Shown here: piece after piece, positions 1-64,000 of the stretch
Position numbering within the stretch: position 1 is the stretch's first letter
Layout of the letters: each line of letters starts with the position of its first letter
Origin: Amycolatopsis alba DSM 44262
GTDB lineage: Bacteria > Actinomycetota > Actinomycetes > Mycobacteriales > Pseudonocardiaceae
Assembly (NCBI RefSeq): GCF_000384215.1
Contig: NZ_KB913032.1
Coordinates: 4,543,665 to 4,607,664, forward strand
Direction: 5' to 3'
Length of the DNA: 64,000 nt
Made by a program: the position numbers and the translations under genes
Notes under the pieces: generated by a model
The model's database searches: none
What the model was told of the DNA's origin: nothing
What the model saw: only the letters and a program-made list of their open reading frames with translations

Positions 1-1
1 C

Positions 2-199
2 GGCAACCCCGGCACCAGTCTGCCGGGCACCACGACTCCCACACCGACTCCGCCGACTTCGACGAAGACGAGCGAGCCTCCGCCGCCCACGACGTCGACG
101 ACACCGCCGGCCTCGGGCAACGACCCCGGTGGCTCGCGTAACGAGCCGTCGCCGGGAGCCGGAGCGCAGGCGCCCGCCGCCGCGGTCCAGACGCCGTAG
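2..199 (+). CDS. C-terminal end of a Pro/Thr/Ser-rich protein, probable anti-sigma-D factor (RsdA-like)
   Basis: Only the last 65 residues are in the window. They are made almost entirely of Pro, Thr, Ser, Gly and Ala, as in an extracytoplasmic linker or tail, and end with a TAG at 197-199. No domain can be seen. The assignment is positional: in mycobacteria and relatives the order is sigD, rsdA, DUF5319 gene, guaB, guaB3, and the next three genes here match that order. RsdA-type anti-sigma factors are single-span membrane proteins with Pro/Thr-rich C-terminal parts. Any other secreted or membrane protein with such a tail would look the same. Confidence 0.55.
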   Translation, partial: GNPGTSLPGTTTPTPTPPTSTKTSEPPPPTTSTTPPASGNDPGGSRNEPSPGAGAQAPAAAVQTP

Positions 200-213
200 C
201 ACCCCAGAACGCC

Positions 214-249
214 GGAAGGGCCTGGTGAGATCTCTCACCAGGCCCTTCC
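214..249. terminator. Bidirectional intrinsic terminator between convergent genes
   Basis: A perfect 16-bp inverted repeat (arms 214-229 and 234-249, loop ATCT) sits between the partial gene ending at 199 and the convergent DUF5319 gene ending at 277. It is the only strong hairpin between the two stops and can serve both strands. The T tract is weak. Confidence 0.8.
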
Positions 250-252
250 GTT

Positions 253-278
253 TCGACTTTCGCGGGCTAATCGCGATC
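253..278 (+). repeat. Copy of the dispersed 26-bp intergenic repeat (family A)
   Basis: Exact consensus copy with core CGCGGGCTAATCGCGAT. It lies just after the terminator hairpin and runs into the stop codon of the DUF5319 gene (277-279), overlapping it by 2 nt. Confidence 0.9.
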
Positions 279-663
279 AGTAGGCGCTCTCGTTGGCCGT
301 CACACCGTCCGCGAAGCCGCGGCAGTAGTCCCAGCTCACATAGTCACCGGGGTTCGGATCGAACGCGGGCTCGTGCGGCCGCATGCGGCCGTCGGCGAGC
401 AGCTGCTCGAGACTGGCGCGCAGCAGATGCCAGTCGTGGTAGTGGGGTTCGTCGCATTCACCGCAGTCGACCACGATCCCGCGCACTCCTCGCGGTTCGA
501 GAAGCGCCTGATAGACGGCGAGATCGGAGAGGTCGGCCAGCAACTCGGTGCGCTCTTCGTCGCTGATCGGCTCGTCGAGCCGGTCAGCGTCGTCGATGAA
601 CGCGCGGGCCGGGTCGTCCGGGTCATCCGCGAACGGGTCTGGGGGCAACGCATCTTGCGGCAC
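277..663 (-). CDS. DUF5319 family protein
   Basis: This 128-residue acidic protein has no signal peptide or membrane segment. It matches the small actinobacterial DUF5319 family (equivalent to Rv3412) in length and place, just upstream of and divergent from guaB. Visible features are an N-terminal Asp/Pro-rich stretch, a conserved-looking VVDCGECDEPHYHDWHLL block (around residues 65-82) with two Cys and several His that could bind metal, and a C-terminal DYVSWDYCRGFADG stretch. Function is unknown. It is convergent with the partial gene to its left and ends inside a dispersed repeat. The start ATG at 663 is taken as given; the divergent guaB promoter region lies beyond it. Confidence 0.85.
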   Translation of the reverse strand: MPQDALPPDPFADDPDDPARAFIDDADRLDEPISDEERTELLADLSDLAVYQALLEPRGVRGIVVDCGECDEPHYHDWHLLRASLEQLLADGRMRPHEPAFDPNPGDYVSWDYCRGFADGVTANESAY

Positions 664-780
664 GCCTGCACGCTACCGGGCGCCCACCCGGACCGGGCGG
701 CCGCCCGGCCCGGATATCATGAGGGGCAGGCCCCCGCCGTGTTGTCACAAGCCACGGCGGCTCTCATTAGTCACCGCTAG

Positions 781-2310
<1,530 letters not shown>

Positions 2311-2332
2311 TCCGCCCTTTAGGACACTTACG

Positions 2333-2394
2333 CATCCGGTTCCGTTCTCGGGAGACTTGGTCCGCTGATCAAGTCTCCTGGGAGGAACCGGATG
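2333..2394 (+). promoter_or_regulatory. Nested hairpin covering the ribosome-binding site and start codon of the DUF3574 gene
   Basis: CATCCGGTTCC at 2333-2343 is a perfect 11-bp complement of 2384-2394, which holds the end of the ribosome-binding site and the ATG. Inside it a second 9-bp stem pairs 2351-2359 with 2370-2378 around a 10-nt loop. The GGGAGG site (2380-2385) lies partly between the two stems. The inner hairpin could also act as the guaB terminator. Translational control is inferred from pairing only. Confidence 0.6.
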
Positions 2395-2874
2395 TCTTTT
2401 TCGTCCATGTCACGGCGTACCGCGCTCGCCGTCGCCGTCGCCGCCGCCGCGGCCCTTGGGCTCGGGGGCGGGGTGGTGGCTTCGGCCGTCCCCAGCGCTT
2501 CCGCCGCGCCTCCGGTCGTCGAGGCCGCCGGTCTCCAGGCGTCGCCGGGTGAGCTGTGGAAGCGCACCGAGCTGTACTTCGGCACGACGAAGCCAGACGG
2601 CGGGGAGCTGACCGACGCCGAGTTCACCGCCTTCACCGACAAGGTCGTCACGCCGAGGTTCCCGGACGGGTTCACCGAGCTGACCGGGCGCGGCCAGTGG
2701 CGCGGTTCGGGCGGGGTGATCTCGCGGGAGAAGTCGAAGGTGATCGTCGTCGTGTACCCGTTCAGCGACCGCGACGCGAACCGCGAGATCGAAGAGATCC
2801 GGACCGCCTACAAGACGGCCTTCAAGCAGGAATCCGTCCTCCGGACCGACTCGGTGGAGAAGGTCTCTTTCTGA
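2392..2874 (+). CDS. Secreted DUF3574 domain protein
   Basis: This 160-residue protein starts with a Ser-Arg-Arg signal (SMSRRTALAVAVAAAAALG) of Tat-like character, followed by an Ala/Pro spacer, so export is expected. The mature part, from about residue 50, holds the compact DUF3574 fold: ELYFGTTKPDGG, then a VVTPRFPDGFTELTGRGQWR segment and an IVVVYPF strand. No Cys, no lipobox and no known activity. The start ATG at 2392 has GGGAGG 7 nt upstream, inside an unusual hairpin. It sits between guaB and guaB3, an insertion compared with mycobacteria. Confidence 0.85.
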   Translation: MSFSSMSRRTALAVAVAAAAALGLGGGVVASAVPSASAAPPVVEAAGLQASPGELWKRTELYFGTTKPDGGELTDAEFTAFTDKVVTPRFPDGFTELTGRGQWRGSGGVISREKSKVIVVVYPFSDRDANREIEEIRTAYKTAFKQESVLRTDSVEKVSF

Positions 2875-2902
2875 CCCACCTGCCCCACCCGCCCCACCTG
2901 TG

Positions 2903-2925
2903 CGACTTTAGCCCGCTAATCGCGA
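2903..2925 (+). repeat. Variant copy (family B) of the dispersed intergenic repeat
   Basis: Same outer flanks as the main repeat, but the centre reads TTTAGCCCGCTAA, so the middle is itself a small palindrome (TTAGC-CC-GCTAA). It lies 28 nt after the DUF3574 stop, upstream of guaB3. Confidence 0.8.
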
Positions 2926-3045
2926 AACGGGTGGGGCGAGCGGGGCTGGTGTGACTTCGGGCCCGGTTCGGGAGCCCCGTCGCAGGTCACCCACGCGGCC
3001 TAGCGACAATGGGGTGTAACGGTCGTCGGTGAGAAGGGACTTGAC

Positions 3046-4179
3046 GTGCGGGATCTGGTCGAGATCGGCATGGGCCGCACCGCGCGGCGGGCGTATGACC
3101 TCGATGACGTGGAGATCGTGCCGTCGCGGCGCACCAGGTCGTCTTCGGTCGTGTCCACCGCGTGGCAGATCGACGCGTACCGCTTCGAGTTGCCGCTGGT
3201 CACGCACCCCACCGACGCGATCGTGTCGCCGGGAACCGCGGTGGCCGTCGGCGAGCTCGGCGGGCTGGGAGTCCTGAACGCGGAAGGGCTCTGGGCCCGG
3301 CACCCGAACGTCGAGGAGGCGATCTTCCGCCTCGTCCGGGCCGCCGAAGACACGGAGGACCCGACTGCGATCGTGCGTGAGCTGCAGGAACTGCACTCCG
3401 CCCCGATCCGGCTGGACCTGCTGACCGAGGCGATCAAGACCGTCCGCGAGTCCGGGGTCACCGTGGCCGCGCGGGTCAGCCCTCAGCACGCCGCCGAGCT
3501 CACGCCGGACCTGCTGGCGGCGGGTGTCGAGATCCTCGTCGTGCAGGGCACGATCATCTCCGCCGAGCACGTCCAGCGCGACGCCGAGCCGCTGGACCTG
3601 AAGGACTTCATCGGGCGCCTCGACGTCCCGGTGATCGCGGGCGGCGTCAGCGACTACCGCACCGCGATGCACCTGATGCGCACCGGCGCGGCCGGCGTCA
3701 TCGTCGGGCACGGTGCCAGCCGTGGCGTGACGAGCACCGACAGCGTGCTCGGGATCGGGACGCCGATGGCGACCGCGATCGTCGACGCCGCGGCCGCGCG
3801 CCGTGACTACCTCGACGAGACCGGCGGCCGGTACGTGCACGTGCTCGCCGACGGCGGGATGAGCGTGTCCGGCGACATCGCCAAGGCCATCGCCTGCGGT
3901 GCTGACGCCGTCATGCTGGGCGCGCCGCTGGCGGCCGCCTCCGAGGCGCCGGGGCAGGGGCTCTACTGGACGTCGGCGGCCGCGCACCCGTCGCTGCCGC
4001 GTTCGCGCGTGGCACTGGGCCCGGACTACGCCGTCGACCTCAAGACGCTGCTCTTTGGGCCGTCTGCGGACGCTGAGGGCGTCGTGAACCTCTTCGGCGC
4101 GCTTCGCCGCGCTATGGCGAAGACGGGCTACTCGGACCTGAAGGAGTTCCAGCGGGTCGGCCTGACCGTCCGCCGCTGA
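3046..4179 (+). CDS. guaB3: GuaB3 family IMP dehydrogenase-like protein
   Basis: This 377-residue TIM-barrel protein of the IMPDH/GMP reductase superfamily has no CBS domains, as is usual for GuaB3. The C-terminal part shows [26 protein letters not shown], typical of the flavin-like phosphate-binding end of these barrels, and ends LKEFQRVGLTVRR, like mycobacterial GuaB3. In the loop that carries the catalytic Cys of IMPDH (CTT) this protein reads TST, so the Cys is absent; from memory actinobacterial GuaB3 proteins share this. Its role in purine metabolism is unclear. GTG 3046 is preceded by GAGAAGGGA at 3031-3039. Confidence 0.93.
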   Translation: MRDLVEIGMGRTARRAYDLDDVEIVPSRRTRSSSVVSTAWQIDAYRFELPLVTHPTDAIVSPGTAVAVGELGGLGVLNAEGLWARHPNVEEAIFRLVRAAEDTEDPTAIVRELQELHSAPIRLDLLTEAIKTVRESGVTVAARVSPQHAAELTPDLLAAGVEILVVQGTIISAEHVQRDAEPLDLKDFIGRLDVPVIAGGVSDYRTAMHLMRTGAAGVIVGHGASRGVTSTDSVLGIGTPMATAIVDAAAARRDYLDETGGRYVHVLADGGMSVSGDIAKAIACGADAVMLGAPLAAASEAPGQGLYWTSAAAHPSLPRSRVALGPDYAVDLKTLLFGPSADAEGVVNLFGALRRAMAKTGYSDLKEFQRVGLTVRR

Positions 4180-4190
4180 CGCTCGCTTCC

Positions 4191-4232
4191 CGGCCCGGAT
4201 CGCGTTTAGCCCGCTAAACGCGATCCGGGCCG
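4191..4232. terminator. Perfect 20-bp stem hairpin with a repeat core, terminator after guaB3
   Basis: Arms 4191-4210 and 4213-4232 are perfectly complementary with a two-base CC centre, and a CTTTGCG stretch follows. The centre is the TTTAGCCCGCTAAA form of the dispersed repeat. It lies 12 nt after the guaB3 stop, between guaB3 and the convergent PrsW gene. Confidence 0.75.
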
Positions 4233-4274
4233 CTTTGCGTTCACGTGTCCCAGCAGCCCCACGCGCCCCTTCAG

Positions 4275-4301
4275 TTTCGCGTTTAGCCCGCTAAAGTCGC
4301 G
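4275..4301 (-). repeat. Variant copy of the dispersed intergenic repeat
   Basis: Contains the TTTAGCCCGCTAAAG core with one flank changed. It lies 12 nt beyond the stop of the PrsW-like gene. Confidence 0.75.
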
Positions 4302-4312
4302 CGGAGCGGTCC

Positions 4313-5434
4313 CTAGCCGAGTCGCGCGACCTCGTCCCGGGCGTGGGCGACCCGGTGCGTTTCCCGGCCGCCTGCCCGGGCGATTTCCCGGGCGAGGTCA
4401 CCCGCCGCTTCGACGCGGTGGCGTGCCCGGCCGCGGCCGCGTACGTGCTTGCGGTAGGCCTGGCGGTCCTTGCGCAGGCCACTGACGGCGTCGAACAGGG
4501 CGGTGTCGATCACCCCGGCGTCGACCTCCGGCCCGAGCAGGTCACGTATCCAGCCGCGTTCCACGCGGGCGGCCCGGCGCAGCACGGCGAACAACGTGAC
4601 GAGCTCGATCACCGCGATCACGAACGGCAGCGCCACGGCCAGCGGCCCGCCGCCGCCGATGCCACCCATGTCGTCCCACGCGAAGTGGAACACCATGGCC
4701 GCCAGCATGCTCGACACGCCCAGTGCGACGCGGCGTTCGCGGCCCAGTATCCACATCAGCCCGGCGCAGAAGATGGCGCTGAACAGCGCGTGCGACACGA
4801 TCCCGGAGGCGCCGCGCGCGGCGAACACCTGCAGCGAGGTGGTGAACTGGTCGGCGCCGAAACTCTGGGCCGCGCCGTTGTACACATAGAGCACGTCCTC
4901 GAAGACCTGGAAGCCGAGGCCGATGAACGCACCGATGATGAACCCGTCGTAGGCACTGCGGATCAGCTGCGGCGCGAGCCCGATCAGCAGGACGAGGCCG
5001 AGCGCCTTGCCCCATTCCTCGGTGATCGGGGCGGTGAGCCCGGCGGCCCAGTTCCCGGCGAAAGCGGTGCCGCCCAGTTTCGACCAGATCTCCAGCAGCG
5101 CGGTGTTGGCGGGGAGCGCGATCCAGAACGGGGCCGCGACACCGCCCCAGGCGAATCCCGCCGCGAGCAGCCCTGCCGGTTGGGACGTGTAGCGGTTCTG
5201 CTGTCGTAGCAGCATCAGCCACGGCACGAGGTAGAGCCCGAACAGCAGGATGCCTCCGGCCAGCGCCGGGGTGTAGTAGCCCGTGGAGCCGAAGTACCGC
5301 ACGATCGTCAGCGCACCCCCGCCCAGGCCGAGCAGGTAGACCCAGAAGGCCAGGTTGTGCCGCTGGAGGAAACGGAAGGGGGTTCCCCAGCCGGACTCTT
5401 CGATCGCGGTCAGCTGCGCCGCCTTGCCGCTCAT
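4313..5434 (-). CDS. PrsW family intramembrane metalloprotease
   Basis: This 373-residue polytopic membrane protein has about eight hydrophobic segments in residues 25-285 and a basic cytoplasmic tail. The family motifs are visible: APITEEWGKALG with the EExxK signature, GFIIGAFIGLGFQVFEDVLY, and VSHALFSAIFCAGL with the His of the third motif. In Bacillus, PrsW cuts an anti-sigma factor in the membrane; the substrate here is unknown. Its ATG overlaps the stop of the upstream membrane-protein gene (ATGA at 5431-5434), so the two form a translationally coupled pair. The Arg-rich tail of about 55 residues is unlikely to be part of the protease fold. Confidence 0.88.
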   Translation of the reverse strand: MSGKAAQLTAIEESGWGTPFRFLQRHNLAFWVYLLGLGGGALTIVRYFGSTGYYTPALAGGILLFGLYLVPWLMLLRQQNRYTSQPAGLLAAGFAWGGVAAPFWIALPANTALLEIWSKLGGTAFAGNWAAGLTAPITEEWGKALGLVLLIGLAPQLIRSAYDGFIIGAFIGLGFQVFEDVLYVYNGAAQSFGADQFTTSLQVFAARGASGIVSHALFSAIFCAGLMWILGRERRVALGVSSMLAAMVFHFAWDDMGGIGGGGPLAVALPFVIAVIELVTLFAVLRRAARVERGWIRDLLGPEVDAGVIDTALFDAVSGLRKDRQAYRKHVRGRGRARHRVEAAGDLAREIARAGGRETHRVAHARDEVARLG

Positions 5435-6072
5435 CGGTTCGCCCCGGGAGTGATGCTGCGCAGGAGCGACGTCACGTCGTCGCGGTAGTGCTCGAACTGG
5501 TCGGGTGCGGTGCGCACCCGGACGAGCAACGCCGGCGCGGTTTCGGCGGCCTGACCGGGGCCAGGCACCTTGAACGCGACGTCGAGTGCGTCGCCGCCCG
5601 GTCCGGTGCCTGCTTGCGCGACCCCGGTCAGCCCGGCGGCGGTCGTGACCGTGCCTCGCTCGCCGTCGACGCCGGGCGTGTTCCCTTCCGCCCGTTCGAC
5701 CTGGTCGAGGAACGCTTCCGCCGATCCGGTGTACCCGGTGCCGCGGAATTCGATCGACGCGCCGCCCGCGGCGATCGTGATCTGCAGGCTCGCCGGGTTC
5801 GCCGGAGCGCCGGATCCGGTGAGGGTCCCGCTCTCCAGCTGCCAGCCCACCGGCGGGACGGCCGTCGCCCCGGCGCCGAGATCCAGTACGTCACCGGCCC
5901 GGATCTCGTTGCGCCACGGGATCGAGGCGTTCAGTGCGGGGAGCCCGTAGATCAGCACCAGAGCGATGCCGAGCGCGATCAGCGCGGGCTTGAAAGTCCG
6001 CCGATCGAGTCCCAGGAGCCGGTGTTCGACCGGAACCCAGTCTTCCGGCGGCTGTCGCGTGCTGGTGCTCAC
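5431..6072 (-). CDS. Single-span membrane protein, cotranscribed with PrsW
   Basis: A protein of about 213 residues with a short cytosolic N-terminus, one membrane helix (PALIALGIALVLIYGLPAL, about residues 29-47) and an outer domain of about 165 residues. The outer part has no Cys and no motif I recognise. The GTG at 6072 is chosen because GAGGAGAGG ends 9 nt before it; a longer reading from 6105 would bury that site in the coding sequence. The stop overlaps the PrsW start, so the protein may be a partner or substrate of the protease. That is context only. Confidence 0.7.
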   Translation of the reverse strand: MSTSTRQPPEDWVPVEHRLLGLDRRTFKPALIALGIALVLIYGLPALNASIPWRNEIRAGDVLDLGAGATAVPPVGWQLESGTLTGSGAPANPASLQITIAAGGASIEFRGTGYTGSAEAFLDQVERAEGNTPGVDGERGTVTTAAGLTGVAQAGTGPGGDALDVAFKVPGPGQAAETAPALLVRVRTAPDQFEHYRDDVTSLLRSITPGANR

Positions 6073-6147
6073 CCGACTGTTCCTCTCCTCGGTAAACTCG
6101 TCCACGGAACTGTAAGCAGGTTCCGGCTTTTCCGCGTTTCCAGTCGG

Positions 6148-6702
6148 TCAGGCCCCGGCCGCCTGAGCCGCTCGTTCGATCTCCGTCCGCCGGGCTTCCC
6201 AGAAGGCCGCGTCCTCGCCAGGGGCGTCGACGGTGCCGTCGAGCTGCTCTCGCAGGATGTCGGCGTGCCCGGCGTGCCGGTTGGTCTCGGTGAGGATGTG
6301 GACCAGGACGTTGAACAGCTTCACGTCGGGACGCGGCCACCAGGGCACGTGCCCCGGTGAGTCGACGTCGAGAGCGGCGATGGTCGCGTCGGAGTGCTCC
6401 CAGACGCGCCGGTAGAAGCCGGTGATCTCCTCGCGGCTTTCGTGCTCGGTCGCCCACAGGTCGGTCCCGCGCTCGGGGACAGTCTCGGGGAACGGCCGGT
6501 CGAAGACCTCGCCGAAGTACCGGGCCTCCCACGTCGCCAGGTGCTTGACCAGGCCGAGCAGGTTGGTACCGGTCGAGGTCAGCGGACGACGGATGTCGTA
6601 CTCGGACAGCCCGTCGAGCTTCGCCAGCATCGTTTCGCGGATTTCTCGCAGGTCACTGTGCAGGTATTCCTTCGCGAAGTCATCGATCACGAGTCCGAGC
6701 AT
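6148..6702 (-). CDS. DinB / DUF664 family protein (mycothiol-dependent transferase-like)
   Basis: A 184-residue protein of the DinB four-helix superfamily. The DUF664 hallmarks are LGLVKHLATWEARYFGEVF around residues 50-68 with a metal-type His, and NVLVHILTETNRHAGHADILREQLDG near residue 140 with the His pair. Members in mycothiol-producing actinobacteria are metal-dependent transferases acting on thiol adducts; the substrate here is unknown. It is divergent from choD, with a short shared upstream region. Confidence 0.85.
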   Translation of the reverse strand: MLGLVIDDFAKEYLHSDLREIRETMLAKLDGLSEYDIRRPLTSTGTNLLGLVKHLATWEARYFGEVFDRPFPETVPERGTDLWATEHESREEITGFYRRVWEHSDATIAALDVDSPGHVPWWPRPDVKLFNVLVHILTETNRHAGHADILREQLDGTVDAPGEDAAFWEARRTEIERAAQAAGA

Positions 6703-6779
6703 GCACCATCCGAGTGGAAGGTAACCGGCGAGTAACTTACCTCTGGTCAGAAGGGGTGGCCGGGGTTACAGTCGAGGGT

Positions 6780-8486
6780 GTGACTGCCAGTAACACCACC
6801 ACTGAAGACGACTTCGACTACGACGTGATCGTCGTCGGTTCCGGGTTCGGCGGCAGTGTCGCTGCCCTCCGCCTGACCGAGAAGGGCTACCGCGTCGCCG
6901 TCATCGAAGCGGGCCGCCGCTTCGCCGACGACGAGTTCGCGAGGACGTCCTGGGACCTTCGCCGCTACGTCTGGGCGCCGCAAGTCGGCTGCTTCGGCAT
7001 CCAGCGCATCCACATGCTCAAGGACGTCATGGTGCTCGCCGGCGCGGGCGTCGGCGGCGGCTCGCTGGTCTACGCGAACACGCTGTACCGCCCGCTGAAG
7101 CCGTTCTACGTCGACCCGCAGTGGTCCCACATCACCGACTGGGAGTCCGAGCTCGGCCCGCATTACGACCAGGCCAGCCGCATGCTGGGCGTCGTCACCA
7201 ACCCCAGCGTCACACCGTCGGACGTCGTGATGAAGGGCGTCGCGGCGGACATGGGCGTCGCCGATTCGTATCACCCGACGCCGGTCGGCGTGTACTTCGG
7301 CAAGCCGGGGGAGCGCGCCGAGGACCCGTACTTCGGCGGAGCGGGCCCCGCGCGCACCGGCTGCACCGAATGCGGCGCCTGTATGACCGGCTGCCGCGTC
7401 GGAGCCAAGAACACCCTGGTCAAGAACTACCTCTACCTCGCGGAGAAGGACGGAGCGCAGGTCATCCCGCTCACCACCGTGAGCGCGATCAGCCCGCTGA
7501 AGTCGGGTGGGTACGAAGTGAGCGTCAAGAAGACTGGGACCACTTCGCGCAAGTTCCGGCACAAGCTCACCGCCGCGCAGGTGGTGCTGGCCGCTGGCAC
7601 GTGGGGGACGCAGAACCTGCTCCACAGCATGCGCGACACCGCCAAGCTGCCGAAGCTTTCGCCGCGCCTCGGCGAACTGACCCGCACCAACTCCGAGGCC
7701 ATCATCGGCGCCGCCCGCACCTCGGTCGACGAGGGGCGGAACTTCAGCCGCGGCGTCGCGATCACGTCGTCGATCCACCCCGACGACAACACGCACATCG
7801 AGCCCGTCCGCTACGGCAAGGGCAGCAACGCGATGAGCCTGCTCCAGACCATCGCCACCGAGGGCGATTCGGCGGTCCCGCGCTGGCGCCAGGCCGTGAA
7901 CTTCATGCTCAAACACCCGGTCCAGACGGTGAAGCTGCTCAACGGCTACCGCTGGAGCGAGCGCACGGTGATCCTGCTGGTGATGCAGAGCCTCGACAAC
8001 TCCATCACCACCTACACCAAGCCCGGCCTCTTCGGCCGCCGCAAGTACACCTCCAAACAAGGCCACGGCGAGCCGAATCCCAGCTTCATTCCCGCCGGAC
8101 ACGAAGCCAACCTCCGCACCGCCGAACGCATCGGAGGAATGGCGGGCGGCACCTGGGGCGAGATCTTCGACATCCCGCTGACGGCGCACTTCATCGGCGG
8201 CGCCCCGATCGGCACGGCGGCCGACAACGGCGTGATCGACCCGTATCACCGGGTGTTCAACTACCCCAGTTTGTCCATTGTGGATGGTTCGGCGATCACG
8301 GCCAACCTCGGCGTGAACCCCTCGCTGACCATCACCGCGCAGGCCGAGCGGGCGTTCTCGCTGTGGCCCAACAAGGGCGAAAAGGACAATCGGCCCTCGC
8401 AGGACTCGCCATACGCGCGGGTCGAGCCGATCGCGCCGAAGAACCCGTCCGTTCCGGCCGACGCACCGGCGGCACTTCGGCGCTAG
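6780..8486 (+). CDS. choD: GMC-family FAD oxidoreductase, cholesterol oxidase-like (ChoD)
   Basis: About 568 residues. A Rossmann FAD-binding motif VIVVGSGFGGSVAALRL lies near the N-terminus, GAGVGGGSLVYAN follows near residue 90, and the C-terminal GMC signature HFIGGAPIGTAADNGVID with NPSLTITAQAER closes the FAD site. A four-Cys block, CTECGACMTGC, lies near residue 205, as in the Rv3409c group. Despite the name, the true substrate of this clade is uncertain. GTG 6780 is chosen because family members start shortly before the Rossmann motif. In-frame ATG 6714 and GTG 6756 are possible; none has a clear ribosome site. Position after guaB/guaB3 matches mycobacteria. Confidence 0.88.
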   Translation: MTASNTTTEDDFDYDVIVVGSGFGGSVAALRLTEKGYRVAVIEAGRRFADDEFARTSWDLRRYVWAPQVGCFGIQRIHMLKDVMVLAGAGVGGGSLVYANTLYRPLKPFYVDPQWSHITDWESELGPHYDQASRMLGVVTNPSVTPSDVVMKGVAADMGVADSYHPTPVGVYFGKPGERAEDPYFGGAGPARTGCTECGACMTGCRVGAKNTLVKNYLYLAEKDGAQVIPLTTVSAISPLKSGGYEVSVKKTGTTSRKFRHKLTAAQVVLAAGTWGTQNLLHSMRDTAKLPKLSPRLGELTRTNSEAIIGAARTSVDEGRNFSRGVAITSSIHPDDNTHIEPVRYGKGSNAMSLLQTIATEGDSAVPRWRQAVNFMLKHPVQTVKLLNGYRWSERTVILLVMQSLDNSITTYTKPGLFGRRKYTSKQGHGEPNPSFIPAGHEANLRTAERIGGMAGGTWGEIFDIPLTAHFIGGAPIGTAADNGVIDPYHRVFNYPSLSIVDGSAITANLGVNPSLTITAQAERAFSLWPNKGEKDNRPSQDSPYARVEPIAPKNPSVPADAPAALRR

Positions 8487-8496
8487 GTTGGGAGTC

Positions 8497-9216
8497 GTGA
8501 CAGCCGCCGAACGCGCCCACGTCCTGATCCGACGAGTCCGTGCCTTGCACGAGGAATGGGCGCGGGTGGTGCGCGCGCTCGACGAGGACGCCGTGCGTGC
8601 CCCCAGCGCCTTGCCCGGCTGGACGAGAGCGCATCTGCTTTCGCACGTCGCGCGCAACGCCGACGGCCTCGGCAACCTGTTGACCTGGGCCAAGACCGGC
8701 GTCGAGACGCCGATGTACGCCACGGCCACGGCTCGCGACGAGGGTATCGAGGCCGGAGCCGACCGCTCCGCCGCGGCGATCATCGCCGACGTCGTGGATT
8801 CCGGCGAGCGGTTCACGGACCTGGCCGCGTCCCTGCCGGACGAGGCGTGGACCGGTGAGGCTCGTGATCGGCTGGGCAATAAGCTGACCGGTGAAGGTGT
8901 GCTGGGCAAGCGGCTGTCCGAAGCTTCGATTCATCTCGTGGACCTGGACTTCGGCTACGACTTCGCCCGTGTCGCCGCTCTCCTCGGAAGCGAATTCGAA
9001 GTGGTCGTGAGCAGCGCGATCGCGTCGTACGGTGACGGGCTTCCCGCTGTTCTCCTGGTCGCCGCCGCCGACGGGACCCGGCACGAGTGGCGGATGGGCA
9101 CCGGTGACGCGGTCAAGGTGGTCGGCTCACCCGGCGATGTCCTTGCCTGGATCACCGGCCGCGGTGACGGATCCACTTTGGACGGCGAGGCGCCGCCGCT
9201 GCCGCACTGGCTCTAA
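8497..9216 (+). CDS. Maleylpyruvate isomerase family mycothiol-dependent enzyme
   Basis: A protein of about 239 residues with an N-terminal DinB-like helical domain (LPGWTRAHLLSHVARNADGLGNLL with the His metal ligands, and SEASIHLVDLDFGYDF) and a C-terminal SCP-like domain from about residue 155. Relatives isomerise maleylpyruvate or conjugate substrates using mycothiol with a bound metal ion. The GTG at 8497 gives the usual N-terminus; TTG 8488 is an alternative. It begins 10 nt after choD, so it is probably cotranscribed with it. Confidence 0.88.
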   Translation: MTAAERAHVLIRRVRALHEEWARVVRALDEDAVRAPSALPGWTRAHLLSHVARNADGLGNLLTWAKTGVETPMYATATARDEGIEAGADRSAAAIIADVVDSGERFTDLAASLPDEAWTGEARDRLGNKLTGEGVLGKRLSEASIHLVDLDFGYDFARVAALLGSEFEVVVSSAIASYGDGLPAVLLVAAADGTRHEWRMGTGDAVKVVGSPGDVLAWITGRGDGSTLDGEAPPLPHWL

Positions 9217-9274
9217 GAAATCCGTAAGCCTTCGGGGGCTTTCCCCGCGCGGCCGCCGATGCTGTCCTTGACCG

Positions 9275-9982
9275 ATGGACTACGACTTCAGCGGTCTCAA
9301 GGCCCTGTTCGTGAACTGCACCCTCAAGAGATCCCCGGAGAAGAGCAATACCGACGGCCTCATCGGGATCAGCCGCGACATCATGGTCAAGCACGGCGTC
9401 GAGGTCTCCGTGCTCCGCGCTGCGGATCACGACATCGCGACCGGCGTCTGGCCCGACATGACCGAGCACGGCGCCGCCTCCGACGCGTGGCCGGAGCTGT
9501 ACCGGCAGGTGATGGACGCGCAGATCCTCGTGCTCTGCGGGCCCATTTGGCTGGGCGACAACAGTTCGGTGATGAAACGCGTCATCGAACGGCTTTACGC
9601 CTGCTCGTCGCTGCTGAACGCCGCCGGCCAGTACGCCTATTACGGTCGTGTCGGCGGTTGCCTGATCACCGGGAACGAGGACGGGATCAAGCACTGCGCG
9701 ATGAACGTGCTCTACAGCCTTCAGCATCTGGGCTACACCATCCCGCCCCAGGCGGACGCCGGGTGGATCGGGGAGGCGGGGCCAGGTCCGTCCTATCTGG
9801 ACGCCGGTTCCGGCGGACCGGAGAACGATTTCACCAACCGGAACACCACGTTCATGACCTGGAACCTGCTGCATCTGGCCTCGATGCTGCATCGTGCGGG
9901 TGGCGTTCCCGCGCACGGGAACCAGCGCTCGGAGTGGGACGCGGGCTGCCGCTTCGACTTCGAAAACCCCGAATACCGCTGA
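9275..9982 (+). CDS. Flavodoxin-like NAD(P)H-dependent oxidoreductase
   Basis: 235 residues with a flavodoxin/NADPH-dependent FMN reductase fold: an N-terminal beta strand ALFVNCTLKRSPEKSNTDGL contributes the phosphate loop for FMN, ILVLCGPIWLGDNSSVMKRVIERL is the typical second flavin contact, and GGCLITGNEDG the third. Likely a cytosolic quinone or flavin reductase; the electron acceptor is unknown. It follows the mycothiol enzyme by 58 nt and may share its transcript. Confidence 0.85.
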   Translation: MDYDFSGLKALFVNCTLKRSPEKSNTDGLIGISRDIMVKHGVEVSVLRAADHDIATGVWPDMTEHGAASDAWPELYRQVMDAQILVLCGPIWLGDNSSVMKRVIERLYACSSLLNAAGQYAYYGRVGGCLITGNEDGIKHCAMNVLYSLQHLGYTIPPQADAGWIGEAGPGPSYLDAGSGGPENDFTNRNTTFMTWNLLHLASMLHRAGGVPAHGNQRSEWDAGCRFDFENPEYR

Positions 9983-10034
9983 CCCGGCCGGGTGATCACG
10001 GCAACCTCGTCGTGGTCCGCGCGTCTTCACAAGT

Positions 10035-11489
10035 ATGAAGCTGGGGCGAAGGAACTTTCTCAAGCTCGCCGGCGCGACCGCGGTCGGGGCGGCCGCGACG
10101 GCGTGTTCCAGCACGCCTCCCGCGCAAGCGCCCACCTCGGCTCCGGGTGTGTCGTTGCCGCCGAGTACCAGTGTCACGGCGCCGTCCGGGCCGCCGGACT
10201 GGGCGGCGTTGCGGACCAAGATCTCACTGCTCCTGCCGGGGGATTCCGGCTACGAAAGCGCCAAACGCGTCTTCAACCCGGCCTTCGACGGGCTCAAACC
10301 CGCCGCGATCGCGAAATGTGCCAGGCCGGAAGACGTGCAGGCCGCTGTCGAAGCGGCGGCGAGGCGAGTTCCGATCGCCGCACGTAGCGGCGGCCACAGT
10401 TACGCCGGCTACTCGGTTCCCGACGGTGGCTTGATGATCGATCTCGGTGAAATGTCCTCAGTGGACGTTCGGGGCGAACAGGTCGTGATCGGCGCGGGCG
10501 CGAAGCTGAAGGACGTCTACGCCAAGCTCGGCGGTGCGGGCCGTTGCCTGCCCGCGGGCTCCTGCCCCAGTGTCGGGATCGCCGGGCTGACGCTCGGCGG
10601 CGGAATCGGTGTCCTCGCGCGCAAATACGGCCTCACCTGTGATCACCTGGTGTCCGCGCAAGTGGTCACGGCGGACGGGAAACTCCGGACAGCGTCGGCG
10701 GAATCCGAACCCGATCTGTTCTGGGCGTTGCGTGGTGGGGGAGGTGGCAACTTCGGTGTTGTCACGTCGTTCACCTTCCGCACCGACCCGTCACCTTCGG
10801 TCGTTTCGGTGTTCTCCCTGCACTTCCCGGCCGGGAGTGCGAACGAGGTCCTCGCCGAATGGCAGCGCTGGCTGCCCGAAGCCCCGCCGGAACTGTGGGC
10901 AAACGTCGTGCTGTCCGGCGGATCTGCTGTCGGTGCGAGGATTTCCGGTTGCTATGTCGGCGATTCCGCTTCGCTCGCCAAGGTGCTGGACAAGCTGACC
11001 GGCAAGGTCGGCGGAACGCGGACGGTGAAGCAGCTCGACTATCTCGGTGCCATGAAGTACTTCTCCGGCAGCGAGAGCCGACAGTCCTTTGTGGCCTCAT
11101 CGCGGATTCTCGGCGAACCGGCGGATCCCGCGAAGCTGACGTCGATCCTCAATGGCAGGCGTGGGATGGATCTTCTGGTCGACGGTCTCGGCGGCGCCGT
11201 CGCCGACGTCGCCCCGGACGCCACCGCGTTCTGGCATCGGAAGGCGATCGGCAGTGTGCAGATCTACAGCCAGGCCGACACTCGCAACCGTTCCGCGGCA
11301 ACGGATTCCGTCGCGGAAGTGGTGACGGGGATCGGGCTGAGCGGGGGCTACGTCAACTACATCGACCCCGCCCTGCCCGACTGGATGACGGCCTACTACG
11401 GCGACAACGCCACCCGGCTCAAGCAGGTGGCGAAGACCTACGACCCGGACAAGGTGTTCGGGTTCGCGCAGGCCGTCACCCCGGCTTAA
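10035..11489 (+). CDS. Exported FAD-binding oxidoreductase, berberine-bridge-enzyme type
   Basis: 484 residues. The N-terminus carries a Tat signal (GRRNFLKLAGATAVGAAATAC) whose last residues could be a lipobox, so the product is probably a Tat-exported lipoprotein. The FAD PCMH domain follows: RSGGHSYAGYS supplies the His and GSCPSVGIAGLTLGGGIG the Cys expected to hold FAD bicovalently. The C-terminal BBE element YVNYIDPALPDWMTAYYGDNATRLKQVAKTYDPDKVF ends in the family-typical way. Such enzymes oxidise sugars, alcohols or alkaloids; no substrate can be named. Its stop overlaps that of the convergent aldehyde dehydrogenase gene. Confidence 0.9.
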   Translation: MKLGRRNFLKLAGATAVGAAATACSSTPPAQAPTSAPGVSLPPSTSVTAPSGPPDWAALRTKISLLLPGDSGYESAKRVFNPAFDGLKPAAIAKCARPEDVQAAVEAAARRVPIAARSGGHSYAGYSVPDGGLMIDLGEMSSVDVRGEQVVIGAGAKLKDVYAKLGGAGRCLPAGSCPSVGIAGLTLGGGIGVLARKYGLTCDHLVSAQVVTADGKLRTASAESEPDLFWALRGGGGGNFGVVTSFTFRTDPSPSVVSVFSLHFPAGSANEVLAEWQRWLPEAPPELWANVVLSGGSAVGARISGCYVGDSASLAKVLDKLTGKVGGTRTVKQLDYLGAMKYFSGSESRQSFVASSRILGEPADPAKLTSILNGRRGMDLLVDGLGGAVADVAPDATAFWHRKAIGSVQIYSQADTRNRSAATDSVAEVVTGIGLSGGYVNYIDPALPDWMTAYYGDNATRLKQVAKTYDPDKVFGFAQAVTPA

Positions 11490-12940
11490 AGATCGATGCC
11501 GGTGAAGACGGTGACGCGTTCCTCGGTGAGGTCGTTCATCGCGGCGAGTACACCTTCGCGCCCGACGCCCGATCCTTTGATGCCGCCGTAAGGCATCTGG
11601 TCCGCGCGGTAGGACGGGACGTCGCCGATGATCACGCCGCCGACTTCGAGTTCGGTCGACGCGTAGAAGGCGAGATGCACGTCGCGCGTGAACACCCCGG
11701 CCTGCAAGCCGTACGCGGATTCGTTGACCGAAGCGAAAGCCTCGTCGACACCATCCACAATGGACACCGCGAGCACCGGGCCGAAGACCTCCTCCGCCCA
11801 GGCCTTTGTGGACGGTGAGACGTCGGTGAGCACGGTCGGCTCCACCGTCGCGCCGTCCCGTTTGCCGCCGGTGAGGATCTTCGCGCCCGCGGCGACGGCC
11901 TCGTCGATCCAGGCGACGATCCGCTCCGCGGCGGCTTCGTCGACGACCGGTCCCACGTCGGTGTTCTTGTCGTACGGGTCCCCGGTTTGCTGTGACTGCA
12001 CGGCTTCCACCAAGGCGGGTACGAATTCCTCGGCGACCTCGCGTTCGACGATGACCCGCTGCACGGCGATGCAGGACTGTCCGGCCTGGTAGTTGCCGAA
12101 GGTCGCGATGCGGTGCGCCGCGCCCTCGGGATCCGGCCAGTCCCGGAGCACGACGGCGGCCGCGTTGCCGCCGAGTTCGAGCACCACGTGCTTGCGCGGG
12201 GCGGCGTCCGCCAGCGACCAGCCGACCGGACCCGATCCGGTGAACGACACGACCGGCAGCCGAGGATCCGCGACCAGCGCCGAGGTCTCCTCGTTGCCGA
12301 GCGGCAGCACCGAGAACGCGCCTTCCGGCAGGTCCGTCTCGGCCAGGATCTCGCCGAGGATCAAAGCGGCCAGCGGCGTGCGCGGCGCGGGTTTGACGAT
12401 GATCGGCGCGCCGACCGCGAGCGACGGCGCGACCTTGTGCGCCACCAGGTTCAGCGGGAAGTTGAACGGCGCGATACCCAGCACCGGGCCGCGCGGGATA
12501 CGGCGGGTGATCGCCAGCCTGCCCTCGCCCGCCGGGTCGGTGTCCAGGCGCTGCAGATCGCCGCTGAACCGGCGGGCTTCCTCGGCGGCGATCCGGAACA
12601 CCGACACCGCGCGCCGCACTTCGGCGTCGGCCCACTTGAGCGGCTTGCCGTTCTCGGCGGTGATGACCTCGGCGATCTCCTCGGCCCGGCCCGCGATGAC
12701 CCGCGAAACATGGTCGAGCGCCGCGGCGCGGCTGTGCGCCGAGGAGCGCCGGAACTCCTTCGCGACGCTCGCCGCCGCGCTCACCGCTCGTTCGACCTGC
12801 TCGGGACCGGGCACCGCGACGGTGGCGACTTCGCTCCCGTCGTAGGGGTGGTGCACGGTGAGCGTCGAAGCGCCCTGCTCAGGGCGGCCGGCGATCCAGG
12901 CGGGACGCGGCTCCGGGGTGATCATGTCCATGGATGACAA
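11486..12940 (-). CDS. NAD(P)-dependent aldehyde dehydrogenase
   Basis: A 484-residue ALDH of normal length. Visible motifs are PFNFPLNLVAHKVAPSLAVG, the FTGSGPVGW nucleotide-binding turn, LELGGNAAAVVL with the general-base Glu, and GQSCIAVQRV with the catalytic Cys. The C-terminal EVFGPVLAV is also present. It oxidises an aldehyde to the acid; the substrate is unknown. A zinc alcohol dehydrogenase gene ends 10 nt upstream on the same strand, so the pair could oxidise an alcohol to an acid in two steps (inference). An alternative start is ATG at the sixth codon. Confidence 0.92.
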   Translation of the reverse strand: MSSMDMITPEPRPAWIAGRPEQGASTLTVHHPYDGSEVATVAVPGPEQVERAVSAAASVAKEFRRSSAHSRAAALDHVSRVIAGRAEEIAEVITAENGKPLKWADAEVRRAVSVFRIAAEEARRFSGDLQRLDTDPAGEGRLAITRRIPRGPVLGIAPFNFPLNLVAHKVAPSLAVGAPIIVKPAPRTPLAALILGEILAETDLPEGAFSVLPLGNEETSALVADPRLPVVSFTGSGPVGWSLADAAPRKHVVLELGGNAAAVVLRDWPDPEGAAHRIATFGNYQAGQSCIAVQRVIVEREVAEEFVPALVEAVQSQQTGDPYDKNTDVGPVVDEAAAERIVAWIDEAVAAGAKILTGGKRDGATVEPTVLTDVSPSTKAWAEEVFGPVLAVSIVDGVDEAFASVNESAYGLQAGVFTRDVHLAFYASTELEVGGVIIGDVPSYRADQMPYGGIKGSGVGREGVLAAMNDLTEERVTVFTGIDL

Positions 12941-12950
12941 GGTATTGCAG

Positions 12951-13985
12951 TCAGGGCTTGACGAGCACCTTGAGCGCTTCGCGGTCCGCCATCGCGCGGT
13001 AACCGCCGGGCACCTCTTCCAGGCCGATGGTCCGGTCGAACACCTTGCCCGGCTGGTACCTGCCCTCGACGACGTCGTCGAGCAGTTCGGGGATGTAGTG
13101 GCGGGCGGGAGCGACCCCGCCGGTGACGGTGATGTTGCGTCGGAAGAGTGATGGGCCGATCGGGCCTTCGTCGTACTGCGGCACGCCGACGCGGCTCACC
13201 GTGCCGCCGGGACGGACCGCGCCGACGCCCATCTCGAAAGCGGGCTTCGTACCGACGCATTCGAGGACGGTGTGCGTGCCTTCGCCGCTCGTCAGCTCTC
13301 GCACCTTCTCGATGCCTTCGTCACCACGCTCGGCGACGACGTCTGTCGCGCCGAACTCGCGTCCGAGGTCCGTGCGGGCCTGGTGCCTGCCCATCAGGAT
13401 GACGCGTTCGGCGCCGAGGCGCTTCGCCGCGAGGACCGCGGAGAGGCCGACGGCGCCGTCGCCGATGACGGTGACCGTGGTGCGCTCGTTCACGCCCGCC
13501 CTGACCGCGGCGTGGTGACCGGTCGAGAACACGTCGGAGAGCGTGAGGAGCGAGGCGAGCAGGTCGTCGTCCTCGGTGTGCGGCAATTTCACCAGCGTGC
13601 CGTCGGCCTGGGGGACACGGACGGCCTCGCCCTGACCGCCGTCGACACCCTTCGCGCCCCAGTTCCCGCCGTGCAGGCATGAGGTGTGGAGGCCTTCGAG
13701 GCAGAACCGGCAGGTGTTGTCGGAGTAGACGAACGGCGCGACGACGAGATCCCCGGTCTTGAGCGTGGTGACGTCGGCGCCGACGGCCTCGACGATGCCG
13801 AGGAATTCGTGACCGATCCGGACGCCGCGGTCGCGCGCGGGCATGCTGCCGTACGGCCAGAGGTCGCTGCCGCAGATGCACGAGCGGACCACGCGGAGGA
13901 GAGCGTCGGTGGGTTCGCTGAGCTTCGGGTCCGGGACGGTCTCGACACGCACGTCGCCGGCGCCGTAGATGACAGTCGCTCGCAA
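12951..13985 (-). CDS. Zinc-dependent alcohol dehydrogenase (MDR family)
   Basis: 344 residues. Catalytic zinc ligands are in the N-terminal half: CICGSDLWPYG, then GHEFLGIVEAVG. The structural zinc lobe shows Cys at the CRFCLEGLHTSC segment. The NAD(P) Rossmann motif is VTVIGDGAVGLSAVLAAKRLGA. Family length is normal. It precedes the aldehyde dehydrogenase with a 10-nt gap and is likely the first gene of that operon. Its 5' region contains two tandem copies of the dispersed repeat. Confidence 0.93.
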   Translation of the reverse strand: MRATVIYGAGDVRVETVPDPKLSEPTDALLRVVRSCICGSDLWPYGSMPARDRGVRIGHEFLGIVEAVGADVTTLKTGDLVVAPFVYSDNTCRFCLEGLHTSCLHGGNWGAKGVDGGQGEAVRVPQADGTLVKLPHTEDDDLLASLLTLSDVFSTGHHAAVRAGVNERTTVTVIGDGAVGLSAVLAAKRLGAERVILMGRHQARTDLGREFGATDVVAERGDEGIEKVRELTSGEGTHTVLECVGTKPAFEMGVGAVRPGGTVSRVGVPQYDEGPIGPSLFRRNITVTGGVAPARHYIPELLDDVVEGRYQPGKVFDRTIGLEEVPGGYRAMADREALKVLVKP

Positions 13986-14023
13986 GACGGGTCCTTTCCT
14001 GGGCTGGCCCCAGTATGGGCGCG

Positions 14024-14084
14024 TCGACTTTCGCGGGCTAATCGCGATCCGGGCCGGGATCGACTTTCGCGGGCTAATCTCGAT
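14024..14084 (+). repeat. Two tandem direct copies of the dispersed 26-bp repeat
   Basis: Copy one is 14024-14049 (exact consensus); copy two is 14060-14084 with one change (CTCGAT for GCGAT). They are head to tail with a 10-nt spacer. The second copy reaches into the DinB gene and supplies its TAG stop codon. Confidence 0.9.
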
Positions 14085-14604
14085 GCGCGTGGAGATCGCG
14101 CAGGAGGAGGACCTCGGCGCCGTGGTGGATGGCCTCGCGGTTGATGTGCAGGACGAGGGCCACGAAGGGGTACTCGGCGTACGGGCCTTCAGCGTCGCCG
14201 CAGGGGCGCTCGAGGCCCTCGGCGGTCAGGCCGCGAACGCCGTCGCGCCAGCGCGCGTACGCGTCGTCGAGCTGCTCCAGCGCTTCCTTGGCGGAGGCCG
14301 CGTACGGGAAGGTCTGATAGTCGAGAGGCGGGCCGCCGAAGTGCGACGCGTTCCGCATCCCGAAGACGCCGATGATGATGTGCGCGAGGCGCCAGGCGAT
14401 CGTCGTCACCGGCGGCGGTGACGGCTCCGGGTACGCCCAATCGATCATGAGCTTGCCGTTCTCGTCCGGTCGGATCGTCCAGCAGTCCTCGGCGGGCTCC
14501 CAGAAGTATTCGTCGTCCGCGAGGGTGTCCAGCCGGGGCCGGAGGTGGTGCGTCCAGTGCCAGTCGAGCTGTTCGGAGAGTTCCTTGCTCCAGTCGATGC
14601 CCAT
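14074..14604 (-). CDS. DinB family protein
   Basis: 176 residues with a DinB-like four-helix fold: WHWTHHLRPRLDTLADDEYFWEPAEDCWTIRP at the N-terminus, ITIAWRLAHIIIGVFGMR with a His ligand around residue 74, and a C-terminal HINREAIHHGAEVLLLRD with the His pair. Probably a metal-dependent enzyme using mycothiol or another thiol; substrate unknown. The last codons and the stop come from a copy of the dispersed repeat, so the natural C-terminus may have been trimmed or extended by it. It is divergent from guaA. Confidence 0.88.
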   Translation of the reverse strand: MGIDWSKELSEQLDWHWTHHLRPRLDTLADDEYFWEPAEDCWTIRPDENGKLMIDWAYPEPSPPPVTTIAWRLAHIIIGVFGMRNASHFGGPPLDYQTFPYAASAKEALEQLDDAYARWRDGVRGLTAEGLERPCGDAEGPYAEYPFVALVLHINREAIHHGAEVLLLRDLHAHRD

Positions 14605-14731
14605 GCCTTCGGACGGTAGGCCGCGTCGCGGTCATCCGCTGTCCTGAATCGTGAGGGGGTTGGCGGCGGGGTGACCGGGCCCACCTGGGACGATGGTGGG
14701 GAAGCGTACTGCTCTGATCTGGAGGTTTCAG

Positions 14732-16288
14732 GTGCCCAGTCCCACCGGTCCGGTACTCGTCGTGGACTTCGGGGCGCAGTACGCGCAGCTGATCGCGCGC
14801 CGCGTGCGCGAGGCGCAGGTCTACTCCGAGGTCGTCCCGCACACCGCCACCGCCGAGGACATCCTCGCCAAGGACCCCGCCGCGATCATCCTTTCCGGTG
14901 GTCCTTCCAGCGTGTACGCGGAGAACGCCCCCGCCCTGGCCCCCGGACTGGTCGACGCGGGCGTGCCGATCCTCGGCATCTGCTACGGCCACCAGGTGCT
15001 CGCGCAGGCCCTCGGCGGCACGGTCGAGCCGACCGGGATCCGCGAGTTCGGCCGCACCGAGGTCCGCGTCGCCGGTGAAGGCGGCGTCCTGCACGCCGGG
15101 CTCCCGAGCAGCCAGCCCGCGTGGATGAGCCACAACGACAGCGTCACCAAGGCGCCCGAAGGCGCCACCGTGACCGCGTCGAGCGATGGTGCGGCCGTTG
15201 CCGGGTTCGAAGACGTCGAGCGCCGCTTCGCCGGCGTCCAGTACCACCCCGAGGTGCACCACTCGCCGCACGGCCAAGAGGTGCTCCGCCGCTTCCTGCA
15301 CGACATCGCGGGCATCAAGCCGCAGTGGACGACGTCGTCCATCGCCGAAGACCAGGTCAAGCGCATTGCCGAGCAGGTCGGCGACGGCCGGGCGATCTGC
15401 GGGCTGTCCGGCGGCGTCGACTCGGCCGTGGCCGCCGCGCTGGTCCAGCGGGCCATCGGTGACCGGCTGACCTGCGTGTTCGTCGACCACGGCCTGCTTC
15501 GCTCCGGTGAGCGCACCCAGGTCGAACGCGATTTCGTCGCCGCGACCGGGGTCAACCTGGTGACCGTCGACGCGCGTGAGCGGTTCCTCGACGCGCTGGC
15601 CGGGGTCACCGACCCCGAGGAGAAGCGCAAGATCATCGGCCGCGAGTTCATCCGCGTGTTCGAGCAGGCCGAGCGTGACCTCAAAGCCGAGGGCGACTAC
15701 AAGTTCCTGGTCCAGGGCACGCTGTACCCGGACGTCGTCGAATCCGGCGGCGGCGAGGGCGCGGCGAACATCAAGAGCCACCACAACGTCGGCGGGCTGC
15801 CCGACGACCTGCAGTTCGAGCTCGTCGAGCCGCTGCGGCTGCTGTTCAAGGACGAGGTGCGGCGCGTCGGGCTGGAGCTCGGGCTGCCGGAGACGATCGT
15901 GCAGCGGCAGCCGTTCCCCGGCCCTGGACTCGGCATCCGGATCATCGGCGCCGTCGACGCCGAGCGGCTCGAGACGCTGCGCGCGGCGGACGCCATCGCG
16001 CGCGAGGAACTCACCGCGGCCGGGCTGGACGGCGAGATCTGGCAGTGCCCGGTGGTGCTGCTGGCCGACGTCCGCAGCGTCGGCGTGCAGGGCGACGGGC
16101 GGACCTACGGGCACCCGATCGTGCTGCGGCCGGTCTCGTCCGAGGACGCGATGACCGCGGACTGGACGCGGCTGCCGTACGAGGTGCTGGAGCGTATCTC
16201 GACCCGCATCACGAACGAGGTCGCCGAGGTGAACCGGGTGGTCCTGGACGTCACGTCCAAGCCGCCGGGCACCATCGAGTGGGAGTGA
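14732..16288 (+). CDS. guaA: GMP synthase, glutamine-hydrolysing (GuaA)
   Basis: This enzyme converts XMP to GMP with ATP and glutamine ammonia, completing the pathway begun by GuaB. About 518 residues: a class I glutamine amidotransferase domain ([19 protein letters not shown], then [10 protein letters not shown] with the nucleophile Cys, and [11 protein letters not shown] with the His-x-Glu), an ATP pyrophosphatase domain ([15 protein letters not shown]-loop) and a C-terminal dimerisation domain ending [12 protein letters not shown] 14732 is chosen because GGAGG (14721-14725) stands 6 nt upstream; a longer frame from 14693 has no such site. Confidence 0.97.
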
Positions 16289-16305
16289 CCCGCCCCCGCC
16301 CGGAC

Positions 16306-16376
16306 TCGACTTTCGCGGGCTAATCGCGATCTGGTGGTCCGTGGGCACCTGATCGCGATTAGCCCGCGAAAGTCGA
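16306..16376. repeat. Inverted pair of the dispersed repeat downstream of guaA
   Basis: A forward copy (16306-16331) and a reverse copy (16351-16376) match over all 26 bases, giving a 26-bp stem with a 19-nt loop. It starts 18 nt after the guaA stop, in front of the convergent gene, so it may serve as a bidirectional terminator. Confidence 0.9.
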
Positions 16377-16400
16377 AACGGGGCCGGGGTGGGAGCAAGG

Positions 16401-16431
16401 CGAAGGCCCCGGCGAGGGGCCGGGGCCTTCG
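16401..16431 (-). terminator. Intrinsic terminator for the minus-strand PspC operon
   Basis: A perfect 13-bp stem (16401-16413 with 16419-16431) around a 5-nt loop lies 27 nt beyond the stop of the small membrane-protein gene. Confidence 0.75.
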
Positions 16432-16458
16432 GAGTGGGGTGGATCGTGGGCGCGGCCG

Positions 16459-16695
16459 CTAGCGGCGGCTCTTGCGCAGCGAAGCGGCGAGCAGCAGGAC
16501 GCCGACGAAGATCGCCCCGCCCGCCATGACCCACCGGAAGTCGAACCGCGGGAGCCACGAGGCGCCGTCCGAGAGGACGTAACCCGCCACCAGCAGCGTC
16601 GCGATCCCGACGAACAGGGTGATGACGTCCGCCCCGCGCTTCGCAGGCTGAGCCGCCTGGGTCTGCGAGCTGTCGTAGTCGTCGTACTCAGCCAC
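16459..16695 (-). CDS. Small two-span membrane protein coupled to the PspC gene
   Basis: 78 residues from GTG 16695. A polar, Asp- and Gln-rich N-terminus is followed by two hydrophobic helices (VITLFVGIATLLVAGYVLS and WVMAGGAIFVGVLLLAASL) and ends with RKSRR. The GTG overlaps the last 8 nt of the upstream PspC gene, so the two are probably translated together. No family recognised; a small accessory subunit of the PspC membrane protein is a reasonable guess. Confidence 0.75.
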   Translation of the reverse strand: MAEYDDYDSSQTQAAQPAKRGADVITLFVGIATLLVAGYVLSDGASWLPRFDFRWVMAGGAIFVGVLLLAASLRKSRR

Positions 16696-17959
16696 GACGC
16701 ACCTCCACGTTTCCGACACCGTTCTTGACCTTCAGAGTGATCTTCTGCCCGCTGTCGCCCGCCGAGGTGAAGTCGATCGTGTCCTCGCCGACCCCCGACC
16801 GGGCCTGTCCGAGGCAGTTGACGTCGCCCGCACCCGTCTCGCAGGACACCTTCACTTCGGCACCCGCCGGCACGAGCACCGTCGAGTTGCCTGCCCCGCT
16901 GGAGACCTTCGTGGACACCGACGCTCCCGCGGGCAGCTTGGTCAGGTCGAGGTCGATGTCGCCCGCCGAGCGGTGGTACTCCGGCAGCACCTCGGACGCC
17001 TGGACAGGCGTGGCCGTCAGGTCCCCGAGACCGCCCTTCACCGAGATGTTCTCGAACGGGACCGTGGTCAGCGCCATCCCGACGATCGCCAGCGGCACCG
17101 CCAGCCCGATCAGCCCACGACCGCCCCGCACGAACGAACCGGCCACCAGCCCGATGCCGACCACACCCAGGGTGAGCCCGACGACGTGCTGCATGGTGAA
17201 CCAAGGCTCGCCGTCCAGGCCCATGACGGTGCCGACCCCGCCGACCAGCACGGCGAACCCGAAGGTCGCGGCGCCGATCTTCGACTTGCGGCGACGAGGC
17301 ATCGGCGGCGCGGAAGGCGGCGGAGGCGTCTGCGGCGGCAGACCACCGGACGGCGAAGCGTTCGGCAGGTCCCAAGCGGACGGGTCGGCCGCGAGCGGGT
17401 CCCAGCCGCCCTCGGTCGCCGTCGAAGCGGAGGCCGCCGAAGCCGACGCCATCGAGAACGCGGCGGCAGGCTGAGCCGGGGCTGGCATCGTCGGCCGGTT
17501 GAACTGCCCGCGGTTGCGGTGCAGCAGGTACAGCGCGACGGCCATCAGCGCGAAGCCGATCAGCCCGGTGCCGTCCGCCATCCAGCCCCCGCTCAAGGTC
17601 CAGGTGAGACCGGGGAACAGCAGGATCAGCAGCAGCACCGCGAACGCCGGCGAACTCGACGCGCGGCCCCGGCCGATCAGGCCCTCGAACGCGGATACCT
17701 GGTCGCCCTCCTGCGGCAGGAACAGCCAGCCCAGCAGATAGACGAAGACACCGAAACCGCCGAACACGGTCGCGGCGACCAGCGCGACGCGGACCACGGT
17801 CGGGTCGATGCCGTACCGGTAGCCGATCCCCGCGGCGACGCCGGCGAACTTGCGGCCGTGGGCCGGCCGGACCGGCCTGCTCCGCCAGAAATCCTTGACG
17901 GTCTCTTCGAAGCCGGCCGCTGGGCCCTGCTTCGGCACGTGTGTCTCACTCCCACTCAT
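16688..17959 (-). CDS. PspC domain membrane protein
   Basis: 423 residues. The N-terminal PspC domain (residues about 28-95) shows GRKFAGVAAGIGYRYGIDPTVVRVALVAATVFGGFGVFVYLLGWLFLP. Further helices follow, then an Ala/Ser/Pro-rich linker with a short RRRKSK stretch, four more helices, and a C-terminal beta-rich domain rich in VSSGAGNSTVLVP-type repeats, like DUF4097/LiaF adhesin-type sensors. This suggests a membrane-stress sensor or modulator of the divergent kinase. ATG 17959 is used; a longer open frame reads through the divergent kinase promoter and is not real. Confidence 0.85.
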   Translation of the reverse strand: MSGSETHVPKQGPAAGFEETVKDFWRSRPVRPAHGRKFAGVAAGIGYRYGIDPTVVRVALVAATVFGGFGVFVYLLGWLFLPQEGDQVSAFEGLIGRGRASSSPAFAVLLLILLFPGLTWTLSGGWMADGTGLIGFALMAVALYLLHRNRGQFNRPTMPAPAQPAAAFSMASASAASASTATEGGWDPLAADPSAWDLPNASPSGGLPPQTPPPPSAPPMPRRRKSKIGAATFGFAVLVGGVGTVMGLDGEPWFTMQHVVGLTLGVVGIGLVAGSFVRGGRGLIGLAVPLAIVGMALTTVPFENISVKGGLGDLTATPVQASEVLPEYHRSAGDIDLDLTKLPAGASVSTKVSSGAGNSTVLVPAGAEVKVSCETGAGDVNCLGQARSGVGEDTIDFTSAGDSGQKITLKVKNGVGNVEVRRG

Positions 17960-18008
17960 GCCACAAAGAATGCGCGCCGATGACCCCCCGCCACATCCGG
18001 GATCGTCC

Positions 18009-18047
18009 CTGAGGTTTCCCCCAGCGGGAAGAGTCAGGGGTTTCCCC
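18009..18047. promoter_or_regulatory. Direct repeat in the PspC / kinase intergenic region, possible regulator site
   Basis: CTGAGGTTTCCCCC (18009-18022) and TCAGGGGTTTCCCC (18034-18047) are similar 14-mers whose starts are 25 bp apart. They lie in the 111-bp gap between the divergent PspC and kinase genes. This would suit autoregulation by the LuxR-type regulator, which is inference only. Confidence 0.35.
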
Positions 18048-18070
18048 GATGGATCAGTGCCACACTCCAT

Positions 18071-19426
18071 GTGACCATGGAGAACGTGCAGGAATCCGCC
18101 CCCAACGACCTCGCCGCGCAGGTGAAGCCGACGATCATCGAGCGCCCTCCGGTGCCCGTTCCCGGCAGCCTGTCCCCGGCACCGTTCGAGCCGCCCAAGA
18201 TGTACCGCCGCCGCTCCGGCCGCGCCATCGCGGGTGTCGCCGGCGGCCTCGCCGACCACCTCGGCGTCAAGGTGCTCTGGGTCCGGACCGCGTTCGCGTT
18301 GCTGGCCGCGCTCAATGGCGCCGGTCTTCTCGCGTACGGCCTGCTCTGGGTCTTCGTCCAGCAGCAATCCGGTGAGGTCGAGCCGGAGAAGCCGGCGTCC
18401 AAGGAGAAGCAGCAGGCTTTCGGCCTGATAGCGCTGGGCGTCGGTCTCGCCGTCGCCAGCGGCACGTTGACCGGCTTGATCAGCGGCTGGGTCGCCATCC
18501 CGCTGGCGCTGGCCATGATCGGTGCGGCGGTCGTCTGGCGTGAGGCCGACGAGTCGCAGCGACGCCGCTGGCGACTCAGCACCAAGGGCGGGGTCGCCAC
18601 GGCGTTCCTCGGCGGCGGTGGCTGGTCGGCCGCGATCCGCGTGGTCGCCGGCGTCGCGCTGGTGATGACCGGCATCGGCGTCGTCGTCCTGGAGAGCGGC
18701 AGCATCGACCAGGTCAAGTTCGCGCTCGTCGCCGTGATCGCGACGCTGATCGGGGTGGCCGTGCTGACCGTCCCGTTCTGGCTGCGCCTGGTCCGCGACC
18801 TGTCCGACGAGCGCACCGCGCGTATCCGCACCGACGAACGCGCCGAGATCGCCGCGCACCTGCACGACTCGGTCCTGCAGACCCTCGCGCTGATCCAGAA
18901 GCAGGCGGAATCGCCGCGTGAGGTCGCCAGGCTCGCGCGCGGTCAGGAACGTGAGCTGCGCGGCTGGCTGTACGGGCCGTCGGGGTACGGCAAGAGCAAG
19001 AAGACCGAGGAAGAGGCCGTCAGCGGGCAGCTGTCCGAAGTGCTGGCGGCCGCGTGCGGCGAGGTCGAGGACGCGTTCGCGATCTCGGTGCAGCAGGTCG
19101 TCGTGGGGGAGGCCACACTGGACGAGCCGCTGACCGCGCTGGTTCAGGCGGCCCGCGAAGCGATCGTCAACGCCGCGAAGCACGCCGGGGTCGACGAGGT
19201 CAGTGTGTATGCCGAGGTCGAGCCGACAGCGGTGACGGTTTTCGTGCGGGACAGGGGCAAGGGGTTCGACCCCGACGTCGTGCCGAGCGACCGGCACGGT
19301 CTCGCGGATTCGATCCGCGGCCGGATGGAACGGCACGGCGGGAAGCTCAAACTGCGTACCGCACCGGGTGAAGGAACCGAGGTCCAGCTGGAGATGCCGG
19401 TCAAGGCGGGGAAGGGCGCGGCGTGA
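18071..19426 (+). CDS. PspC-fused sensor histidine kinase
   Basis: About 451 residues. An N-terminal PspC domain (YRRRSGRAIAGVAGGLADHLGVKVLWVRTAFALLAALNG) is followed by several membrane helices, then a NarL-type kinase: HisKA_3 with RAEIAAHLHDSVLQTLALIQKQ (phospho-acceptor His265), and HATPase with REAIVNAAKHAG and DRGKGFDPDVVPSDRHGLADSIRGRMERHGG. It should sense envelope stress and phosphorylate the regulator encoded next. GTG 18071 precedes ATG 18077 by two codons; either may be used. The stop TGA is 41 nt before the regulator start. Confidence 0.92.
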   Translation: MTMENVQESAPNDLAAQVKPTIIERPPVPVPGSLSPAPFEPPKMYRRRSGRAIAGVAGGLADHLGVKVLWVRTAFALLAALNGAGLLAYGLLWVFVQQQSGEVEPEKPASKEKQQAFGLIALGVGLAVASGTLTGLISGWVAIPLALAMIGAAVVWREADESQRRRWRLSTKGGVATAFLGGGGWSAAIRVVAGVALVMTGIGVVVLESGSIDQVKFALVAVIATLIGVAVLTVPFWLRLVRDLSDERTARIRTDERAEIAAHLHDSVLQTLALIQKQAESPREVARLARGQERELRGWLYGPSGYGKSKKTEEEAVSGQLSEVLAAACGEVEDAFAISVQQVVVGEATLDEPLTALVQAAREAIVNAAKHAGVDEVSVYAEVEPTAVTVFVRDRGKGFDPDVVPSDRHGLADSIRGRMERHGGKLKLRTAPGEGTEVQLEMPVKAGKGAA

Positions 19427-19467
19427 GGTCGCTATGCTCACTCCGACAGGGCGAGCGAGGGAGCATC

Positions 19468-20142
19468 GTGACGGAGAACCAGCAGACGCGGGAGCCGGTC
19501 AAGGTCTTCCTCGTCGACGACCACGCGCTCTTCCGGGCAGGCGTGCGCACCGAACTGGATTCGATCACCGACGACGTCCGCGTGGTCGGTGAGGCGGGTT
19601 CGGTGGCCGAGGCGGTCGCGGGGATCGTCCGGACCAAACCGCAGGTCGTCCTGCTCGACGTGCATATGCCGGACGGCGGCGGCGCCGAGGTGCTGCGCCG
19701 GGTCCGGCCGGAACTGCCGGACGTCGTGTTCCTCGCGCTGTCGGTCTCCGACGCCGCGGAGGACGTGATCGCCGTGATCCGCGCCGGGGCGCGCGGCTAC
19801 GTCACGAAGACGATCTCGTCGAAGGAACTCGTGCGCGCCGTCGTGCGGGTCTCGGACGGGGACGCGGTGTTCTCGCCGCGGCTGGCCGGGTTCGTGCTCG
19901 ACGCTTTCGCCGACCGGCCGGGTTCCGCGCCGATCAGCGACCCCGACCTCGACCTGCTGACGCCGCGGGAACGCGACGTGCTGCGGCTGCTCGCGCGCGG
20001 GTACGCGTACAAGGAGATCGCGTCCGAGCTGTTCATCTCGGTGAAGACCGTGGAGACGCACGTTTCGAGCGTGCTGCGGAAGACGCAGCTTTCGAACCGG
20101 TACGAGCTTTCGCGCTGGGCTTCCGACCGGCGTCTCGTCTAG
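19468..20142 (+). CDS. LuxR/NarL family response regulator, partner of the PspC kinase
   Basis: 224 residues. The receiver domain has the acidic pair in FLVDDHALFRAG, phospho-acceptor Asp64 in VVLLDVHMPDGG, the Thr/Ser-type switch, and the Lys in YVTKTISSKELV. The C-terminal LuxR helix-turn-helix reads LTPRERDVLRLLARGYAYKEIASELFISVKTVETHVSSVLRKTQL. GTG 19468 with GAGGGAG just upstream is preferred over a longer frame that overlaps the kinase stop. It directly follows the kinase gene and likely regulates the divergent PspC operon. Confidence 0.93.
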   Translation: MTENQQTREPVKVFLVDDHALFRAGVRTELDSITDDVRVVGEAGSVAEAVAGIVRTKPQVVLLDVHMPDGGGAEVLRRVRPELPDVVFLALSVSDAAEDVIAVIRAGARGYVTKTISSKELVRAVVRVSDGDAVFSPRLAGFVLDAFADRPGSAPISDPDLDLLTPRERDVLRLLARGYAYKEIASELFISVKTVETHVSSVLRKTQLSNRYELSRWASDRRLV

Positions 20143-20511
20143 GTGGCGGCCGTCCTCATCGGCCTGGTGGCCGTGTTCTTCCTGGGGATGGGGCTGCTCG
20201 GGCTCGTCGATCCGCGGCGGCTGATCCGGCCGTTCGGTATCACGCTGGACTCCGCCACGGCGCGGACCGAAGTGCGCGCGGTCTATGGCGGCTTCGGGGT
20301 GGCTGTCGCGGCGTTGCTCGGGTTCGCGGCCTTCGACGTCGGCGGGATCCAGCGGGGTGCCGCGATCGCGGTGGCCGTCGCGCTCGTCGGGATGGCCTTC
20401 GGGCGGCTGGTCGCGCGATTCGCGGAACGGCCCGAACGGTTCTACCCGAGCTGGCTCTACTTCTGGGTCGAGCTCGTCATGGCCGCCATGCTCGTCTTCG
20501 CGGCCCTCTGA
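20143..20511 (+). CDS. DUF4345 membrane protein
   Basis: 122 residues with four hydrophobic helices and the DUF4345 look: a first helix AAVLIGLVAVFFLGMGLLGL, then PRRLIRPFGI and a short charged loop EVRAVYGGFGVAVAALLGF, GMAFGRLVARFAERPERFYP, and a last helix WVELVMAAMLVFAAL. The GTG start follows the regulator stop without a gap, so it is translationally coupled to the two-component genes. Function unknown. Confidence 0.82.
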   Translation: MAAVLIGLVAVFFLGMGLLGLVDPRRLIRPFGITLDSATARTEVRAVYGGFGVAVAALLGFAAFDVGGIQRGAAIAVAVALVGMAFGRLVARFAERPERFYPSWLYFWVELVMAAMLVFAAL

Positions 20512-20517
20512 CCCGTC

Positions 20518-20591
20518 TCGACTTTCGCGGGCTAATCGCGATCCGGCAGGTCCAGGGCCTCACCGCATCGAGATTAGCCCGCGAAAGTCGA
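20518..20591. repeat. Inverted pair of the dispersed repeat between convergent genes
   Basis: Forward copy 20518-20543 and reverse copy 20567-20591 (one mismatch, GAGAT for GCGAT), with a 23-nt loop. It lies 6 nt after the DUF4345 stop and 45 nt before the end of the convergent transporter gene. Confidence 0.9.
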
Positions 20592-20636
20592 GTCAGGCCG
20601 CGGAGCCGGACCCGTCGAACCGCACGCTCCAGGTCG

Positions 20637-21581
20637 TCACGGCGCGGCCTCCCCGGCGGCGGCGAGCGGGCGCTCCACCACGGGGGCGGTAGCAAAGGTC
20701 CCTCGCTCCCGCGGGCGGAGCCGGGTCAGCGCGACCCCGCCCAGCACGACGACCATCCCGGCGATCACCCGGAAGCTCAGCGGCTCGGCCAGGAACACCG
20801 CCCCCAGCAGCACCGAGACCACCGGCAGCAGGTACCCGACGATCGACGCCGCGACGGCGCCCTCGCTCGCGAGCAGCTGGTAGTTCAGCGCGAAGGCGAT
20901 CCCGGTCGACCCGATCCCCAGGATCACCACCGCCACGATCGCACCGGTGCTCAGGTGCACCGGTTCGAAGCCGCCCATCGGCAGCGCCAGCAGCAGGAAC
21001 CCGGTCGCGAGCAGCATCTGTCCGCCAGCCAGCGACATCGGCGAGTCACCGGTGCCGGTGAGGTATTTGCCCTCGTACACGAACGCGAAACCGTAGCTCG
21101 CGGCCGCCGCGAGGCACGCCAGCGCGCCCCAGCTGAGCAGGCCGGACGCTTCCCACGGCGCGAAGATCAGCAGGATCCCGGCGAGCCCGGCGATCAGCCC
21201 GGCGACCCGGAGCGCGGTCATCTTCGTCCGCGTTCCCAGCATCGGCGCGGCGAGCAGCACCCACAACGGTGTCGTCGAGTTCAGGACGCCGGTGATCCCT
21301 GAGTCGACCGTCAGCTCGCCCCACGCGAACAGCAGGAACGGCAGCGCGTTGTGGAAGAACGCCGCGACGGCCAGATGTCCCCAGATCCGCCGTCCCGACG
21401 GCAGCCGGTCCCGGCCGAGGTAGCAGAGCCCGATCAGCACCGCCGCGCCGAGCGCGACCCGCGCCAGCACCAGCTGCACCGGCGAAAACGCGCCCAGTCC
21501 CAGTTTGATCCAGAAGAAACTCGATCCCCACATGAGCGCCAGCGCGCCGATCCGCAGCAGGGTCTTCGTCTCGCCCACCCG
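20637..21581 (-). CDS. DMT/EamA family transporter
   Basis: 314 residues with ten predicted helices in two EamA repeats. The first repeat starts GALALMWGSSFFWIKLGLGAFSP, the second WGALACLAAAASYGFAFVYEGK. GTG 21581 is chosen because AAGGAGG lies 5 nt upstream. It is probably an exporter of a small metabolite; specificity unknown. It is divergent from a LysR gene that may control it. Its hydrophilic C-terminus, after the last helix, contains the peptide ERGTFATAP encoded by a second type of dispersed repeat. Confidence 0.9.
   Translation of the reverse strand, partial: RVGETKTLLRIGALALMWGSSFFWIKLGLGAFSPVQLVLARVALGAAVLIGLCYLGRDRLPSGRRIWGHLAVAAFFHNALPFLLFAWGELTVDSGITGVLNSTTPLWVLLAAPMLGTRTKMTALRVAGLIAGLAGILLIFAPWEASGLLSWGALACLAAAASYGFAFVYEGKYLTGTGDSPMSLAGGQMLLATGFLLLALPMGGFEPVHLSTGAIVAVVILGIGSTGIAFALNYQLLASEGAVAASIVGYLLPVVSVLLGAVFLAEPLSFRVIAGMVVVLGGVALTRLRPRERGTFATAPVVERPLAAAGEAAP
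20682..20709 (-). repeat. Second dispersed repeat (28 bp) inside the transporter coding region
   Basis: On the minus strand this reads GGAGC-GAGGGACC-TTTGCTACC and so on. It is 27 of 28 bases identical to 62226-62253 and close to 29349-29375. It encodes ERGTFATAP in the C-terminal tail. Confidence 0.8.
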
Positions 21582-21679
21582 GTCCTCCTTAAGTGCCTGG
21601 CCCAGCTTCGCCGCGCCGACGCGTAAGGACAAGCGAAAATAACTGCAGGAAGCCTTAAGGAGAACTGTAAGATCGGAGC

Positions 21680-22579
21680 ATGCTGGACGTCCGCCGCATG
21701 CAGGTCCTCCGAGCCGTGATCAGCAGCGGTTCGATCACCGCCGCCGCCCGGAACCTCGGCTACACACCCTCCGCGATCAGCCAGCAATTGTCCACGCTGG
21801 AAAGGGAAGCGGGCGTCGAGTTGCTCGAACGCGTCGGCCGCGGCGTGCGGCCGACCCCGGCCGGTTCGCTGCTGTCCGAACACGCGGAAACGCTGAGCAC
21901 CCAGCTCGCGAAGGCCGAAGCCGCGCTCACCGAACTCAAGGAAGGCCGCACAGGCAGGCTCGCGATCCGCTACTTCGCCACAGCTGGCGCTTCGTTGGTG
22001 CCCTTGGCCGTCGCCGCGCTGCGCAGGGACTTCCCCGGCGTCCGTCTCGACCTGAAACTGGTCGAGCCCGACGATTCGCTGCCCGAGATCGAGTCGGGCA
22101 AGGCCGACGTCGCGATGATCGTGCTCCCCAGCGACAACCCCCGGATCAAGGGCGCCGAGTACATTCACCTCCTCGACGACCCGTACCGCGCGATCCTGCC
22201 GAAGAACCACCGGCTCGCCCGCAAACGCGTCCTCGACCTCGGCGAGCTGGCGGAGGATCCGTGGGTCGGCGTCGACGGTCTCCCCGGCGCATGCCGCGAC
22301 ATCCTCCTCGACGCCTGCGGCGCGGCCGGATTCGCCCCGAACCACGTCGTCGAATCCGAGGATTACCAGACAGCGCAAGGGTTCGTGGCCGCCGGGCTCG
22401 GGGTCGCGCTGATCCCGGAACTCGGCCTCGGCGCCCCGCACCCCGGCGTCGTCATCCGCAAGGTCCGCCGTCCCGATCCCGTGCGGTCCATCCACGCGGC
22501 CATCGCCGCGCACGCCAGGGAACACCCCGCGGTGCGGCGGTTCCTCAGCGCGATCCGCGAGGGTGCCCGAGCGGCCTGA
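21680..22579 (+). CDS. LysR family transcriptional regulator
   Basis: 299 residues. The N-terminal helix-turn-helix is MQVLRAVISSGSITAAARNLGYTPSAISQQLSTLEREAG. A type 2 periplasmic-binding-like effector domain starts near residue 90 (GRLAIRYFATAGASLVPLAVAALRR). It is divergent from the DMT transporter with a 98-bp gap that holds TTAAGGAG and AATAACTGCAGG, where binding sites may lie. By the usual LysR arrangement it probably controls the transporter. Confidence 0.93.
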   Translation: MLDVRRMQVLRAVISSGSITAAARNLGYTPSAISQQLSTLEREAGVELLERVGRGVRPTPAGSLLSEHAETLSTQLAKAEAALTELKEGRTGRLAIRYFATAGASLVPLAVAALRRDFPGVRLDLKLVEPDDSLPEIESGKADVAMIVLPSDNPRIKGAEYIHLLDDPYRAILPKNHRLARKRVLDLGELAEDPWVGVDGLPGACRDILLDACGAAGFAPNHVVESEDYQTAQGFVAAGLGVALIPELGLGAPHPGVVIRKVRRPDPVRSIHAAIAAHAREHPAVRRFLSAIREGARAA

Positions 22580-22697
22580 CCTTACGGGTAGGCGGGACTG
22601 ATCGGTTGGGCAGGAAACCCGGCTGAGCTTGAACAGCCGTACCGGCGGTCGACAACCTGGCAGAGAGCCCACAAACTCCGCCGGCGAAAGGACCTCC

Positions 22698-23366
22698 GTG
22701 CGTCCCCTGATCATCCTGCACGGCTCTTGGCACCAGCCCGCCCATTTCGACGACGTCGCCGAACGCCTGCGCCGGGAAGGCGCCGAGGTCACCGTCCCCG
22801 ACGTCGGCGCACGCCCGATCGCCGAGATCACCCGGACCGTCCAGGAAATCGTCGACGGGTCGGCCGAACCACCGGTGGTGCTCGCGCACTCCTACGGCGG
22901 AGTGATCGCCGGCGGGCTGCAAGGCGTCGCGCACCTGATCCTCCTGGCCGCGATCGTCAGCGAGCCGGGTGAGACCGCCCAGTACTGGATCGACCGGGTC
23001 AAGGAGGAAACCGGCCGCGAACCCGAGCCGCTGCCGTTGATCTTCGACGACAAGGGCATGACCCACCTCGACCACGCCGTCGTCCGCGAAGCCATGTACG
23101 CCGACTGCTCCGACGCAGTCGTCGAGCGGGCCACCGCTCTGCTGCGCCCGGAGCCCGTCTCGATCTTCACCGAATCGCCGACCGGGGCGTCCTGGAAGGA
23201 CACCCCGAACACCTACATCGTCTGCTCCGAAGACCGGGCGCTCGCCCCGGAAATGGTCGCCCACTTCGCCGCGCGCTGCCAGACGACGGTGACCTGGCGG
23301 GCGAGCCACAGCCCGTACCTCAGCCGTCCCGTCGAACTCGCGACACTGGTCCGCGAGCAGCTTTAG
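22698..23366 (+). CDS. Alpha/beta fold hydrolase
   Basis: 222 residues of the small hydrolase or esterase type. LIILHGSWHQPAHFDDVAERL contributes the oxyanion hole, VVLAHSYGGVIAGG is the nucleophile elbow with Ser, and the His is in WRASHSPYLSRP. GTG 22698 is chosen: AAAGGACC lies 5 nt upstream, and the preceding in-frame extension has no ribosome site. The stop abuts the stop of the convergent kinase gene exactly. Substrate unknown. Confidence 0.87.
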   Translation: MRPLIILHGSWHQPAHFDDVAERLRREGAEVTVPDVGARPIAEITRTVQEIVDGSAEPPVVLAHSYGGVIAGGLQGVAHLILLAAIVSEPGETAQYWIDRVKEETGREPEPLPLIFDDKGMTHLDHAVVREAMYADCSDAVVERATALLRPEPVSIFTESPTGASWKDTPNTYIVCSEDRALAPEMVAHFAARCQTTVTWRASHSPYLSRPVELATLVREQL

Positions 23367-24416
23367 CTAAATCAGGAACAGTTCCGCGAACAGCACTCCG
23401 ATGAGGATCGCCGCCAGTACGGCACCCGCGGTGATCAGCCACTTGCGGGTGTCGGGCGACTTCGCCGCGGCCGGCGCGACGGGAGCGTACTGCTGCTGTA
23501 CCGGTGGCACGTACTGCTGCTGCGGTGGTGGCTGAGGCGGCTGGTACTGCTGCGGCTGATGCTGGGGGAACTGCTGCTGCGGCGCCGGGGGCATCGGGAC
23601 CGGCATCGACGCGGGCATCGTCGGCATGGCGGGGGCGGTCGGCGGGATGAACGCCGTCTGCCGCCCTTCGGTGATCGCGCTCAGCGAGCGGACGGTGTCG
23701 GCCATCGTCGGCCGCACGTCCGGCTCGGCCCGCAGCATCTTGCGCAGCGCGCCTGCCAGCGGACCGGCGGTCTGCGGCGGCCGTTCCGAAGACTCGCCGT
23801 CCTCGCCGAACGGCGGCACCCCCTCGACGGCCGTGTACAGCGTCGCGCCGAGAGAGAACACGTCGGACGCCGAAGTCGCCGGCTCGCCGCGCGCCACCTC
23901 GGGCGCCCGGTACGCCGGACTCGCGCCGCCACCGGTGATGCCGATGTCGGTGAGCTTCACGCCACCGTCGTCGGCCAGCAGGACGGTGCCCGGTTCGACG
24001 GTCCGGTGCACCACCCCGGCCTCGTGCATCGCGGCCAGCGCCTGGCCGAGCATGATGCCCAGCGCGGCGGCCTGTTCCGCGGTCAGCCTGCCGTGCTCGG
24101 CGAGGAAGGTCGCCATCCCGCGCGACGGGATGTACTCCATCACCAGCCACACGTCCGCCCCGTCGGGCAGCACGTCGTACACCTTGATGGCGGTGGCGTG
24201 CTCGAACTTGGCCGCGTCCTTGCCCTCCTGGACGACGACGGCCTTGGCCTGCTCCGCCCGGTCCGGCGGCAGTCCGACGGGCAGGTACATGCGCTTCATC
24301 GCGACCGTGCGCAGCAGGCGGGTGTCGAACGCCAGCCACACGATGCCCGCCCGGCCACGCCCGATGGGCTGGTCCAGGCGGTACCGGCCGCCGACGATGG
24401 AACCTTCAGAACTCAA
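23367..24416 (-). CDS. Ser/Thr protein kinase-like protein with a degenerate catalytic loop (probable pseudokinase)
   Basis: 349 residues: kinase domain about 10-250, a Gln/Pro-rich linker, and one C-terminal membrane helix (ITAGAVLAAILIGVLFAELFLI) ending at the C-terminus. The Gly loop (GRGRAGIV), beta-3 Lys41 and Glu64 are kept, but the HRDxKPxN catalytic loop reads HRTVEPGT: the catalytic Asp (Thr139), Lys (Glu141) and Asn (Thr144) are all replaced, and DFG is DIG. Catalysis should be lost or very weak. TTG start, 13 nt after the active kinase gene. Confidence 0.88.
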   Translation of the reverse strand: MSSEGSIVGGRYRLDQPIGRGRAGIVWLAFDTRLLRTVAMKRMYLPVGLPPDRAEQAKAVVVQEGKDAAKFEHATAIKVYDVLPDGADVWLVMEYIPSRGMATFLAEHGRLTAEQAAALGIMLGQALAAMHEAGVVHRTVEPGTVLLADDGGVKLTDIGITGGGASPAYRAPEVARGEPATSASDVFSLGATLYTAVEGVPPFGEDGESSERPPQTAGPLAGALRKMLRAEPDVRPTMADTVRSLSAITEGRQTAFIPPTAPAMPTMPASMPVPMPPAPQQQFPQHQPQQYQPPQPPPQQQYVPPVQQQYAPVAPAAAKSPDTRKWLITAGAVLAAILIGVLFAELFLI

Positions 24417-24429
24417 TTGCAGCCTCGGA

Positions 24430-26061
24430 TCACGGGGTCGCCGGAGGGGACGTGTCGGTCGGTTCGGACTTCGTCGGCGGCGTCGTCGTCGTTGGAGACG
24501 TCTTCGTCGGAGTCGTCTTGGTGGGCGTCCTCGTCGGCGTCGGCGGATCCGGCTCCTGCGTCTGCGTCGCCTTGCTCGACGTCTTCTTCGACGAAGACGT
24601 CTCCTTGGGCGGCTCGGCCGACTGCGTCTCCGACGGCGATTCCGTCGTCTCGGGAGCCGAGGACGTCGGGGTCGGGGACGGCTTCGTCGAGGAGTTCCCC
24701 ACCTGCGCGGGCGCTTCCGGGTTGTTCGGGCTCAGCAGCCAGAAGCCCAGCGCGGCCAGCGCGACGACCACGACACCGCCGATGATCGCGGGTTTCTTCC
24801 ACGCGCCCGGCTTCTCGTCGTCCTCGTCCACCGGGCTGGTCTGCGCCCTGGTGGGCGGCGGAGGCGGAGGAGGCGGCGGCTGGTCGTCGTAGTCGTCGTC
24901 ATAGGGATCGTCGTCGTAGGCGTTCGCGGGGATCGGGACGGCGCGGGTGGGCGCCGGGCCGCCGGGGTGGCCGCGTTCGGACAGCAGCGCCGTCTCGTCG
25001 TAGTTGTCGTACCCGTCGTAGTCGTCTTCCGGGTAGCCCGACGCGGGCGGCTGGTGGTAGTCGTCCTCGTCGTAGTACGAACCCGCCGCGGCCTGCTCGT
25101 CGAGGAGCGAGCCCGAATGACCGGCCGATTCGCTGTCGAGCGCCTGGGTCACGCCCGCTCCCGCGAGACCGCCGGCGAGCGCGCCCGCGACCGGGGCGGC
25201 GAGCACGGTTTCGTCCGCGGGCCCGCCCAGCGGCGTCTCACCCCGCGCGACAGCGGCGAGGAGCTCTTCGCACTCTTCGGCGGTGGGACGGTGCCGCACC
25301 TCCGGGTGCAGCAGGACGGCCAGCACACTGGCGAGCGGGCCGGACTGGCGCGGCGGGATGATCTGCCCGGCCGCGACCGCGTGCAGCAGGCTCAGCGTGT
25401 TCTCGCTGAGGCCGAACGGCGGCTGGCCTTCGCAGGCCGCGTAGAGCGTCGAGCCGAGCGAGAAGACGTCGGACTCCGGGCCGGGGTCGCCGCCGATGGC
25501 CACCTCGGGCGCCAGGTAGGCGGGGGTTCCGGCGATCATCCCGGTCTTCGTGACCGTGACGTCGTCCTTCGCCCGCGAGATGCCGAAGTCGGTGATCTTC
25601 ACGGTGCCGTTGGGCGCCAGCAGGATGTTGCCGGGCTTGATGTCCCGGTGCACGATGCCGACCGCGTGCGCCTCGGTCAGCGCCGCCGCGACCTGCGCGC
25701 CGATCCGGGCCACCTCCGTCGGCGGCAGCGTCCGCTCCTCCTGCAGCACCTGGGCGAGGCTGGTGGAGTTCAGGTACTCCATGATCAGGCAGGGCTGACC
25801 GTTGTCGTCGGTGACGACGTCGAACACCGAGATGGCGTTCGGGTGGTGCAGCCTGGCGGCGATCCGGCCTTCCCGCATCGTGCGCTGGCGGGCGTCCTCG
25901 GCGCCTTGGGCCTCGAGGCCGGGCTGCAGCAGCAGCTGCTTGATCGCCACCGTGCGCCCGAGTACCTCGTCATGCGCTTGCCAGACGGCACCCATCGCGC
26001 CTGTGCCGATCCGCTGGACTATGCGGTATCGACCGGCGACCAGGCGACCCTCGTCGCTCAC
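24430..26061 (-). CDS. Active-type membrane Ser/Thr protein kinase (PknB/Stk type)
   Basis: 543 residues. The kinase domain (about 10-280) has all motifs: GTGAMGAVW, Lys41, HRDIKPGN, and TDFGIS. A disordered Asp/Tyr-rich and poly-Pro region follows, then one membrane helix (PAIIGGVVVVALAALGFWLLS) and a Thr/Ser/Pro-rich outer tail with no PASTA repeats. GTG 26061 has GGGAGG 5 nt upstream. It is the first gene of a pair with the degenerate kinase and probably phosphorylates envelope or cell-division proteins. Confidence 0.93.
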   Translation of the reverse strand: MSDEGRLVAGRYRIVQRIGTGAMGAVWQAHDEVLGRTVAIKQLLLQPGLEAQGAEDARQRTMREGRIAARLHHPNAISVFDVVTDDNGQPCLIMEYLNSTSLAQVLQEERTLPPTEVARIGAQVAAALTEAHAVGIVHRDIKPGNILLAPNGTVKITDFGISRAKDDVTVTKTGMIAGTPAYLAPEVAIGGDPGPESDVFSLGSTLYAACEGQPPFGLSENTLSLLHAVAAGQIIPPRQSGPLASVLAVLLHPEVRHRPTAEECEELLAAVARGETPLGGPADETVLAAPVAGALAGGLAGAGVTQALDSESAGHSGSLLDEQAAAGSYYDEDDYHQPPASGYPEDDYDGYDNYDETALLSERGHPGGPAPTRAVPIPANAYDDDPYDDDYDDQPPPPPPPPPTRAQTSPVDEDDEKPGAWKKPAIIGGVVVVALAALGFWLLSPNNPEAPAQVGNSSTKPSPTPTSSAPETTESPSETQSAEPPKETSSSKKTSSKATQTQEPDPPTPTRTPTKTTPTKTSPTTTTPPTKSEPTDTSPPATP

Positions 26062-26280
26062 GCGACCTCCCTTTGGGCTCCGTCTTCACGTCGCGGAGTC
26101 GTCCGCGCACGCGGTGCGGCCTTCAGCACGCCACAGCGTTGGAGCGTATGCACATGTAGTGGTCTGTGTGCCGGCTTTTCCGAGACCGACTCGTGACAAG
26201 GCTAGGCGCTCACTCTGCGCACACACACGCGGTACGCACTGATTGCCCTGGGTGGAGGGCCGATCTACGCGGGGTGTCCG

Positions 26281-27126
26281 TCACATGTGCTGCGCCGACA
26301 GCAGCCGGGCGTCGGTGATCAGACCCGTCTTCTCGTCGGCGAACGCCAGCACCTGCGTGACCCGCACCAGGCCGCCGTCGGCGTTGCGCATGGTCACCAC
26401 GGCGAGGATGGTGCCGTCGGCCTGTTCCCGGACGTCCTGGAGCTGGATGGCGTCCATGGAGCTCCACGCCTCGATCAGCCTGCCCATTTCCGACTCGGCT
26501 AGCACCGGCGCGAGCAGCGACTTCGCGCCGTAGGGATCGGCGTCGACGGTCTGGTAGAACTTCCGGACCGCGTCGATCTTGCCCTCGGCCGTGCTGATCG
26601 CGGCAGGCTTGACGGCCGAGGCCGAACTGGTGCTTCTGGTCGCCGAGCCTTGCCGCGAGAGTGAGCCCGAGCCGGTCCCCGACGACGGCTGGACCGTCGT
26701 GCTGGTGACCGTGGACGTGGGCGCCTCGCGGTTCCGCTGCGGTTCGGTGGAGTCCGGGACGGCGAGCCCGCCGAGCGCGGCGGCACCGCTCATCACCTCG
26801 GGTGCGGCGGCACCCGCCACCGGACTCTGCCGTTGGCTGCCCGCGAGCACGCCCGCCGTGACGACGGCGCCCGCGACCAGCAGCCCGGCGGCGACCAGAC
26901 CGGCCATCTTGGCCCGCCGGGCGGCGCGGCTTTCCGGCTCTTCCTCGTCGGGTTCGGGGCGTGGCGACGGCTCTTCACGGGTGCGGGCGGGAACGAACTT
27001 CTGCGGCTCACGGAAGACCTGCTCGAGGTACTCGCGGTCGACGCGGGTGTCGTTCAGGATCTCTTCCGGGATGACGTCCTCGACACGTACGGCGTCCTCA
27101 CGCCGTATGCGCTGTCGATCAAGCAC
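26281..27126 (-). CDS. Single-span membrane protein of unknown function in the kinase cluster
   Basis: 281 residues: an acidic, Pro-rich cytosolic N-terminus of about 75 residues, one helix (MAGLVAAGLLVAGAVVTAGVLAG), a Ser/Thr-rich linker and a C-terminal domain of about 105 residues without Cys. The C-terminal part resembles small NTF2-like or tetratricopeptide-sized domains only in size. GTG 27126 has AGGAA 5-7 nt upstream. The next minus-strand gene has the same layout, suggesting that both are secretion- or kinase-linked envelope proteins. No family recognised. Confidence 0.75.
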   Translation of the reverse strand: MLDRQRIRREDAVRVEDVIPEEILNDTRVDREYLEQVFREPQKFVPARTREEPSPRPEPDEEEPESRAARRAKMAGLVAAGLLVAGAVVTAGVLAGSQRQSPVAGAAAPEVMSGAAALGGLAVPDSTEPQRNREAPTSTVTSTTVQPSSGTGSGSLSRQGSATRSTSSASAVKPAAISTAEGKIDAVRKFYQTVDADPYGAKSLLAPVLAESEMGRLIEAWSSMDAIQLQDVREQADGTILAVVTMRNADGGLVRVTQVLAFADEKTGLITDARLLSAQHM

Positions 27127-27382
27127 GAAATTCCTCGCTCTGGTCCGGGGCAGGCGCTGGGCCGTTCGGCCGACGCCACTGGTCCGCGCGGCCGTCTTCT
27201 GGACGGTGCGAACCCTGCTGTCGTCAGGTAACCCTGTGGAGGCGGCCCACGGCCAGGATCTATCGCCGGAATGCCGTCGCGATACGACGAACGGCAGCTT
27301 AGGTCACCCACCCGGACCAGGGGCAACCGCTCGGCGCACCGCACGTGCAGCGGAACAGGACACTTGCACGTGCGCGATCGGG

Positions 27383-28618
27383 CTACATGCCGTCGTCGAC
27401 GATCTTGTCGTCGTCACCGAAGGTCAGTGTGCGCTGCTCCATGGTCTTCGTTCCGTCTTTGTGCGTGACCTCGACGGTGTTGACCGTGACGCCCCGGCGC
27501 TGGTCGATGCTGACCTTCTTCACCTCGAAGTAGGCGACGTCGGCGTAGCGCTCACGGAGGCCCTGTGCGCCTTCTTCGCGCAGGCCGCCGGAGGTCACCG
27601 CGGCGGCTTCCTGGGGGTTGGTGGTGACGGCGTTGAGGAAGGTCTCGGTGTTGTCGCCCATCGCCTGGGCGTCCGGCTGCGACGCGTACCAGGGGGAGGT
27701 CGTGGTGGTGCGGGCGGCGGGCATGACCGGCGGTTTCTGCGGCCGCTCGCTCGACGACGACGTGGGCTGCCCGGTCGTGACCGGCCCGCCCGAGCCGGGC
27801 CGCGACTCGCTGTTGCCGGTGTTCTCACTGTCCGCGGAGGTGGCCGAGTTGCTGGAACTGCGGTCGTCCTTGGCGGAGGAGTCGGTCGCGGAATCGGACG
27901 GGTTGCCCGCCGCGCCGCCCGGTGGTGGCGTGGCCGGATTGCCCGCGAGACCTTCGTTGGTCAGCGGGCTGCCGCCGCGGTAGCCGGGCCAGCCGCCCTG
28001 ACTCTGCTGCTCCGGGGCGGGTTTGCCGACCAGGAACGAACCGGCGAAGAGCAGGCCGACGACGACCAGCGCGGACGCCGCCGCCGCGAACCAGGCGGCC
28101 TTGCGCCAGGTCTTGGGCGGGGTCACCGACGCGGGCACCGAACCGAGATCGAACGTGCTCAGGCCGTCAAGGGGAGGGGCGAGGTAGACACGGACGTCGT
28201 CGTCACTGTCGATCTCGACCGGCTGGGGGCGGCGGGGAGCGGGCGCTGTCAGCGTCACCTTCGTGCGCTGCGCGGCCTTCGCACGCCTTTCCTCGACGGA
28301 GGACAGGACGGGTTCCGTGAACGAGACCTCGACGCGGGCCGGGCGTTCCACGGGCACCTCGCGAGCGGGCTGGGGGAGCGGCAGACGGCCGCTCGATGGG
28401 GCATAGCCGGGGCTCGGCGCCCTCCCGTTCCGCGGTGGCGGCAGAGGAAGGGAACCGGTGGAGGGCGGGGCGAACTCACGGGGTGCGTGATGCCCGTGCC
28501 CGGTGGGGCGTTGCCGCCGCGGCGGCACGGGTGGGGTCCAGCTCTCGGTGCCGCCCGCCCGGTGGCGGCCCGCGTGCGCGGCGCCGTCCCGTCCTTGGTG
28601 TTCCACCCAGCCGTTCAT
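27383..28618 (-). CDS. Membrane-anchored protein with NTF2-like-sized outer domain
   Basis: 411 residues. A long cytosolic N-terminus is rich in Pro, Arg and Ser; a membrane helix (AAWFAAAASALVVVGLLFAGSFLVG) lies about residue 172-197; a disordered Gly/Ser/Asn/Thr linker follows; and a C-terminal domain of about 90 residues (residues 320-411) ends FGDDDKIVDDGM. The architecture repeats that of the downstream neighbour. Start ATG 28618. Function not identified. Confidence 0.75.
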   Translation of the reverse strand: MNGWVEHQGRDGAAHAGRHRAGGTESWTPPVPPRRQRPTGHGHHAPREFAPPSTGSLPLPPPRNGRAPSPGYAPSSGRLPLPQPAREVPVERPARVEVSFTEPVLSSVEERRAKAAQRTKVTLTAPAPRRPQPVEIDSDDDVRVYLAPPLDGLSTFDLGSVPASVTPPKTWRKAAWFAAAASALVVVGLLFAGSFLVGKPAPEQQSQGGWPGYRGGSPLTNEGLAGNPATPPPGGAAGNPSDSATDSSAKDDRSSSNSATSADSENTGNSESRPGSGGPVTTGQPTSSSSERPQKPPVMPAARTTTTSPWYASQPDAQAMGDNTETFLNAVTTNPQEAAAVTSGGLREEGAQGLRERYADVAYFEVKKVSIDQRRGVTVNTVEVTHKDGTKTMEQRTLTFGDDDKIVDDGM

Positions 28619-28957
28619 GTCCGAGCGACCCCCTCGTGGGCCGGCCCTGACGGCGATGTGACACCGGTTAAGCCGAACGGAGCAGCGGTTTCACGGGATC
28701 CCTCGCTTGCAGACTCCCAAGCACTCTCGTGAGCAAATGCACGCGCATGCGACTGCGGGCGCGCGGGGCCGTAGCCCCCGCGCGCCATTCGGGCACCGCC
28801 CGACCCAGACGCAAGGGTCCTCACGGGGTCCACATTAAGAGCCCGACGCCCCGCAAGTCTTCACCCACTCTGCAAGTTGCAGATGTTTCACTCGGTCGGG
28901 CGCGCCCGAATGGGCCTCGGTGACGTTACGCAGTGCTATCGGTGCTGGTGGCCCGGA
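28619..28957. other. Gene-free stretch with a strong hairpin
   Basis: This 339-bp gap lies between two minus-strand genes. It holds a perfect 11-bp stem (28758-28768 with 28776-28786, 7-nt loop), a second long-range pair (28785-28794 with 28904-28913), and no convincing coding frame. It probably contains the terminator of the small membrane-protein gene and the promoter of the next one. Confidence 0.5.
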
Positions 28958-29263
28958 TCAGCTGCCGCTGCGGTACTTCTGCTGGGTCGATTGCAAGGCT
29001 TTGGTGGCGGTGATCCCGCTACCCGCTGCAAGCAAAATGGCGATGATGTCGAGCGGCGTTCCCCCACTCGTGAGCAGCCAGGCGAACAGGGAGGCCGCGG
29101 TGGTACCCGCTGCGATCGGCCAGCGCGTCTTGACGTACTGGGCGATGGGAGTACCACCCGCGCGCTTACCCGCCGCGTTGTTCAGCATGGCGAGATACCC
29201 GAGATGGCCCAATGCCGCCAGGACACCGGCGATCGCGATGATCACGGCGATGAGGTTAATCAT
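28958..29263 (-). CDS. Small three-helix membrane protein
   Basis: 101 residues with three hydrophobic helices: LIAVIIAIAGVLAALGHLG, then WPIAAGTTAASLFAWLLTS and TPLDIIAILLAAGSGITATKAL. No recognised family and no signal of a toxin or transporter. It is preceded by a hairpin that may end the upstream chorismate mutase transcript. Confidence 0.7.
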   Translation of the reverse strand: MINLIAVIIAIAGVLAALGHLGYLAMLNNAAGKRAGGTPIAQYVKTRWPIAAGTTAASLFAWLLTSGGTPLDIIAILLAAGSGITATKALQSTQQKYRSGS

Positions 29264-29282
29264 GCTGTCCAGTTTGCCTGGT

Positions 29283-29303
29283 CCCGAGCCGTCGTGGCTC
29301 GGG
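29283..29303 (-). terminator. Hairpin after the chorismate mutase gene
   Basis: An 8-bp perfect stem (29283-29290 with 29296-29303) and 5-nt loop lies between the end of the chorismate mutase gene (29381) and the start of the next minus-strand gene. It lacks a T tract. Confidence 0.5.
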
Positions 29304-29348
29304 GAACACCCTGAGTTTCACCTCACGGCACGGGATCGTGACGCGGCG

Positions 29349-29375
29349 GGAGCAAGGGACCTTTGCTATCGCCCC
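29349..29375 (+). repeat. Intergenic copy of the second dispersed repeat
   Basis: Reads GGAGCAAGGGACCTTTGCTA then TCGCCCC. It shares the AGGGACCTTTGCTA core with copies inside two coding regions. It lies 5 nt beyond the stop of the chorismate mutase gene. In the forward frame it would again encode GTFA. Confidence 0.75.
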
Positions 29376-29380
29376 GGCTC

Positions 29381-29668
29381 CTAGCGCCCCAGCCTGCCCC
29401 GGCCGAGGTTCAGCAGCGCCATCGCCAGCTGTCGTCCTTCCGGACCGAGTTCGCGGTACCGCGCCAGCACGTCCATCTCGCGGTTGTAGACGATCCGGGT
29501 GCCGCCCGCCGCCATCCTGGCCGCGCCGATCGTCTTGGAGACCTCCACGCGGCGTTTGACCAGCCGCAGGATCTCGCCGTCGAGCCAGTCGATTTCCTGG
29601 CGGAGTTCACCGATCTCTTCGGCGGTGGCGGAGGGCTCTTCGGCGTCCGGCTTCTGTGTGGTGTTCAT
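29381..29668 (-). CDS. Chorismate mutase (AroQ type II, secretion signal absent)
   Basis: About 95 residues. The AroQ helix bundle shows IGELRQEIDWLDGEILRLVKRRVEVSKTIGAARMAAGGTRIV with the Arg/Lys/Glu residues that hold chorismate. It makes prephenate for Phe and Tyr and matches Rv0948c in position just upstream of and divergent from pcrA's neighbourhood. ATG 29668 with AGAGAGG about 6 nt upstream is chosen. The enzyme may form a complex with DAHP synthase as known in mycobacteria. The leader region upstream contains two hairpins. Confidence 0.9.
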   Translation of the reverse strand: MNTTQKPDAEEPSATAEEIGELRQEIDWLDGEILRLVKRRVEVSKTIGAARMAAGGTRIVYNREMDVLARYRELGPEGRQLAMALLNLGRGRLGR

Positions 29669-29716
29669 CGGGACCTCTCTTCGGTCCGGATTCCCTGCTG
29701 GCCCCCGGAACAGCGT

Positions 29717-29801
29717 AAAGCCCCGAGGTCCGCGGACTCCGGGGCTTCGGGTGATGGCATTCGGCACTATGCGATCACGGGAGCCGGAGTCCGGGTCCCG
29801 T
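29717..29801 (-). promoter_or_regulatory. Two-hairpin leader of the chorismate mutase gene
   Basis: Hairpin near 29777-29801 and hairpin near 29718-29748 lie in the minus-strand leader, upstream of the ribosome site. The 10-mer at 29733-29742 is the exact reverse complement of 29784-29793, so the two hairpins could exchange partners. Each is quasi-palindromic, so chance is not excluded. Confidence 0.35.
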
Positions 29802-29834
29802 AAAAAAATCGCGTCGCGTGCCGCATACCGATCA

Positions 29835-30254
29835 TTATGCCACAGCGAAACCCTCCTCAGGCTCGAAGCGGCGGCGCGCCCCGCGGACCCGAGCGTGCAC
29901 GAGGACGCTCATGGCCAGCCAGAACATCGGCATCGCGGGCCAGAAGAACGGTGCCCCCGAAGCCGTCCAGCGGACGATCAGCAGCACCGAAAGCACCACG
30001 GCGACCGCGAGGTGGATCCGCACCGCCCGATGCCCGAAGACGACGGGACGCCGCTTCGGCGCGGGCTTCGGCAGATCCGAGGTGAGCGCGGCGAGTTCGT
30101 CTGTGTACTTGGTGGAATACACAGCACTGAGCCGGTCTTCCACTTCTTGGAGGGTGAGACGGCCTTCGCCGCCGGCGGCCTGGACGAGCGAGGCGACCCG
30201 CTCCCGGTCCGCGTCGGCCGCCCTGAGCCGGGAGGGAATTCCGTTGGTGTCCAT
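29835..30254 (-). CDS. DUF1707 (SHOCT-like) membrane protein
   Basis: 139 residues. The N-terminal DUF1707 domain reads SRLRAADADRERVASLVQAAGGEGRLTLQEVEDRLSAVYSTKYTDELAALTSDLP; two hydrophobic helices follow (IHLAVAVVLSVLLIV and FFWPAMPMFWLAMSVLVHARV). ATG 30254 is preceded by GGAGG. DUF1707 proteins are small membrane proteins of unknown role in actinobacteria. It is divergent from pcrA. Confidence 0.85.
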   Translation of the reverse strand: MDTNGIPSRLRAADADRERVASLVQAAGGEGRLTLQEVEDRLSAVYSTKYTDELAALTSDLPKPAPKRRPVVFGHRAVRIHLAVAVVLSVLLIVRWTASGAPFFWPAMPMFWLAMSVLVHARVRGARRRFEPEEGFAVA

Positions 30255-30344
30255 GGCATCCGATCCTCCGCCGCGAACACCGCCCGCGCGTCGGACGGCA
30301 GGCGACAACACCGCCTACGCCCGGCGCTGTAGCGTGGACCGGCG

Positions 30345-32750
30345 ATGAACACCCTCTTCGATCTCCCAGCGGACGGTCCGGCCAAGCCCCGGCACACGGA
30401 CCTGCTCGACGACCTGAACCCGGCGCAGCGCGAGGCCGTGACCCACGCGGGCTCGCCGCTGCTGGTCGTCGCGGGCGCGGGCTCCGGCAAGACACGGGTG
30501 CTGACCCGGCGGATCGCGTACCTGCTGGCCGAACGGGACGTGCATCCCGGCCAGATCATGGCGATCACGTTCACCAACAAGGCGGCCGCGGAGATGCGGG
30601 AGCGGGTGAGCGACCTCGTCGGCCGCCGCGCCAACGCCATGTGGGTGTCGACGTTCCACTCCATGTGCGTGCGGATCCTGCGCCGTGAGGCCAAAACACT
30701 GGAGATGTCGTCGAGTTTCTCCATCTACGACTCGGACGACACGAAGCGGCTCATCACGCTCGTCGCCCGCGATCTCGACATCGACCCGAAGAAGTACGCG
30801 GCGCGCACGCTGGCCGTGCACATCTCGAACCTCAAGAACGAGCTGATCGACCCGGACACCGCGGTCGCCGACGCGGGCAACGACCTCGAACGCCGCGTCG
30901 CCGAGGTCTACGTCGAGTACCAGCGACGGCTGAACCAGGCCAACGCGTTCGACTTCGACGACCTCATCATGCGGACGGTCGAACTCCTGCAGACCTTCCC
31001 GGACGTCGCCGAGTACTACCGGCGGCGGTTCCGGCACGTCCTGGTCGACGAGTACCAGGACACGAACCACGCGCAGTACACGCTGATCCGCGAACTGGTC
31101 GGCACCGAGACGAACGAGCACGGGATCGAGCCAGCCGAGCTGTGCGTCGTCGGCGACGCGGACCAGTCGATCTACGCCTTCCGCGGGGCGACCATCCGCA
31201 ACATCGAGGAGTTCGAACGCGACTTCCCGAACGCGCGGACCGTTCTGCTGGAACAGAACTACCGCTCGACCCAGACCATCCTGAACGCGGCGAACGCGGT
31301 CATCGCGCGAAACCCGAACAGGCGCGCGAAGCGGCTCTGGACCGACTCCGGTGACGGCGAGAAGATCGTCGGTTACGTCGCGGACAACGAGCACGACGAA
31401 GCGGCGTTCGTCGCGGGCGAGATCGACGCGCTGGCGGACAAGGGCGAAGCGGACTACTCCGACGTCGCGGTCTTCTACCGCACCAACAACCAGTCGCGGG
31501 TCTTCGAAGAGATCTTCATCCGCCTCGGCCTGCCGTACAAGGTCGTCGGCGGCGTGCGGTTCTACGAACGGCGCGAGGTCCGCGACATGCTCGCGTACCT
31601 GCGGGTGCTGGCGAACCCGGAGGACACAGTCAGCTTGCGCCGGGTCCTCAACGTCCCCAAACGCGGCATCGGCGACCGCGCCGAAGCGGTCATCGCGACG
31701 TACGCCGAGCGGGAGCGCCTCTCGTTCGCGCAGGCGCTGCGCGGTGCCGTCAACGGCGAGATCCCGCTGCTGAACCCGCGTTCCGCCAAGGCGATCACCG
31801 GTTTCGTCGAGCTGCTGGACGAACTCGGCGAGGTCGTCGAGAGCGGCGCCGAAGTCGCCGACGTCCTCGAAGCGGTCCTGGAACGCACGGGCTACCGCGC
31901 GGAACTCGAGGAGTCCGACGACCCGCAGGACGCGTCGCGGGTGGAGAACCTGACGGAACTCGTCACCGTCGCGCGGGAGTTCACCGAATTCACCGCCGAG
32001 GTCGCCGGTCCGGACGGCGAACTGCCCGAGGCGGATCCCGGAGTGCCGGAGCCGGGTTCGCTGCCCGCGTTCCTGGAGCGGGTCTCCCTGGTGGCGGACG
32101 CGGACTCGATCCCCGCGGCCGACGGCGGCGAAGACGGCGACGGGCACGACGCGGGCGTCGTCACGCTGATGACCGTGCACACCGCGAAGGGTCTCGAGTA
32201 CCCGGTCGTCTTCGGCACGGGCTGGGAAGACGGGATCTTCCCGCATATGCGCGCGCTCGGTGACCCGGCCGAACTGGCCGAGGAACGCCGTCTCGCCTAT
32301 GTCGCGATCACGCGGGCCAGGAAGCGGCTGTACGTCTCCCGTTCGATGGTGCGCTCCGCCTGGGGGCAGCCGCAGATGAACCCGGCTTCGCGGTTCCTCG
32401 ACGAGCTCCCCGCCGAACTGGTCGATTGGCGCAGGCTCGCGCCTTCCTCCTCTTCCGGTGGTTTCGGTTCTTCGGGAGGTTCGCCGCGGGCCGCGACGAC
32501 ATGGGGAAGCCGCGGTGGCGGCTCGACGTCGTCGAGGTCGACGAGCACGAGCCCGTTCGGCAAGGGCTGGAAGGACACCGTCGCGCTCAAACTCGACGTC
32601 GGTGACAGGGTCAGCCACGACAAGTACGGGCTCGGGACGGTCGTCGCCTGCGACGGTGCCGGGCCCCGCGCGACGGCGACGATCGACTTCGGCGCCGCCG
32701 GCAAGGTCCGGCTGATGCTCATCGGCAGTGTCCCGATGGTCAAGCTGTAA
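30345..32750 (+). CDS. pcrA: ATP-dependent DNA helicase PcrA/UvrD1
   Basis: 801 residues, superfamily 1A helicase with 3'-5' polarity for repair and replication restart. Motifs are seen in order: Q motif LNPAQREAV, Walker A VVAGAGSGKTR, ITFTNKAAAEMRERV, VDEYQDTN, GDADQSIYAFRGA, NYRSTQTI, TVHTAKGLEYPVVF, and YVAITRARKRLYVSR. After a Ser/Gly-rich linker the C-terminal Tudor-like domain VGDRVSHDKYGLGTVVACDG can bind RNA polymerase. The place between chorismate mutase and M23/sucCD genes matches Rv0949. Confidence 0.96.
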   Translation: MNTLFDLPADGPAKPRHTDLLDDLNPAQREAVTHAGSPLLVVAGAGSGKTRVLTRRIAYLLAERDVHPGQIMAITFTNKAAAEMRERVSDLVGRRANAMWVSTFHSMCVRILRREAKTLEMSSSFSIYDSDDTKRLITLVARDLDIDPKKYAARTLAVHISNLKNELIDPDTAVADAGNDLERRVAEVYVEYQRRLNQANAFDFDDLIMRTVELLQTFPDVAEYYRRRFRHVLVDEYQDTNHAQYTLIRELVGTETNEHGIEPAELCVVGDADQSIYAFRGATIRNIEEFERDFPNARTVLLEQNYRSTQTILNAANAVIARNPNRRAKRLWTDSGDGEKIVGYVADNEHDEAAFVAGEIDALADKGEADYSDVAVFYRTNNQSRVFEEIFIRLGLPYKVVGGVRFYERREVRDMLAYLRVLANPEDTVSLRRVLNVPKRGIGDRAEAVIATYAERERLSFAQALRGAVNGEIPLLNPRSAKAITGFVELLDELGEVVESGAEVADVLEAVLERTGYRAELEESDDPQDASRVENLTELVTVAREFTEFTAEVAGPDGELPEADPGVPEPGSLPAFLERVSLVADADSIPAADGGEDGDGHDAGVVTLMTVHTAKGLEYPVVFGTGWEDGIFPHMRALGDPAELAEERRLAYVAITRARKRLYVSRSMVRSAWGQPQMNPASRFLDELPAELVDWRRLAPSSSSGGFGSSGGSPRAATTWGSRGGGSTSSRSTSTSPFGKGWKDTVALKLDVGDRVSHDKYGLGTVVACDGAGPRATATIDFGAAGKVRLMLIGSVPMVKL

Positions 32751-32777
32751 CCCTGACCTGCGACTTCTCTGTCGTTG

Positions 32778-32808
32778 TTGACCTTGACACGATGACAAGG
32801 TCTTCACT
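32778..32808 (+). promoter_or_regulatory. MerR-type promoter and operator for the HEAT/MerR operon
   Basis: A -35 TTGACC (32778-32783) and a -10-like TTCACT (32803-32808) are 19 bp apart, the long spacer of MerR-controlled promoters. The spacer contains the inverted repeat GACCTTG (32780-32786) and CAAGGTC (32796-32802). The operon's second gene encodes a MerR regulator, which would bind here. Confidence 0.6.
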
Positions 32809-32820
32809 GGTGGGCAGGAG

Positions 32821-33492
32821 GTGATCCCCATCGACACGACACAGAAGACTTCGCCGGACGTACGGCTGCTCGACGCGTTGAGCTCCGAGAACTCGTCGAC
32901 GCGGCTCCAAGCGGCCCTGGCTGCCGGGACACACCCGGACGTCCGGTTCGTCGGCACGCTGGTGGCGCGGTGCGCGATCGAGCCGGACTTCTACGTACGA
33001 GACATGCTGACCTGGGCGTTGACCCGCCTGCCGTCGGCGAGCACGGTGCCGTCGCTCCTGGTGGAGCTCCGTTCCGAGGTCGCCCAGGCCCGGAGCCAGG
33101 CGTTGCACACGCTGTCCAAGATCGGGGACGGCACCGCGTGGCCCGCGATCACCCGGTCGCTGCTGCACGACGCCGACGACGAGGTCGCGCGAAGCGCCTG
33201 GCGTGCCGCCGTCGTCCTCGTCCCCGACGGGGAGCGGCAGAGGCTGGCAGAGGACCTGGTCGCGCAGCTCGGCCGCGGTGACCGGAAGGTGCGGCTGAGT
33301 CTCAGCAGGGCGCTCGTCGCGCTCGGAGACGACGCCATCAGGCCCGCCCTGCGGACGGGCCTGGCGAGTGCCGACCCCGAGGTGAGCGCGCACGCTCGCG
33401 CCACGGAACAGCTCTCGCGCGACCCGGACGCCGGTTTCGACGAGGCGAGGCGGATCGTCGCGCTCGGCCCGGAACGAGCCGGGGGAGCGTGA
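32821..33492 (+). CDS. HEAT-repeat protein encoded with a MerR regulator
   Basis: About 223 residues of helical HEAT repeats, e.g. LLDALSSENSSTRLQAALAAG, ALHTLSKIGDGTAWPAITRSLLHDADDEVARSAWRAAVVLV. No catalytic motif; such proteins are scaffolds or binding partners. The only canonical start is GTG 32821, but AGGAGGTGATCC (32816-32827), fully complementary to the 16S 3' end, overlaps it, and the ideally spaced codon would be ATC 32830. The next gene starts immediately after the stop, and both share HEAT repeats. Confidence 0.8.
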   Translation: MIPIDTTQKTSPDVRLLDALSSENSSTRLQAALAAGTHPDVRFVGTLVARCAIEPDFYVRDMLTWALTRLPSASTVPSLLVELRSEVAQARSQALHTLSKIGDGTAWPAITRSLLHDADDEVARSAWRAAVVLVPDGERQRLAEDLVAQLGRGDRKVRLSLSRALVALGDDAIRPALRTGLASADPEVSAHARATEQLSRDPDAGFDEARRIVALGPERAGGA

Positions 33493-34500
33493 ATGCTGAT
33501 CGGTGAGGTGGCGCGCCGCTCGGGGGTGAGCAGCCGGATGCTCCGGCATTACGACTCCCTCGGGCTGGTGCGGCCGACGGGCCGTACCTTCGGCGGCTAC
33601 CGCGAGTACTCCGAGGAGGACATCCGCCGGATCTTCCATGTGGAAAGCCTGCGGTCCCTCGGTCTTTCGCTGCGCCAGATCGGACGCGCGCTGGAGGATC
33701 CCGCCTTCGAGCCGTCCGATCTGGTCGGCGACCTCATCCAGCGGACCGAGGAACGGCTGAAGCGGGAGCAGGAGCTGCTCGAACGGCTCCGGGCTGTCGA
33801 CGCGTCGGCGCCGTTCGGCTGGGAGGGTGTCCTGCGCATCGTCGAACTCCTGCACGGGCTCAACTCGCCCCACGCCGCGCGACGGCAGCAGACCGTCCTG
33901 GCCCCGGCCGAGGACGTGCCGATGCCCACCGAACTGCTGGCCGAGGCGATCCTCGCCGAAGCCGATCCGAACGTCGCCGGGGCCCTGCGGTGGGCCCTGG
34001 AGAGGGCGGGCGGCGACGGTGTGGCGAGCCTGGCGGCCGGCGCGCGTTCGGAGGACGTCGACGTCCGGCGGCGTGCGGTCCTCGCGATCGCCGGGATACC
34101 CGGTGAGGAGGCGGCCGCGGTGCTGGCGCAGGCACTTCACGATCCGGACCCGGCGGTCCACGGCCGGGCCGCGCTGGCCTTGGGTTCGCGTGGCGAGACC
34201 GCGGCGGTGCCTGCCCTCGTCCGCATGGTCGCCGAGGGCACGACCGACGTCGAGGCGGCGGAGGTCCTCGGAGCCCTGGCGGGCGACGCCGTCCGCGCGG
34301 ACCGGATCCTGAGCGAGCTGACCGGCGCGCTCGCCGCACCCGCCGCGGATTCCGCGACACGGATACGCCTCGTCCAGGCCCTCGCCGAGATGCCGCCCGA
34401 CCTCGCACGGGACGCCCTGCGGTGCCTGTCCGAAGACGCAGATCGGGCCGTCGCCCGCCTCGCGTCGGCGCTCGCGGGGGTGCTCGGACGTCGCGCTTGA
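33493..34500 (+). CDS. MerR family regulator with a HEAT-repeat sensor domain
   Basis: 335 residues. The MerR helix-turn-helix and wing (LIGEVARRSGVSSRMLRHYDSLGLVRPTGRTFGGYREYSEEDI) is at the N-terminus, then a coiled coil EDPAFEPSDLVGDLIQRTEERLKREQELLERLRAV. From about residue 130 the C-terminal part is made of HEAT repeats, an unusual sensor for this family. It follows the HEAT-protein gene with no gap. It probably binds the operator at 32780-32802 and regulates its own operon. Confidence 0.93.
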   Translation: MLIGEVARRSGVSSRMLRHYDSLGLVRPTGRTFGGYREYSEEDIRRIFHVESLRSLGLSLRQIGRALEDPAFEPSDLVGDLIQRTEERLKREQELLERLRAVDASAPFGWEGVLRIVELLHGLNSPHAARRQQTVLAPAEDVPMPTELLAEAILAEADPNVAGALRWALERAGGDGVASLAAGARSEDVDVRRRAVLAIAGIPGEEAAAVLAQALHDPDPAVHGRAALALGSRGETAAVPALVRMVAEGTTDVEAAEVLGALAGDAVRADRILSELTGALAAPAADSATRIRLVQALAEMPPDLARDALRCLSEDADRAVARLASALAGVLGRRA

Positions 34501-34546
34501 GGGCTCGCGTCCAAAACTGTCGGACCCCTCCCGTATACCTGTGTCA

Positions 34547-34562
34547 TCGAACACGAGTTCGA
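34547..34562 (+). promoter_or_regulatory. Perfect LexA (SOS) box upstream of a small protein gene
   Basis: TCGAACACGAGTTCGA is a perfect match to the actinobacterial SOS box (TCGAAC, 4 bases, GTTCGA), extended to a 18-bp palindrome by flanking A and T. A -10-like TATGCT at 34573-34578 follows. Another identical-type box precedes imuA'. Confidence 0.8.
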
Positions 34563-34619
34563 TGCACTGGGGTATGCTGGACAGGCCGGTGTCCCCCGAT
34601 CAGAGGAGGGGTGCCCGGT

Positions 34620-34970
34620 GTGGACGGGGTCTTGTTTGGGGTTCTCTCGAGTGGGGTACTCGAGTACTTGCGGGGTGTTGAAAAAGGGGCGGGGCCGGAT
34701 CGGGGTCCGGAGCCGCCGGAAGTGCTCAGGCTGGTCGCGGCCTGGCGCGCGTTACTGCGGGCACACGAACCGGACGGGGCCGGACGGTGTGCCGTATGCG
34801 GGCACGCGCGGCGATGGCTGTTCGGGCCGCGGCCAGCCGGGTACCGAAATCTTTCACGGGGATTTCTCGCCGGATGGCGGCCGATCGAACGGCGCCCGGC
34901 GGGCCTCTGCACGGTCTGGCAGATCGCCGTGGGGTACTTCATCCGAAAACTGCCCGACAACGTCACCTGA
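34620..34970 (+). CDS. Small putative SOS-inducible protein with a CxxC motif
   Basis: 116 residues from GTG 34620, 9 nt after GAGGAGGG. It is Arg-rich and slightly basic: VDGVLFGVLSSGVLEYLRGV at the N-terminus, RCAVCGHARRW in the middle, and RRPAGLCTVWQIAVGYFIRKLP at the end. The CxxC and later Cys could hold zinc, as in many small proteins of this group with WRxL and CxVW blocks. Function unknown. The perfect LexA box 57 nt upstream is the main clue: it should be induced by DNA damage. The other reading of the same DNA lacks a ribosome site. Confidence 0.7.
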   Translation: MDGVLFGVLSSGVLEYLRGVEKGAGPDRGPEPPEVLRLVAAWRALLRAHEPDGAGRCAVCGHARRWLFGPRPAGYRNLSRGFLAGWRPIERRPAGLCTVWQIAVGYFIRKLPDNVT

Positions 34971-35139
34971 GGGTGCTCAGGGTGCGAAAAACCACCTGAG
35001 TTCCGGGTCGGAAGGCCTACGACGCTTCTCGATGCCCTCAACGGGGGAAGCGGAGGTCTTGCAGACGCGTCAGAACGTCATGGTCCGGCGCGCCCTGGGT
35101 TCGGACGGGATCACCGGTGAGAAGAGAAGCGAGAGTCGA

Positions 35140-35958
35140 TCAGCCGACGTTGACGCCACGGGCCGCGAGCCACGGACGCGGGTCGATCTTCTTCGTACCG
35201 TTCTGCCACACCTCGAAGTGCAGGTGCGGGCCGGTGCTCTGACCGCGGTTGCCGACCTCGGCGATCTCTTCGCCGCACTTGACCTTCTGGCCTTCGCGGA
35301 CGGAGAACGAGTTCATGTGGCCGTAGACGTGGATGGTGCCGTCGGAGAGCTGGACCTTGACCCAGAGGCCGAAACCGCTGGCCGGGCCCGCTTCGATGAC
35401 CGTGCCGTCGGAGGCCGCGACGATCGGGGTGCCGATCGGGGCCGCGAGGTCGATGCCGAGGTGGCTCGTGCCCCATCGGGCACCGAAGCCCGAGGTGAAG
35501 GTGCCCTTGGCGGGCATGCAGGTCTTGGGCCGCTTGGCCTCTTCTTCGGCCTTGCGGGCCGCTTCGGCCTCACGCTTGACGCGAGCCTGGGTGATGCTGT
35601 TGTTGTCCGAGAGCTTCTGGGCCTCGGCGGAGGCGTTCGCCGACTGGCTGGTCGGCAGCAGTTCCGGGGCGCCACCTGCGGCTCCGCCACCGAGGGCGAA
35701 CGAGGCGCTCGCGTCCTGGGTGCTGGCCAGCGGGGTGACGGCGGCGTCGGAAGATTCCGAAACGGACTTCAGGGTCTGCCCGGCAGCGGCGGCCGCGAAG
35801 GCGCCGGCAGCGACGGCCGCGACCACGACACGGCCGCGAAGGGCCGAGGACGGGGGCGACAGTCGGTGCGAGCCCCGGACGCGAACGACCGCACCATCGA
35901 GTGCGTTCTCGAGCGCCGGGGAAGGAGCTTGGCCGCCGGGGGAGCGGTGTGAAGCCAA
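35140..35958 (-). CDS. M23 family peptidoglycan endopeptidase
   Basis: 272 residues. A basic N-terminus, one hydrophobic helix (VVVAAVAAGAFAAAAAG), an Ala/Ser linker, a short coiled coil (ARVKREAEAARKAEEEAKR) and a C-terminal M23 domain from residue 145: TSGFGARWGTSHLGIDLAAPIG with the zinc His and Asp, and GPHLHFEVWQ with the HxH. It cuts peptidoglycan cross-links outside the membrane. The position after pcrA and before sucCD matches Rv0950c. Start TTG 35958; its 5' region is AT-rich. Confidence 0.9.
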   Translation of the reverse strand: MASHRSPGGQAPSPALENALDGAVVRVRGSHRLSPPSSALRGRVVVAAVAAGAFAAAAAGQTLKSVSESSDAAVTPLASTQDASASFALGGGAAGGAPELLPTSQSANASAEAQKLSDNNSITQARVKREAEAARKAEEEAKRPKTCMPAKGTFTSGFGARWGTSHLGIDLAAPIGTPIVAASDGTVIEAGPASGFGLWVKVQLSDGTIHVYGHMNSFSVREGQKVKCGEEIAEVGNRGQSTGPHLHFEVWQNGTKKIDPRPWLAARGVNVG

Positions 35959-36402
35959 GACGGGGCCTTCCGTGTTCGGGGAGTCGGATCAAGAGCTCGG
36001 GCGGGGGAACCCGGTGAAGAACCTCGGGGGTGGTTCGTTCGGTGCTCTCATTCGTGATCTGACTGTAATGGGGACCCGAGGACAGTAACGAAGCGGCACC
36101 CCGGTCAGCAAGATCTGGCGGCGCCCTCGGCCGATCGGGCGACGGAGATCTAGCTGTTATCCAGTGAAGATTACTCAAAGTTAGAGTGGGTTTACTCTTA
36201 ACCTTGTGATTTGCGTTACAAGATCATGCGGCCGTTCGGGGGTACCGGAGGGTCGGAAAGGAGGCAAACGAGGGAAATAACCGGTTGCCCGGTGATGTTG
36301 AAGGAGGCTTACCCGCTTTCAGCCGTGCCCGAGACCTCGCCAGGACCTGTGGTGCCCCTGCTGGCGGGCCCGGCCAGGCCCGGCTTGCTAGCGTCGCCGT
36401 CG
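35959..36402. other. Long AT-richer intergenic region between divergent genes
   Basis: 444 bp without a convincing gene, separating the M23 gene from a membrane-protein gene. A stretch near 36160-36225 is much richer in A and T than the rest. Direct GTAATG (36065-36070) and GTAACG (36085-36090) and a GTTAC at 36215-36219 resemble MtrA-type half sites. A -10 TAGCGT at 36389-36394 lies 8 nt before ATG 36403, suggesting a leaderless start. No riboswitch could be recognised. Confidence 0.5.
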
Positions 36403-38229
36403 ATGACTTCGCGCTCACGGCCCCCCGGCGAGACCGCCGGGCAAGCCGTCCACGGGACCGAGTCCGCCGAACTTCTCCGGAACGAACCGGGCGCCCGCCC
36501 GCGAGCGCTTCTGCTGTCGGCGGGGCTGGTGTCGGCCGGTGCGGTCGCGCTGGCCGCCGGCGCGCTGATGCCCGCCGTCCGCGACGGTTCGCCTGGTTTC
36601 ACCGCCGGTCCGTTGCTGGTCGTGCTGGCCTTGGCGCCCGCGGTGGCCGTGCTCTACGCGGTGGTGACGGGACGTCCGGGGCTCGCGGCCGGGCTGGTGC
36701 TGGGGCTGACCGCGCTCGCGCCAGGGCGGTTGCTGCTGGACCTGCAGCTGCTCGCGGACGGATCACTCGCCGCGCGTCCGGAACTGTTCCTCGCCGACAG
36801 GCTCCTCACGTTGCCTCCGGCGGGGCCGGGACTGTGGCCGCTGGTGGCCGGCCATCTGCTCACGCTCGCCGCCGGGGTGTTCGCCGCCGGGACCGCCCGC
36901 GACGAGGCGGAACTGGCCGGTGAACTCGACGGACGGCGTCGCTGGCGGCTGCTCGGGCCCGTGCTCGGGGTCGCGGGCGGGATCGGCCTGTTGCTCGCGC
37001 CGCTCGGTTCGGGCAACGCGTACCTCCTGGCCAAGAACGCCTTCGAGGGACCGACGGTCGCGATGGCCGGGTACCTGCTGCTCGCGGCCATGCTGCCGCT
37101 GACCGTGCTCGTGGCGGTGAGTTCACCCTCGGCCGGGGTCGGCAAGGGCGGGTTCGCCGGGGCGGGGCTGGCGGCGCTCGCGGTCGGCGTGCCGCCGATG
37201 GTCGCGGGGCTGGTCGTGGACCGGCTCTCGGTCGCGCCGGGTTCGGTGCTGGTGACCGTCGCGGGCCTGGGGCTGCTCGGGCTGGCCTTCACCCGGTTCG
37301 ACGTCGAGGAAACGGGCGAGGCGGTCACCGGGGATCTGGCCGGTGAGGCCAGGCTGCCGGGGCTGTTCTGGTGGCGGCTGGCCACCGGTGGGCTGGCGCT
37401 GCTCGCCGCGGCGGCGGCGGTCGCTGGCGCGCTGACCCCGGTACTGAAGGCCAACGGTCCGACGCCCGTCCCCGAGACGCCGGCGCGCTGGCTGCTGCTC
37501 GGCGCCGCCGTCGTGCTCGCGGTGCCCGCGCTGTTCGTCTTCGTGCCGCGGCTCTCGGCGTTCGCCAGGGGCATCGTCGCGGCGACGTGGGCGGGTATCG
37601 TGCTCGCCGGGGCGGCCGTGCTGAGCGCGGCCCTGTCGGTGACCGAGGACAAGGCGGTGGATCCGGCGTCGTTCGGCGTCGACCTTCCGCTGCCGTTGCC
37701 GGACAGGGTCGGTTACTCGGCGGCTCAGGGCGTCACGTGGACGTTCATCGCGCTCGCGCTGGCCGCCGTGGCCGCGCTCGCCGCCGTGATCACCGGTGTA
37801 GTGGAACGCGACGTCTCCGAAGACGGCGGAATGGACGAACCGCGGGCGAACGGGAACGTGCTCACCCCGGTCGTCGCGGCGGCGGTGCTGGCGATCGCCG
37901 CGTTCGGCACGCCGGTGTTCATCGCGCCCGGCTACACCGCTCCGGGCCTGTGGTCGGACTTCGGCGCGGCGTCGTGGGGCCTGCTCGGCGCGCTCGCCGT
38001 GGTTCTCGGCCTGTACGCGCTCGTCCCGCGTTCGCGGCCCGCCGCGGCCGCGGCCGCCTTGGCCGGTGCCGCGCTGGTGCTCGGCCTGCGCGCGGCCGAA
38101 CTGCCGCTCGTCGGCTCGGAGTACGACGCGGCCTCGGCGGGGATCGGGTTCTGGCTCGCGCTGGGTGCCGCCGTCGTCTCCCTCGTCGCGGCCGGGATGG
38201 CCGTCGCGGGCGCACGGCGGCCCGAGTGA
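36403..38229 (+). CDS. Large polytopic membrane protein of unknown function
   Basis: About 608 residues from ATG 36403, with roughly 14-16 hydrophobic helices, Ala/Leu/Val/Gly-rich, and few charged residues outside short loops. No signature of a known transporter or enzyme could be recognised. The ATG is chosen because a TAGCGT -10 lies 8 nt upstream (leaderless). The stop overlaps the next start (GTGA at 38226-38229), so the small protein downstream is coupled to it. Confidence 0.75.
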   Translation: MTSRSRPPGETAGQAVHGTESAELLRNEPGARPRALLLSAGLVSAGAVALAAGALMPAVRDGSPGFTAGPLLVVLALAPAVAVLYAVVTGRPGLAAGLVLGLTALAPGRLLLDLQLLADGSLAARPELFLADRLLTLPPAGPGLWPLVAGHLLTLAAGVFAAGTARDEAELAGELDGRRRWRLLGPVLGVAGGIGLLLAPLGSGNAYLLAKNAFEGPTVAMAGYLLLAAMLPLTVLVAVSSPSAGVGKGGFAGAGLAALAVGVPPMVAGLVVDRLSVAPGSVLVTVAGLGLLGLAFTRFDVEETGEAVTGDLAGEARLPGLFWWRLATGGLALLAAAAAVAGALTPVLKANGPTPVPETPARWLLLGAAVVLAVPALFVFVPRLSAFARGIVAATWAGIVLAGAAVLSAALSVTEDKAVDPASFGVDLPLPLPDRVGYSAAQGVTWTFIALALAAVAALAAVITGVVERDVSEDGGMDEPRANGNVLTPVVAAAVLAIAAFGTPVFIAPGYTAPGLWSDFGAASWGLLGALAVVLGLYALVPRSRPAAAAAALAGAALVLGLRAAELPLVGSEYDAASAGIGFWLALGAAVVSLVAAGMAVAGARRPE

Positions 38230-38585
38230 CCCGTCGTCTCCTCCGTGTCGTGCTGGCCGAGTTCGGCGTCGAGGAAGGTTCGGCGGTCGCGCTCGGGCGG
38301 CTGCTGCGCGACGACGGGGTCGAGGTCGTCTACACGGGACGCCTCGACACCGCCGAGCAACTGGTCCGGACGGCCGAACAGGAGGATCCGGACATCCTGG
38401 GTGTCGTGTGCGGCGCGAGCGAACCGGAAGGGCTCGCCGAAACGCTCCCGGACGTTCTCCTCTTCGCGGTCGGTAACGGCACGAGCGGGTTCGAAAACGG
38501 CTTCGAAAGCCTGGAAGAGGCGTCGAACTGGGTTTCCGGTGTGCGGTCTCACACCGTGGAAACCCCGTCTGACCGCGTACGGTGA
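38226..38585 (+). CDS. Small cobalamin-domain-like protein lacking the cobalt-ligand His
   Basis: 119 residues. RRLLRVVLAEFG, then GRLLRDDGVEVVYTGRLDTAEQLVRTAEQEDPDILGVVCG, resembles the B12-binding domain at the C-terminus of methylmalonyl-CoA mutase (RVVLAKxGxDxHDRG...VIYTG...EDADVIG). The DxHxxG His is replaced (FGVEEGS), so it should not bind B12 in the base-off form. It may be a fold-only remnant or a partner. Coupled to the membrane-protein gene and followed by sucC after 117 bp. Confidence 0.7.
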   Translation: MTRRLLRVVLAEFGVEEGSAVALGRLLRDDGVEVVYTGRLDTAEQLVRTAEQEDPDILGVVCGASEPEGLAETLPDVLLFAVGNGTSGFENGFESLEEASNWVSGVRSHTVETPSDRVR

Positions 38586-38702
38586 CCGACTTCACCAGGT
38601 GCGGAGTCCCCTGCTTCTGCGCAGGTCGCTAACCTCGACTGGTCCGACAGCGCGGTCCGGCAACGGACCACCACAGTGGCGTGTCGTCAGGAGACTGGAG
38701 TA

Positions 38703-39872
38703 GTGGACCTCTACGAATACCAGGCGAGGGATCTCTTCGCCGCCCACGGAGTACCGGTTCTGCCGGGTGCCGTGGCAAACACCCCCGAAGAAGCCAAGGC
38801 CACCGCCGAGAAGATCGGCAACCAGGTCGTCATCAAGGCCCAGGTCAAGACCGGCGGCCGCGGCAAGGCCGGCGGCGTCAAGCTGGCCCAGACGCCCGAC
38901 GAGGCCGCGGAGAAGGCCGAGGCGATCCTCGGTCTCGACATCAAGGGCCACATCACGCGTCGCGTGCTGGTGGCCGAAGCCTCGGACATCGCCGAGGAGT
39001 ACTACTTCTCCTTCCTGCTGGACCGTGCGAACCGCACCTTCCTCGCGATGGCTTCGGCCGAAGGCGGCGTGGAGATCGAGCAGCTGGCCGTCGAGCGTCC
39101 CGAAGCGCTCGCGAAGATCCCGGTCGACGCGATCGTGGGTGTCGACAAGGCGAAGGCCGTCGAGATCCTGACCGCGGGCAAGTTCCCGGAGAACGTGGTC
39201 GACGAGGCCGCGGACGTCGTCGTGAAGCTCTGGGAGACCTTCGTCTCCGAGGACGCGACGCTGGTCGAGGTCAACCCGCTGGTCCGTGACCCGCAGGACA
39301 AGATCATCGCCCTCGACGGCAAGGTCACCCTCGACGAGAACGCCTCGTTCCGTCAGCCGGGCCACGAGGCCCTGGTCGACAAGGACGCGGAGAACCCGCT
39401 CGAGGCGAAGGCCAAGGCCAAGGACCTCAACTACGTCAAGCTCGACGGCGAGGTCGGCATCATCGGCAACGGCGCGGGCCTCGTGATGTCCACTTTGGAC
39501 GTCGTGGCGTACGCGGGCGAGAAGCACGGCGGCGTCAAGCCCGCCAACTTCCTCGACATCGGCGGCGGCGCTTCGGCCGAGGTCATGGCGGCCGGTCTGG
39601 ACGTCATCCTCAACGACACCGACGTGAAGAGCGTGTTCGTCAACGTCTTCGGTGGCATCACCGCTTGCGACGCGGTCGCGAACGGCATCGTCGAGGCGCT
39701 GAAGATCCTGGGTGACGAGGCCACCAAGCCGCTCGTCGTGCGGCTGGACGGCAACAACGTCGTCGAGGGTCGCCAGATCCTCGCCGACGCGAACCACCCG
39801 CTGGTCACCGTGGTGGACACAATGGACAACGCGGCCGACAAGGCCGCCGAGCTCGCCGCGGCAGGTGCGTGA
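38703..39872 (+). CDS. sucC: Succinyl-CoA synthetase beta subunit (ADP-forming)
   Basis: 389 residues, an ATP-grasp subunit that with SucD makes ATP or GTP from succinyl-CoA in the TCA cycle. [19 protein letters not shown] opens the grasp domain, [18 protein letters not shown] carries the nucleotide loop, [25 protein letters not shown] and [19 protein letters not shown] motifs ([16 protein letters not shown]) bind the partner and CoA side. GTG 38703 follows AGGAG with 10 nt spacing. sucD follows after one base. Confidence 0.96.
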
Positions 39873-39873
39873 G

Positions 39874-40761
39874 ATGTCGATCTTCATCAACGAGAACAGC
39901 AAGGTCATCGTCCAGGGGCTCACCGGCTCCGAGGGCATGAAGCACGCGACCAAGATGCTGAAGTCCGGCACGAACATCGTGGGTGGCGTCAACGCCCGCA
40001 AGGCCGGTCAGACCGTCTCCATCGAGGGCAAGGACCTCACCGTGTTCGGCACGGTCGAGGAGGCCATCAAGGAGACCGGCGCCGACGTTTCGGTCATCTT
40101 CGTGCCGCCGAAGTTCGCCAAGGACGCGGTCATCGAGGCGATCGACGCGGGGATCCCGCTCGCCGTGGTGATCACCGAGGGCATCCCGGTGCACGACTCG
40201 GCCTACTTCTGGGCGCACGCCGTCGCGACCGGCAACAAGACCCGCATCATCGGGCCGAACTGCCCCGGCGTGATCAGCCCCGGCAAGTCGAACGCGGGCA
40301 TCATCCCGGCCGACATCACCGGTGCCGGCCCGATCGGTCTCGTGTCGAAGTCCGGCACGCTGACCTACCAGATGATGTACGAGCTGCGTGACATCGGTTT
40401 CTCGACCGGTGTCGGCATCGGCGGCGACCCGGTCATCGGCACCACGCACATCGACGCCCTCGAGGCGTTCGAGGCGGACCCCGAGACCAAGGTCATCGTG
40501 ATGATCGGCGAGATCGGTGGCGACGCCGAAGAGCGTGCCGCGGCCTACATCAAGGACAACGTGACGAAGCCGGTCGTCGGCTACGTCGCCGGCTTCACCG
40601 CGCCCGAGGGCAAGACCATGGGCCACGCCGGCGCCATCGTCTCCGGCTCCTCCGGCACGGCCGCCGCCAAGAAGGAGGCCCTCGAGGCCGCCGGCGTCAA
40701 GGTCGGGAAGACCCCGAGCGAGACCGCCGTCCTGGCGCGCGAGCTGTACAACAGCCTCTGA
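39874..40761 (+). CDS. sucD: Succinyl-CoA synthetase alpha subunit
   Basis: 295 residues. N-terminal CoA-binding Rossmann domain [20 protein letters not shown], ligase core [17 protein letters not shown], and the phospho-His motif [18 protein letters not shown]. It forms the catalytic heterodimer with SucC. The start ATG lies 1 nt after the sucC stop, so translation is coupled. A strong terminator follows at 40786-40821. Confidence 0.97.
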
Positions 40762-40785
40762 TCCTTCGGAGACTGAGCTTTCCCC

Positions 40786-40821
40786 GGCGGGCCGGGCACC
40801 TTCACCGGTGCCCGGCCCGCC
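40786..40821 (+). terminator. Intrinsic terminator after sucCD
   Basis: A perfect 15-bp GC-rich stem (40786-40800 with 40807-40821) around TTCACC, followed by CTGCTTTCG, 25 nt beyond the sucD stop. Confidence 0.85.
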
Positions 40822-40836
40822 TGCTTTCGCCCTTCA

Positions 40837-40900
40837 GATCGCGATTAGCCCGCGAAAGTCGAGTCCGGGCCGTGTCGACTTTCGCGGGCTAATCGCGATC
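40837..40900. repeat. Diverging pair of the dispersed repeat after sucD
   Basis: Reverse copy 40837-40862 and forward copy 40875-40900, both exact, with a 12-nt spacer. The order is opposite to the pairs after guaA and DUF4345, but it still forms a long stem. Confidence 0.9.
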
Positions 40901-41074
40901 CGGACGTCGTGGAGGGGTTCCGCCGGGAACCCGATCGGGTGTACAGACGTCTCAGAGCCCGAGACGCGAGGTGGCCGCGTGCGTGCGCTAGCGTTCGAGC
41001 ATCACAGCCGCCTCGTTTGTCCCAGGAGTTCCGCGCGCCCTGGGGTGCCGGTCGAACGACAGGAGAGCATTCGG

Positions 41075-41902
41075 ATGTCCTATCCCAGCGGTGGGCCCGG
41101 CTACCCCCAGCAGGGTGGCGGCCAGCAACACCCCAACCCCGGCTCGGGAGCCTTTCCGCAGCAGCAGGCGCCGTCAGCGGCTGCTCCGCTGAACCTGGCG
41201 CTGCTGCTCGCGCTCGCCGTCACCGTCCTCGGCCTGGTGCAGTTCTTCATCGGTTTCTCCGATGAAGCCGACGCCGCCGGGCAGGTCTCGGTCTTCCTCC
41301 TGGTCAGTGGTCTGCTCGCGGCGCTGCACGCGTTGCCGCGCGGCCCGAAGACACTGCCGTTCGCCGCGTTGTTCAGCGTCCTCGGCGCGTTCGGCGGCCT
41401 CGACCTGATCATCGGCTACGGGAGCGGCCGTGCAGAGGTCTCGGTCCCCGGCATCCTCACCGTGGTGCTGATCCTCGGCATCCTGCAGATGCTGGTCGCG
41501 GTCGCGGCGCTGCTGTTCGAGCACGACGTCATCAAGCTGCCCGCCGCGAAGCCGCAGCAGCAGGCGACGCAGGGCCCCTACAGCCAGCAGTTCGCGCAGC
41601 AGGGCCCGCAGGGTCCGTTCGGCCAGCAGGGCCAGCAGGGTCCGGCCGCCACCCAGGTCCAGCCGTTCCCCGGCGCGGGCCAGCAGGGGCAGCCGGGTCA
41701 GCCGGGGCAGCAGCAGGGCGAGCCGTCCGGCCCGTTCGCGCAGCCTGGCGGGTTCCAGCCGCCGGTCACGCAGCCGCCGGGCCAGCAGGCCACGACGTAC
41801 GCGCCGCAGCAGGGCCAGTTCTTCCAGCAGCCGCCGTCTTCCTCGCCGGAGCAGAGCCAGAACCCCGGTACGCCGCCGGGCGGTTTCGGCCAGCAGAGCT
41901 GA
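41075..41902 (+). CDS. DUF5336 membrane protein
   Basis: 275 residues. Pro/Gly/Gln-rich N-terminus, four hydrophobic helices in about residues 35-160 (LNLALLLALAVTVLGLVQFFIGF, VSVFLLVSGLLAALHAL, FAALFSVLGAFGGLDLIIGY, GILTVVLILGILQMLVAVAALLF) and a long Gln/Pro/Gly tail of about 110 residues. This is the DUF5336 plan and the position of Rv0954, between sucD and purN. ATG 41075 has AGGAG 9 nt upstream. Function unknown. A textbook terminator follows. Confidence 0.87.
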   Translation: MSYPSGGPGYPQQGGGQQHPNPGSGAFPQQQAPSAAAPLNLALLLALAVTVLGLVQFFIGFSDEADAAGQVSVFLLVSGLLAALHALPRGPKTLPFAALFSVLGAFGGLDLIIGYGSGRAEVSVPGILTVVLILGILQMLVAVAALLFEHDVIKLPAAKPQQQATQGPYSQQFAQQGPQGPFGQQGQQGPAATQVQPFPGAGQQGQPGQPGQQQGEPSGPFAQPGGFQPPVTQPPGQQATTYAPQQGQFFQQPPSSSPEQSQNPGTPPGGFGQQS

Positions 41903-41918
41903 ATCTTTCGCACGTAAG

Positions 41919-41961
41919 ACACCCGCTGTGACTCTCCGTGTCACAGCGGGTGTTTTTCTTT
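41919..41961 (+). terminator. Intrinsic terminator with T tract
   Basis: A 14-bp perfect stem (41919-41932 with 41940-41953) with loop TCTCCGT, followed by TTTTTCTTTT, 16 nt after the DUF5336 stop. Confidence 0.9.
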
Positions 41962-42045
41962 TCCGGGTTACCCGACCGGGTGGGTTGAGCCACGTGCGCC
42001 GTCCGGCGGCGGCGTGCCTCACCCGGACGGACCAGCCCGGATGTC

Positions 42046-43518
42046 ATGGTGCGGATCATGAAGCTGCTCACCCGCGACGAACGCCCGCCGGGCGAAGAGC
42101 CGGTGAGCGACCTCGTCCCCGAGCCGGAGGTGTCCAGGGCGAAGCGGGTTCGTGTGTCGCTCGCCGCGGCCTGCGCGCCCCTGCTGTTCTCCTACACCGC
42201 CGTCGCGCTCGTCCTCGCGGTGGTCTCATTCACCGCCGACCGGTCCCGGTTCTCCGCCACCGGCGCCCTGCTCGCCGCCGGTCCGGGCTGGCTCGCCTCG
42301 TGGCAGGTGGAACTCGAACTCGGCGGGCATCCGCTCGGCGTGCTGCCGTTGCTGCCGACGCTCGTCGTCGCGTGGCTCACGGCGAGGGCTGCCGCGCGGG
42401 CCGCCCGCCGGATCGGCGGCCGGACCCCGGCGGACGCCGTCCCGGTGGTGGCCGTGATCGCCGGGGCGCACGCGCTGTTCGGCGTGCTCATCGCCATGCT
42501 GACCGCCGGATCGCCGATCGCGGTGAACCCGCTGACCGCCTTCTGCGTGCCGGGACTGCTCGCCGGGCTCGCCGCCGTCGCGGGGGTCGCCAAGGTCTGC
42601 GGGCTCCCGGCCGCGGTGCGGGACCGGTTCGACCCGGTGGCCGTCCACGGCCTGCGGGCGGGCGCGCTCGGCCTCGCCGCGCTGATCGCCTGTGGCGCGG
42701 TGGTGTTCACCGTTGCCACCGCGCTCTCGTGGTCCACTGTGGACAGTCTGTTCGAATCCGGCTTCGGCGCGAGCTTCGGCATGTTCGTGCTTTCCGTGGC
42801 CTACCTGCCGAACGCGGTCGTCGCCGCGTTGTCCTTCGCCACCGGGCCGGGCTTCTCGGTCGGTTCGCTGACCGTCGGCATGTTCGGCTACCGGGAAGGG
42901 CGGCTGCCGGGGGTGCCGGTGCTGGCGGGGATCCCGTCGCAGCACGCGGTGTGGTGGCCGGTGCTGCTGCTCCTGCCCGCGCTGGTCGGTGTGCTGGTCG
43001 GCTGGAAGATCCGCACGATCGACGAGGACCCGATGCTGCGGATGCGGGCGGTCGCCGTCGCGGGCGCGCTCGTCGCGTTCGGCTGCGTCGTCCTCGGGAC
43101 CTTCGCCGGTGGGAGGCTCGGCGACGGGCCGTTCGACCCGGTCAGCGTGCCGGTCGGGGTCGCGTCGGTGATCGCCTTCTGCTGGATCGTCCTCCCTGGC
43201 GGCTTCGTCGCGTTCTTCGCCGGCGCGCATGAGCCGCCGGAGCCTCCAGGGGAACCCGAGGCCGAAGTCATCGCCGAGGATGTCGCTGTCGACGAAGACG
43301 CCGTCGAGACTGAAGAGGACGAAGCGGCGGAGCCCGCGGAAGAACCCGAAGCCGAGTTCGACGACGAAGCCGAGGCGGAACTCGCGCGGGAACTGGGTGA
43401 AGACCTCGACGAGACCCCGGCGGAAACAGCGCCCGAGCAGGACGGTGCCGTCGACGACGCTGTGACCGAGTCCACCGACGGGTCCGGCGACGAAAGCGCC
43501 CCCGGCGGCGACCGTTAG
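42046..43518 (+). CDS. DUF6350-type polytopic membrane protein
   Basis: About 490 residues with about ten hydrophobic helices (e.g. SLAAACAPLLFSYTAVALVLAVVSF, TLVVAWLTARAAARAARRI) and a highly acidic C-terminal tail rich in Glu, Asp and Ala from residue 390. Placement between DUF5336 and purN matches Rv0955. Function unknown. Start is ATG 42046 or ATG 42058; neither has a ribosome site. The acidic tail is clearly cytosolic or disordered. Confidence 0.82.
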   Translation: MVRIMKLLTRDERPPGEEPVSDLVPEPEVSRAKRVRVSLAAACAPLLFSYTAVALVLAVVSFTADRSRFSATGALLAAGPGWLASWQVELELGGHPLGVLPLLPTLVVAWLTARAAARAARRIGGRTPADAVPVVAVIAGAHALFGVLIAMLTAGSPIAVNPLTAFCVPGLLAGLAAVAGVAKVCGLPAAVRDRFDPVAVHGLRAGALGLAALIACGAVVFTVATALSWSTVDSLFESGFGASFGMFVLSVAYLPNAVVAALSFATGPGFSVGSLTVGMFGYREGRLPGVPVLAGIPSQHAVWWPVLLLLPALVGVLVGWKIRTIDEDPMLRMRAVAVAGALVAFGCVVLGTFAGGRLGDGPFDPVSVPVGVASVIAFCWIVLPGGFVAFFAGAHEPPEPPGEPEAEVIAEDVAVDEDAVETEEDEAAEPAEEPEAEFDDEAEAELARELGEDLDETPAETAPEQDGAVDDAVTESTDGSGDESAPGGDR

Positions 43519-43594
43519 GGTTGTCGCGACCAGGTGAAGCGCCGTACGCCCGAGTGCGTACCGCCGTGGCAAGGAGCCCGTTCTGGCTAGTCGG

Positions 43595-44212
43595 TTGGAC
43601 CTGCCCACTCCGGTGAAGCTCGTCGTCCTCGCGTCCGGTTCCGGCACGCTGCTGCAAGCCGTGCTCGACGCGGTCGAAAAACCGAACTTCCCGGCGAAAG
43701 TGGTCGCCGTCGGAGCGGACCGCACCGGGATCGAAGCGCTCACGCGGGCCGAACACGCCGACGTGCCGTCGTTCACCGTCAGGATGGCCGACCACCCGGA
43801 CCGGGCGGCGTGGGACAAGGCGATCACCGAAGCCGTCGCCGCCTACCAGCCGGATCTGGTCGTCTCGGCCGGGTTCATGAAGATCCTCGGCGCCGAATTC
43901 CTCGCGCGGTTCCCCGGCCGCGTGATCAACACGCATCCGGCGTTGCTGCCGTCGTTCCCCGGCGCGCACGCCGTGGCCGACGCGCTGGCGATGGCGGTCA
44001 AGGTCACCGGGTCGACGGTCCATTTCGTCGACGCCGGAGTCGACACCGGGCCGATCATCGCGCAGGAGCCGGTGATCGTGGAGACCGACGACGACGAACA
44101 CGTCCTGCACGAGCGGATCAAGGCCGTGGAACGCAGGCTCCTGGTGGAAACGATCGAAAAACTCGGCCGGAGCGGGTGCGCGGTCGAGGGACGAAAGGTG
44201 AGGTTTTCGTGA
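43595..44212 (+). CDS. purN: Phosphoribosylglycinamide formyltransferase
   Basis: About 205 residues. It adds the first formyl group in purine synthesis, from 10-formyl-THF onto [21 protein letters not shown] is the substrate loop, [20 protein letters not shown] holds the catalytic Asn and His, and [16 protein letters not shown] the Asp. TTG 43595 is the first canonical start, but AAGGAG (43571-43576) points to CTG 43583 6 nt later, adding four residues. GTGA links it to purH. Confidence 0.95.
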
Positions 44213-45771
44213 GTACCGCACAGGGACAGCGTCCCGTCCGGCGCGCGCTGATCGGCGTCTCCGACAAGGCAGGCCTGCTGGAGCTCGCCACCGGGCTGCA
44301 CGCGGCGGGCGTCGAGATCGTGTCGACCGGCGGAACGGCGAAGGTCATCGCGAACGCCGGGGTGCCGGTGACACCGGTCGAAGAGGTCACCGGGTTCCCC
44401 GAGTCCCTCGACGGCCGGGTCAAGACGCTGCACCCGCGCGTGCACGCGGGCCTGCTCGCCGACCGTGACCGCCCGGAGCACGTCGAGCAGCTCAAGCAGC
44501 TCGACATCGCGCCGTTCGACCTGCTCGTGGTCAACCTGTACCCGTTCACGCAGACCGTCGCCTCGGGCGCGAGCCCGGAGGACTGTGTCGAGAACATCGA
44601 CATCGGCGGTCCGGCGATGGTGCGTGCCGCGGCGAAGAACCACAACAGCGTCGCCGTCGTGGTCGACCCGTCCCGCTACGAGTGGGTGCTGGAGCGCGTC
44701 GCCGGCGGCGGTTTCGAGCTGGCCGACCGCAAGCGGCTCGCCGCGCAGGCCTACGCGCACACGGCGGCGTACGACACCGCCGTCGCCGCGTGGTTCGCCA
44801 ACGTCTACGCGCCCGCGGACGACTCCGGCTTCCCGGACTTCACCGGCGCTTCGTGGGAGCGCGGCGACGTGCTGCGCTACGGCGAGAACCCGCACCAGAA
44901 GGCCGCGCTGTACAAGCACTGGCGGCCGGGCCTCGCGCACGCGGAACAGCTGCACGGCAAGGCCATGTCGTACAACAACTACGTCGACACCGACGCCGCG
45001 CGCCGCGCCGCCTACGACTTCGACGCCCCGGCCGTCGCGATCATCAAGCACGCCAACCCGTGCGGGATCGCGGTCGGCGAGGACATCGCCGAGGCGCACC
45101 GGAAGGCGCACGCTTGCGACCCGGTTTCGGCCTACGGCGGGGTGATCGCGACCAACCGGCCGGTCACCCGCGAGGCAGCCGAGCAGATCTCCGAGGTGTT
45201 CACCGAGGTCGTCCTGGCGCCGGACTTCGACGCCGAAGCGCTGGAGATCCTGCAGCGCAAGAAGAACGTGCGGCTGCTGAAGCTGCCCGCGATCACGTCG
45301 CCGGATCCGATCGAGTTCCGGCCGATCTCCGGCGGCATGCTGGTGCAGACCGTCGACACGATCGCCGCCGAGGGCGACGACCCGGCGAACTGGACCCTGG
45401 CCACCGGTGCGGCCGCCGACGAGCGGACGCTGGCCGACCTCGAGTTCGCGTGGCGTTCGCTGCGCGCGGTGAAGTCGAACGCGATCCTGCTGGCGAACGA
45501 CGGCGCGACCGTCGGCGTCGGCATGGGCCAGGTCAACCGGGTCGACTCCTCGCGGCTCGCGGTCTCGCGGGCGGGCGACCGGGCGAAGGGCTCCGTCGCC
45601 GCTTCGGACGCCTTCTTCCCGTTCCCGGACGGGCTCGAGGTCCTGCTGGAGGCCGGTGTCCGCGCCGTCGTCCAGCCGGGCGGATCGATCCGCGACGCCG
45701 AGGTCATCGCCGCCGCCGAGGCCGCCGGGGTCACCCTGTACCTCACCGGCACGCGCCACTTCGCTCACTAG
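44209..45771 (+). CDS. purH: Bifunctional AICAR transformylase / IMP cyclohydrolase
   Basis: 520 residues, the last two steps to IMP. The N-terminal MGS-like cyclohydrolase domain reads [36 protein letters not shown] and [12 protein letters not shown]; the C-terminal transformylase contains [12 protein letters not shown] and [11 protein letters not shown] with the Lys-His pair. GTG 44209 overlaps the purN stop. Together with guaB and guaA elsewhere in the window it feeds GMP synthesis. It is followed by a palindromic repeat pair. Confidence 0.96.
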
Positions 45772-45777
45772 GCCGTC

Positions 45778-45831
45778 TCGACTTTCGCGGGCTAATCGCG
45801 ATCCGGATCGCGATTAGCCCGCGAAAGTCGA
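45778..45831. repeat. Perfect 54-bp palindrome made of two dispersed repeats
   Basis: Two 26-27-bp copies are fused back to back with no loop, so positions 45778-45804 are the exact reverse complement of 45805-45831. It lies 6 nt after the purH stop and 19 nt before the next start. Confidence 0.95.
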
Positions 45832-45850
45832 TCCCGAGGGGGGAACTCGG

Positions 45851-46534
45851 ATGTATCAGCAGCCGCAGGGGCCGGGCGGGCCACCGCCGGGGTTCGCTCC
45901 GCCTCAGCCGCCCTGGGTGCAGGCGAAAGCGAAGAAGAAGCGCCGGATCGTCTTGATCCTGGTGATCGTCGCGCTGCTGGCGCTGCTCGTCGGTGGCGGT
46001 GTCACCGGTGGCATCCTCGCGTCGAAGTACTACAAGTCGACAGGGGCGGCGCCGACGTCGACCCCGGTCCCGCCGGAGTGCGAGGCCTTACGGCCGACGA
46101 TGGAGCGCCTCGGCGTCCCGAACGTCAACGAGGTCAAGGTCACCCTGCCGTCCGCGGCCGCCACGTCGTCGAAAGACACCTCCTGCACCTGGCGGCCCAC
46201 CCCCGCCGAACACGTGCGTTACCGATCTCTGTACGTCACGATCAAGGCCTTCACCGGGCCTGATGCCGAGCGGCAGGCGAGCGACTACAACCCTCCGACG
46301 CAGGGCGAGATCGTCCCGCTGCCGGAGATCTCGGACCGGGCATGGTCCCGGATCGAGAGCTCCGGCGGCGCGCACAGCACGGCGGAGCTGTGGGCCCGGC
46401 GCGGCAAGGTCCAGGTCTGGGTCATGTACTCCGCCAAGGACAAGGGCTTCTTCGTGGACGAGCGCGTACCGGCCGACGTGCTCTCCGGCGAGACCAAGAC
46501 GGTCGCCATGGCCGTCTTCGATTCGGTGCGCTGA
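45851..46534 (+). CDS. Membrane-anchored protein with a DUF3558-like outer domain
   Basis: 227 residues. Pro/Gly-rich N-terminus, a Lys/Arg cluster (AKAKKKRRI), one helix (VLILVIVALLALLVGGGVTGGIL) and an outer domain of about 160 residues with two Cys (PECEALRPTM and TSCTWRP) as in DUF3558-type lipoproteins. ATG 45851 with GAGGGGGGAA upstream. The gene two steps down has the same layout and looks like a paralogue. Function unknown. Confidence 0.8.
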   Translation: MYQQPQGPGGPPPGFAPPQPPWVQAKAKKKRRIVLILVIVALLALLVGGGVTGGILASKYYKSTGAAPTSTPVPPECEALRPTMERLGVPNVNEVKVTLPSAAATSSKDTSCTWRPTPAEHVRYRSLYVTIKAFTGPDAERQASDYNPPTQGEIVPLPEISDRAWSRIESSGGAHSTAELWARRGKVQVWVMYSAKDKGFFVDERVPADVLSGETKTVAMAVFDSVR

Positions 46535-46583
46535 CCCCGTTGGCCACCCGCGACCCCGGCCGCCGTGCCATGCTGACCGCGTG

Positions 46584-46608
46584 TCGACTTTCGCGGGCTA
46601 ATCGCGAT
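46584..46608 (+). repeat. Copy of the dispersed repeat between two paralogues
   Basis: One exact core copy (last base changed, GATG for GATC) lies 49 nt after the first paralogue and just upstream of the second one, in the same direction as both. Confidence 0.85.
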
Positions 46609-46642
46609 GCGGGACGTACGTGAGGGATCGGTAGGAGGATCG

Positions 46643-47443
46643 GTGCACCAGCCGCCGCAGGGGTACGGCCAGGGGCCGGGTTACGGCCCGCCGCCTGGAC
46701 AGGGAGGCCAGCCGGGCTACGGACAGCAGCCGGGTTACGGCCAGCCTCAGCCCGGTGGGCCGGGCTACGGGCAGCCACCTGGCTACGGTCCGCCTCCCGG
46801 TTACGCCCCGCCTGGCTACGGGCCGCCGCCCAAGAAGAAAAAGACCGGGCTGATCGTCGGCCTGGTCGTGGGTGGCGTGGTGCTGCTCGGACTGGGCATT
46901 CCCGGCGGCATCTTCGCGTCGGAGTACTACTCGTCGGTCGGCAAGGCGCCGGTCTCCCAGCAGCCGCCTCCCGAGTGCAAGGTCGCCCCGGAGACCTTGA
47001 ACAAGACGGTCACCAACAGCTTCCAGGGCGTCCGCGAGAACGAGATCAAGGCGGGCGAGATCGTCACCAAGCAGTACGGCTGTTCCTGGCTGGCGCCGGA
47101 GGGCGACAACGTCCACGACCGCGCCCTCCAGGTCATGGTCTACCGCCACGAAGGACCGGACGCCGAGAAGCGCGCGAAGGAGTCCTCCGTCGGGTCGGCC
47201 GCGCCGTCCGAGCGTCAGCAGCAGGTGCAGGGCATCGGGGAGAAGGCCGTTCTCGTCTCTCTCGACACCGACAGCGCCTTCAGCGGTGCCGAGCTGCGCT
47301 TCACCCAGGGCGTGTACGTCGCCATCGTCACCTACAAGGGCTGGGACAAGGGGTTCTTCTCGAACTCGCCGATCCCGCCGGCGGAGTCCGCCGAAGCGGC
47401 GAAGTCCGTCGGCGCCGAGATCGCGAAGAACTTGCCCCGCTAG
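46643..47443 (+). CDS. Gly/Pro/Tyr-rich membrane-anchored protein, paralogue of the preceding gene
   Basis: 266 residues. A long N-terminus of GYGQ/PPGYG repeats, PPPKKKKTG, one helix (LIVGLVVGGVVLLGLGIPGGIFA) and an outer domain with two Cys (PECKVAPETLN and YGCSWLAP) in the same spacing as in the neighbour at 45851. GTG 46643 is chosen because AGGAGG lies 5 nt upstream. The stop overlaps that of the convergent gene. Probable tandem duplicates with diverged outer domains. Confidence 0.8.
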   Translation: MHQPPQGYGQGPGYGPPPGQGGQPGYGQQPGYGQPQPGGPGYGQPPGYGPPPGYAPPGYGPPPKKKKTGLIVGLVVGGVVLLGLGIPGGIFASEYYSSVGKAPVSQQPPPECKVAPETLNKTVTNSFQGVRENEIKAGEIVTKQYGCSWLAPEGDNVHDRALQVMVYRHEGPDAEKRAKESSVGSAAPSERQQQVQGIGEKAVLVSLDTDSAFSGAELRFTQGVYVAIVTYKGWDKGFFSNSPIPPAESAEAAKSVGAEIAKNLPR

Positions 47444-48147
47444 GCGTACAGGCCGTTCAGCCAGGCCGTCCACGCCTTCGCGGCCTTGTCCGCATCGGCG
47501 TCTTCGGCGAACAGGTGGTGCCCGATGCCGACAGGCCAGCCCCAGGCGTTCCGGCCGTAGAAGCGGTACAGCGCGTCTTCGGTCCGGACGCCGATGAAGG
47601 CCGACGTCATGTAGTCGACGACGCCTTCGACGGTGCCGACCCCCGGCACCTCGAAGCGCACTTCGTCGCCGGCGACGGTCGCGCCGATCGCCGTACGCAC
47701 GACCTCGAACGCTTCAGGAGCCTTCGACGCTTCGGGCGCGTCAGTCTTGAAGTACTTCACCTCGCGCCGGTTGAAGTGCGTCAGGTACTCGCCCAGCGAG
47801 TGGTAGTAGAACGCTGTGTGCCGCTTGCACGCGTCGTACTCCACGTCGTCGAGGACCGTGGTGTGCTCGTAGCGCAAGTACGTGCCGCCGTCCTTCGGAT
47901 CGAGGACGTACTCGAGCGTGTTGAACCAGCCGCTCTCGTCTTCCGCGTAGGTGACGAAGTGCTGTGACGGCTTCCAGACGGTCACCATGCCGCCGTTCGG
48001 GGTGAGGCCGGACTCGGCGCCGCCGTCCCGCGGCTCGTACTGGATCGGCCAGAGCCACCCGCCGCTGCCGGTGGTGATCGCGGCCCAGGTGTCGGCGGGT
48101 GTGGTGGGCAGGAAGCCCTCGAAGCGGACCTCGGATTCCTTCGCCAT
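47440..48147 (-). CDS. SRPBCC family protein (START/Bet v1-like)
   Basis: 235 residues. VRFEGFLPTTPADTWAAITTGSGGWLWPIQYEPR opens a typical helix-grip fold, with WFNTLEYVLDPKDGGTYLRYEHTTVLDDVEYDACKRHTAFYYHSLGEYLTHF as the long C-terminal helix region. Such proteins bind hydrophobic ligands or act on them. ATG 48147 with AGAGAGGACAG upstream. It overlaps the stop of the convergent gene by 4 nt. Confidence 0.85.
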   Translation of the reverse strand: MAKESEVRFEGFLPTTPADTWAAITTGSGGWLWPIQYEPRDGGAESGLTPNGGMVTVWKPSQHFVTYAEDESGWFNTLEYVLDPKDGGTYLRYEHTTVLDDVEYDACKRHTAFYYHSLGEYLTHFNRREVKYFKTDAPEASKAPEAFEVVRTAIGATVAGDEVRFEVPGVGTVEGVVDYMTSAFIGVRTEDALYRFYGRNAWGWPVGIGHHLFAEDADADKAAKAWTAWLNGLYA

Positions 48148-48210
48148 GACTGTCCTCTCTTTCGTTCCCTCACTGACGCGTCGCCTGGTCAGGGCCCGTT
48201 TCGACACACA

Positions 48211-48236
48211 GATCGCGATTAGCCCGCTAAAGTCGA
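48211..48236 (-). repeat. Copy of the dispersed repeat between divergent genes
   Basis: Reverse orientation, with CTAAAG for CGAAAG. It is the only locus that lies between two gene starts rather than at a 3' end (SRPBCC start 48147, PNPOx-like start 48329). Confidence 0.85.
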
Positions 48237-48328
48237 TGTGACTCGGGTCACAGGTCGGGGATGTAGAAGTGCGGGGGACGGCGGCGTCCCTGGGGTGTCC
48301 GCGAAGACGGCGACCCGAGGAGAGCGAC

Positions 48329-48814
48329 ATGCAGCAGCACACGATCGACGAGATCCTGAACCGCCCGCTCAGCCAGGAGCTCCTGGCCCGTGACCTGGCC
48401 CGCCTGGCCTACACCGCGCTCGACGGCACACCGCGGTCGATCCCGATCGGCATCCACTGGAACGGCAGGGAGATCGTCATGTGCACCCCGACGAACGCGC
48501 CGAAGCTGCCGTCGTTGCGCCGCAACCCCGCGGTCGCCCTGACCATCGACACCGAATCGCATCCGCCGAAGATCCTGCTCATCCGCGGCACGGTCGAACT
48601 GGACCACGTCGACGGCATCCCCGACGAGTACCTGCAGTGGAGCGGCACCTACGAGATGACGCCCGAGCAGCGGGTCGAGTGGGAGAAGCAGGTGCGGTCG
48701 CTCTACGACGGCATGGTCCGCGTCGTGGTGACCCCGACCTGGGTCAAGCTCATCGACTTCGAGAACACGCTGCCCACCGCCGTCGAAGAGCTCATGCGTC
48801 GGCAGAGCGCCTGA
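48329..48814 (+). CDS. Pyridoxamine 5'-phosphate oxidase-like flavoprotein
   Basis: About 161 residues, FMN-binding split-barrel type: QELLARDLARLAYTALDGTPRSIPIGIHWNGREIVMCTPTNAPKLPSLRRNPAVALTID. Members are FMN or F420-dependent reductases, or heme-binding proteins. ATG 48329 with CGAGGAGAG upstream. The VOC gene follows 13 nt later, so they are probably cotranscribed. Confidence 0.87.
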   Translation: MQQHTIDEILNRPLSQELLARDLARLAYTALDGTPRSIPIGIHWNGREIVMCTPTNAPKLPSLRRNPAVALTIDTESHPPKILLIRGTVELDHVDGIPDEYLQWSGTYEMTPEQRVEWEKQVRSLYDGMVRVVVTPTWVKLIDFENTLPTAVEELMRRQSA

Positions 48815-48826
48815 AAGGAACCGGTC

Positions 48827-49264
48827 ATGAAGCTCGAACACATCGGCGTGGTCGTCCACGATCTCGAAGCGGCCAAGGCCTTCTTCACCGAACTCGGCCT
48901 CGAACTGGAGGGCGAGGCGTCACTCAAGGGCGACACGGTCGATCGCCTCACCGGGCTCGACGACGTCCGGACGGACATCGCGATGATGCGGACGCCGGAC
49001 GGCCACGGAGGGCTGGAGCTGATCAAGTACCGGGCCCCGAGCCGCGGCGGAGACTCTCGCGTGCCGATGAACACGCCCGGCATCCGCCACTTCGTGTTCT
49101 CGGTGGAGGGCATCGAGGAGGTCCTGGAGCGCTTGCTGTCACATGGCGGCGAGCTCGTCGGCGAGCTGGTGCAGTACGAGGACAGCTACCGGCTCTGCTA
49201 TGTCCGCGGCCCGGAAGGGATCACCGTCGAGCTGGCGGAAGAGCTCGTACGCCGGGAAGCGTAG
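48827..49264 (+). CDS. VOC family protein (glyoxalase/dioxygenase fold)
   Basis: 145 residues with the VOC half-barrel twice: MKLEHIGVVVHDLEAAKAFFTELGLELEGEASLKG (metal His and Asp-type) and a C-terminal YRLCYVRGPEGITVELAEEL. Probably a metal-dependent enzyme or a binding protein for an antibiotic or toxin. It overlaps nothing and directly follows the PNPOx-like gene (13 nt). Confidence 0.88.
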   Translation: MKLEHIGVVVHDLEAAKAFFTELGLELEGEASLKGDTVDRLTGLDDVRTDIAMMRTPDGHGGLELIKYRAPSRGGDSRVPMNTPGIRHFVFSVEGIEEVLERLLSHGGELVGELVQYEDSYRLCYVRGPEGITVELAEELVRREA

Positions 49265-49322
49265 GCGAGAAGCCGCGTTTCGACGGATTCCCGCGAAGCC
49301 GCGCGCTGCCAGCATTTCCGCC

Positions 49323-50669
49323 ATGACGTTGACAGGAATCCTGGCGGCCGCGCTGATCGTCACCGGCGCGCCCGCCCTCCCCGCGGACGACGTCCGTGTC
49401 CACACCGGAGCGCTCGACGGCGCCCAGTACCGGGTCGAGGTGCCGCCGCACTGGAACGGCAAGTTGTTGTTGTACAACCACGGGATCTACCCGCCGGGCT
49501 ATGTTCCCGAGGAGATCGAACTCGCCAACCGGCCGGAGGCGAAACCGGTCCTCCTCGGCGAGGGGTACGCGCTGGCCGCGTCGCTCTACAGCAAGCCGAA
49601 CGGCTTCTCGGCCCGCGAAGCCGTTCACGACCAGACAGCGCTGCTGTCCTGGTTCGACCGCAACGTCGGCCGTCCGGCGCAGGTGCTCACCTGGGGAGCT
49701 TCCGGCGGCGGGCTCAACGCGGTCCTGCTGTCCGAACGGCTCCCGCAGCGGATCGACGGCGCGCTGGCGATGTGCGGTCCCGTCGCAGGCGGCTCCGCGT
49801 TGTTCGGTCAGGCGCTGGACCTGGGGTTCGCGGTCCGGACGCTGCTGGCGCCCGAACTGGAGGTCGTCCGCGTCGCCGACACGGGGGCGAACCTCGCGAA
49901 AGCCCATCAGGTGATCACGAAGGCCCTGGAATCACCCGATGGGCGAGCCCGGCTCGCCCTCGCCAACGCGTTCGCCGACGTCCCCGGCTGGTCGACGGCG
50001 CACCACCCTCGTCCCGCCGACGTCGCCGGGCAGATCCGCCAGCAGACGAAGTTCGTCGAGGCGGTTTACGACCAGCTGTCCTGGGGTGCCCATCGGGCCG
50101 ATCTGGAGGCGCAGGCCGGCGGGAACCCGACCGGGAACACCGGAGTGGACTACCGCGGCCTGCTCGCGCGGTCGAGTGAACGTGACCTCGTGAACCAGGC
50201 TTACCGCGACGCGGGCCTGGACCTCGGCGCCGATCTCGCCAAGCTCGCGGCCGCGCCCCGCGTCAAGGCCGACACCGTCGCCGCCCGATGGCTCGCCCGC
50301 ACCGGGACGCCGACCGGGCAGGGGCGTCAGCCCGTCGTCACCCTGCACCCGATCGGTGACGGCGTCGCACCCGAACACGAGCGGACCTATGGCGACCGCG
50401 TCGATCCCGGCCGGATCCGTCAGCTGTTCGTGAACCGGGGCGGGCACTGCCAGCACACCGCCGCCGAGGAACTGACGGCGTTGCGAGTGTTGCGGGACCG
50501 CGTCGAGACCGGCCGCTGGCCGTCGACGTCACCGGAACGGCTGAACGCCGAGGCGAACCGGTTCGCGCCGGAACTCCGTTTCCTTTACGACTGGCTGCAC
50601 GGTGAGCCGGGTACCGCCGCCCCCGCTTTCCGGCGGTATCACCCGGCCCCGTTGCCCCGTCCGGCTTGA
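49323..50669 (+). CDS. Secreted alpha/beta hydrolase
   Basis: About 448 residues. MTLTGILAAALIVTGAPALPA is a short signal peptide, so export is expected. The nucleophile elbow is TWGASGGGLNAVLLSE, and C-terminal HCQHTAAEEL carries the His. It has several hundred residues beyond the core and no lipid anchor. Related to secreted bacterial hydrolases of the DUF6351 or PHB-depolymerase style only in outline. Start ATG 49323. Confidence 0.8.
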   Translation: MTLTGILAAALIVTGAPALPADDVRVHTGALDGAQYRVEVPPHWNGKLLLYNHGIYPPGYVPEEIELANRPEAKPVLLGEGYALAASLYSKPNGFSAREAVHDQTALLSWFDRNVGRPAQVLTWGASGGGLNAVLLSERLPQRIDGALAMCGPVAGGSALFGQALDLGFAVRTLLAPELEVVRVADTGANLAKAHQVITKALESPDGRARLALANAFADVPGWSTAHHPRPADVAGQIRQQTKFVEAVYDQLSWGAHRADLEAQAGGNPTGNTGVDYRGLLARSSERDLVNQAYRDAGLDLGADLAKLAAAPRVKADTVAARWLARTGTPTGQGRQPVVTLHPIGDGVAPEHERTYGDRVDPGRIRQLFVNRGGHCQHTAAEELTALRVLRDRVETGRWPSTSPERLNAEANRFAPELRFLYDWLHGEPGTAAPAFRRYHPAPLPRPA

Positions 50670-50673
50670 CGCC

Positions 50674-51264
50674 TCAGCCGTCGACGGGATGGCTCGCCTG
50701 GAAGGCCAGCCTCCCGTCGGCGGCCGCCGCGATCCGGTCGAGCAGGTCGTCCAGCGTCAGGAAGACCTCCCACGGTGGCTGTCCACTCGCGACGGCCAGC
50801 CGGTCGACCAGCAGCTGTTCGAGATCGGTGACCCGCTTCGCCTTCCACACCTTGTCCGCGATGCTCACGAGCAGATCTTCGATGCCGACGTCTGCACCCC
50901 AGGCGGCGTGTGTCCGCGCGAACCGGGCCCGGTTCGCGTCGATTCCTTGGGAGACAAGGAGTTCGTAGCCTGCTTGCTCATGCGCGGAGCCGGGACCGGA
51001 CAGTTCTTCGCGGTGGATCGTCTTTCCGATGTCGTGCACGGCCGCGCCGAACAAGGCCGCTTCGCGGTCGAAGCCCACTTCCGGATGATGTTTCTCCAGC
51101 CAGTCAGCCAGTGACCAGGCCACGTCGTGGACCGCGCGCAGATGCGCGGCCAGCCGCGGGGGAGCGGCCAGTTCCTCCAGTAGTTCGCTCACTTCGTCCG
51201 GCAGGGGGCGGAGCGGCGGCTCGCCGGTGTCGGTCAAGGCGCGGCGCAAGGCTGACGAGGGCAT
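50674..51264 (-). CDS. HD domain phosphohydrolase-like protein
   Basis: 196 residues with the HD motif set: the first His in LAAHLRAVHDVAWSL, HD in AAVHDIGKTIHREELSG, His in SAHEQAGYELL and a later acidic residue in LLVSIADKVWKAKRVTDLEQL. It probably acts on nucleotides or small phosphates. It is convergent with the hydrolase gene. Function not specified. Confidence 0.87.
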   Translation of the reverse strand: MPSSALRRALTDTGEPPLRPLPDEVSELLEELAAPPRLAAHLRAVHDVAWSLADWLEKHHPEVGFDREAALFGAAVHDIGKTIHREELSGPGSAHEQAGYELLVSQGIDANRARFARTHAAWGADVGIEDLLVSIADKVWKAKRVTDLEQLLVDRLAVASGQPPWEVFLTLDDLLDRIAAAADGRLAFQASHPVDG

Positions 51265-51291
51265 GACGTCCAGAATGACAGAAACCGCCGC

Positions 51292-52110
51292 TCATTCCCC
51301 GTGGTAGCGCACGCCGGTGCGCTTGAGGACGACCCAGCGCTCGCCGGGCCGGTCCGCGACGACCGGATACCACCGTGGCGCGACCGCGGCGGTCAGCTCG
51401 TCACCCCGGTCGATCAGCGAACTCACCGCGGGTTCACCCACCACGATGAGCGCGGACCAGTCGACGTGCGCCAGCAGGTCGTCCTCGGTGATCCCGAACC
51501 GTTCATCCAGGACGGTGACCAGGTCGTGCCCGGTGTCCGGACCGGACTGGACTTCTTCGACGTCGGGAACTTCGTCGATGTCAGAGTCGGCTTCTTCGAA
51601 CTCGTCGTCTTCGTCCTCATCTTCGTCGTCACGTTGTTCGGACCACACGTGATGGTCGAGCCGCGAGATGGCGTTGCTCAGATCGAAGGCCTGCTCGTCG
51701 CTCATGCACAGGGTCACGGTGTGCCCGTCGGTCAGCGTGAACGTCAGTTCCGCCTCCGGGTAGCCACTGGTGCCGGGCTCCGCCTCGACCATGCCCGCCA
51801 CGGTCCCCGCCAGCGCTGTGGGCGCCGGGCTCGTGTGCCAGTCCAGTGACGGCAGGTTCGCGGCCATCTCCAGGACGCAGGTCGCGGCGGTCCAGAACGC
51901 CTCCTTGTCCCGGAAGTCCTTGCGGCTGCCGGTCAGGGTCCGGCCGCCGCCGAGCGGTTCGGTGCGGGCGTCCACCCGGCCCCGGCCGGTCCCGTTCTCC
52001 CAGGTCGCGGTGACCGTGACCCGGTTGGCCAAGCGTTTGCGGTAGTTCTCGATGTGGCCCTCCCTGGCGAGTTCCCAGCCGTTCACCGTCTCGGGCCAAG
52101 CGTCGTTCAC
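51292..52110 (-). CDS. Acidic protein of unknown function, divergent from the mutasome operon
   Basis: About 272 residues from GTG 52110 (GGAAAGG upstream). N-terminal alpha/beta segment MNDAWPETVNGWELAREGHIENYRKRLANRVTVTATW, a Glu/Asp-rich middle stretch, and C-terminal GDELTAAVAPRWYPVVADRPGERWVVLKRTG. The long run of Asp/Glu (about residues 180-205) is striking. No family recognised. A longer reading that would run across imuA' is antisense and not real. Confidence 0.7.
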   Translation of the reverse strand: MNDAWPETVNGWELAREGHIENYRKRLANRVTVTATWENGTGRGRVDARTEPLGGGRTLTGSRKDFRDKEAFWTAATCVLEMAANLPSLDWHTSPAPTALAGTVAGMVEAEPGTSGYPEAELTFTLTDGHTVTLCMSDEQAFDLSNAISRLDHHVWSEQRDDEDEDEDDEFEEADSDIDEVPDVEEVQSGPDTGHDLVTVLDERFGITEDDLLAHVDWSALIVVGEPAVSSLIDRGDELTAAVAPRWYPVVADRPGERWVVLKRTGVRYHGE

Positions 52111-52183
52111 TGCGGGTTTTCCTTTCCGGTGCGGGGATTCCCGGTCTCGGACGTGACAGGTCCGGTGATCGTTCCCACCTCGC

Positions 52184-52235
52184 TTGACAACCGCCGTGGG
52201 ACCCGGTCTACTGGAGATATCGAACAAGCGTTCGA
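52184..52235 (+). promoter_or_regulatory. SOS promoter of the mutasome operon: -35, -10 and LexA box
   Basis: TTGACA (52184-52189), a 17-bp spacer and TCTACT (52207-52212) make a good promoter. The perfect LexA box TCGAACAAGCGTTCGA (52220-52235) lies over the start point, so LexA should block transcription until DNA damage. Confidence 0.9.
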
Positions 52236-52310
52236 AGTGCCGCCTTCCCCGTGGCGCGTCCAGTTCCGTCCATAAAAGACGGTCTAGGTGTCGTGGGGAG
52301 GCGAGGTCCG

Positions 52311-53015
52311 GTGACAGCGGAGGTGGTCGAGGCACGGGCCTTGCCGTTGGCGAGGCTGGCGGCTTTGCCAGGAGTGAGCACGGCCAGTGGCGTGGCTTCC
52401 GAGGCCGAACACGCGAGGACGACGGGAAGGGTGCTCCCGGTGTCCCCGGCGTTGTCCGGTCTGCTGCCCGCCGCGGGGCTCCGGCGCGGGAGCACCGTTT
52501 CGGTGCTGGGGTCCACGTCACTGATGCTCACCCTGCTGGCCGCCGCGACCGCCGGCGGTGCGTGGGCGGTCGCGGTCGGCCTGCCCGCGCTCGGGGTGGT
52601 CGCCGCCGCGGAACTCGGGGTCGAGGTGGGCAGGCTGGCGCTGGTCCCCCGTCCCGGTGCCGAGTTCCCGGCGGTGACCGCGGCCTTGCTCGACGGCTTC
52701 GATCTCGTGGTCGTCGGTCCGGGGCTCGCCCGGCCCGACGTGGCGAGACGGCTGTCCGCCCGTGCCCGCAACCGTGGCTCGGTGCTGCTCTCACTGGGTT
52801 CCTGGCCCGGTGCGGAGGTCGAACTGAGCTGCCGTCGCTCGCGCTGGACGGGTTTCACCGGTGACGGCGCGGGCTACCTGCGCGCTCGTGAGGTGGAGGT
52901 ACGGACGGGTGGCCGGGGTGCGGCCGCCCGGCCGATGTCGGTGTCGCTGCGGTTTCCCGGTGAAGGCGAGGTCCAGCGGGTCGGCTTTCCCGCGGCGAGG
53001 TGGGGGACGGCGTGA
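52311..53015 (+). CDS. imuA': ImuA' RecA-like mutasome subunit
   Basis: 234 residues. A degenerate RecA-fold protein without a clear Walker A; LPVSPALSGLLPAAGLRRGSTVSVLGSTSLMLTLLAAATAGGAWAVAVG is the typical part. It is the mycobacterial ImuA' (Rv3395c) equivalent. It helps ImuB and DnaE2 carry out translesion synthesis. GTG 52311 with GGGGAGGCGAGG upstream. Located about 36 kb from guaA, whereas in mycobacteria it is near guaA. Overlaps imuB (GTGA). Confidence 0.88.
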   Translation: MTAEVVEARALPLARLAALPGVSTASGVASEAEHARTTGRVLPVSPALSGLLPAAGLRRGSTVSVLGSTSLMLTLLAAATAGGAWAVAVGLPALGVVAAAELGVEVGRLALVPRPGAEFPAVTAALLDGFDLVVVGPGLARPDVARRLSARARNRGSVLLSLGSWPGAEVELSCRRSRWTGFTGDGAGYLRAREVEVRTGGRGAAARPMSVSLRFPGEGEVQRVGFPAARWGTA

Positions 53016-54631
53016 ACCTGCCTGTACGCATGCTGGTGCTGTGGTGCCCGGACTGGCCCGCGGTCGCCGCCGCGGCCGTCGCGGGGGAGGCCGTCGGCCG
53101 CCCGGCGGCGGTCTTCTCGGCGAACCGTGTGGTCGCCTGCACCGCGGTGGCCAGAGGGTACGGCGTCCGCCGCGGGATGCGGCGGCGCGAGGCCCAGTCC
53201 TGCTGCCCGGAGCTGGCGGTCTTCGGTGAGGACGACGGTCGTGACGCCCGGCTCTTCGAATCCGTCGCACGGGCGGTGGAGGAGCTGGCCGTCGGGGTCG
53301 AGGTGGTGCGGCCGGGGATCGTCGCCGTCCCGGTCGGCGGCGCGGCCGGGTATTTCGGCGGTGAGCACGGCCTCCTCGAAAGGCTGGTGGACGAGGTGTC
53401 CGTGGCGGCGGGGGTGGAATGCCAGGTCGGCGTCGCCGAAGGACTGTTCGCCGCGACGCTCGCCGCCCGTCGTTCGACGCTGGTCGGGCCCGGTGAGACG
53501 GCGGAGTTCCTGGCCCCGCTGCCCATCCGCGAACTCGACCAGCCCGAAGCCGGCCGAACCGAGCTGGTCACCTTGCTCAAGCAGCTCGGCCTTCGCACGC
53601 TGGGCGCCTTCGCGGCGCTTGACGAAAGCGACGTCTCAGCGCGTTTCGGAATGGAAGGAGTGCTCGCCCACAGGCTGGCACGAGGGCGGTCCGAACGGCC
53701 GCCGTCACGTCGTCGTCCGCCGCCCGAACTCTCGCTCGCGAAGACGTTCGATCCGCCGATCGACAGGGTCGACGCCGCCGCGTTCGTGGCGAAAGGGCTC
53801 GGCGAACGCTTCCACGCCGGGCTCTCCGCGCACGGACTGGCCTGCACCCGCCTCGGCATCTACGCCACCACCGAGACCGGCGAACAACTCGGCCGGGTAT
53901 GGCGCTGCGCCGAACCGCTGACCCCGCTCGGCGTCGCGGACAGGGTGCGCTGGCAGTTCGAAGGCTGGCTGAAGGTCCGGGACACCTCGGCGCGGCCGCG
54001 ATCCGGCGTCGTCCGGCTGCGGCTGGAGCCGGAGGAGACCGTGGAAGGCCGGTCGCTGCAACTCGGGTTGTGGCGACCGGGCGCGGCGGGCGTCCTGCGG
54101 CCGTCCACCGAGGACGAAGGCGTGTCCGGGGAGCGAGCCGGTCGCGCCCTGGTCCGGGTGCAGGGGTTGCTCGGCCCGGAGAGCGTCTTCACCGCGGTGC
54201 TCGACGGCGGCCGTGATCCCGTCGAGCGCGTCCGGCTGGTGCCGTGGGGCGACAGGCGGGAGAAGTCGGCGCAGGCGGACGCGAACTGGGCGGGGAGGCT
54301 TCCGTCGCCTTCCCCGGCGACGGTGTTCGCCCGGCCGGTGCCCGCCCAGGTACTGGACGGGAACGGGCGCGTCGTGGAGATCACCGCGCGCCGGCGGGTC
54401 ACCGCCGCGCCGTTCCTCGTGAGCTTCGAGGGAGACGAGCCGCGTGAGGTTCTCGCCTGGGCAGGGCCGTGGCTGGTCGGTGTCCGGGCGGGCTCCGGTC
54501 ACGCGCGGTCGGGGACCCGGATCCGGTTGCAGGTGCTGCTGGCCGACGGGAACGAAGACGAAGAGGCGGTGCTGCTCCGCTTCGAGCACCACGGGAATCC
54601 GATGTGGACACTGGAAGGGAAGTACGACTGA
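53012..54631 (+). CDS. imuB: ImuB Y-family polymerase-like protein
   Basis: 539 residues. Y-family polymerase fold: LVLWCPDWPAVAAA opens the palm, and GYGVRRGMRRREAQSCCPEL the fingers, but the catalytic acidic residues are missing (LVLWCPDW in place of a DxD start, VAVPVGGAAGYFGG in place of SxDE), as known for ImuB. It therefore acts as an adaptor linking DnaE2, ImuA' and the beta clamp. GTG 53012 overlaps the imuA' stop. The dnaE2 gene follows after a 50-residue ORF. Confidence 0.92.
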   Translation: MNLPVRMLVLWCPDWPAVAAAAVAGEAVGRPAAVFSANRVVACTAVARGYGVRRGMRRREAQSCCPELAVFGEDDGRDARLFESVARAVEELAVGVEVVRPGIVAVPVGGAAGYFGGEHGLLERLVDEVSVAAGVECQVGVAEGLFAATLAARRSTLVGPGETAEFLAPLPIRELDQPEAGRTELVTLLKQLGLRTLGAFAALDESDVSARFGMEGVLAHRLARGRSERPPSRRRPPPELSLAKTFDPPIDRVDAAAFVAKGLGERFHAGLSAHGLACTRLGIYATTETGEQLGRVWRCAEPLTPLGVADRVRWQFEGWLKVRDTSARPRSGVVRLRLEPEETVEGRSLQLGLWRPGAAGVLRPSTEDEGVSGERAGRALVRVQGLLGPESVFTAVLDGGRDPVERVRLVPWGDRREKSAQADANWAGRLPSPSPATVFARPVPAQVLDGNGRVVEITARRRVTAAPFLVSFEGDEPREVLAWAGPWLVGVRAGSGHARSGTRIRLQVLLADGNEDEEAVLLRFEHHGNPMWTLEGKYD

Positions 54632-54633
54632 AC

Positions 54634-54786
54634 ATGGACGAGGAGTACACGCGGCTGGTGCGGCGCTGGCTGGAAGAACCAGCCATCCCGGTGCAGCGCG
54701 CGGAGTTGGACACGGCTTGGGCGGCGTGCGTCCCTCGCGCGGAAGTTTTCGTCCCCGCGCCGAGACGCTCGGCCGAGAACCGGTGA
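54634..54786 (+). CDS. 50-residue ORF between imuB and dnaE2
   Basis: Begins with ATG 2 nt after the imuB stop and ends 4 nt before dnaE2, so it fits in the operon exactly. The protein (MDEEYTRLVRRWLEEPAIPV..., then Arg/Ala-rich) has an acidic first part and a basic, Pro-rich tail. No known motif. It is too tightly packed to be accidental and may be a mutasome partner. Its reality as a protein is unproven. Confidence 0.6.
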   Translation: MDEEYTRLVRRWLEEPAIPVQRAELDTAWAACVPRAEVFVPAPRRSAENR

Positions 54787-54790
54787 CCCG

Positions 54791-57700
54791 ATGGGCTGGA
54801 ACAATCCTCCGCGGCCGTGGAAGGATCTCGCCCGCGAGCTCGCGGGCGAGGTCCAGCCCGGCGACGGCGGTGACAGCCCCGCGTGGAGTGCCAAACGGGA
54901 GGGCTATCAGCGGCCCCCGGATCTGACGGGACAGCTCGGCGGAGACGACGGGGCCACCGCGCGCCGGGTGCCGTACGCCGAACTGCACTGCCATTCGAAC
55001 TTCAGCTTCCTCGACGGGGCGAGTCATCCCGAGGAACTGGTGGAGGAGGCCGCGCGGCTGGGGCTGGACGCGATCGCGCTCACCGATCACGACGGCATGT
55101 ACGGCGTGGTGCGCTTCGCCGAAGCGGCCAGGGAGCTGGGCGTGCACACCGTCTTCGGCACGGAGCTCAGCTTCGGCCTGTCCGGACCGCAGAACGGATT
55201 CGCCGATCCCGAGGGCGAGCACCTTCTCCTGCTGGCCAAGCAACAGGACGGCTACCTGAGTCTGAACCGCGCGATCACCGCGGGCCGGCTGCACGGCTTC
55301 GACAGGGAGTCGTTGTCGCCCAAGGAAAGGGCGGAGAAGGGCAGGCCCGTCTACGACCTGCGCGCGGTCGCCGAAGAGGTCGACGGGAAGTGTGTCGTGC
55401 TCACCGGCTGCCGCAAGGGCGCGGTGCGCAAGGCGCTGGTCACCGGCGGTCCCGCCGCGGCCGTCGAGAGACTGAAAGAACTCATCGACTGCTTCGGCCG
55501 GGAAAACGTCTACGTCGAACTCATCGACCACAGTCTCCCTCTCGACAGCACGCACAACGACCTGCTGAGCGAGATGGCCCAGGAGTTCGGGCTCCCGACG
55601 GTGGCGACCACGGCCGCGCACTACGCCCGGCCGGAGCGGGCCCCGCTCGCCGACGCGCTCAGCGCCATCCGCGCCCGGCGCGGGCTGGAGGACATGGAGG
55701 GCTGGCTGCCCGCCGCGGGGACGGCGTTCCTGCGGTCGGGGGAGGAGATGGCCGAGATCTTCAAGCGGTACCCCGGCGCGGTGCAGCGGGCGGCGCTGCT
55801 CGGCCGGGAGTGCGCGTTCGAGCTGCACCACATCGAGCCGAAGCTGCCGCCGTTCGAGGTGCCGAAGGGGCACACCGAGGCGTCCTACTTGAAGGAGCTC
55901 ACCCTTGAGGGCGCGAAGGAGCACGAGAAGAACAAGTCTCCCGAGTACCGCCGAAAAGCCCGGAAGCTGATCGTCCACGAACTGGAGATCATCGAAAAGC
56001 TGGGTTTCCCCGGCTACTTCCTGATCGTCTGGGACATCGTCCGGTTCTGCCGGGACAACGACATCCTCTGCCAGGGCAGGGGTTCGGCCGCGAATTCGGC
56101 GGTCTGTTACGCGCTCGGCATCACCAAGGTCGACGCCGTGCGCTACGGCCTGCTCTTCGAACGGTTCCTCGCCCCGGATCGCGACGGCTACCCGGACATC
56201 GACCTCGACATCGAATCCGATCGTCGTGAGGAGGCGATCCAGTACGTCTACGGGAAATACGGGCGGTTGAACACCGCGCAGGTGGCGAACGTGATCACCT
56301 ACCGGGCGCGGTCCGCGGTCCGGGACGCGGCGCGGGCGCTGGGGTACTCGCCCGGCCAGCAGGACGCGTGGAGCAAGCAGATCGACCGCTGGGGCGCGTT
56401 GCGGGCCACGGAGAAGGACCACGACCACGACATTCCGGAAGAGGTCGTGGAACTCGCTTGCGCGCTCGAAGACTTCCCCCGGCACCTCGGTATCCATTCC
56501 GGCGGGATGGTGATCTGCGAACAGCCGGTGAGTGAAGTGGTGCCGATCGAATGGGCCCGGATGGAGAACCGCAGTGTCGTGCAGTGGGAGAAGGACGACT
56601 GCGCCGCCGCGGGATTGGTCAAATTCGATCTGCTCGGGCTCGGGATGTTGTCGGCCCTGAACTATATGATCGACCTTGTACGCGACCACAAAGGGGAAGA
56701 GGTCGACATCTCCGAATTGGATCTCAAGGACCAGAACGTCTACGAAATGCTCTGCCGGGCGGACGCGATCGGCGTCTTCCAGGTGGAGAGCCGCGCGCAG
56801 CTGGCCACGCTGCCTCGTTTGCGCCCCAGGAAGTTCTACGATCTGGCGGTCGAGGTCGCGCTCATCCGGCCCGGCCCGATCCAGGGTGGTTCGGTGCATC
56901 CCTACATCCGGCGCAAGAACGGCCAGGAGAAATGGGATTTCGACCATCCGAAACTGGCCAAAGCGCTGGGAAAGACCCTCGGTGTCCCGTTGTTCCAGGA
57001 ACAGATGATGCAGATCGCGCTCGACGTCGCCGATTTCACCCCGGCGGAAGCGGACCGGTTACGGCACGCCATGGGCGCCAAACGTTCCGAACAGAAGATG
57101 GAACGGCTCAAACGGCGTTTCCTCGAAGGAGCCGCGAAGAACGACATCGAGGGAGAGCTCGCGGAGAAGATCTTCGGCAAGCTCAAGGCGTTCGCGAATT
57201 TCGGCTTCCCGGAGAGTCACGCCCTGAGTTTCGCTCTGCTGGTGTTCGCGAGCGCGTACTTCAAGTACTACCACCCGGACGCGTTCCTGGCTGGTTTGCT
57301 GCGTGCCCAGCCGATGGGGTTCTACTCGCCGCAGTCGCTGGTCGCCGACGCGCGGCGGCACGGGGTGCGCGTGCTCGGCCCGGACATCAACGCGAGCCTC
57401 CCGCACGCGACGCTGGAACCCTTGCCGGCAGGGGGAGAGCTGCTCGCCGTGCGGGGCGGCCTGTCCACCGTGCGGATGATCGGCGAGAACCTGGCGAAGG
57501 AGATCGTCGGGGAACGGGACCGCGCCGGTCCGTTCGCGGATCTGCCCGAGGTCGCGCGGCGGGTGCGGCTGACCACGCCGCAGGTCGAGGCGCTGGCCGC
57601 GGCGGGCGCGTTCGGTTGTTTCGGCGAGAGCAGGCGGAGCGCGCTCTGGGCGGCGGGCGCGGTCGCCGACGAAAGCCTGGACAAACTGCCGGGCCTCACC

Positions 57701-58144
57701 ACCGGGGTCAAGGCGCCGATGCTGCCGGGGATGGACGAAATCGACGTCGCGGCCGCGGACGTCTGGGCCACCGGGGTGTCGCCGGACAGCTTCCCGACCC
57801 AGTTCATCCGGGAGAACCTCGACGAACTCGGGGTCGTCACGGCGGAGCGCCTGCGTGAGGTCCCGCACGGCACGCGGGTGCTGACCGGCGGCGCGGTGAC
57901 CCATCGCCAGCGGCCGGCGACCGCGGGCGGCGTCACCTTCATGAACCTCGAAGACGAGACGGGGATGATCAACGTCATCTGCACGATGGGTGTGTGGCAG
58001 CGCTACCACCGGGTCGCCCGCGGCAGCCCCGCGTTGCTGGTCCGCGGCGTGGTCGAGCGCACCGGCGAGGTGGTGAACGTCCTCGCCGAACAGATCCGGC
58101 ACCTGCCGCTGCGGATCACCGCCAAGTCCCGTGACTTCCACTGA
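54791..58144 (+). CDS. dnaE2: Error-prone DNA polymerase DnaE2
   Basis: 1117 residues, C-family polymerase alpha subunit lacking proofreading, used in damage-induced mutagenesis. The PHP domain starts AELHCHSNFSFLDGASHPEEL, the palm holds PDIDLDIESDRREEAIQYVYGKYG with the catalytic Asp residues, and the C-terminal OB fold reads VTFMNLEDETGMINVICTMGVW. It begins without its own ribosome site, 4 nt after the small ORF, so it is translationally coupled. It completes the imuA'-imuB-dnaE2 set under LexA control. Confidence 0.96.
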   Translation: MGWNNPPRPWKDLARELAGEVQPGDGGDSPAWSAKREGYQRPPDLTGQLGGDDGATARRVPYAELHCHSNFSFLDGASHPEELVEEAARLGLDAIALTDHDGMYGVVRFAEAARELGVHTVFGTELSFGLSGPQNGFADPEGEHLLLLAKQQDGYLSLNRAITAGRLHGFDRESLSPKERAEKGRPVYDLRAVAEEVDGKCVVLTGCRKGAVRKALVTGGPAAAVERLKELIDCFGRENVYVELIDHSLPLDSTHNDLLSEMAQEFGLPTVATTAAHYARPERAPLADALSAIRARRGLEDMEGWLPAAGTAFLRSGEEMAEIFKRYPGAVQRAALLGRECAFELHHIEPKLPPFEVPKGHTEASYLKELTLEGAKEHEKNKSPEYRRKARKLIVHELEIIEKLGFPGYFLIVWDIVRFCRDNDILCQGRGSAANSAVCYALGITKVDAVRYGLLFERFLAPDRDGYPDIDLDIESDRREEAIQYVYGKYGRLNTAQVANVITYRARSAVRDAARALGYSPGQQDAWSKQIDRWGALRATEKDHDHDIPEEVVELACALEDFPRHLGIHSGGMVICEQPVSEVVPIEWARMENRSVVQWEKDDCAAAGLVKFDLLGLGMLSALNYMIDLVRDHKGEEVDISELDLKDQNVYEMLCRADAIGVFQVESRAQLATLPRLRPRKFYDLAVEVALIRPGPIQGGSVHPYIRRKNGQEKWDFDHPKLAKALGKTLGVPLFQEQMMQIALDVADFTPAEADRLRHAMGAKRSEQKMERLKRRFLEGAAKNDIEGELAEKIFGKLKAFANFGFPESHALSFALLVFASAYFKYYHPDAFLAGLLRAQPMGFYSPQSLVADARRHGVRVLGPDINASLPHATLEPLPAGGELLAVRGGLSTVRMIGENLAKEIVGERDRAGPFADLPEVARRVRLTTPQVEALAAAGAFGCFGESRRSALWAAGAVADESLDKLPGLTTGVKAPMLPGMDEIDVAAADVWATGVSPDSFPTQFIRENLDELGVVTAERLREVPHGTRVLTGGAVTHRQRPATAGGVTFMNLEDETGMINVICTMGVWQRYHRVARGSPALLVRGVVERTGEVVNVLAEQIRHLPLRITAKSRDFH

Positions 58145-58250
58145 TTCCCCTTGACGATCACCCGGAGGCCGTGCTGAAGTGCTTCCAGCGTCGCAGTGCA
58201 CCCGGCAAAGAGACCGTCGCGGGCATGGAGGCGCCGGACCATGGGAAATC

Positions 58251-58760
58251 ATGGAAACCCCCTCTCGAACGGACGGCCGGTTGACGGCGTTCGGAAATCA
58301 ACTCATTCAGGTTCATCAGTGGCTGCGTAAAGAACTGGCCAGGCTGCACGACGACCTCGGGTCGGTCGCGGCAGGGCGGGCCGAGCGGCTGCGCGATCTC
58401 AGAGCGCACTGCCTCACCTTCTGCTCGGCGCTGACCAGGCATCACACCGGCGAGGACGGCGGTGCTTTCCTCGTGCTGGCGGAGAAATTCCCCGAACTGC
58501 GGCCGGTGCTCGAAGAACTCGCGCATGACCACGACATCGTCACCGGGATCCTCGAACGGCTCGAACAACTCGTCGCCGAGGTCGGCCCGGAGTCGAGCCA
58601 GGCCGAGATCCTTTATGTGCAGCGGGAACTCGACGGGCTCACGGCGATCATGGAGACGCATTTCCGCTATGAGGAGAAGCGGATCGTCGAGGCGCTCAAC
58701 TCACTGGACATGCCGGAGTGGCGGGAGACGAAGCCGTCTTTCCTGCTGAAGAACCATTAG
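58251..58760 (+). CDS. Hemerythrin-domain protein
   Basis: 169 residues. The diiron four-helix bundle ligands are visible: HQWLRKELARLHDDL, RHHTGEDGGAF, LAHDHDIV and METHFRYEEKRIVE. The protein may bind oxygen or nitric oxide or act as an iron sensor. ATG 58251 follows GGGAAATC; a longer reading would start 72 nt upstream without a ribosome site. No operon with dnaE2 is expected. Confidence 0.88.
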   Translation: METPSRTDGRLTAFGNQLIQVHQWLRKELARLHDDLGSVAAGRAERLRDLRAHCLTFCSALTRHHTGEDGGAFLVLAEKFPELRPVLEELAHDHDIVTGILERLEQLVAEVGPESSQAEILYVQRELDGLTAIMETHFRYEEKRIVEALNSLDMPEWRETKPSFLLKNH

Positions 58761-58828
58761 GACACGATCTGTCCTATACGGGTTCTAGCGTTCTTCTCAT
58801 CGCACCAAGACGACTGAGGAGAACTCCG

Positions 58829-59311
58829 ATGACCAACCCGATCCCCGACGGCTACAACTCGGTCACCCCGTGGATCATCTCGCACGACACCGCGGGCGTG
58901 ATCGACTTCCTCAAGCGCGTTTTCGACGCCGAGCCGCTGGGCGATCCGGTGTACGTCGAAGGCGGGAAGATCGGGCACGCCGAGGTCCGGATCGGCGATT
59001 CGGTCGTCATGCTGTTCGACGCGCAGGACGACTGGATCGACACCCCGGCGTATCTGCGGCTCTACGTCGAGGACAGCGTGGAGACGCAGCGCCGGGCCGT
59101 CGAGGCGGGCGCCGAAGAGGTCACCAGGCAGACCGAACTCTTCTTCGGCGACCGTGTCGGCCGGGTCCGCGACCCGTTCGGCAACCTGTGGTGGATCCAG
59201 ACCCGGCTCGTCGACCTCGACTTCCCGGAGATGGAACGCCGTATGAACGATCCGAAGTTCATCGAGGCCATGCGGTACGTGTCGGGTTCGAAGATCATCC
59301 CGAGCCGCTGA
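58829..59311 (+). CDS. VOC family protein (PhnB-like)
   Basis: 160 residues. YNSVTPWIISHDTAGVIDFLKRVFDAEPLG and RDPFGNLWWIQTRLVDL are the two half-barrel ends of PhnB-like VOC proteins. Substrate unknown. ATG 58829 with GAGGAG upstream. The stop lies 19 nt before the candidate retron RNA, in the same direction, so read-through into the retron is possible. Confidence 0.9.
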   Translation: MTNPIPDGYNSVTPWIISHDTAGVIDFLKRVFDAEPLGDPVYVEGGKIGHAEVRIGDSVVMLFDAQDDWIDTPAYLRLYVEDSVETQRRAVEAGAEEVTRQTELFFGDRVGRVRDPFGNLWWIQTRLVDLDFPEMERRMNDPKFIEAMRYVSGSKIIPSR

Positions 59312-59330
59312 ATTCGGTAGGGTGGTGTTC

Positions 59331-59481
59331 GCGACGCGGAGGTGAGCCGGTGGATCACCACCCACTCCGGGGCAACCCCGGAGAGCACGAAGACAGCAAG
59401 ACGAGGCGCCCCGCGCGAGAGCGGCATGCTTCGCGTGCGGGTTCGCGCGGATGACAGGAGAAAGAGTCACCTCCGCGTCGC
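59331..59481 (+). ncRNA. Candidate retron msr-msd RNA
   Basis: Bounded by a perfect 15-bp inverted repeat, a1 59331-59345 and a2 59467-59481. Right after a1 comes AGC (A59345-G59346-C59347), the usual place of the branching G. Inside are a small hairpin GGTG/CACC (59349-59359), an 8-bp hairpin CTCCGGGG-CAA-CCCCGGAG (59365-59383) and a longer imperfect hairpin (59410-59441). This is the layout of a retron template RNA. It lies immediately upstream of the reverse transcriptase. Confidence 0.75.
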
Positions 59482-59492
59482 TTCTCGGGCCG

Positions 59493-60536
59493 ATGCCGGT
59501 CTGGCGGTGGCAGGTCGCCCGCTGGACGACGTTCGACGAGTGTGCCGCCGCGCTCGACCTGACGCCGGGTGAACTCTCGTGGTTCGCCGACTCGCGGGGC
59601 TGGAACCGGCGCGCGGCCGATCCGGTCCGGCACTACGGCTATCGCTGGATCCCGACGGCGTCCGGCGGGGTGCGGCTCATCGAACGGCCGAAACCGCGGA
59701 TCGCCGAACTGCAGCGCCGGATCCTGCGGCACGTCGTCGAGGCGCTGCCGGTGCACGAAGCCGCGCATGGGTTCCGGCGCGGACGTTCACCCCTGACCTG
59801 CGCCGCGCCGCACGCCGGGCGGGAGACCGTGGTCAGGATGGACCTCGAAGGGTTCTTCCCGGCGGTGTCCGCGCGTCGGATCTCGGCGCTGCTCGCGCTC
59901 GCCGGTTACCCGCCGGCCGTGGCGGAGGCGCTGGCGGGCGTGCTCACCACGGCCGTTCCGCCCGATGTCCTCGCCGCCGCGCCCGGCGGGCGACGGGATC
60001 CGGCCAGGGCGCGGCTGCTGAACAACCTGGCGGCCACGCACCTGCCACAGGGCGCGCCGTCCTCACCCGCGGTCGCGAACGCTGTCACGCACCACCTGGA
60101 CCGGCGGCTCGACGGCCTCGCGCGAGTGCTGGGCGCGGCGTACACGCGCTATGCCGACGATCTGGCGTTCTCCGGGGATTCCCTGCCGCTGCACCGGTTG
60201 CTGCCCGGTGTCCGGCGGATCGTGACCGACGAGGGTTTCCGCCTGCGGGACGACAAGACGTCGGTCGCCGCCGCGCACCAGCGGCAACGGGTCGCGGGCC
60301 TGGTGGTCAACAGCGCGCCCGCCGCGACGCGCGCCGACTACGACGCTCTGCGCGCGCTGCTCCACAACTGTGTCCGGACCGGCCCGGAGGCGCAGAACCG
60401 GGCCGCCCATCCGGATTTCCGTGCTCATCTGCTCGGGCGGATCGGCTGGATCGCCGCGTCTTCGCAGGCACGGGCGGCGAAGCTGCGCGCGTTGTTCGAC
60501 GGGATCGTCTGGCCTGGAGCGGGTGTGCGATCCTGA
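59493..60536 (+). CDS. Retron-type reverse transcriptase
   Basis: 347 residues from ATG 59493; ATG 59451 would make 361 but would translate across the a2 repeat. RT motifs: RLIERPKPRIAELQRRIL, HEAAHGFRRGRSPLTCAAPH (a changed form of the retron NAxxH), MDLEGFFPAV with catalytic Asp117, LPQGAPSSPAVANA, YTRYADDLAFSGD with the YADD box (220-223), VAGLVVN (changed VTG), and a C-terminal LLGRIGWIAASSQARAAKL. It should make branched msDNA from the upstream RNA. The pentapeptide protein gene follows after 4 nt. Confidence 0.88.
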   Translation: MPVWRWQVARWTTFDECAAALDLTPGELSWFADSRGWNRRAADPVRHYGYRWIPTASGGVRLIERPKPRIAELQRRILRHVVEALPVHEAAHGFRRGRSPLTCAAPHAGRETVVRMDLEGFFPAVSARRISALLALAGYPPAVAEALAGVLTTAVPPDVLAAAPGGRRDPARARLLNNLAATHLPQGAPSSPAVANAVTHHLDRRLDGLARVLGAAYTRYADDLAFSGDSLPLHRLLPGVRRIVTDEGFRLRDDKTSVAAAHQRQRVAGLVVNSAPAATRADYDALRALLHNCVRTGPEAQNRAAHPDFRAHLLGRIGWIAASSQARAAKLRALFDGIVWPGAGVRS

Positions 60537-60540
60537 ACGG

Positions 60541-61128
60541 GTGATCGAGACCGCCGAAGACTATCGAGAAGCCGTCCTTTCCCAGCAATGGTGGGAAAAA
60601 CGCAGTTTCGTCGGCTGTGACTTCACCGAAGCCGATCTGCGGGGCCTGCGCACCCAAGGGTGCACGTTCGACCAGTGCGACTTCACCAAGGTCGACTTCG
60701 AGGGCTCGCGCCACGAAGCGTCGGCGTTCCGCTCGTGCACCTTCGACCGCAGTGTGCTCGCCGGTACCCGGTGGAGTTCCTGCTCGATGCTCGGATCGTC
60801 CTTTGTGGACTGCCGGTTCCAGAAGATCGCTTTCACCGAATGTGATCTTTCGCTGGTGTCACTGAGCCGGAACCGTCTGTCCAAAGTGGATCTTTCCGGG
60901 CTGCGGCTGCGCGAGGCCAACCTGACGGAGGCGGACCTCACCGGCGCCGACCTGCGCGGCGCCGACCTCACCGGTGCCCGGCTGGCCGGCGCGAAACTCG
61001 AGGGTGCCGACCTGCGGGGCGCGCGGATCGACGCCAACGGCCTGGTGCAGGCGAACCTCTCGGGTGTGCACGTGGACACCGAGACCGCGATCGCCTACGC
61101 CGCCGCGCACGGCCTCGTCATCCACTGA
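60541..61128 (+). CDS. Pentapeptide-repeat protein, possible retron effector
   Basis: 195 residues. The C-terminal half consists of A(D/N)LxG-type pentapeptides (LREANLTEADLTGADLRGADLTGARLAGAKLEGADLRGARI) forming a right-handed beta helix. The N-terminal half has looser repeats with F/C at the centre (GCDFTEADLRGLRTQGCTFDQCDF). Such proteins can mimic DNA or block gyrase (MfpA/Qnr type), but this is not shown here. GTG 60541 starts 4 nt after the RT stop, so both are probably one operon. Confidence 0.85.
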   Translation: MIETAEDYREAVLSQQWWEKRSFVGCDFTEADLRGLRTQGCTFDQCDFTKVDFEGSRHEASAFRSCTFDRSVLAGTRWSSCSMLGSSFVDCRFQKIAFTECDLSLVSLSRNRLSKVDLSGLRLREANLTEADLTGADLRGADLTGARLAGAKLEGADLRGARIDANGLVQANLSGVHVDTETAIAYAAAHGLVIH

Positions 61129-61140
61129 CCCGCGTACGAC

Positions 61141-61183
61141 GAAGGGGCCTTTCCTCGCGAAATTCGCGGTGAAAGGCCCCTTC
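61141..61183. terminator. Bidirectional terminator after the retron operon
   Basis: A 13-bp stem (61141-61153 with 61171-61183) encloses a second short stem (CGCGAA/TTCGCG). It lies between the pentapeptide gene stop and the convergent TNT gene. Confidence 0.8.
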
Positions 61184-61196
61184 GGTGCGGAACGGA

Positions 61197-63866
61197 CTAG
61201 TCGATCGGCGGTTCGCCAGGGTCCAGTTCGATGAGGTCGCCCTCGGCGAGCAGCTCCTCGATGGACGCCGGCAGCAGGTACGCCGACCCGCCACCCGGCT
61301 GGTTGAACCACGGGATCGCGACACCGGCGAGAGCCTCGAGCGGCCGCTGCACGCGATACACGTGGTACGGCCGGTTCACCCACTCCGGCACGAGCGAGCG
61401 CTCCTCGAACGGTGTCCCGGCCGCGTAGGTCAGGTTGCCGTTCGGGCCGCCGAAGCGGTCCAGTTCACTGCCCGCGGGCAGCTCACGCAGTTCCTTGCCG
61501 CGGAACAGCGTCAGCGGCGGCTCGCCGTTGAGCGGCGAGATCGGCCAGTTCTGCTTGGCGTCCGGAGGCCCGGCGTTCGCCGCGGCAGGCGGGCGCGCCG
61601 GTTCCTCGCGCCGCATCGGCGGCGGGGCCACCGGCGGTTCGCGGCGCGGCGGCGCTGGCGGCGGCGGGCTCGCCAGCACCGGGTTCGGCCGCACCGGGGG
61701 CGCGGGCGGGACCGGTGCGGGGGCGGGCTCGTCGTCCAGATCGTCCCCGAGCAGCTCCTCGGCCGTCGTGAACGCCGTCTGCTCCTGCGCCGGGATCGAC
61801 TCCCGCGGGGGCACCGGATGCGAACCGGTCGCGATCTCGGGGGACAGCGTCGCCAGCACGGGCCGCGCCGGAACGGGTTCCTCGACAGGCGGTTCTTCGG
61901 CGGCGGGTTCCTCGTCGAAGGCCTGCTCATCCGCGGGCGGAGCGCCGTTCGGGTTCAGCAGGACCTTGCCGAGCATGAACGCGGCCGCGTCCTCGGCGTC
62001 GCCGAACACCGCCGGGTTGGTCAGCTTCCCGTCGTACCAGCCGACCCGCCAGCCGCCGCCGTCGACCTGCTCGACGCTCCAGCCGTGGTCGGCGGGAGCC
62101 CCGATGCGATAGACGTCGTCGGGCACGTCGAGGTCGTCGAACTTCGACTGCAGTTCGTTCAGCACGGGCACGGGGTGCTCGACGCGGCGCGGGGCCTCCT
62201 CGCGCTCCGGCTCCGGGCGGGGCACGGGGGCGGTAGCAAAGGTCCCCCGCTCCTGCGGCGGGGCGTCGACCTGCGTGACCTCGGAGTCCGACGGCGGGGG
62301 CACGTTCGGCTCCGCGTCGTGCGTCAGGAGAGGCAGTTCGGGACCGGCGTCGGCCTGCTCGACCGGCGTGTAACCGGCGGTCGTCTCTTCCTCGGGGGGC
62401 GCGTACGGCTGGTTCTCTTCGGCGCGGGTGTACGCGTCCCGCTCTTCCTCGTGCGGCTGCTCGTAGGCGTCGACCTGCGCGGGCCGCGCGTACGTGGTGG
62501 CCTCCGGGTCGGCGGCCTGCGGCTCCGGTTCGGGCTCGGCACGCTGGTGCGGCGCTTCGTCCTGCCGCTCCTGGTCGGCGTAGACGTCCTGTTCGGACTC
62601 GTGGAACTGCGCCTCGTCGTGCGCGTACTGGTCTTCGTAGCCGTCTTCGTACCGCTGCTCGGCGGCGGCTTCGTGGAAGTCCTGCGCCTGGTAGTCCTGG
62701 GTGTCGTAGTCCTCTTCGTACCGCTGGGCCTGCTCGGCCTGATCCGGAAGCGTGGACTCGGCGGCGGGAACGGCCGCCGCGGCGGCGACCGGTGCGGCCG
62801 CCGCGGCCGCTGCCACGGCGGGGTCCGGGCCCTGCTGATGCGGCGGCGGGACGGGCGGCTGAGCGGCCTGGTTCGGACCAGGGCCCGCGGGACCCTGAGG
62901 TCCGGGCTGGTTGACCGGGGCCTGCTGCTGCGGCGGCACGGGGCCGTTCTGCGGCGGGCCCTGCGGAGGCGGGCCCACGGGGCCGCCGTTGGGGCCACCC
63001 GGTCCGGCCGGGCCGTTGGGGCGCTGCTGCTGCGGCTGATTCCCCCGCGTGAGGTACCCCGCCGCGGCCTGCAGCGTCGGGGCGTCGACCTCGGGCAGCG
63101 CGAAGTCGTTCTGCCGGACGTGGTCGATCAGGTCGAGTTCCGGTGAGACGCCGTATTCACGCAGGTAGAAGTTCACGGCGGCGGGCCAGATCCACTGCCC
63201 GTCACTGTGGAAGGCGACCGGGACGGTGGCCTCGGGGGTCTGCGCGAGCCTGTCGATGTCGTAGCCGCGTTCGGTGACCACCAGCGGCGCGTGGTCGAGG
63301 TACTCGAGCAGCCTGTCCTGCTCCTCGATCTCCAGGTCGGGCCGGTTGATCACCGGACGCCCGGCCGGGCCGATGGTGTCGAAGATGCGGGCGATGCGGA
63401 AATGCGGCCCAGGCTGCTCCGGGCCGAGGCCGGACATGCGCCGGATCAGCCATTCGGGCACATTCTCCTCGGAACGGGGGAACATGCGCAGCTCGTCCGA
63501 GAGCGCCTGCGGAGGCGGCGCGAGGCGCCACTGGGGCTCGTCGCGGTTGTACTCGAGGTTGTAGCTGGACGGGTGGTCTAGCTGGTAACGCGCGTTGAAC
63601 CAGGTGCCGCGGCCGTCGCGGTACATCCCGGCACGGAGCCTGCCGAACAGCGTCGCGATGTCATGCGTCGCGACCCACTCGTGCGAGGTGCCGTCCTCGG
63701 TGATGATCTCGCCGGTCATCTCGTGGTACCTGCCGACGGCTCGGTACTCGGCGGTCACCTTCCGCCAATCGCGCGGCGCGGCCCGCAGCAGGGCGAGGCC
63801 GATCTGTTTGACCAGGGTGTCCTGCTCGGTCGCGTTCAACTGAGTCGTCGGTTGTGCCACGGTCAC
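61197..63866 (-). CDS. Large modular protein with a C-terminal TNT-type (NAD glycohydrolase) toxin domain
   Basis: About 889 residues. N-terminal 260 residues form an alpha/beta module found in actinobacterial TNT proteins; then a Pro/Gln-rich and Glu/Tyr-rich linker; a second small module (VYRIGAPADHGWSVEQVDGGGWRVGWYDGKLT); another Pro-rich linker; and TNT at the C-terminus: LPAGSELDRFGGPNG, RPYHVYRVQRPL and IPWFNQPGGGSAYLLP. TNT of CpnT has a catalytic Gln in the GGGxQ part, which here reads GGGSAY, so activity may be lost (from memory of the family). GTG 63866 with a TACGGT -10 6 nt upstream suggests a leaderless start; GTG 63860 is alternative. It is cut off from any visible immunity gene. 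Confidence 0.82.
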   Translation of the reverse strand: MTVAQPTTQLNATEQDTLVKQIGLALLRAAPRDWRKVTAEYRAVGRYHEMTGEIITEDGTSHEWVATHDIATLFGRLRAGMYRDGRGTWFNARYQLDHPSSYNLEYNRDEPQWRLAPPPQALSDELRMFPRSEENVPEWLIRRMSGLGPEQPGPHFRIARIFDTIGPAGRPVINRPDLEIEEQDRLLEYLDHAPLVVTERGYDIDRLAQTPEATVPVAFHSDGQWIWPAAVNFYLREYGVSPELDLIDHVRQNDFALPEVDAPTLQAAAGYLTRGNQPQQQRPNGPAGPGGPNGGPVGPPPQGPPQNGPVPPQQQAPVNQPGPQGPAGPGPNQAAQPPVPPPHQQGPDPAVAAAAAAAPVAAAAAVPAAESTLPDQAEQAQRYEEDYDTQDYQAQDFHEAAAEQRYEDGYEDQYAHDEAQFHESEQDVYADQERQDEAPHQRAEPEPEPQAADPEATTYARPAQVDAYEQPHEEERDAYTRAEENQPYAPPEEETTAGYTPVEQADAGPELPLLTHDAEPNVPPPSDSEVTQVDAPPQERGTFATAPVPRPEPEREEAPRRVEHPVPVLNELQSKFDDLDVPDDVYRIGAPADHGWSVEQVDGGGWRVGWYDGKLTNPAVFGDAEDAAAFMLGKVLLNPNGAPPADEQAFDEEPAAEEPPVEEPVPARPVLATLSPEIATGSHPVPPRESIPAQEQTAFTTAEELLGDDLDDEPAPAPVPPAPPVRPNPVLASPPPPAPPRREPPVAPPPMRREEPARPPAAANAGPPDAKQNWPISPLNGEPPLTLFRGKELRELPAGSELDRFGGPNGNLTYAAGTPFEERSLVPEWVNRPYHVYRVQRPLEALAGVAIPWFNQPGGGSAYLLPASIEELLAEGDLIELDPGEPPID
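62226..62253 (-). repeat. Second dispersed repeat inside the TNT-protein coding region
   Basis: 27 of 28 bases match 20682-20709 in the DMT transporter gene, in the same reading frame (ERGTFATAP) in both proteins, in a linker region here. Confidence 0.8.
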
Positions 63867-63978
63867 ATTTTGACCGTATCCGCGCTCGTGTGCACCCCGC
63901 ATGTGGGTTTTGCCGCTCTTGACAATCCGGAAGATGCCCTGACCTGGTGCCTCGTCACTCACCCTGGATACTGAAAAC

Positions 63979-64000
63979 GTGAACCGATTTGCCCGCGAGA
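63979..64000 (+). CDS. Start of a gene running off the window
   Basis: GTG 63979 begins seven codons (V-N-R-F-A-R-E...) to the window end. GATACT at 63967-63972 lies 6 nt before it, the spacing of a leaderless -10 box. It is divergent from the TNT gene. Too short to name. Confidence 0.35.

Follow-up and report, generated by a model that had tools for sequence, protein, structure and literature searches.

Does an exact inverted repeat followed by a reverse transcriptase (RT) gene in Amycolatopsis alba DSM 44262 constitute a true retron and, if so, with which protein might it act? The question was raised by a window of 64,000 nucleotides (NZ_KB913032.1, positions 4,543,665 to 4,607,664), in which the original prediction, made from the letters alone, recognized a retron-like locus with a pentapeptide gene as its partner. 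The genome, 9.81 Mb in one contig, has a single match to the RT, and the features of the locus, along with those of a remote gene pair discussed below, are given in Table 1.

Table 1. Features of the retron locus and of the remote gene pair; positions are those of the window except in the last two rows
Feature	Position	Strand	Remarks
TAGGGT, -10-like box (TANNNT), predicted promoter of the retron RNA	59318..59323	+	13 nt before a1
a1 arm of the retron RNA	59331..59345	+	Pairs with a2; 8 of 15 pairs changed on both sides among relatives
Candidate branching G (A59345-G59346-C59347)	59346	+	Invariant in 26 of 26 aligned RNAs
msr hairpin 1	59349..59362	+	Helix 2; pairing in 83% of cells, two-sided changes at 3 of 5 pairs
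msr hairpin 2 (CTCCGGGG-CAA-CCCCGGAG)	59365..59383	+	Helix 3; pairing in 99.5% of cells
Predicted reverse-transcribed DNA, about 55-75 nt	59405..59466	-	Both ends estimated from retron anatomy
msd stem 59411-59417/59444-59450 enclosing hairpin 59424-59438	59411..59450	+	Helices 4 and 5; 93% and 89% of cells paired
a2 arm of the retron RNA	59467..59481	+	Exact repeat, alignment, covariation
Retron reverse transcriptase, 347 aa	59493..60536	+	11-nt gap from a2; start codon chosen
Pentapeptide gene next to the RT	60541-61128
SWIM protein gene, 377 aa	G000:C1:7109965-7111095 (window's genome)		2.5 Mb from the retron
SWIM and DUF6493 gene pair, tail to tail	G000:C1:7107532-7111095 (L176:4533-8096)		DUF6493 protein, 815 aa

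The retron RNA and its reverse transcriptase

The repeat, predicted to be a perfect one of 15 bp, is indeed exact at 15 of 15 positions (59331-59345 / 59467-59481), with a spacer of 121 nt, and delimits an RNA of 151 nt directly 5' of the RT gene. Folding, which had been suggested as a check, gives -86.5 kcal/mol for the 170-nt stretch around the repeat, a value reached by none of 200 shuffles (z -3.48). The AGC noticed at the expected branching position occupies 59345-59347, making G59346 the first base after a1, and we take it to be the putative branching G from its role in known retrons. The hairpins seen between the repeats resolve into two msr hairpins and a nested msd stem (inner hairpin arms 59424-59429/59433-59438), with covariation in each helix.

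These helices were examined in an RNA alignment (A2) of 26 rows, comprising the window and 25 of the 28 loci L002-L029 (the near-copies L015, L018 and L019 were left out), mostly from Amycolatopsis with others from Kibdelosporangium, Kutzneria and Crossiella. G, A and G at 59344-59346 are invariant in it. Under the structure taken from the window, 93.6% of the cells pair, and 16 of the 41 pairs are changed on both sides as compared to 5.3 +/- 1.6 in shuffles; all five helices have at least one such pair, with two apiece in helices 4 and 5, and in msr hairpin 2 one pair goes from C-G to U-A in 4 rows. Shifting one side by 1-3 columns lowers the pairing to 36-57%. Loss of the a1/a2 pairing in relatives had been named as an outcome that would speak against a retron; instead, the pairing is kept and covaries, even in Crossiella, whose arms have strongly diverged from those of the window with their complementarity retained. 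Compensatory changes lend support to the fold of the retron RNA. As DNA, the predicted msd copy folds only slightly better than its shuffles (z -1.67, 13 of 200 equally good), and Rfam returned nothing for the window at gathering scores, with one reverse-strand match below them (E 0.99). At L010:4865-4991 the RNA is about 26 nt shorter between the msr hairpins and the msd stem, with a1, a2 and the RT kept.

Among 51 distant loci (L030-L080; two of them come without upstream sequence), a covariance model built from 20 of the 26 rows (R1) matches 5' of the RT in 18 (E < 0.01), including representatives from Rhodococcus, Hyphomicrobium, Acidovorax, a Desulfobulbaceae bacterium and Planctomycetota, with no match at this threshold in the remaining distant loci of the set, those of type XIII-like character included. 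R1 further matches in 30 of 30 loci from the family, with four genomes shared with the training set, two matches partial (L146, L152) and one doubtful (L147, about 1 kb off the RT gene call). Of 29 loci from the genus it matches in all 29, several of their strains being also in the training set. In all three named records, from Dietzia, Tsukamurella and Burkholderia pyrrocinia, the match precedes the annotated RT gene by 11-17 nt. Of two controls, the St85-family RT has no R1 match upstream, and the record of the Ec67-family RT comes without upstream sequence. R1-type RNA precedes related RTs from Actinobacteria, Proteobacteria and Planctomycetes, and a covariance model is now at hand for one retron RNA common to these groups. 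In a test on the 25 nt upstream of the RNA, for 38 loci chosen among the R1 matches, a TANNNT box occurs 13-20 nt before the RNA in 35, as against 1.1% of random 25-nt windows; hence, to judge from sequence, the retron RNA is probably transcribed from its own promoter. A related retron in Tsukamurella tyrosinosolvens (L171:3512-4951) is situated in the stretch from polA to rpsA, near a DNA repair polymerase gene.

The RT is a retron-type enzyme with a YxDD core and regions X and Y, and the motifs previously read from it (YADD, LPQG, LLGRIGW and the altered CAAPH and VAG) all stand as written in the frame 59493-60536. In alignments of the family the N of NAxxH is usually replaced, and at the second motif TG is in the majority with AG common in Pseudonocardiaceae; according to the available text of PMC6868368, NAxxH and VTG are altered in some proven retrons too. 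Its best PADLOC profiles are RT_other (543 bits) and RT_outgroup (510), followed by RT_XIII (291). The AlphaFold model (pLDDT 95.2) has retron RTs as all of its 18 best PDB matches, with group II and DGR structures ranking below. In a tree of 45 rows, obtained by a short search and with group II as its root, the six group II RTs taken from relatives are separated at support 100; the clustering with group II RTs that had been named as a counter-indication was not seen in it. The actinobacterial RTs form one branch (98) that divides into Pseudonocardiaceae (99) and Rhodococcus-Tsukamurella-Dietzia (95), and since this split follows taxonomy it suits mainly vertical descent of the RT in Actinobacteria. 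With a dN/dS of 0.10-0.21 against 8 relatives, the RT is under purifying selection. Its nearest named relatives are from Amycolatopsis species (95% identity to that of A. thailandensis), while most non-Amycolatopsis RTs among the 120 best homologs are 400-450 aa long, with an N-terminal extension absent from the window RT. At L156 (G088:C10:297317-298966), the RT match is split into two parts, covering residues 3-166 and 161-341, which lie some 0.6 kb from each other and look as though an insertion had separated them; the RNA is retained upstream.

The weak matches of the window RT to RVT_1 and the group II model might be taken to indicate an RT of a group II intron, a DGR or another non-retron class, with the repeat being due to chance or a terminator. 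However, the group II model, with its cut-off of 300 bits, gives a score of 48 (33 in the search of the genome), and the separation in the tree, the structural ranking and the covarying a1/a2 RNA of the relatives all run counter to this, making it extremely improbable. With RNA covariation, RT family scores, tree and fold in agreement, the retron-like locus of the original prediction is almost certainly a real retron, and its msDNA is a prediction.

Distribution, losses and the pentapeptide neighbor

The view that retrons are uncommon in this group of actinomycetes has to be given up, with the RT being present in 38 of 80 genomes of the genus (40 at E <= 0.001, less the weak matches of G008 and G036, E 1e-7 to 2e-6) and in 48 of 297 genomes sampled from the family. 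A GC-rich retron of this frequency in Amycolatopsis, which is known for vancomycin-type antibiotics, could serve as a starting point for tools of genome editing in actinomycetes. The presence of retrons in Actinobacteria had been recognized earlier by bioinformatics, as stated in the available text of PMC6868368, and our literature search found no paper joining a retron with Amycolatopsis, Pseudonocardiaceae or a SWIM zinc finger. A second set of Amycolatopsis genomes has the retron at another site with other neighbors; a decayed RT remnant (L113, G008:C1:8632505-8632801; 42% over residues 7-107) lies at this second site. A record titled Rhodococcus rhodnii (L025) shows a Kibdelosporangium-like dnaE2-retron-USP-TNT locus, as do L024 and L026, and its title is probably wrong.

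Three RT-free close relatives (G012, G042 and G063) keep the hemerythrin, glyoxalase and pentapeptide neighbors and bear three different deletion scars, each ending in the tail of the RT gene; in G063 the first part of the retron RNA is still present. Therefore, the retron was once there and was lost three times independently, with the pentapeptide gene staying.

The 1117-aa product of 54791-58144 scores 1469 bits as an error-prone DNA polymerase (cut-off 939): the retron site is the dnaE2 locus, and the pentapeptide gene belongs to that locus. The partnership of the latter with the RT, as originally proposed, did not withstand comparison across genomes. An ortholog is found in 79 of the 80 genus genomes, 41 of them without the RT, and in 204 of the 297 family genomes as opposed to 48 with the RT; in 16 of the 38 RT-bearing genus genomes it lies apart from the RT, up to 6.4 Mb away on one contig. 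Its dN/dS of 0.02-0.08 against 6 relatives points to a stronger constraint than that on the RT, which suits a function of its own. That the pentapeptide protein is an effector or antitoxin of the retron could be argued from its location within 300 bp of the RT in the other 22 of the 38 genomes, from its being the next gene in 25 of 119 loci and from Crossiella, where it overlaps the RT gene by 4-8 bp with no dnaE2 seen in the flanks examined. Weighed against its wide occurrence without the RT, its displacement, its survival of three retron deletions and its separate constraint, we consider such a role very unlikely, and the protein is in all probability not the retron effector.

In the 119 loci with a called next gene (calls by codon usage), 44 have this gene on the opposite strand; where it shares the strand of the RT, the distance exceeds 60 bp in 31 and is within 60 bp in 44, the last being mostly pentapeptide genes, with a universal stress protein at the same locus in other genera. 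Across these loci we found no conserved adjacent effector, the next gene varying between clades, and at the window locus no effector gene lies within the retron unit, as it would in a tripartite retron. PADLOC, run on 88 neighbor proteins, recovered SWIM_XIII in four, from distant type XIII-like loci, and otherwise scattered single or double matches, for example to mad2, mad3, PDC-S03 and PD-T4-2_B. Elsewhere in the window, a long protein encoded on the other strand (61197-63962) is a fixed neighbor of the dnaE2-pentapeptide locus, and a TNT domain is present in two scanned neighbor proteins, probably its counterparts in L012 and L023. Perfect CGAACNNNNGTTCG boxes, which we assume to be LexA-like, occur at 52221-52234 and 34548-34561, and sites with at most one mismatch number 17 in the window versus 5.2 expected; the box at 52221-52234 precedes a DNA polymerase Y-like gene (53000-54631, with weak matches to pol IV) and dnaE2 by about 0.8 kb.

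A remote SWIM/DUF6493 gene pair

The occurrence of SWIM_XIII at the type XIII-like loci led us to search the genus for it. In the window's genome, the search points to a SWIM protein homologous to that of type XIII (hhalign 99.8%, E 1.2e-28, 331 columns), residues 16-257 of which are modeled as resembling a sliding clamp (PCNA/9-1-1). No homology between its partner DUF6493 and the ARM-like gene found at type XIII loci emerged from hhalign (probability 0.15%). Close SWIM orthologs (85-100%) are present in 15 of the 80 genus genomes, all with the RT, and no whole ortholog occurs in the 42 RT-free ones (of 18 matches, those of G070 and G079, at 44-46%, and a remnant in G063 were set aside). Within the clade of the window, 15 of 16 RT-bearing members have it, and G037 has an intact-looking RNA and RT with no pair. 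In the family, 36 of 297 genomes give matches, of which 12 full-length ones were counted (8 from the genus, 4 from Crossiella) and 23 partial ones (42-48%) and the G063 remnant set aside. Among five Crossiella genomes, the ortholog (69-73%) is found in the four with the RT and is absent from the RT-free G094; in the two examined, G162 and G132, DUF6493 (58%) lies beside it.

The site of the pair is still recognizable in the three clade members that lost the RT: G012 keeps the flanks and has nothing of the pair between them, G042 has lost the pair along with other genes, and G063 retains a fragment of the SWIM gene. The pair is thus gone or broken in three of three independent retron losses. 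The SWIM-RT link has a Fisher p of 0.004 in the 19-genome clade with kinship ignored, and on the tree the co-loss amounts to three independent pairs, too few for significance (median p 0.25). The genomes of G042, G063 and G037 are small (8.0-8.4 Mb), so the shared gene loss could be general shrinkage. Moreover, 23 of the 38 RT-bearing genus genomes are without a close SWIM ortholog and, therefore, a partnership with the pair cannot be universal. More distant SWIM relatives, at 42-48%, turned up in 23 of 297 family genomes, and 19 of these are without the RT; further homologs at 58-67%, for example from Amycolatopsis sp. lyj-109 and metagenomes, stand outside these counts. The link between retron and pair from co-distribution and co-loss is suggestive, and we tentatively regard the pair as the retron's partner, at somewhat less than an even chance.

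Our main reading, to which we give a probability of about 0.5, is that the locus is a retron unit without an adjacent effector, with a predicted msDNA, that likely works with the remote SWIM/DUF6493 pair. The unit would be transcribed from its own promoter, and, by the precedent of known retrons, the RT, primed from the 2'-OH of G59346, would copy the msd stem into a DNA of 55-75 nt to yield a branched RNA-DNA (msDNA). Hypothetically, the complex of RT and msDNA might hold the remote pair inactive in an antitoxin-like manner, and a phage disturbing the complex might release it. This direction is suggested by the pair not being found without the retron and the retron being found without the pair in the genomes searched: with an antitoxin-like retron a one-sided pattern would result, as the partner can go first and the retron cannot. 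A more speculative extension, which we hold to be rather doubtful, is that of a split retron, with RNA and RT at one site and a toxin-like unit of clamp-like SWIM and DUF6493 megabases off, joined to them only by dependence; solitary-looking retrons would then have partners in trans, and SWIM might sense or seize replicating phage DNA.

A competing explanation is a solitary retron with no dedicated effector, perhaps acting via a host protein, as effectorless action is thought possible for vertically inherited myxobacterial retrons; the co-distribution with SWIM/DUF6493 would then come from chance and genome shrinkage. The varying next gene, the recurrence of two chromosomal sites within the genus, the agreement of the tree with taxonomy in Actinobacteria and the many RT-bearing genomes without a close SWIM ortholog all favor it, but it has to accommodate the coincidence of all three retron losses with a lost or broken pair at a separate site, and the failure of any RT-free genus genome to keep a whole SWIM ortholog. 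We see it as a serious possibility, only a little short of even odds. Retron partners are usually found by reading neighboring genes; if, as in our main reading, this retron guards a remote pair, retrons filed as effectorless could be tested by asking which distant genes vanish with them. Within the literature searched, and as far as these searches go, the cross-phylum covarying RNA family, the independence of the pentapeptide gene and the remote-partner hypothesis are new.

Comparison with known systems

RT_other and RT_outgroup (PDLC02949 and PDLC03740) cover nearly the whole window RT, which is without the first 78-141 positions of these profiles, and the tool output names no partner gene or RNA for them. 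Type XIII is the nearest numbered RT type and provides the homolog of the SWIM protein. An assignment of the window locus to type XIII itself was rejected, as RT_other outscores RT_XIII and no SWIM gene adjoins the RT. Five loci (L066, L067, L071, L074 and L075) look like true type XIII loci: SWIM_XIII is upstream of the RT, behind a gene of 670-861 aa in L067, L071 and L075, and the RT of L075, the one tested among them, scores 608 bits with RT_XIII and 351 with RT_other. The R1 model has no match in these five. Unlike in type XIII, the SWIM gene of the window's genome is megabases removed from the RT, codes for a shorter protein and lies tail to tail with DUF6493. A retron type XIII has been reported by PADLOC in a Variovorax strain, according to the available text of PMC11953036.

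The top structural match of the window RT is that of retron Ec86 (Eco1; 7v9x, TM 0.77 by target, 22% identity), which differs from the window retron in RT clade, RNA and effector. Ec86 shares the anatomy of a1, branch G and a2. Long RTs, with the N-terminal extension in most family members, and no standing neighbor effector recall retrons of the Mx162/Sa163 type. Like Mx162 and Sa163, for which the available text of PMC6868368 gives vertical inheritance, the window retron appears to be inherited mainly with its lineage. The myxobacterial RTs found here (P0185, P0131 and P0122) fall in another part of the tree.

Finally, in G070 a SWIM protein of 44% identity (L179:4474-11417) is encoded between a 591-aa gene and presumed RNA-repair genes, whose products look by sequence like Hen1 and Pnkp, a setting which suggests that the SWIM family serves several systems.
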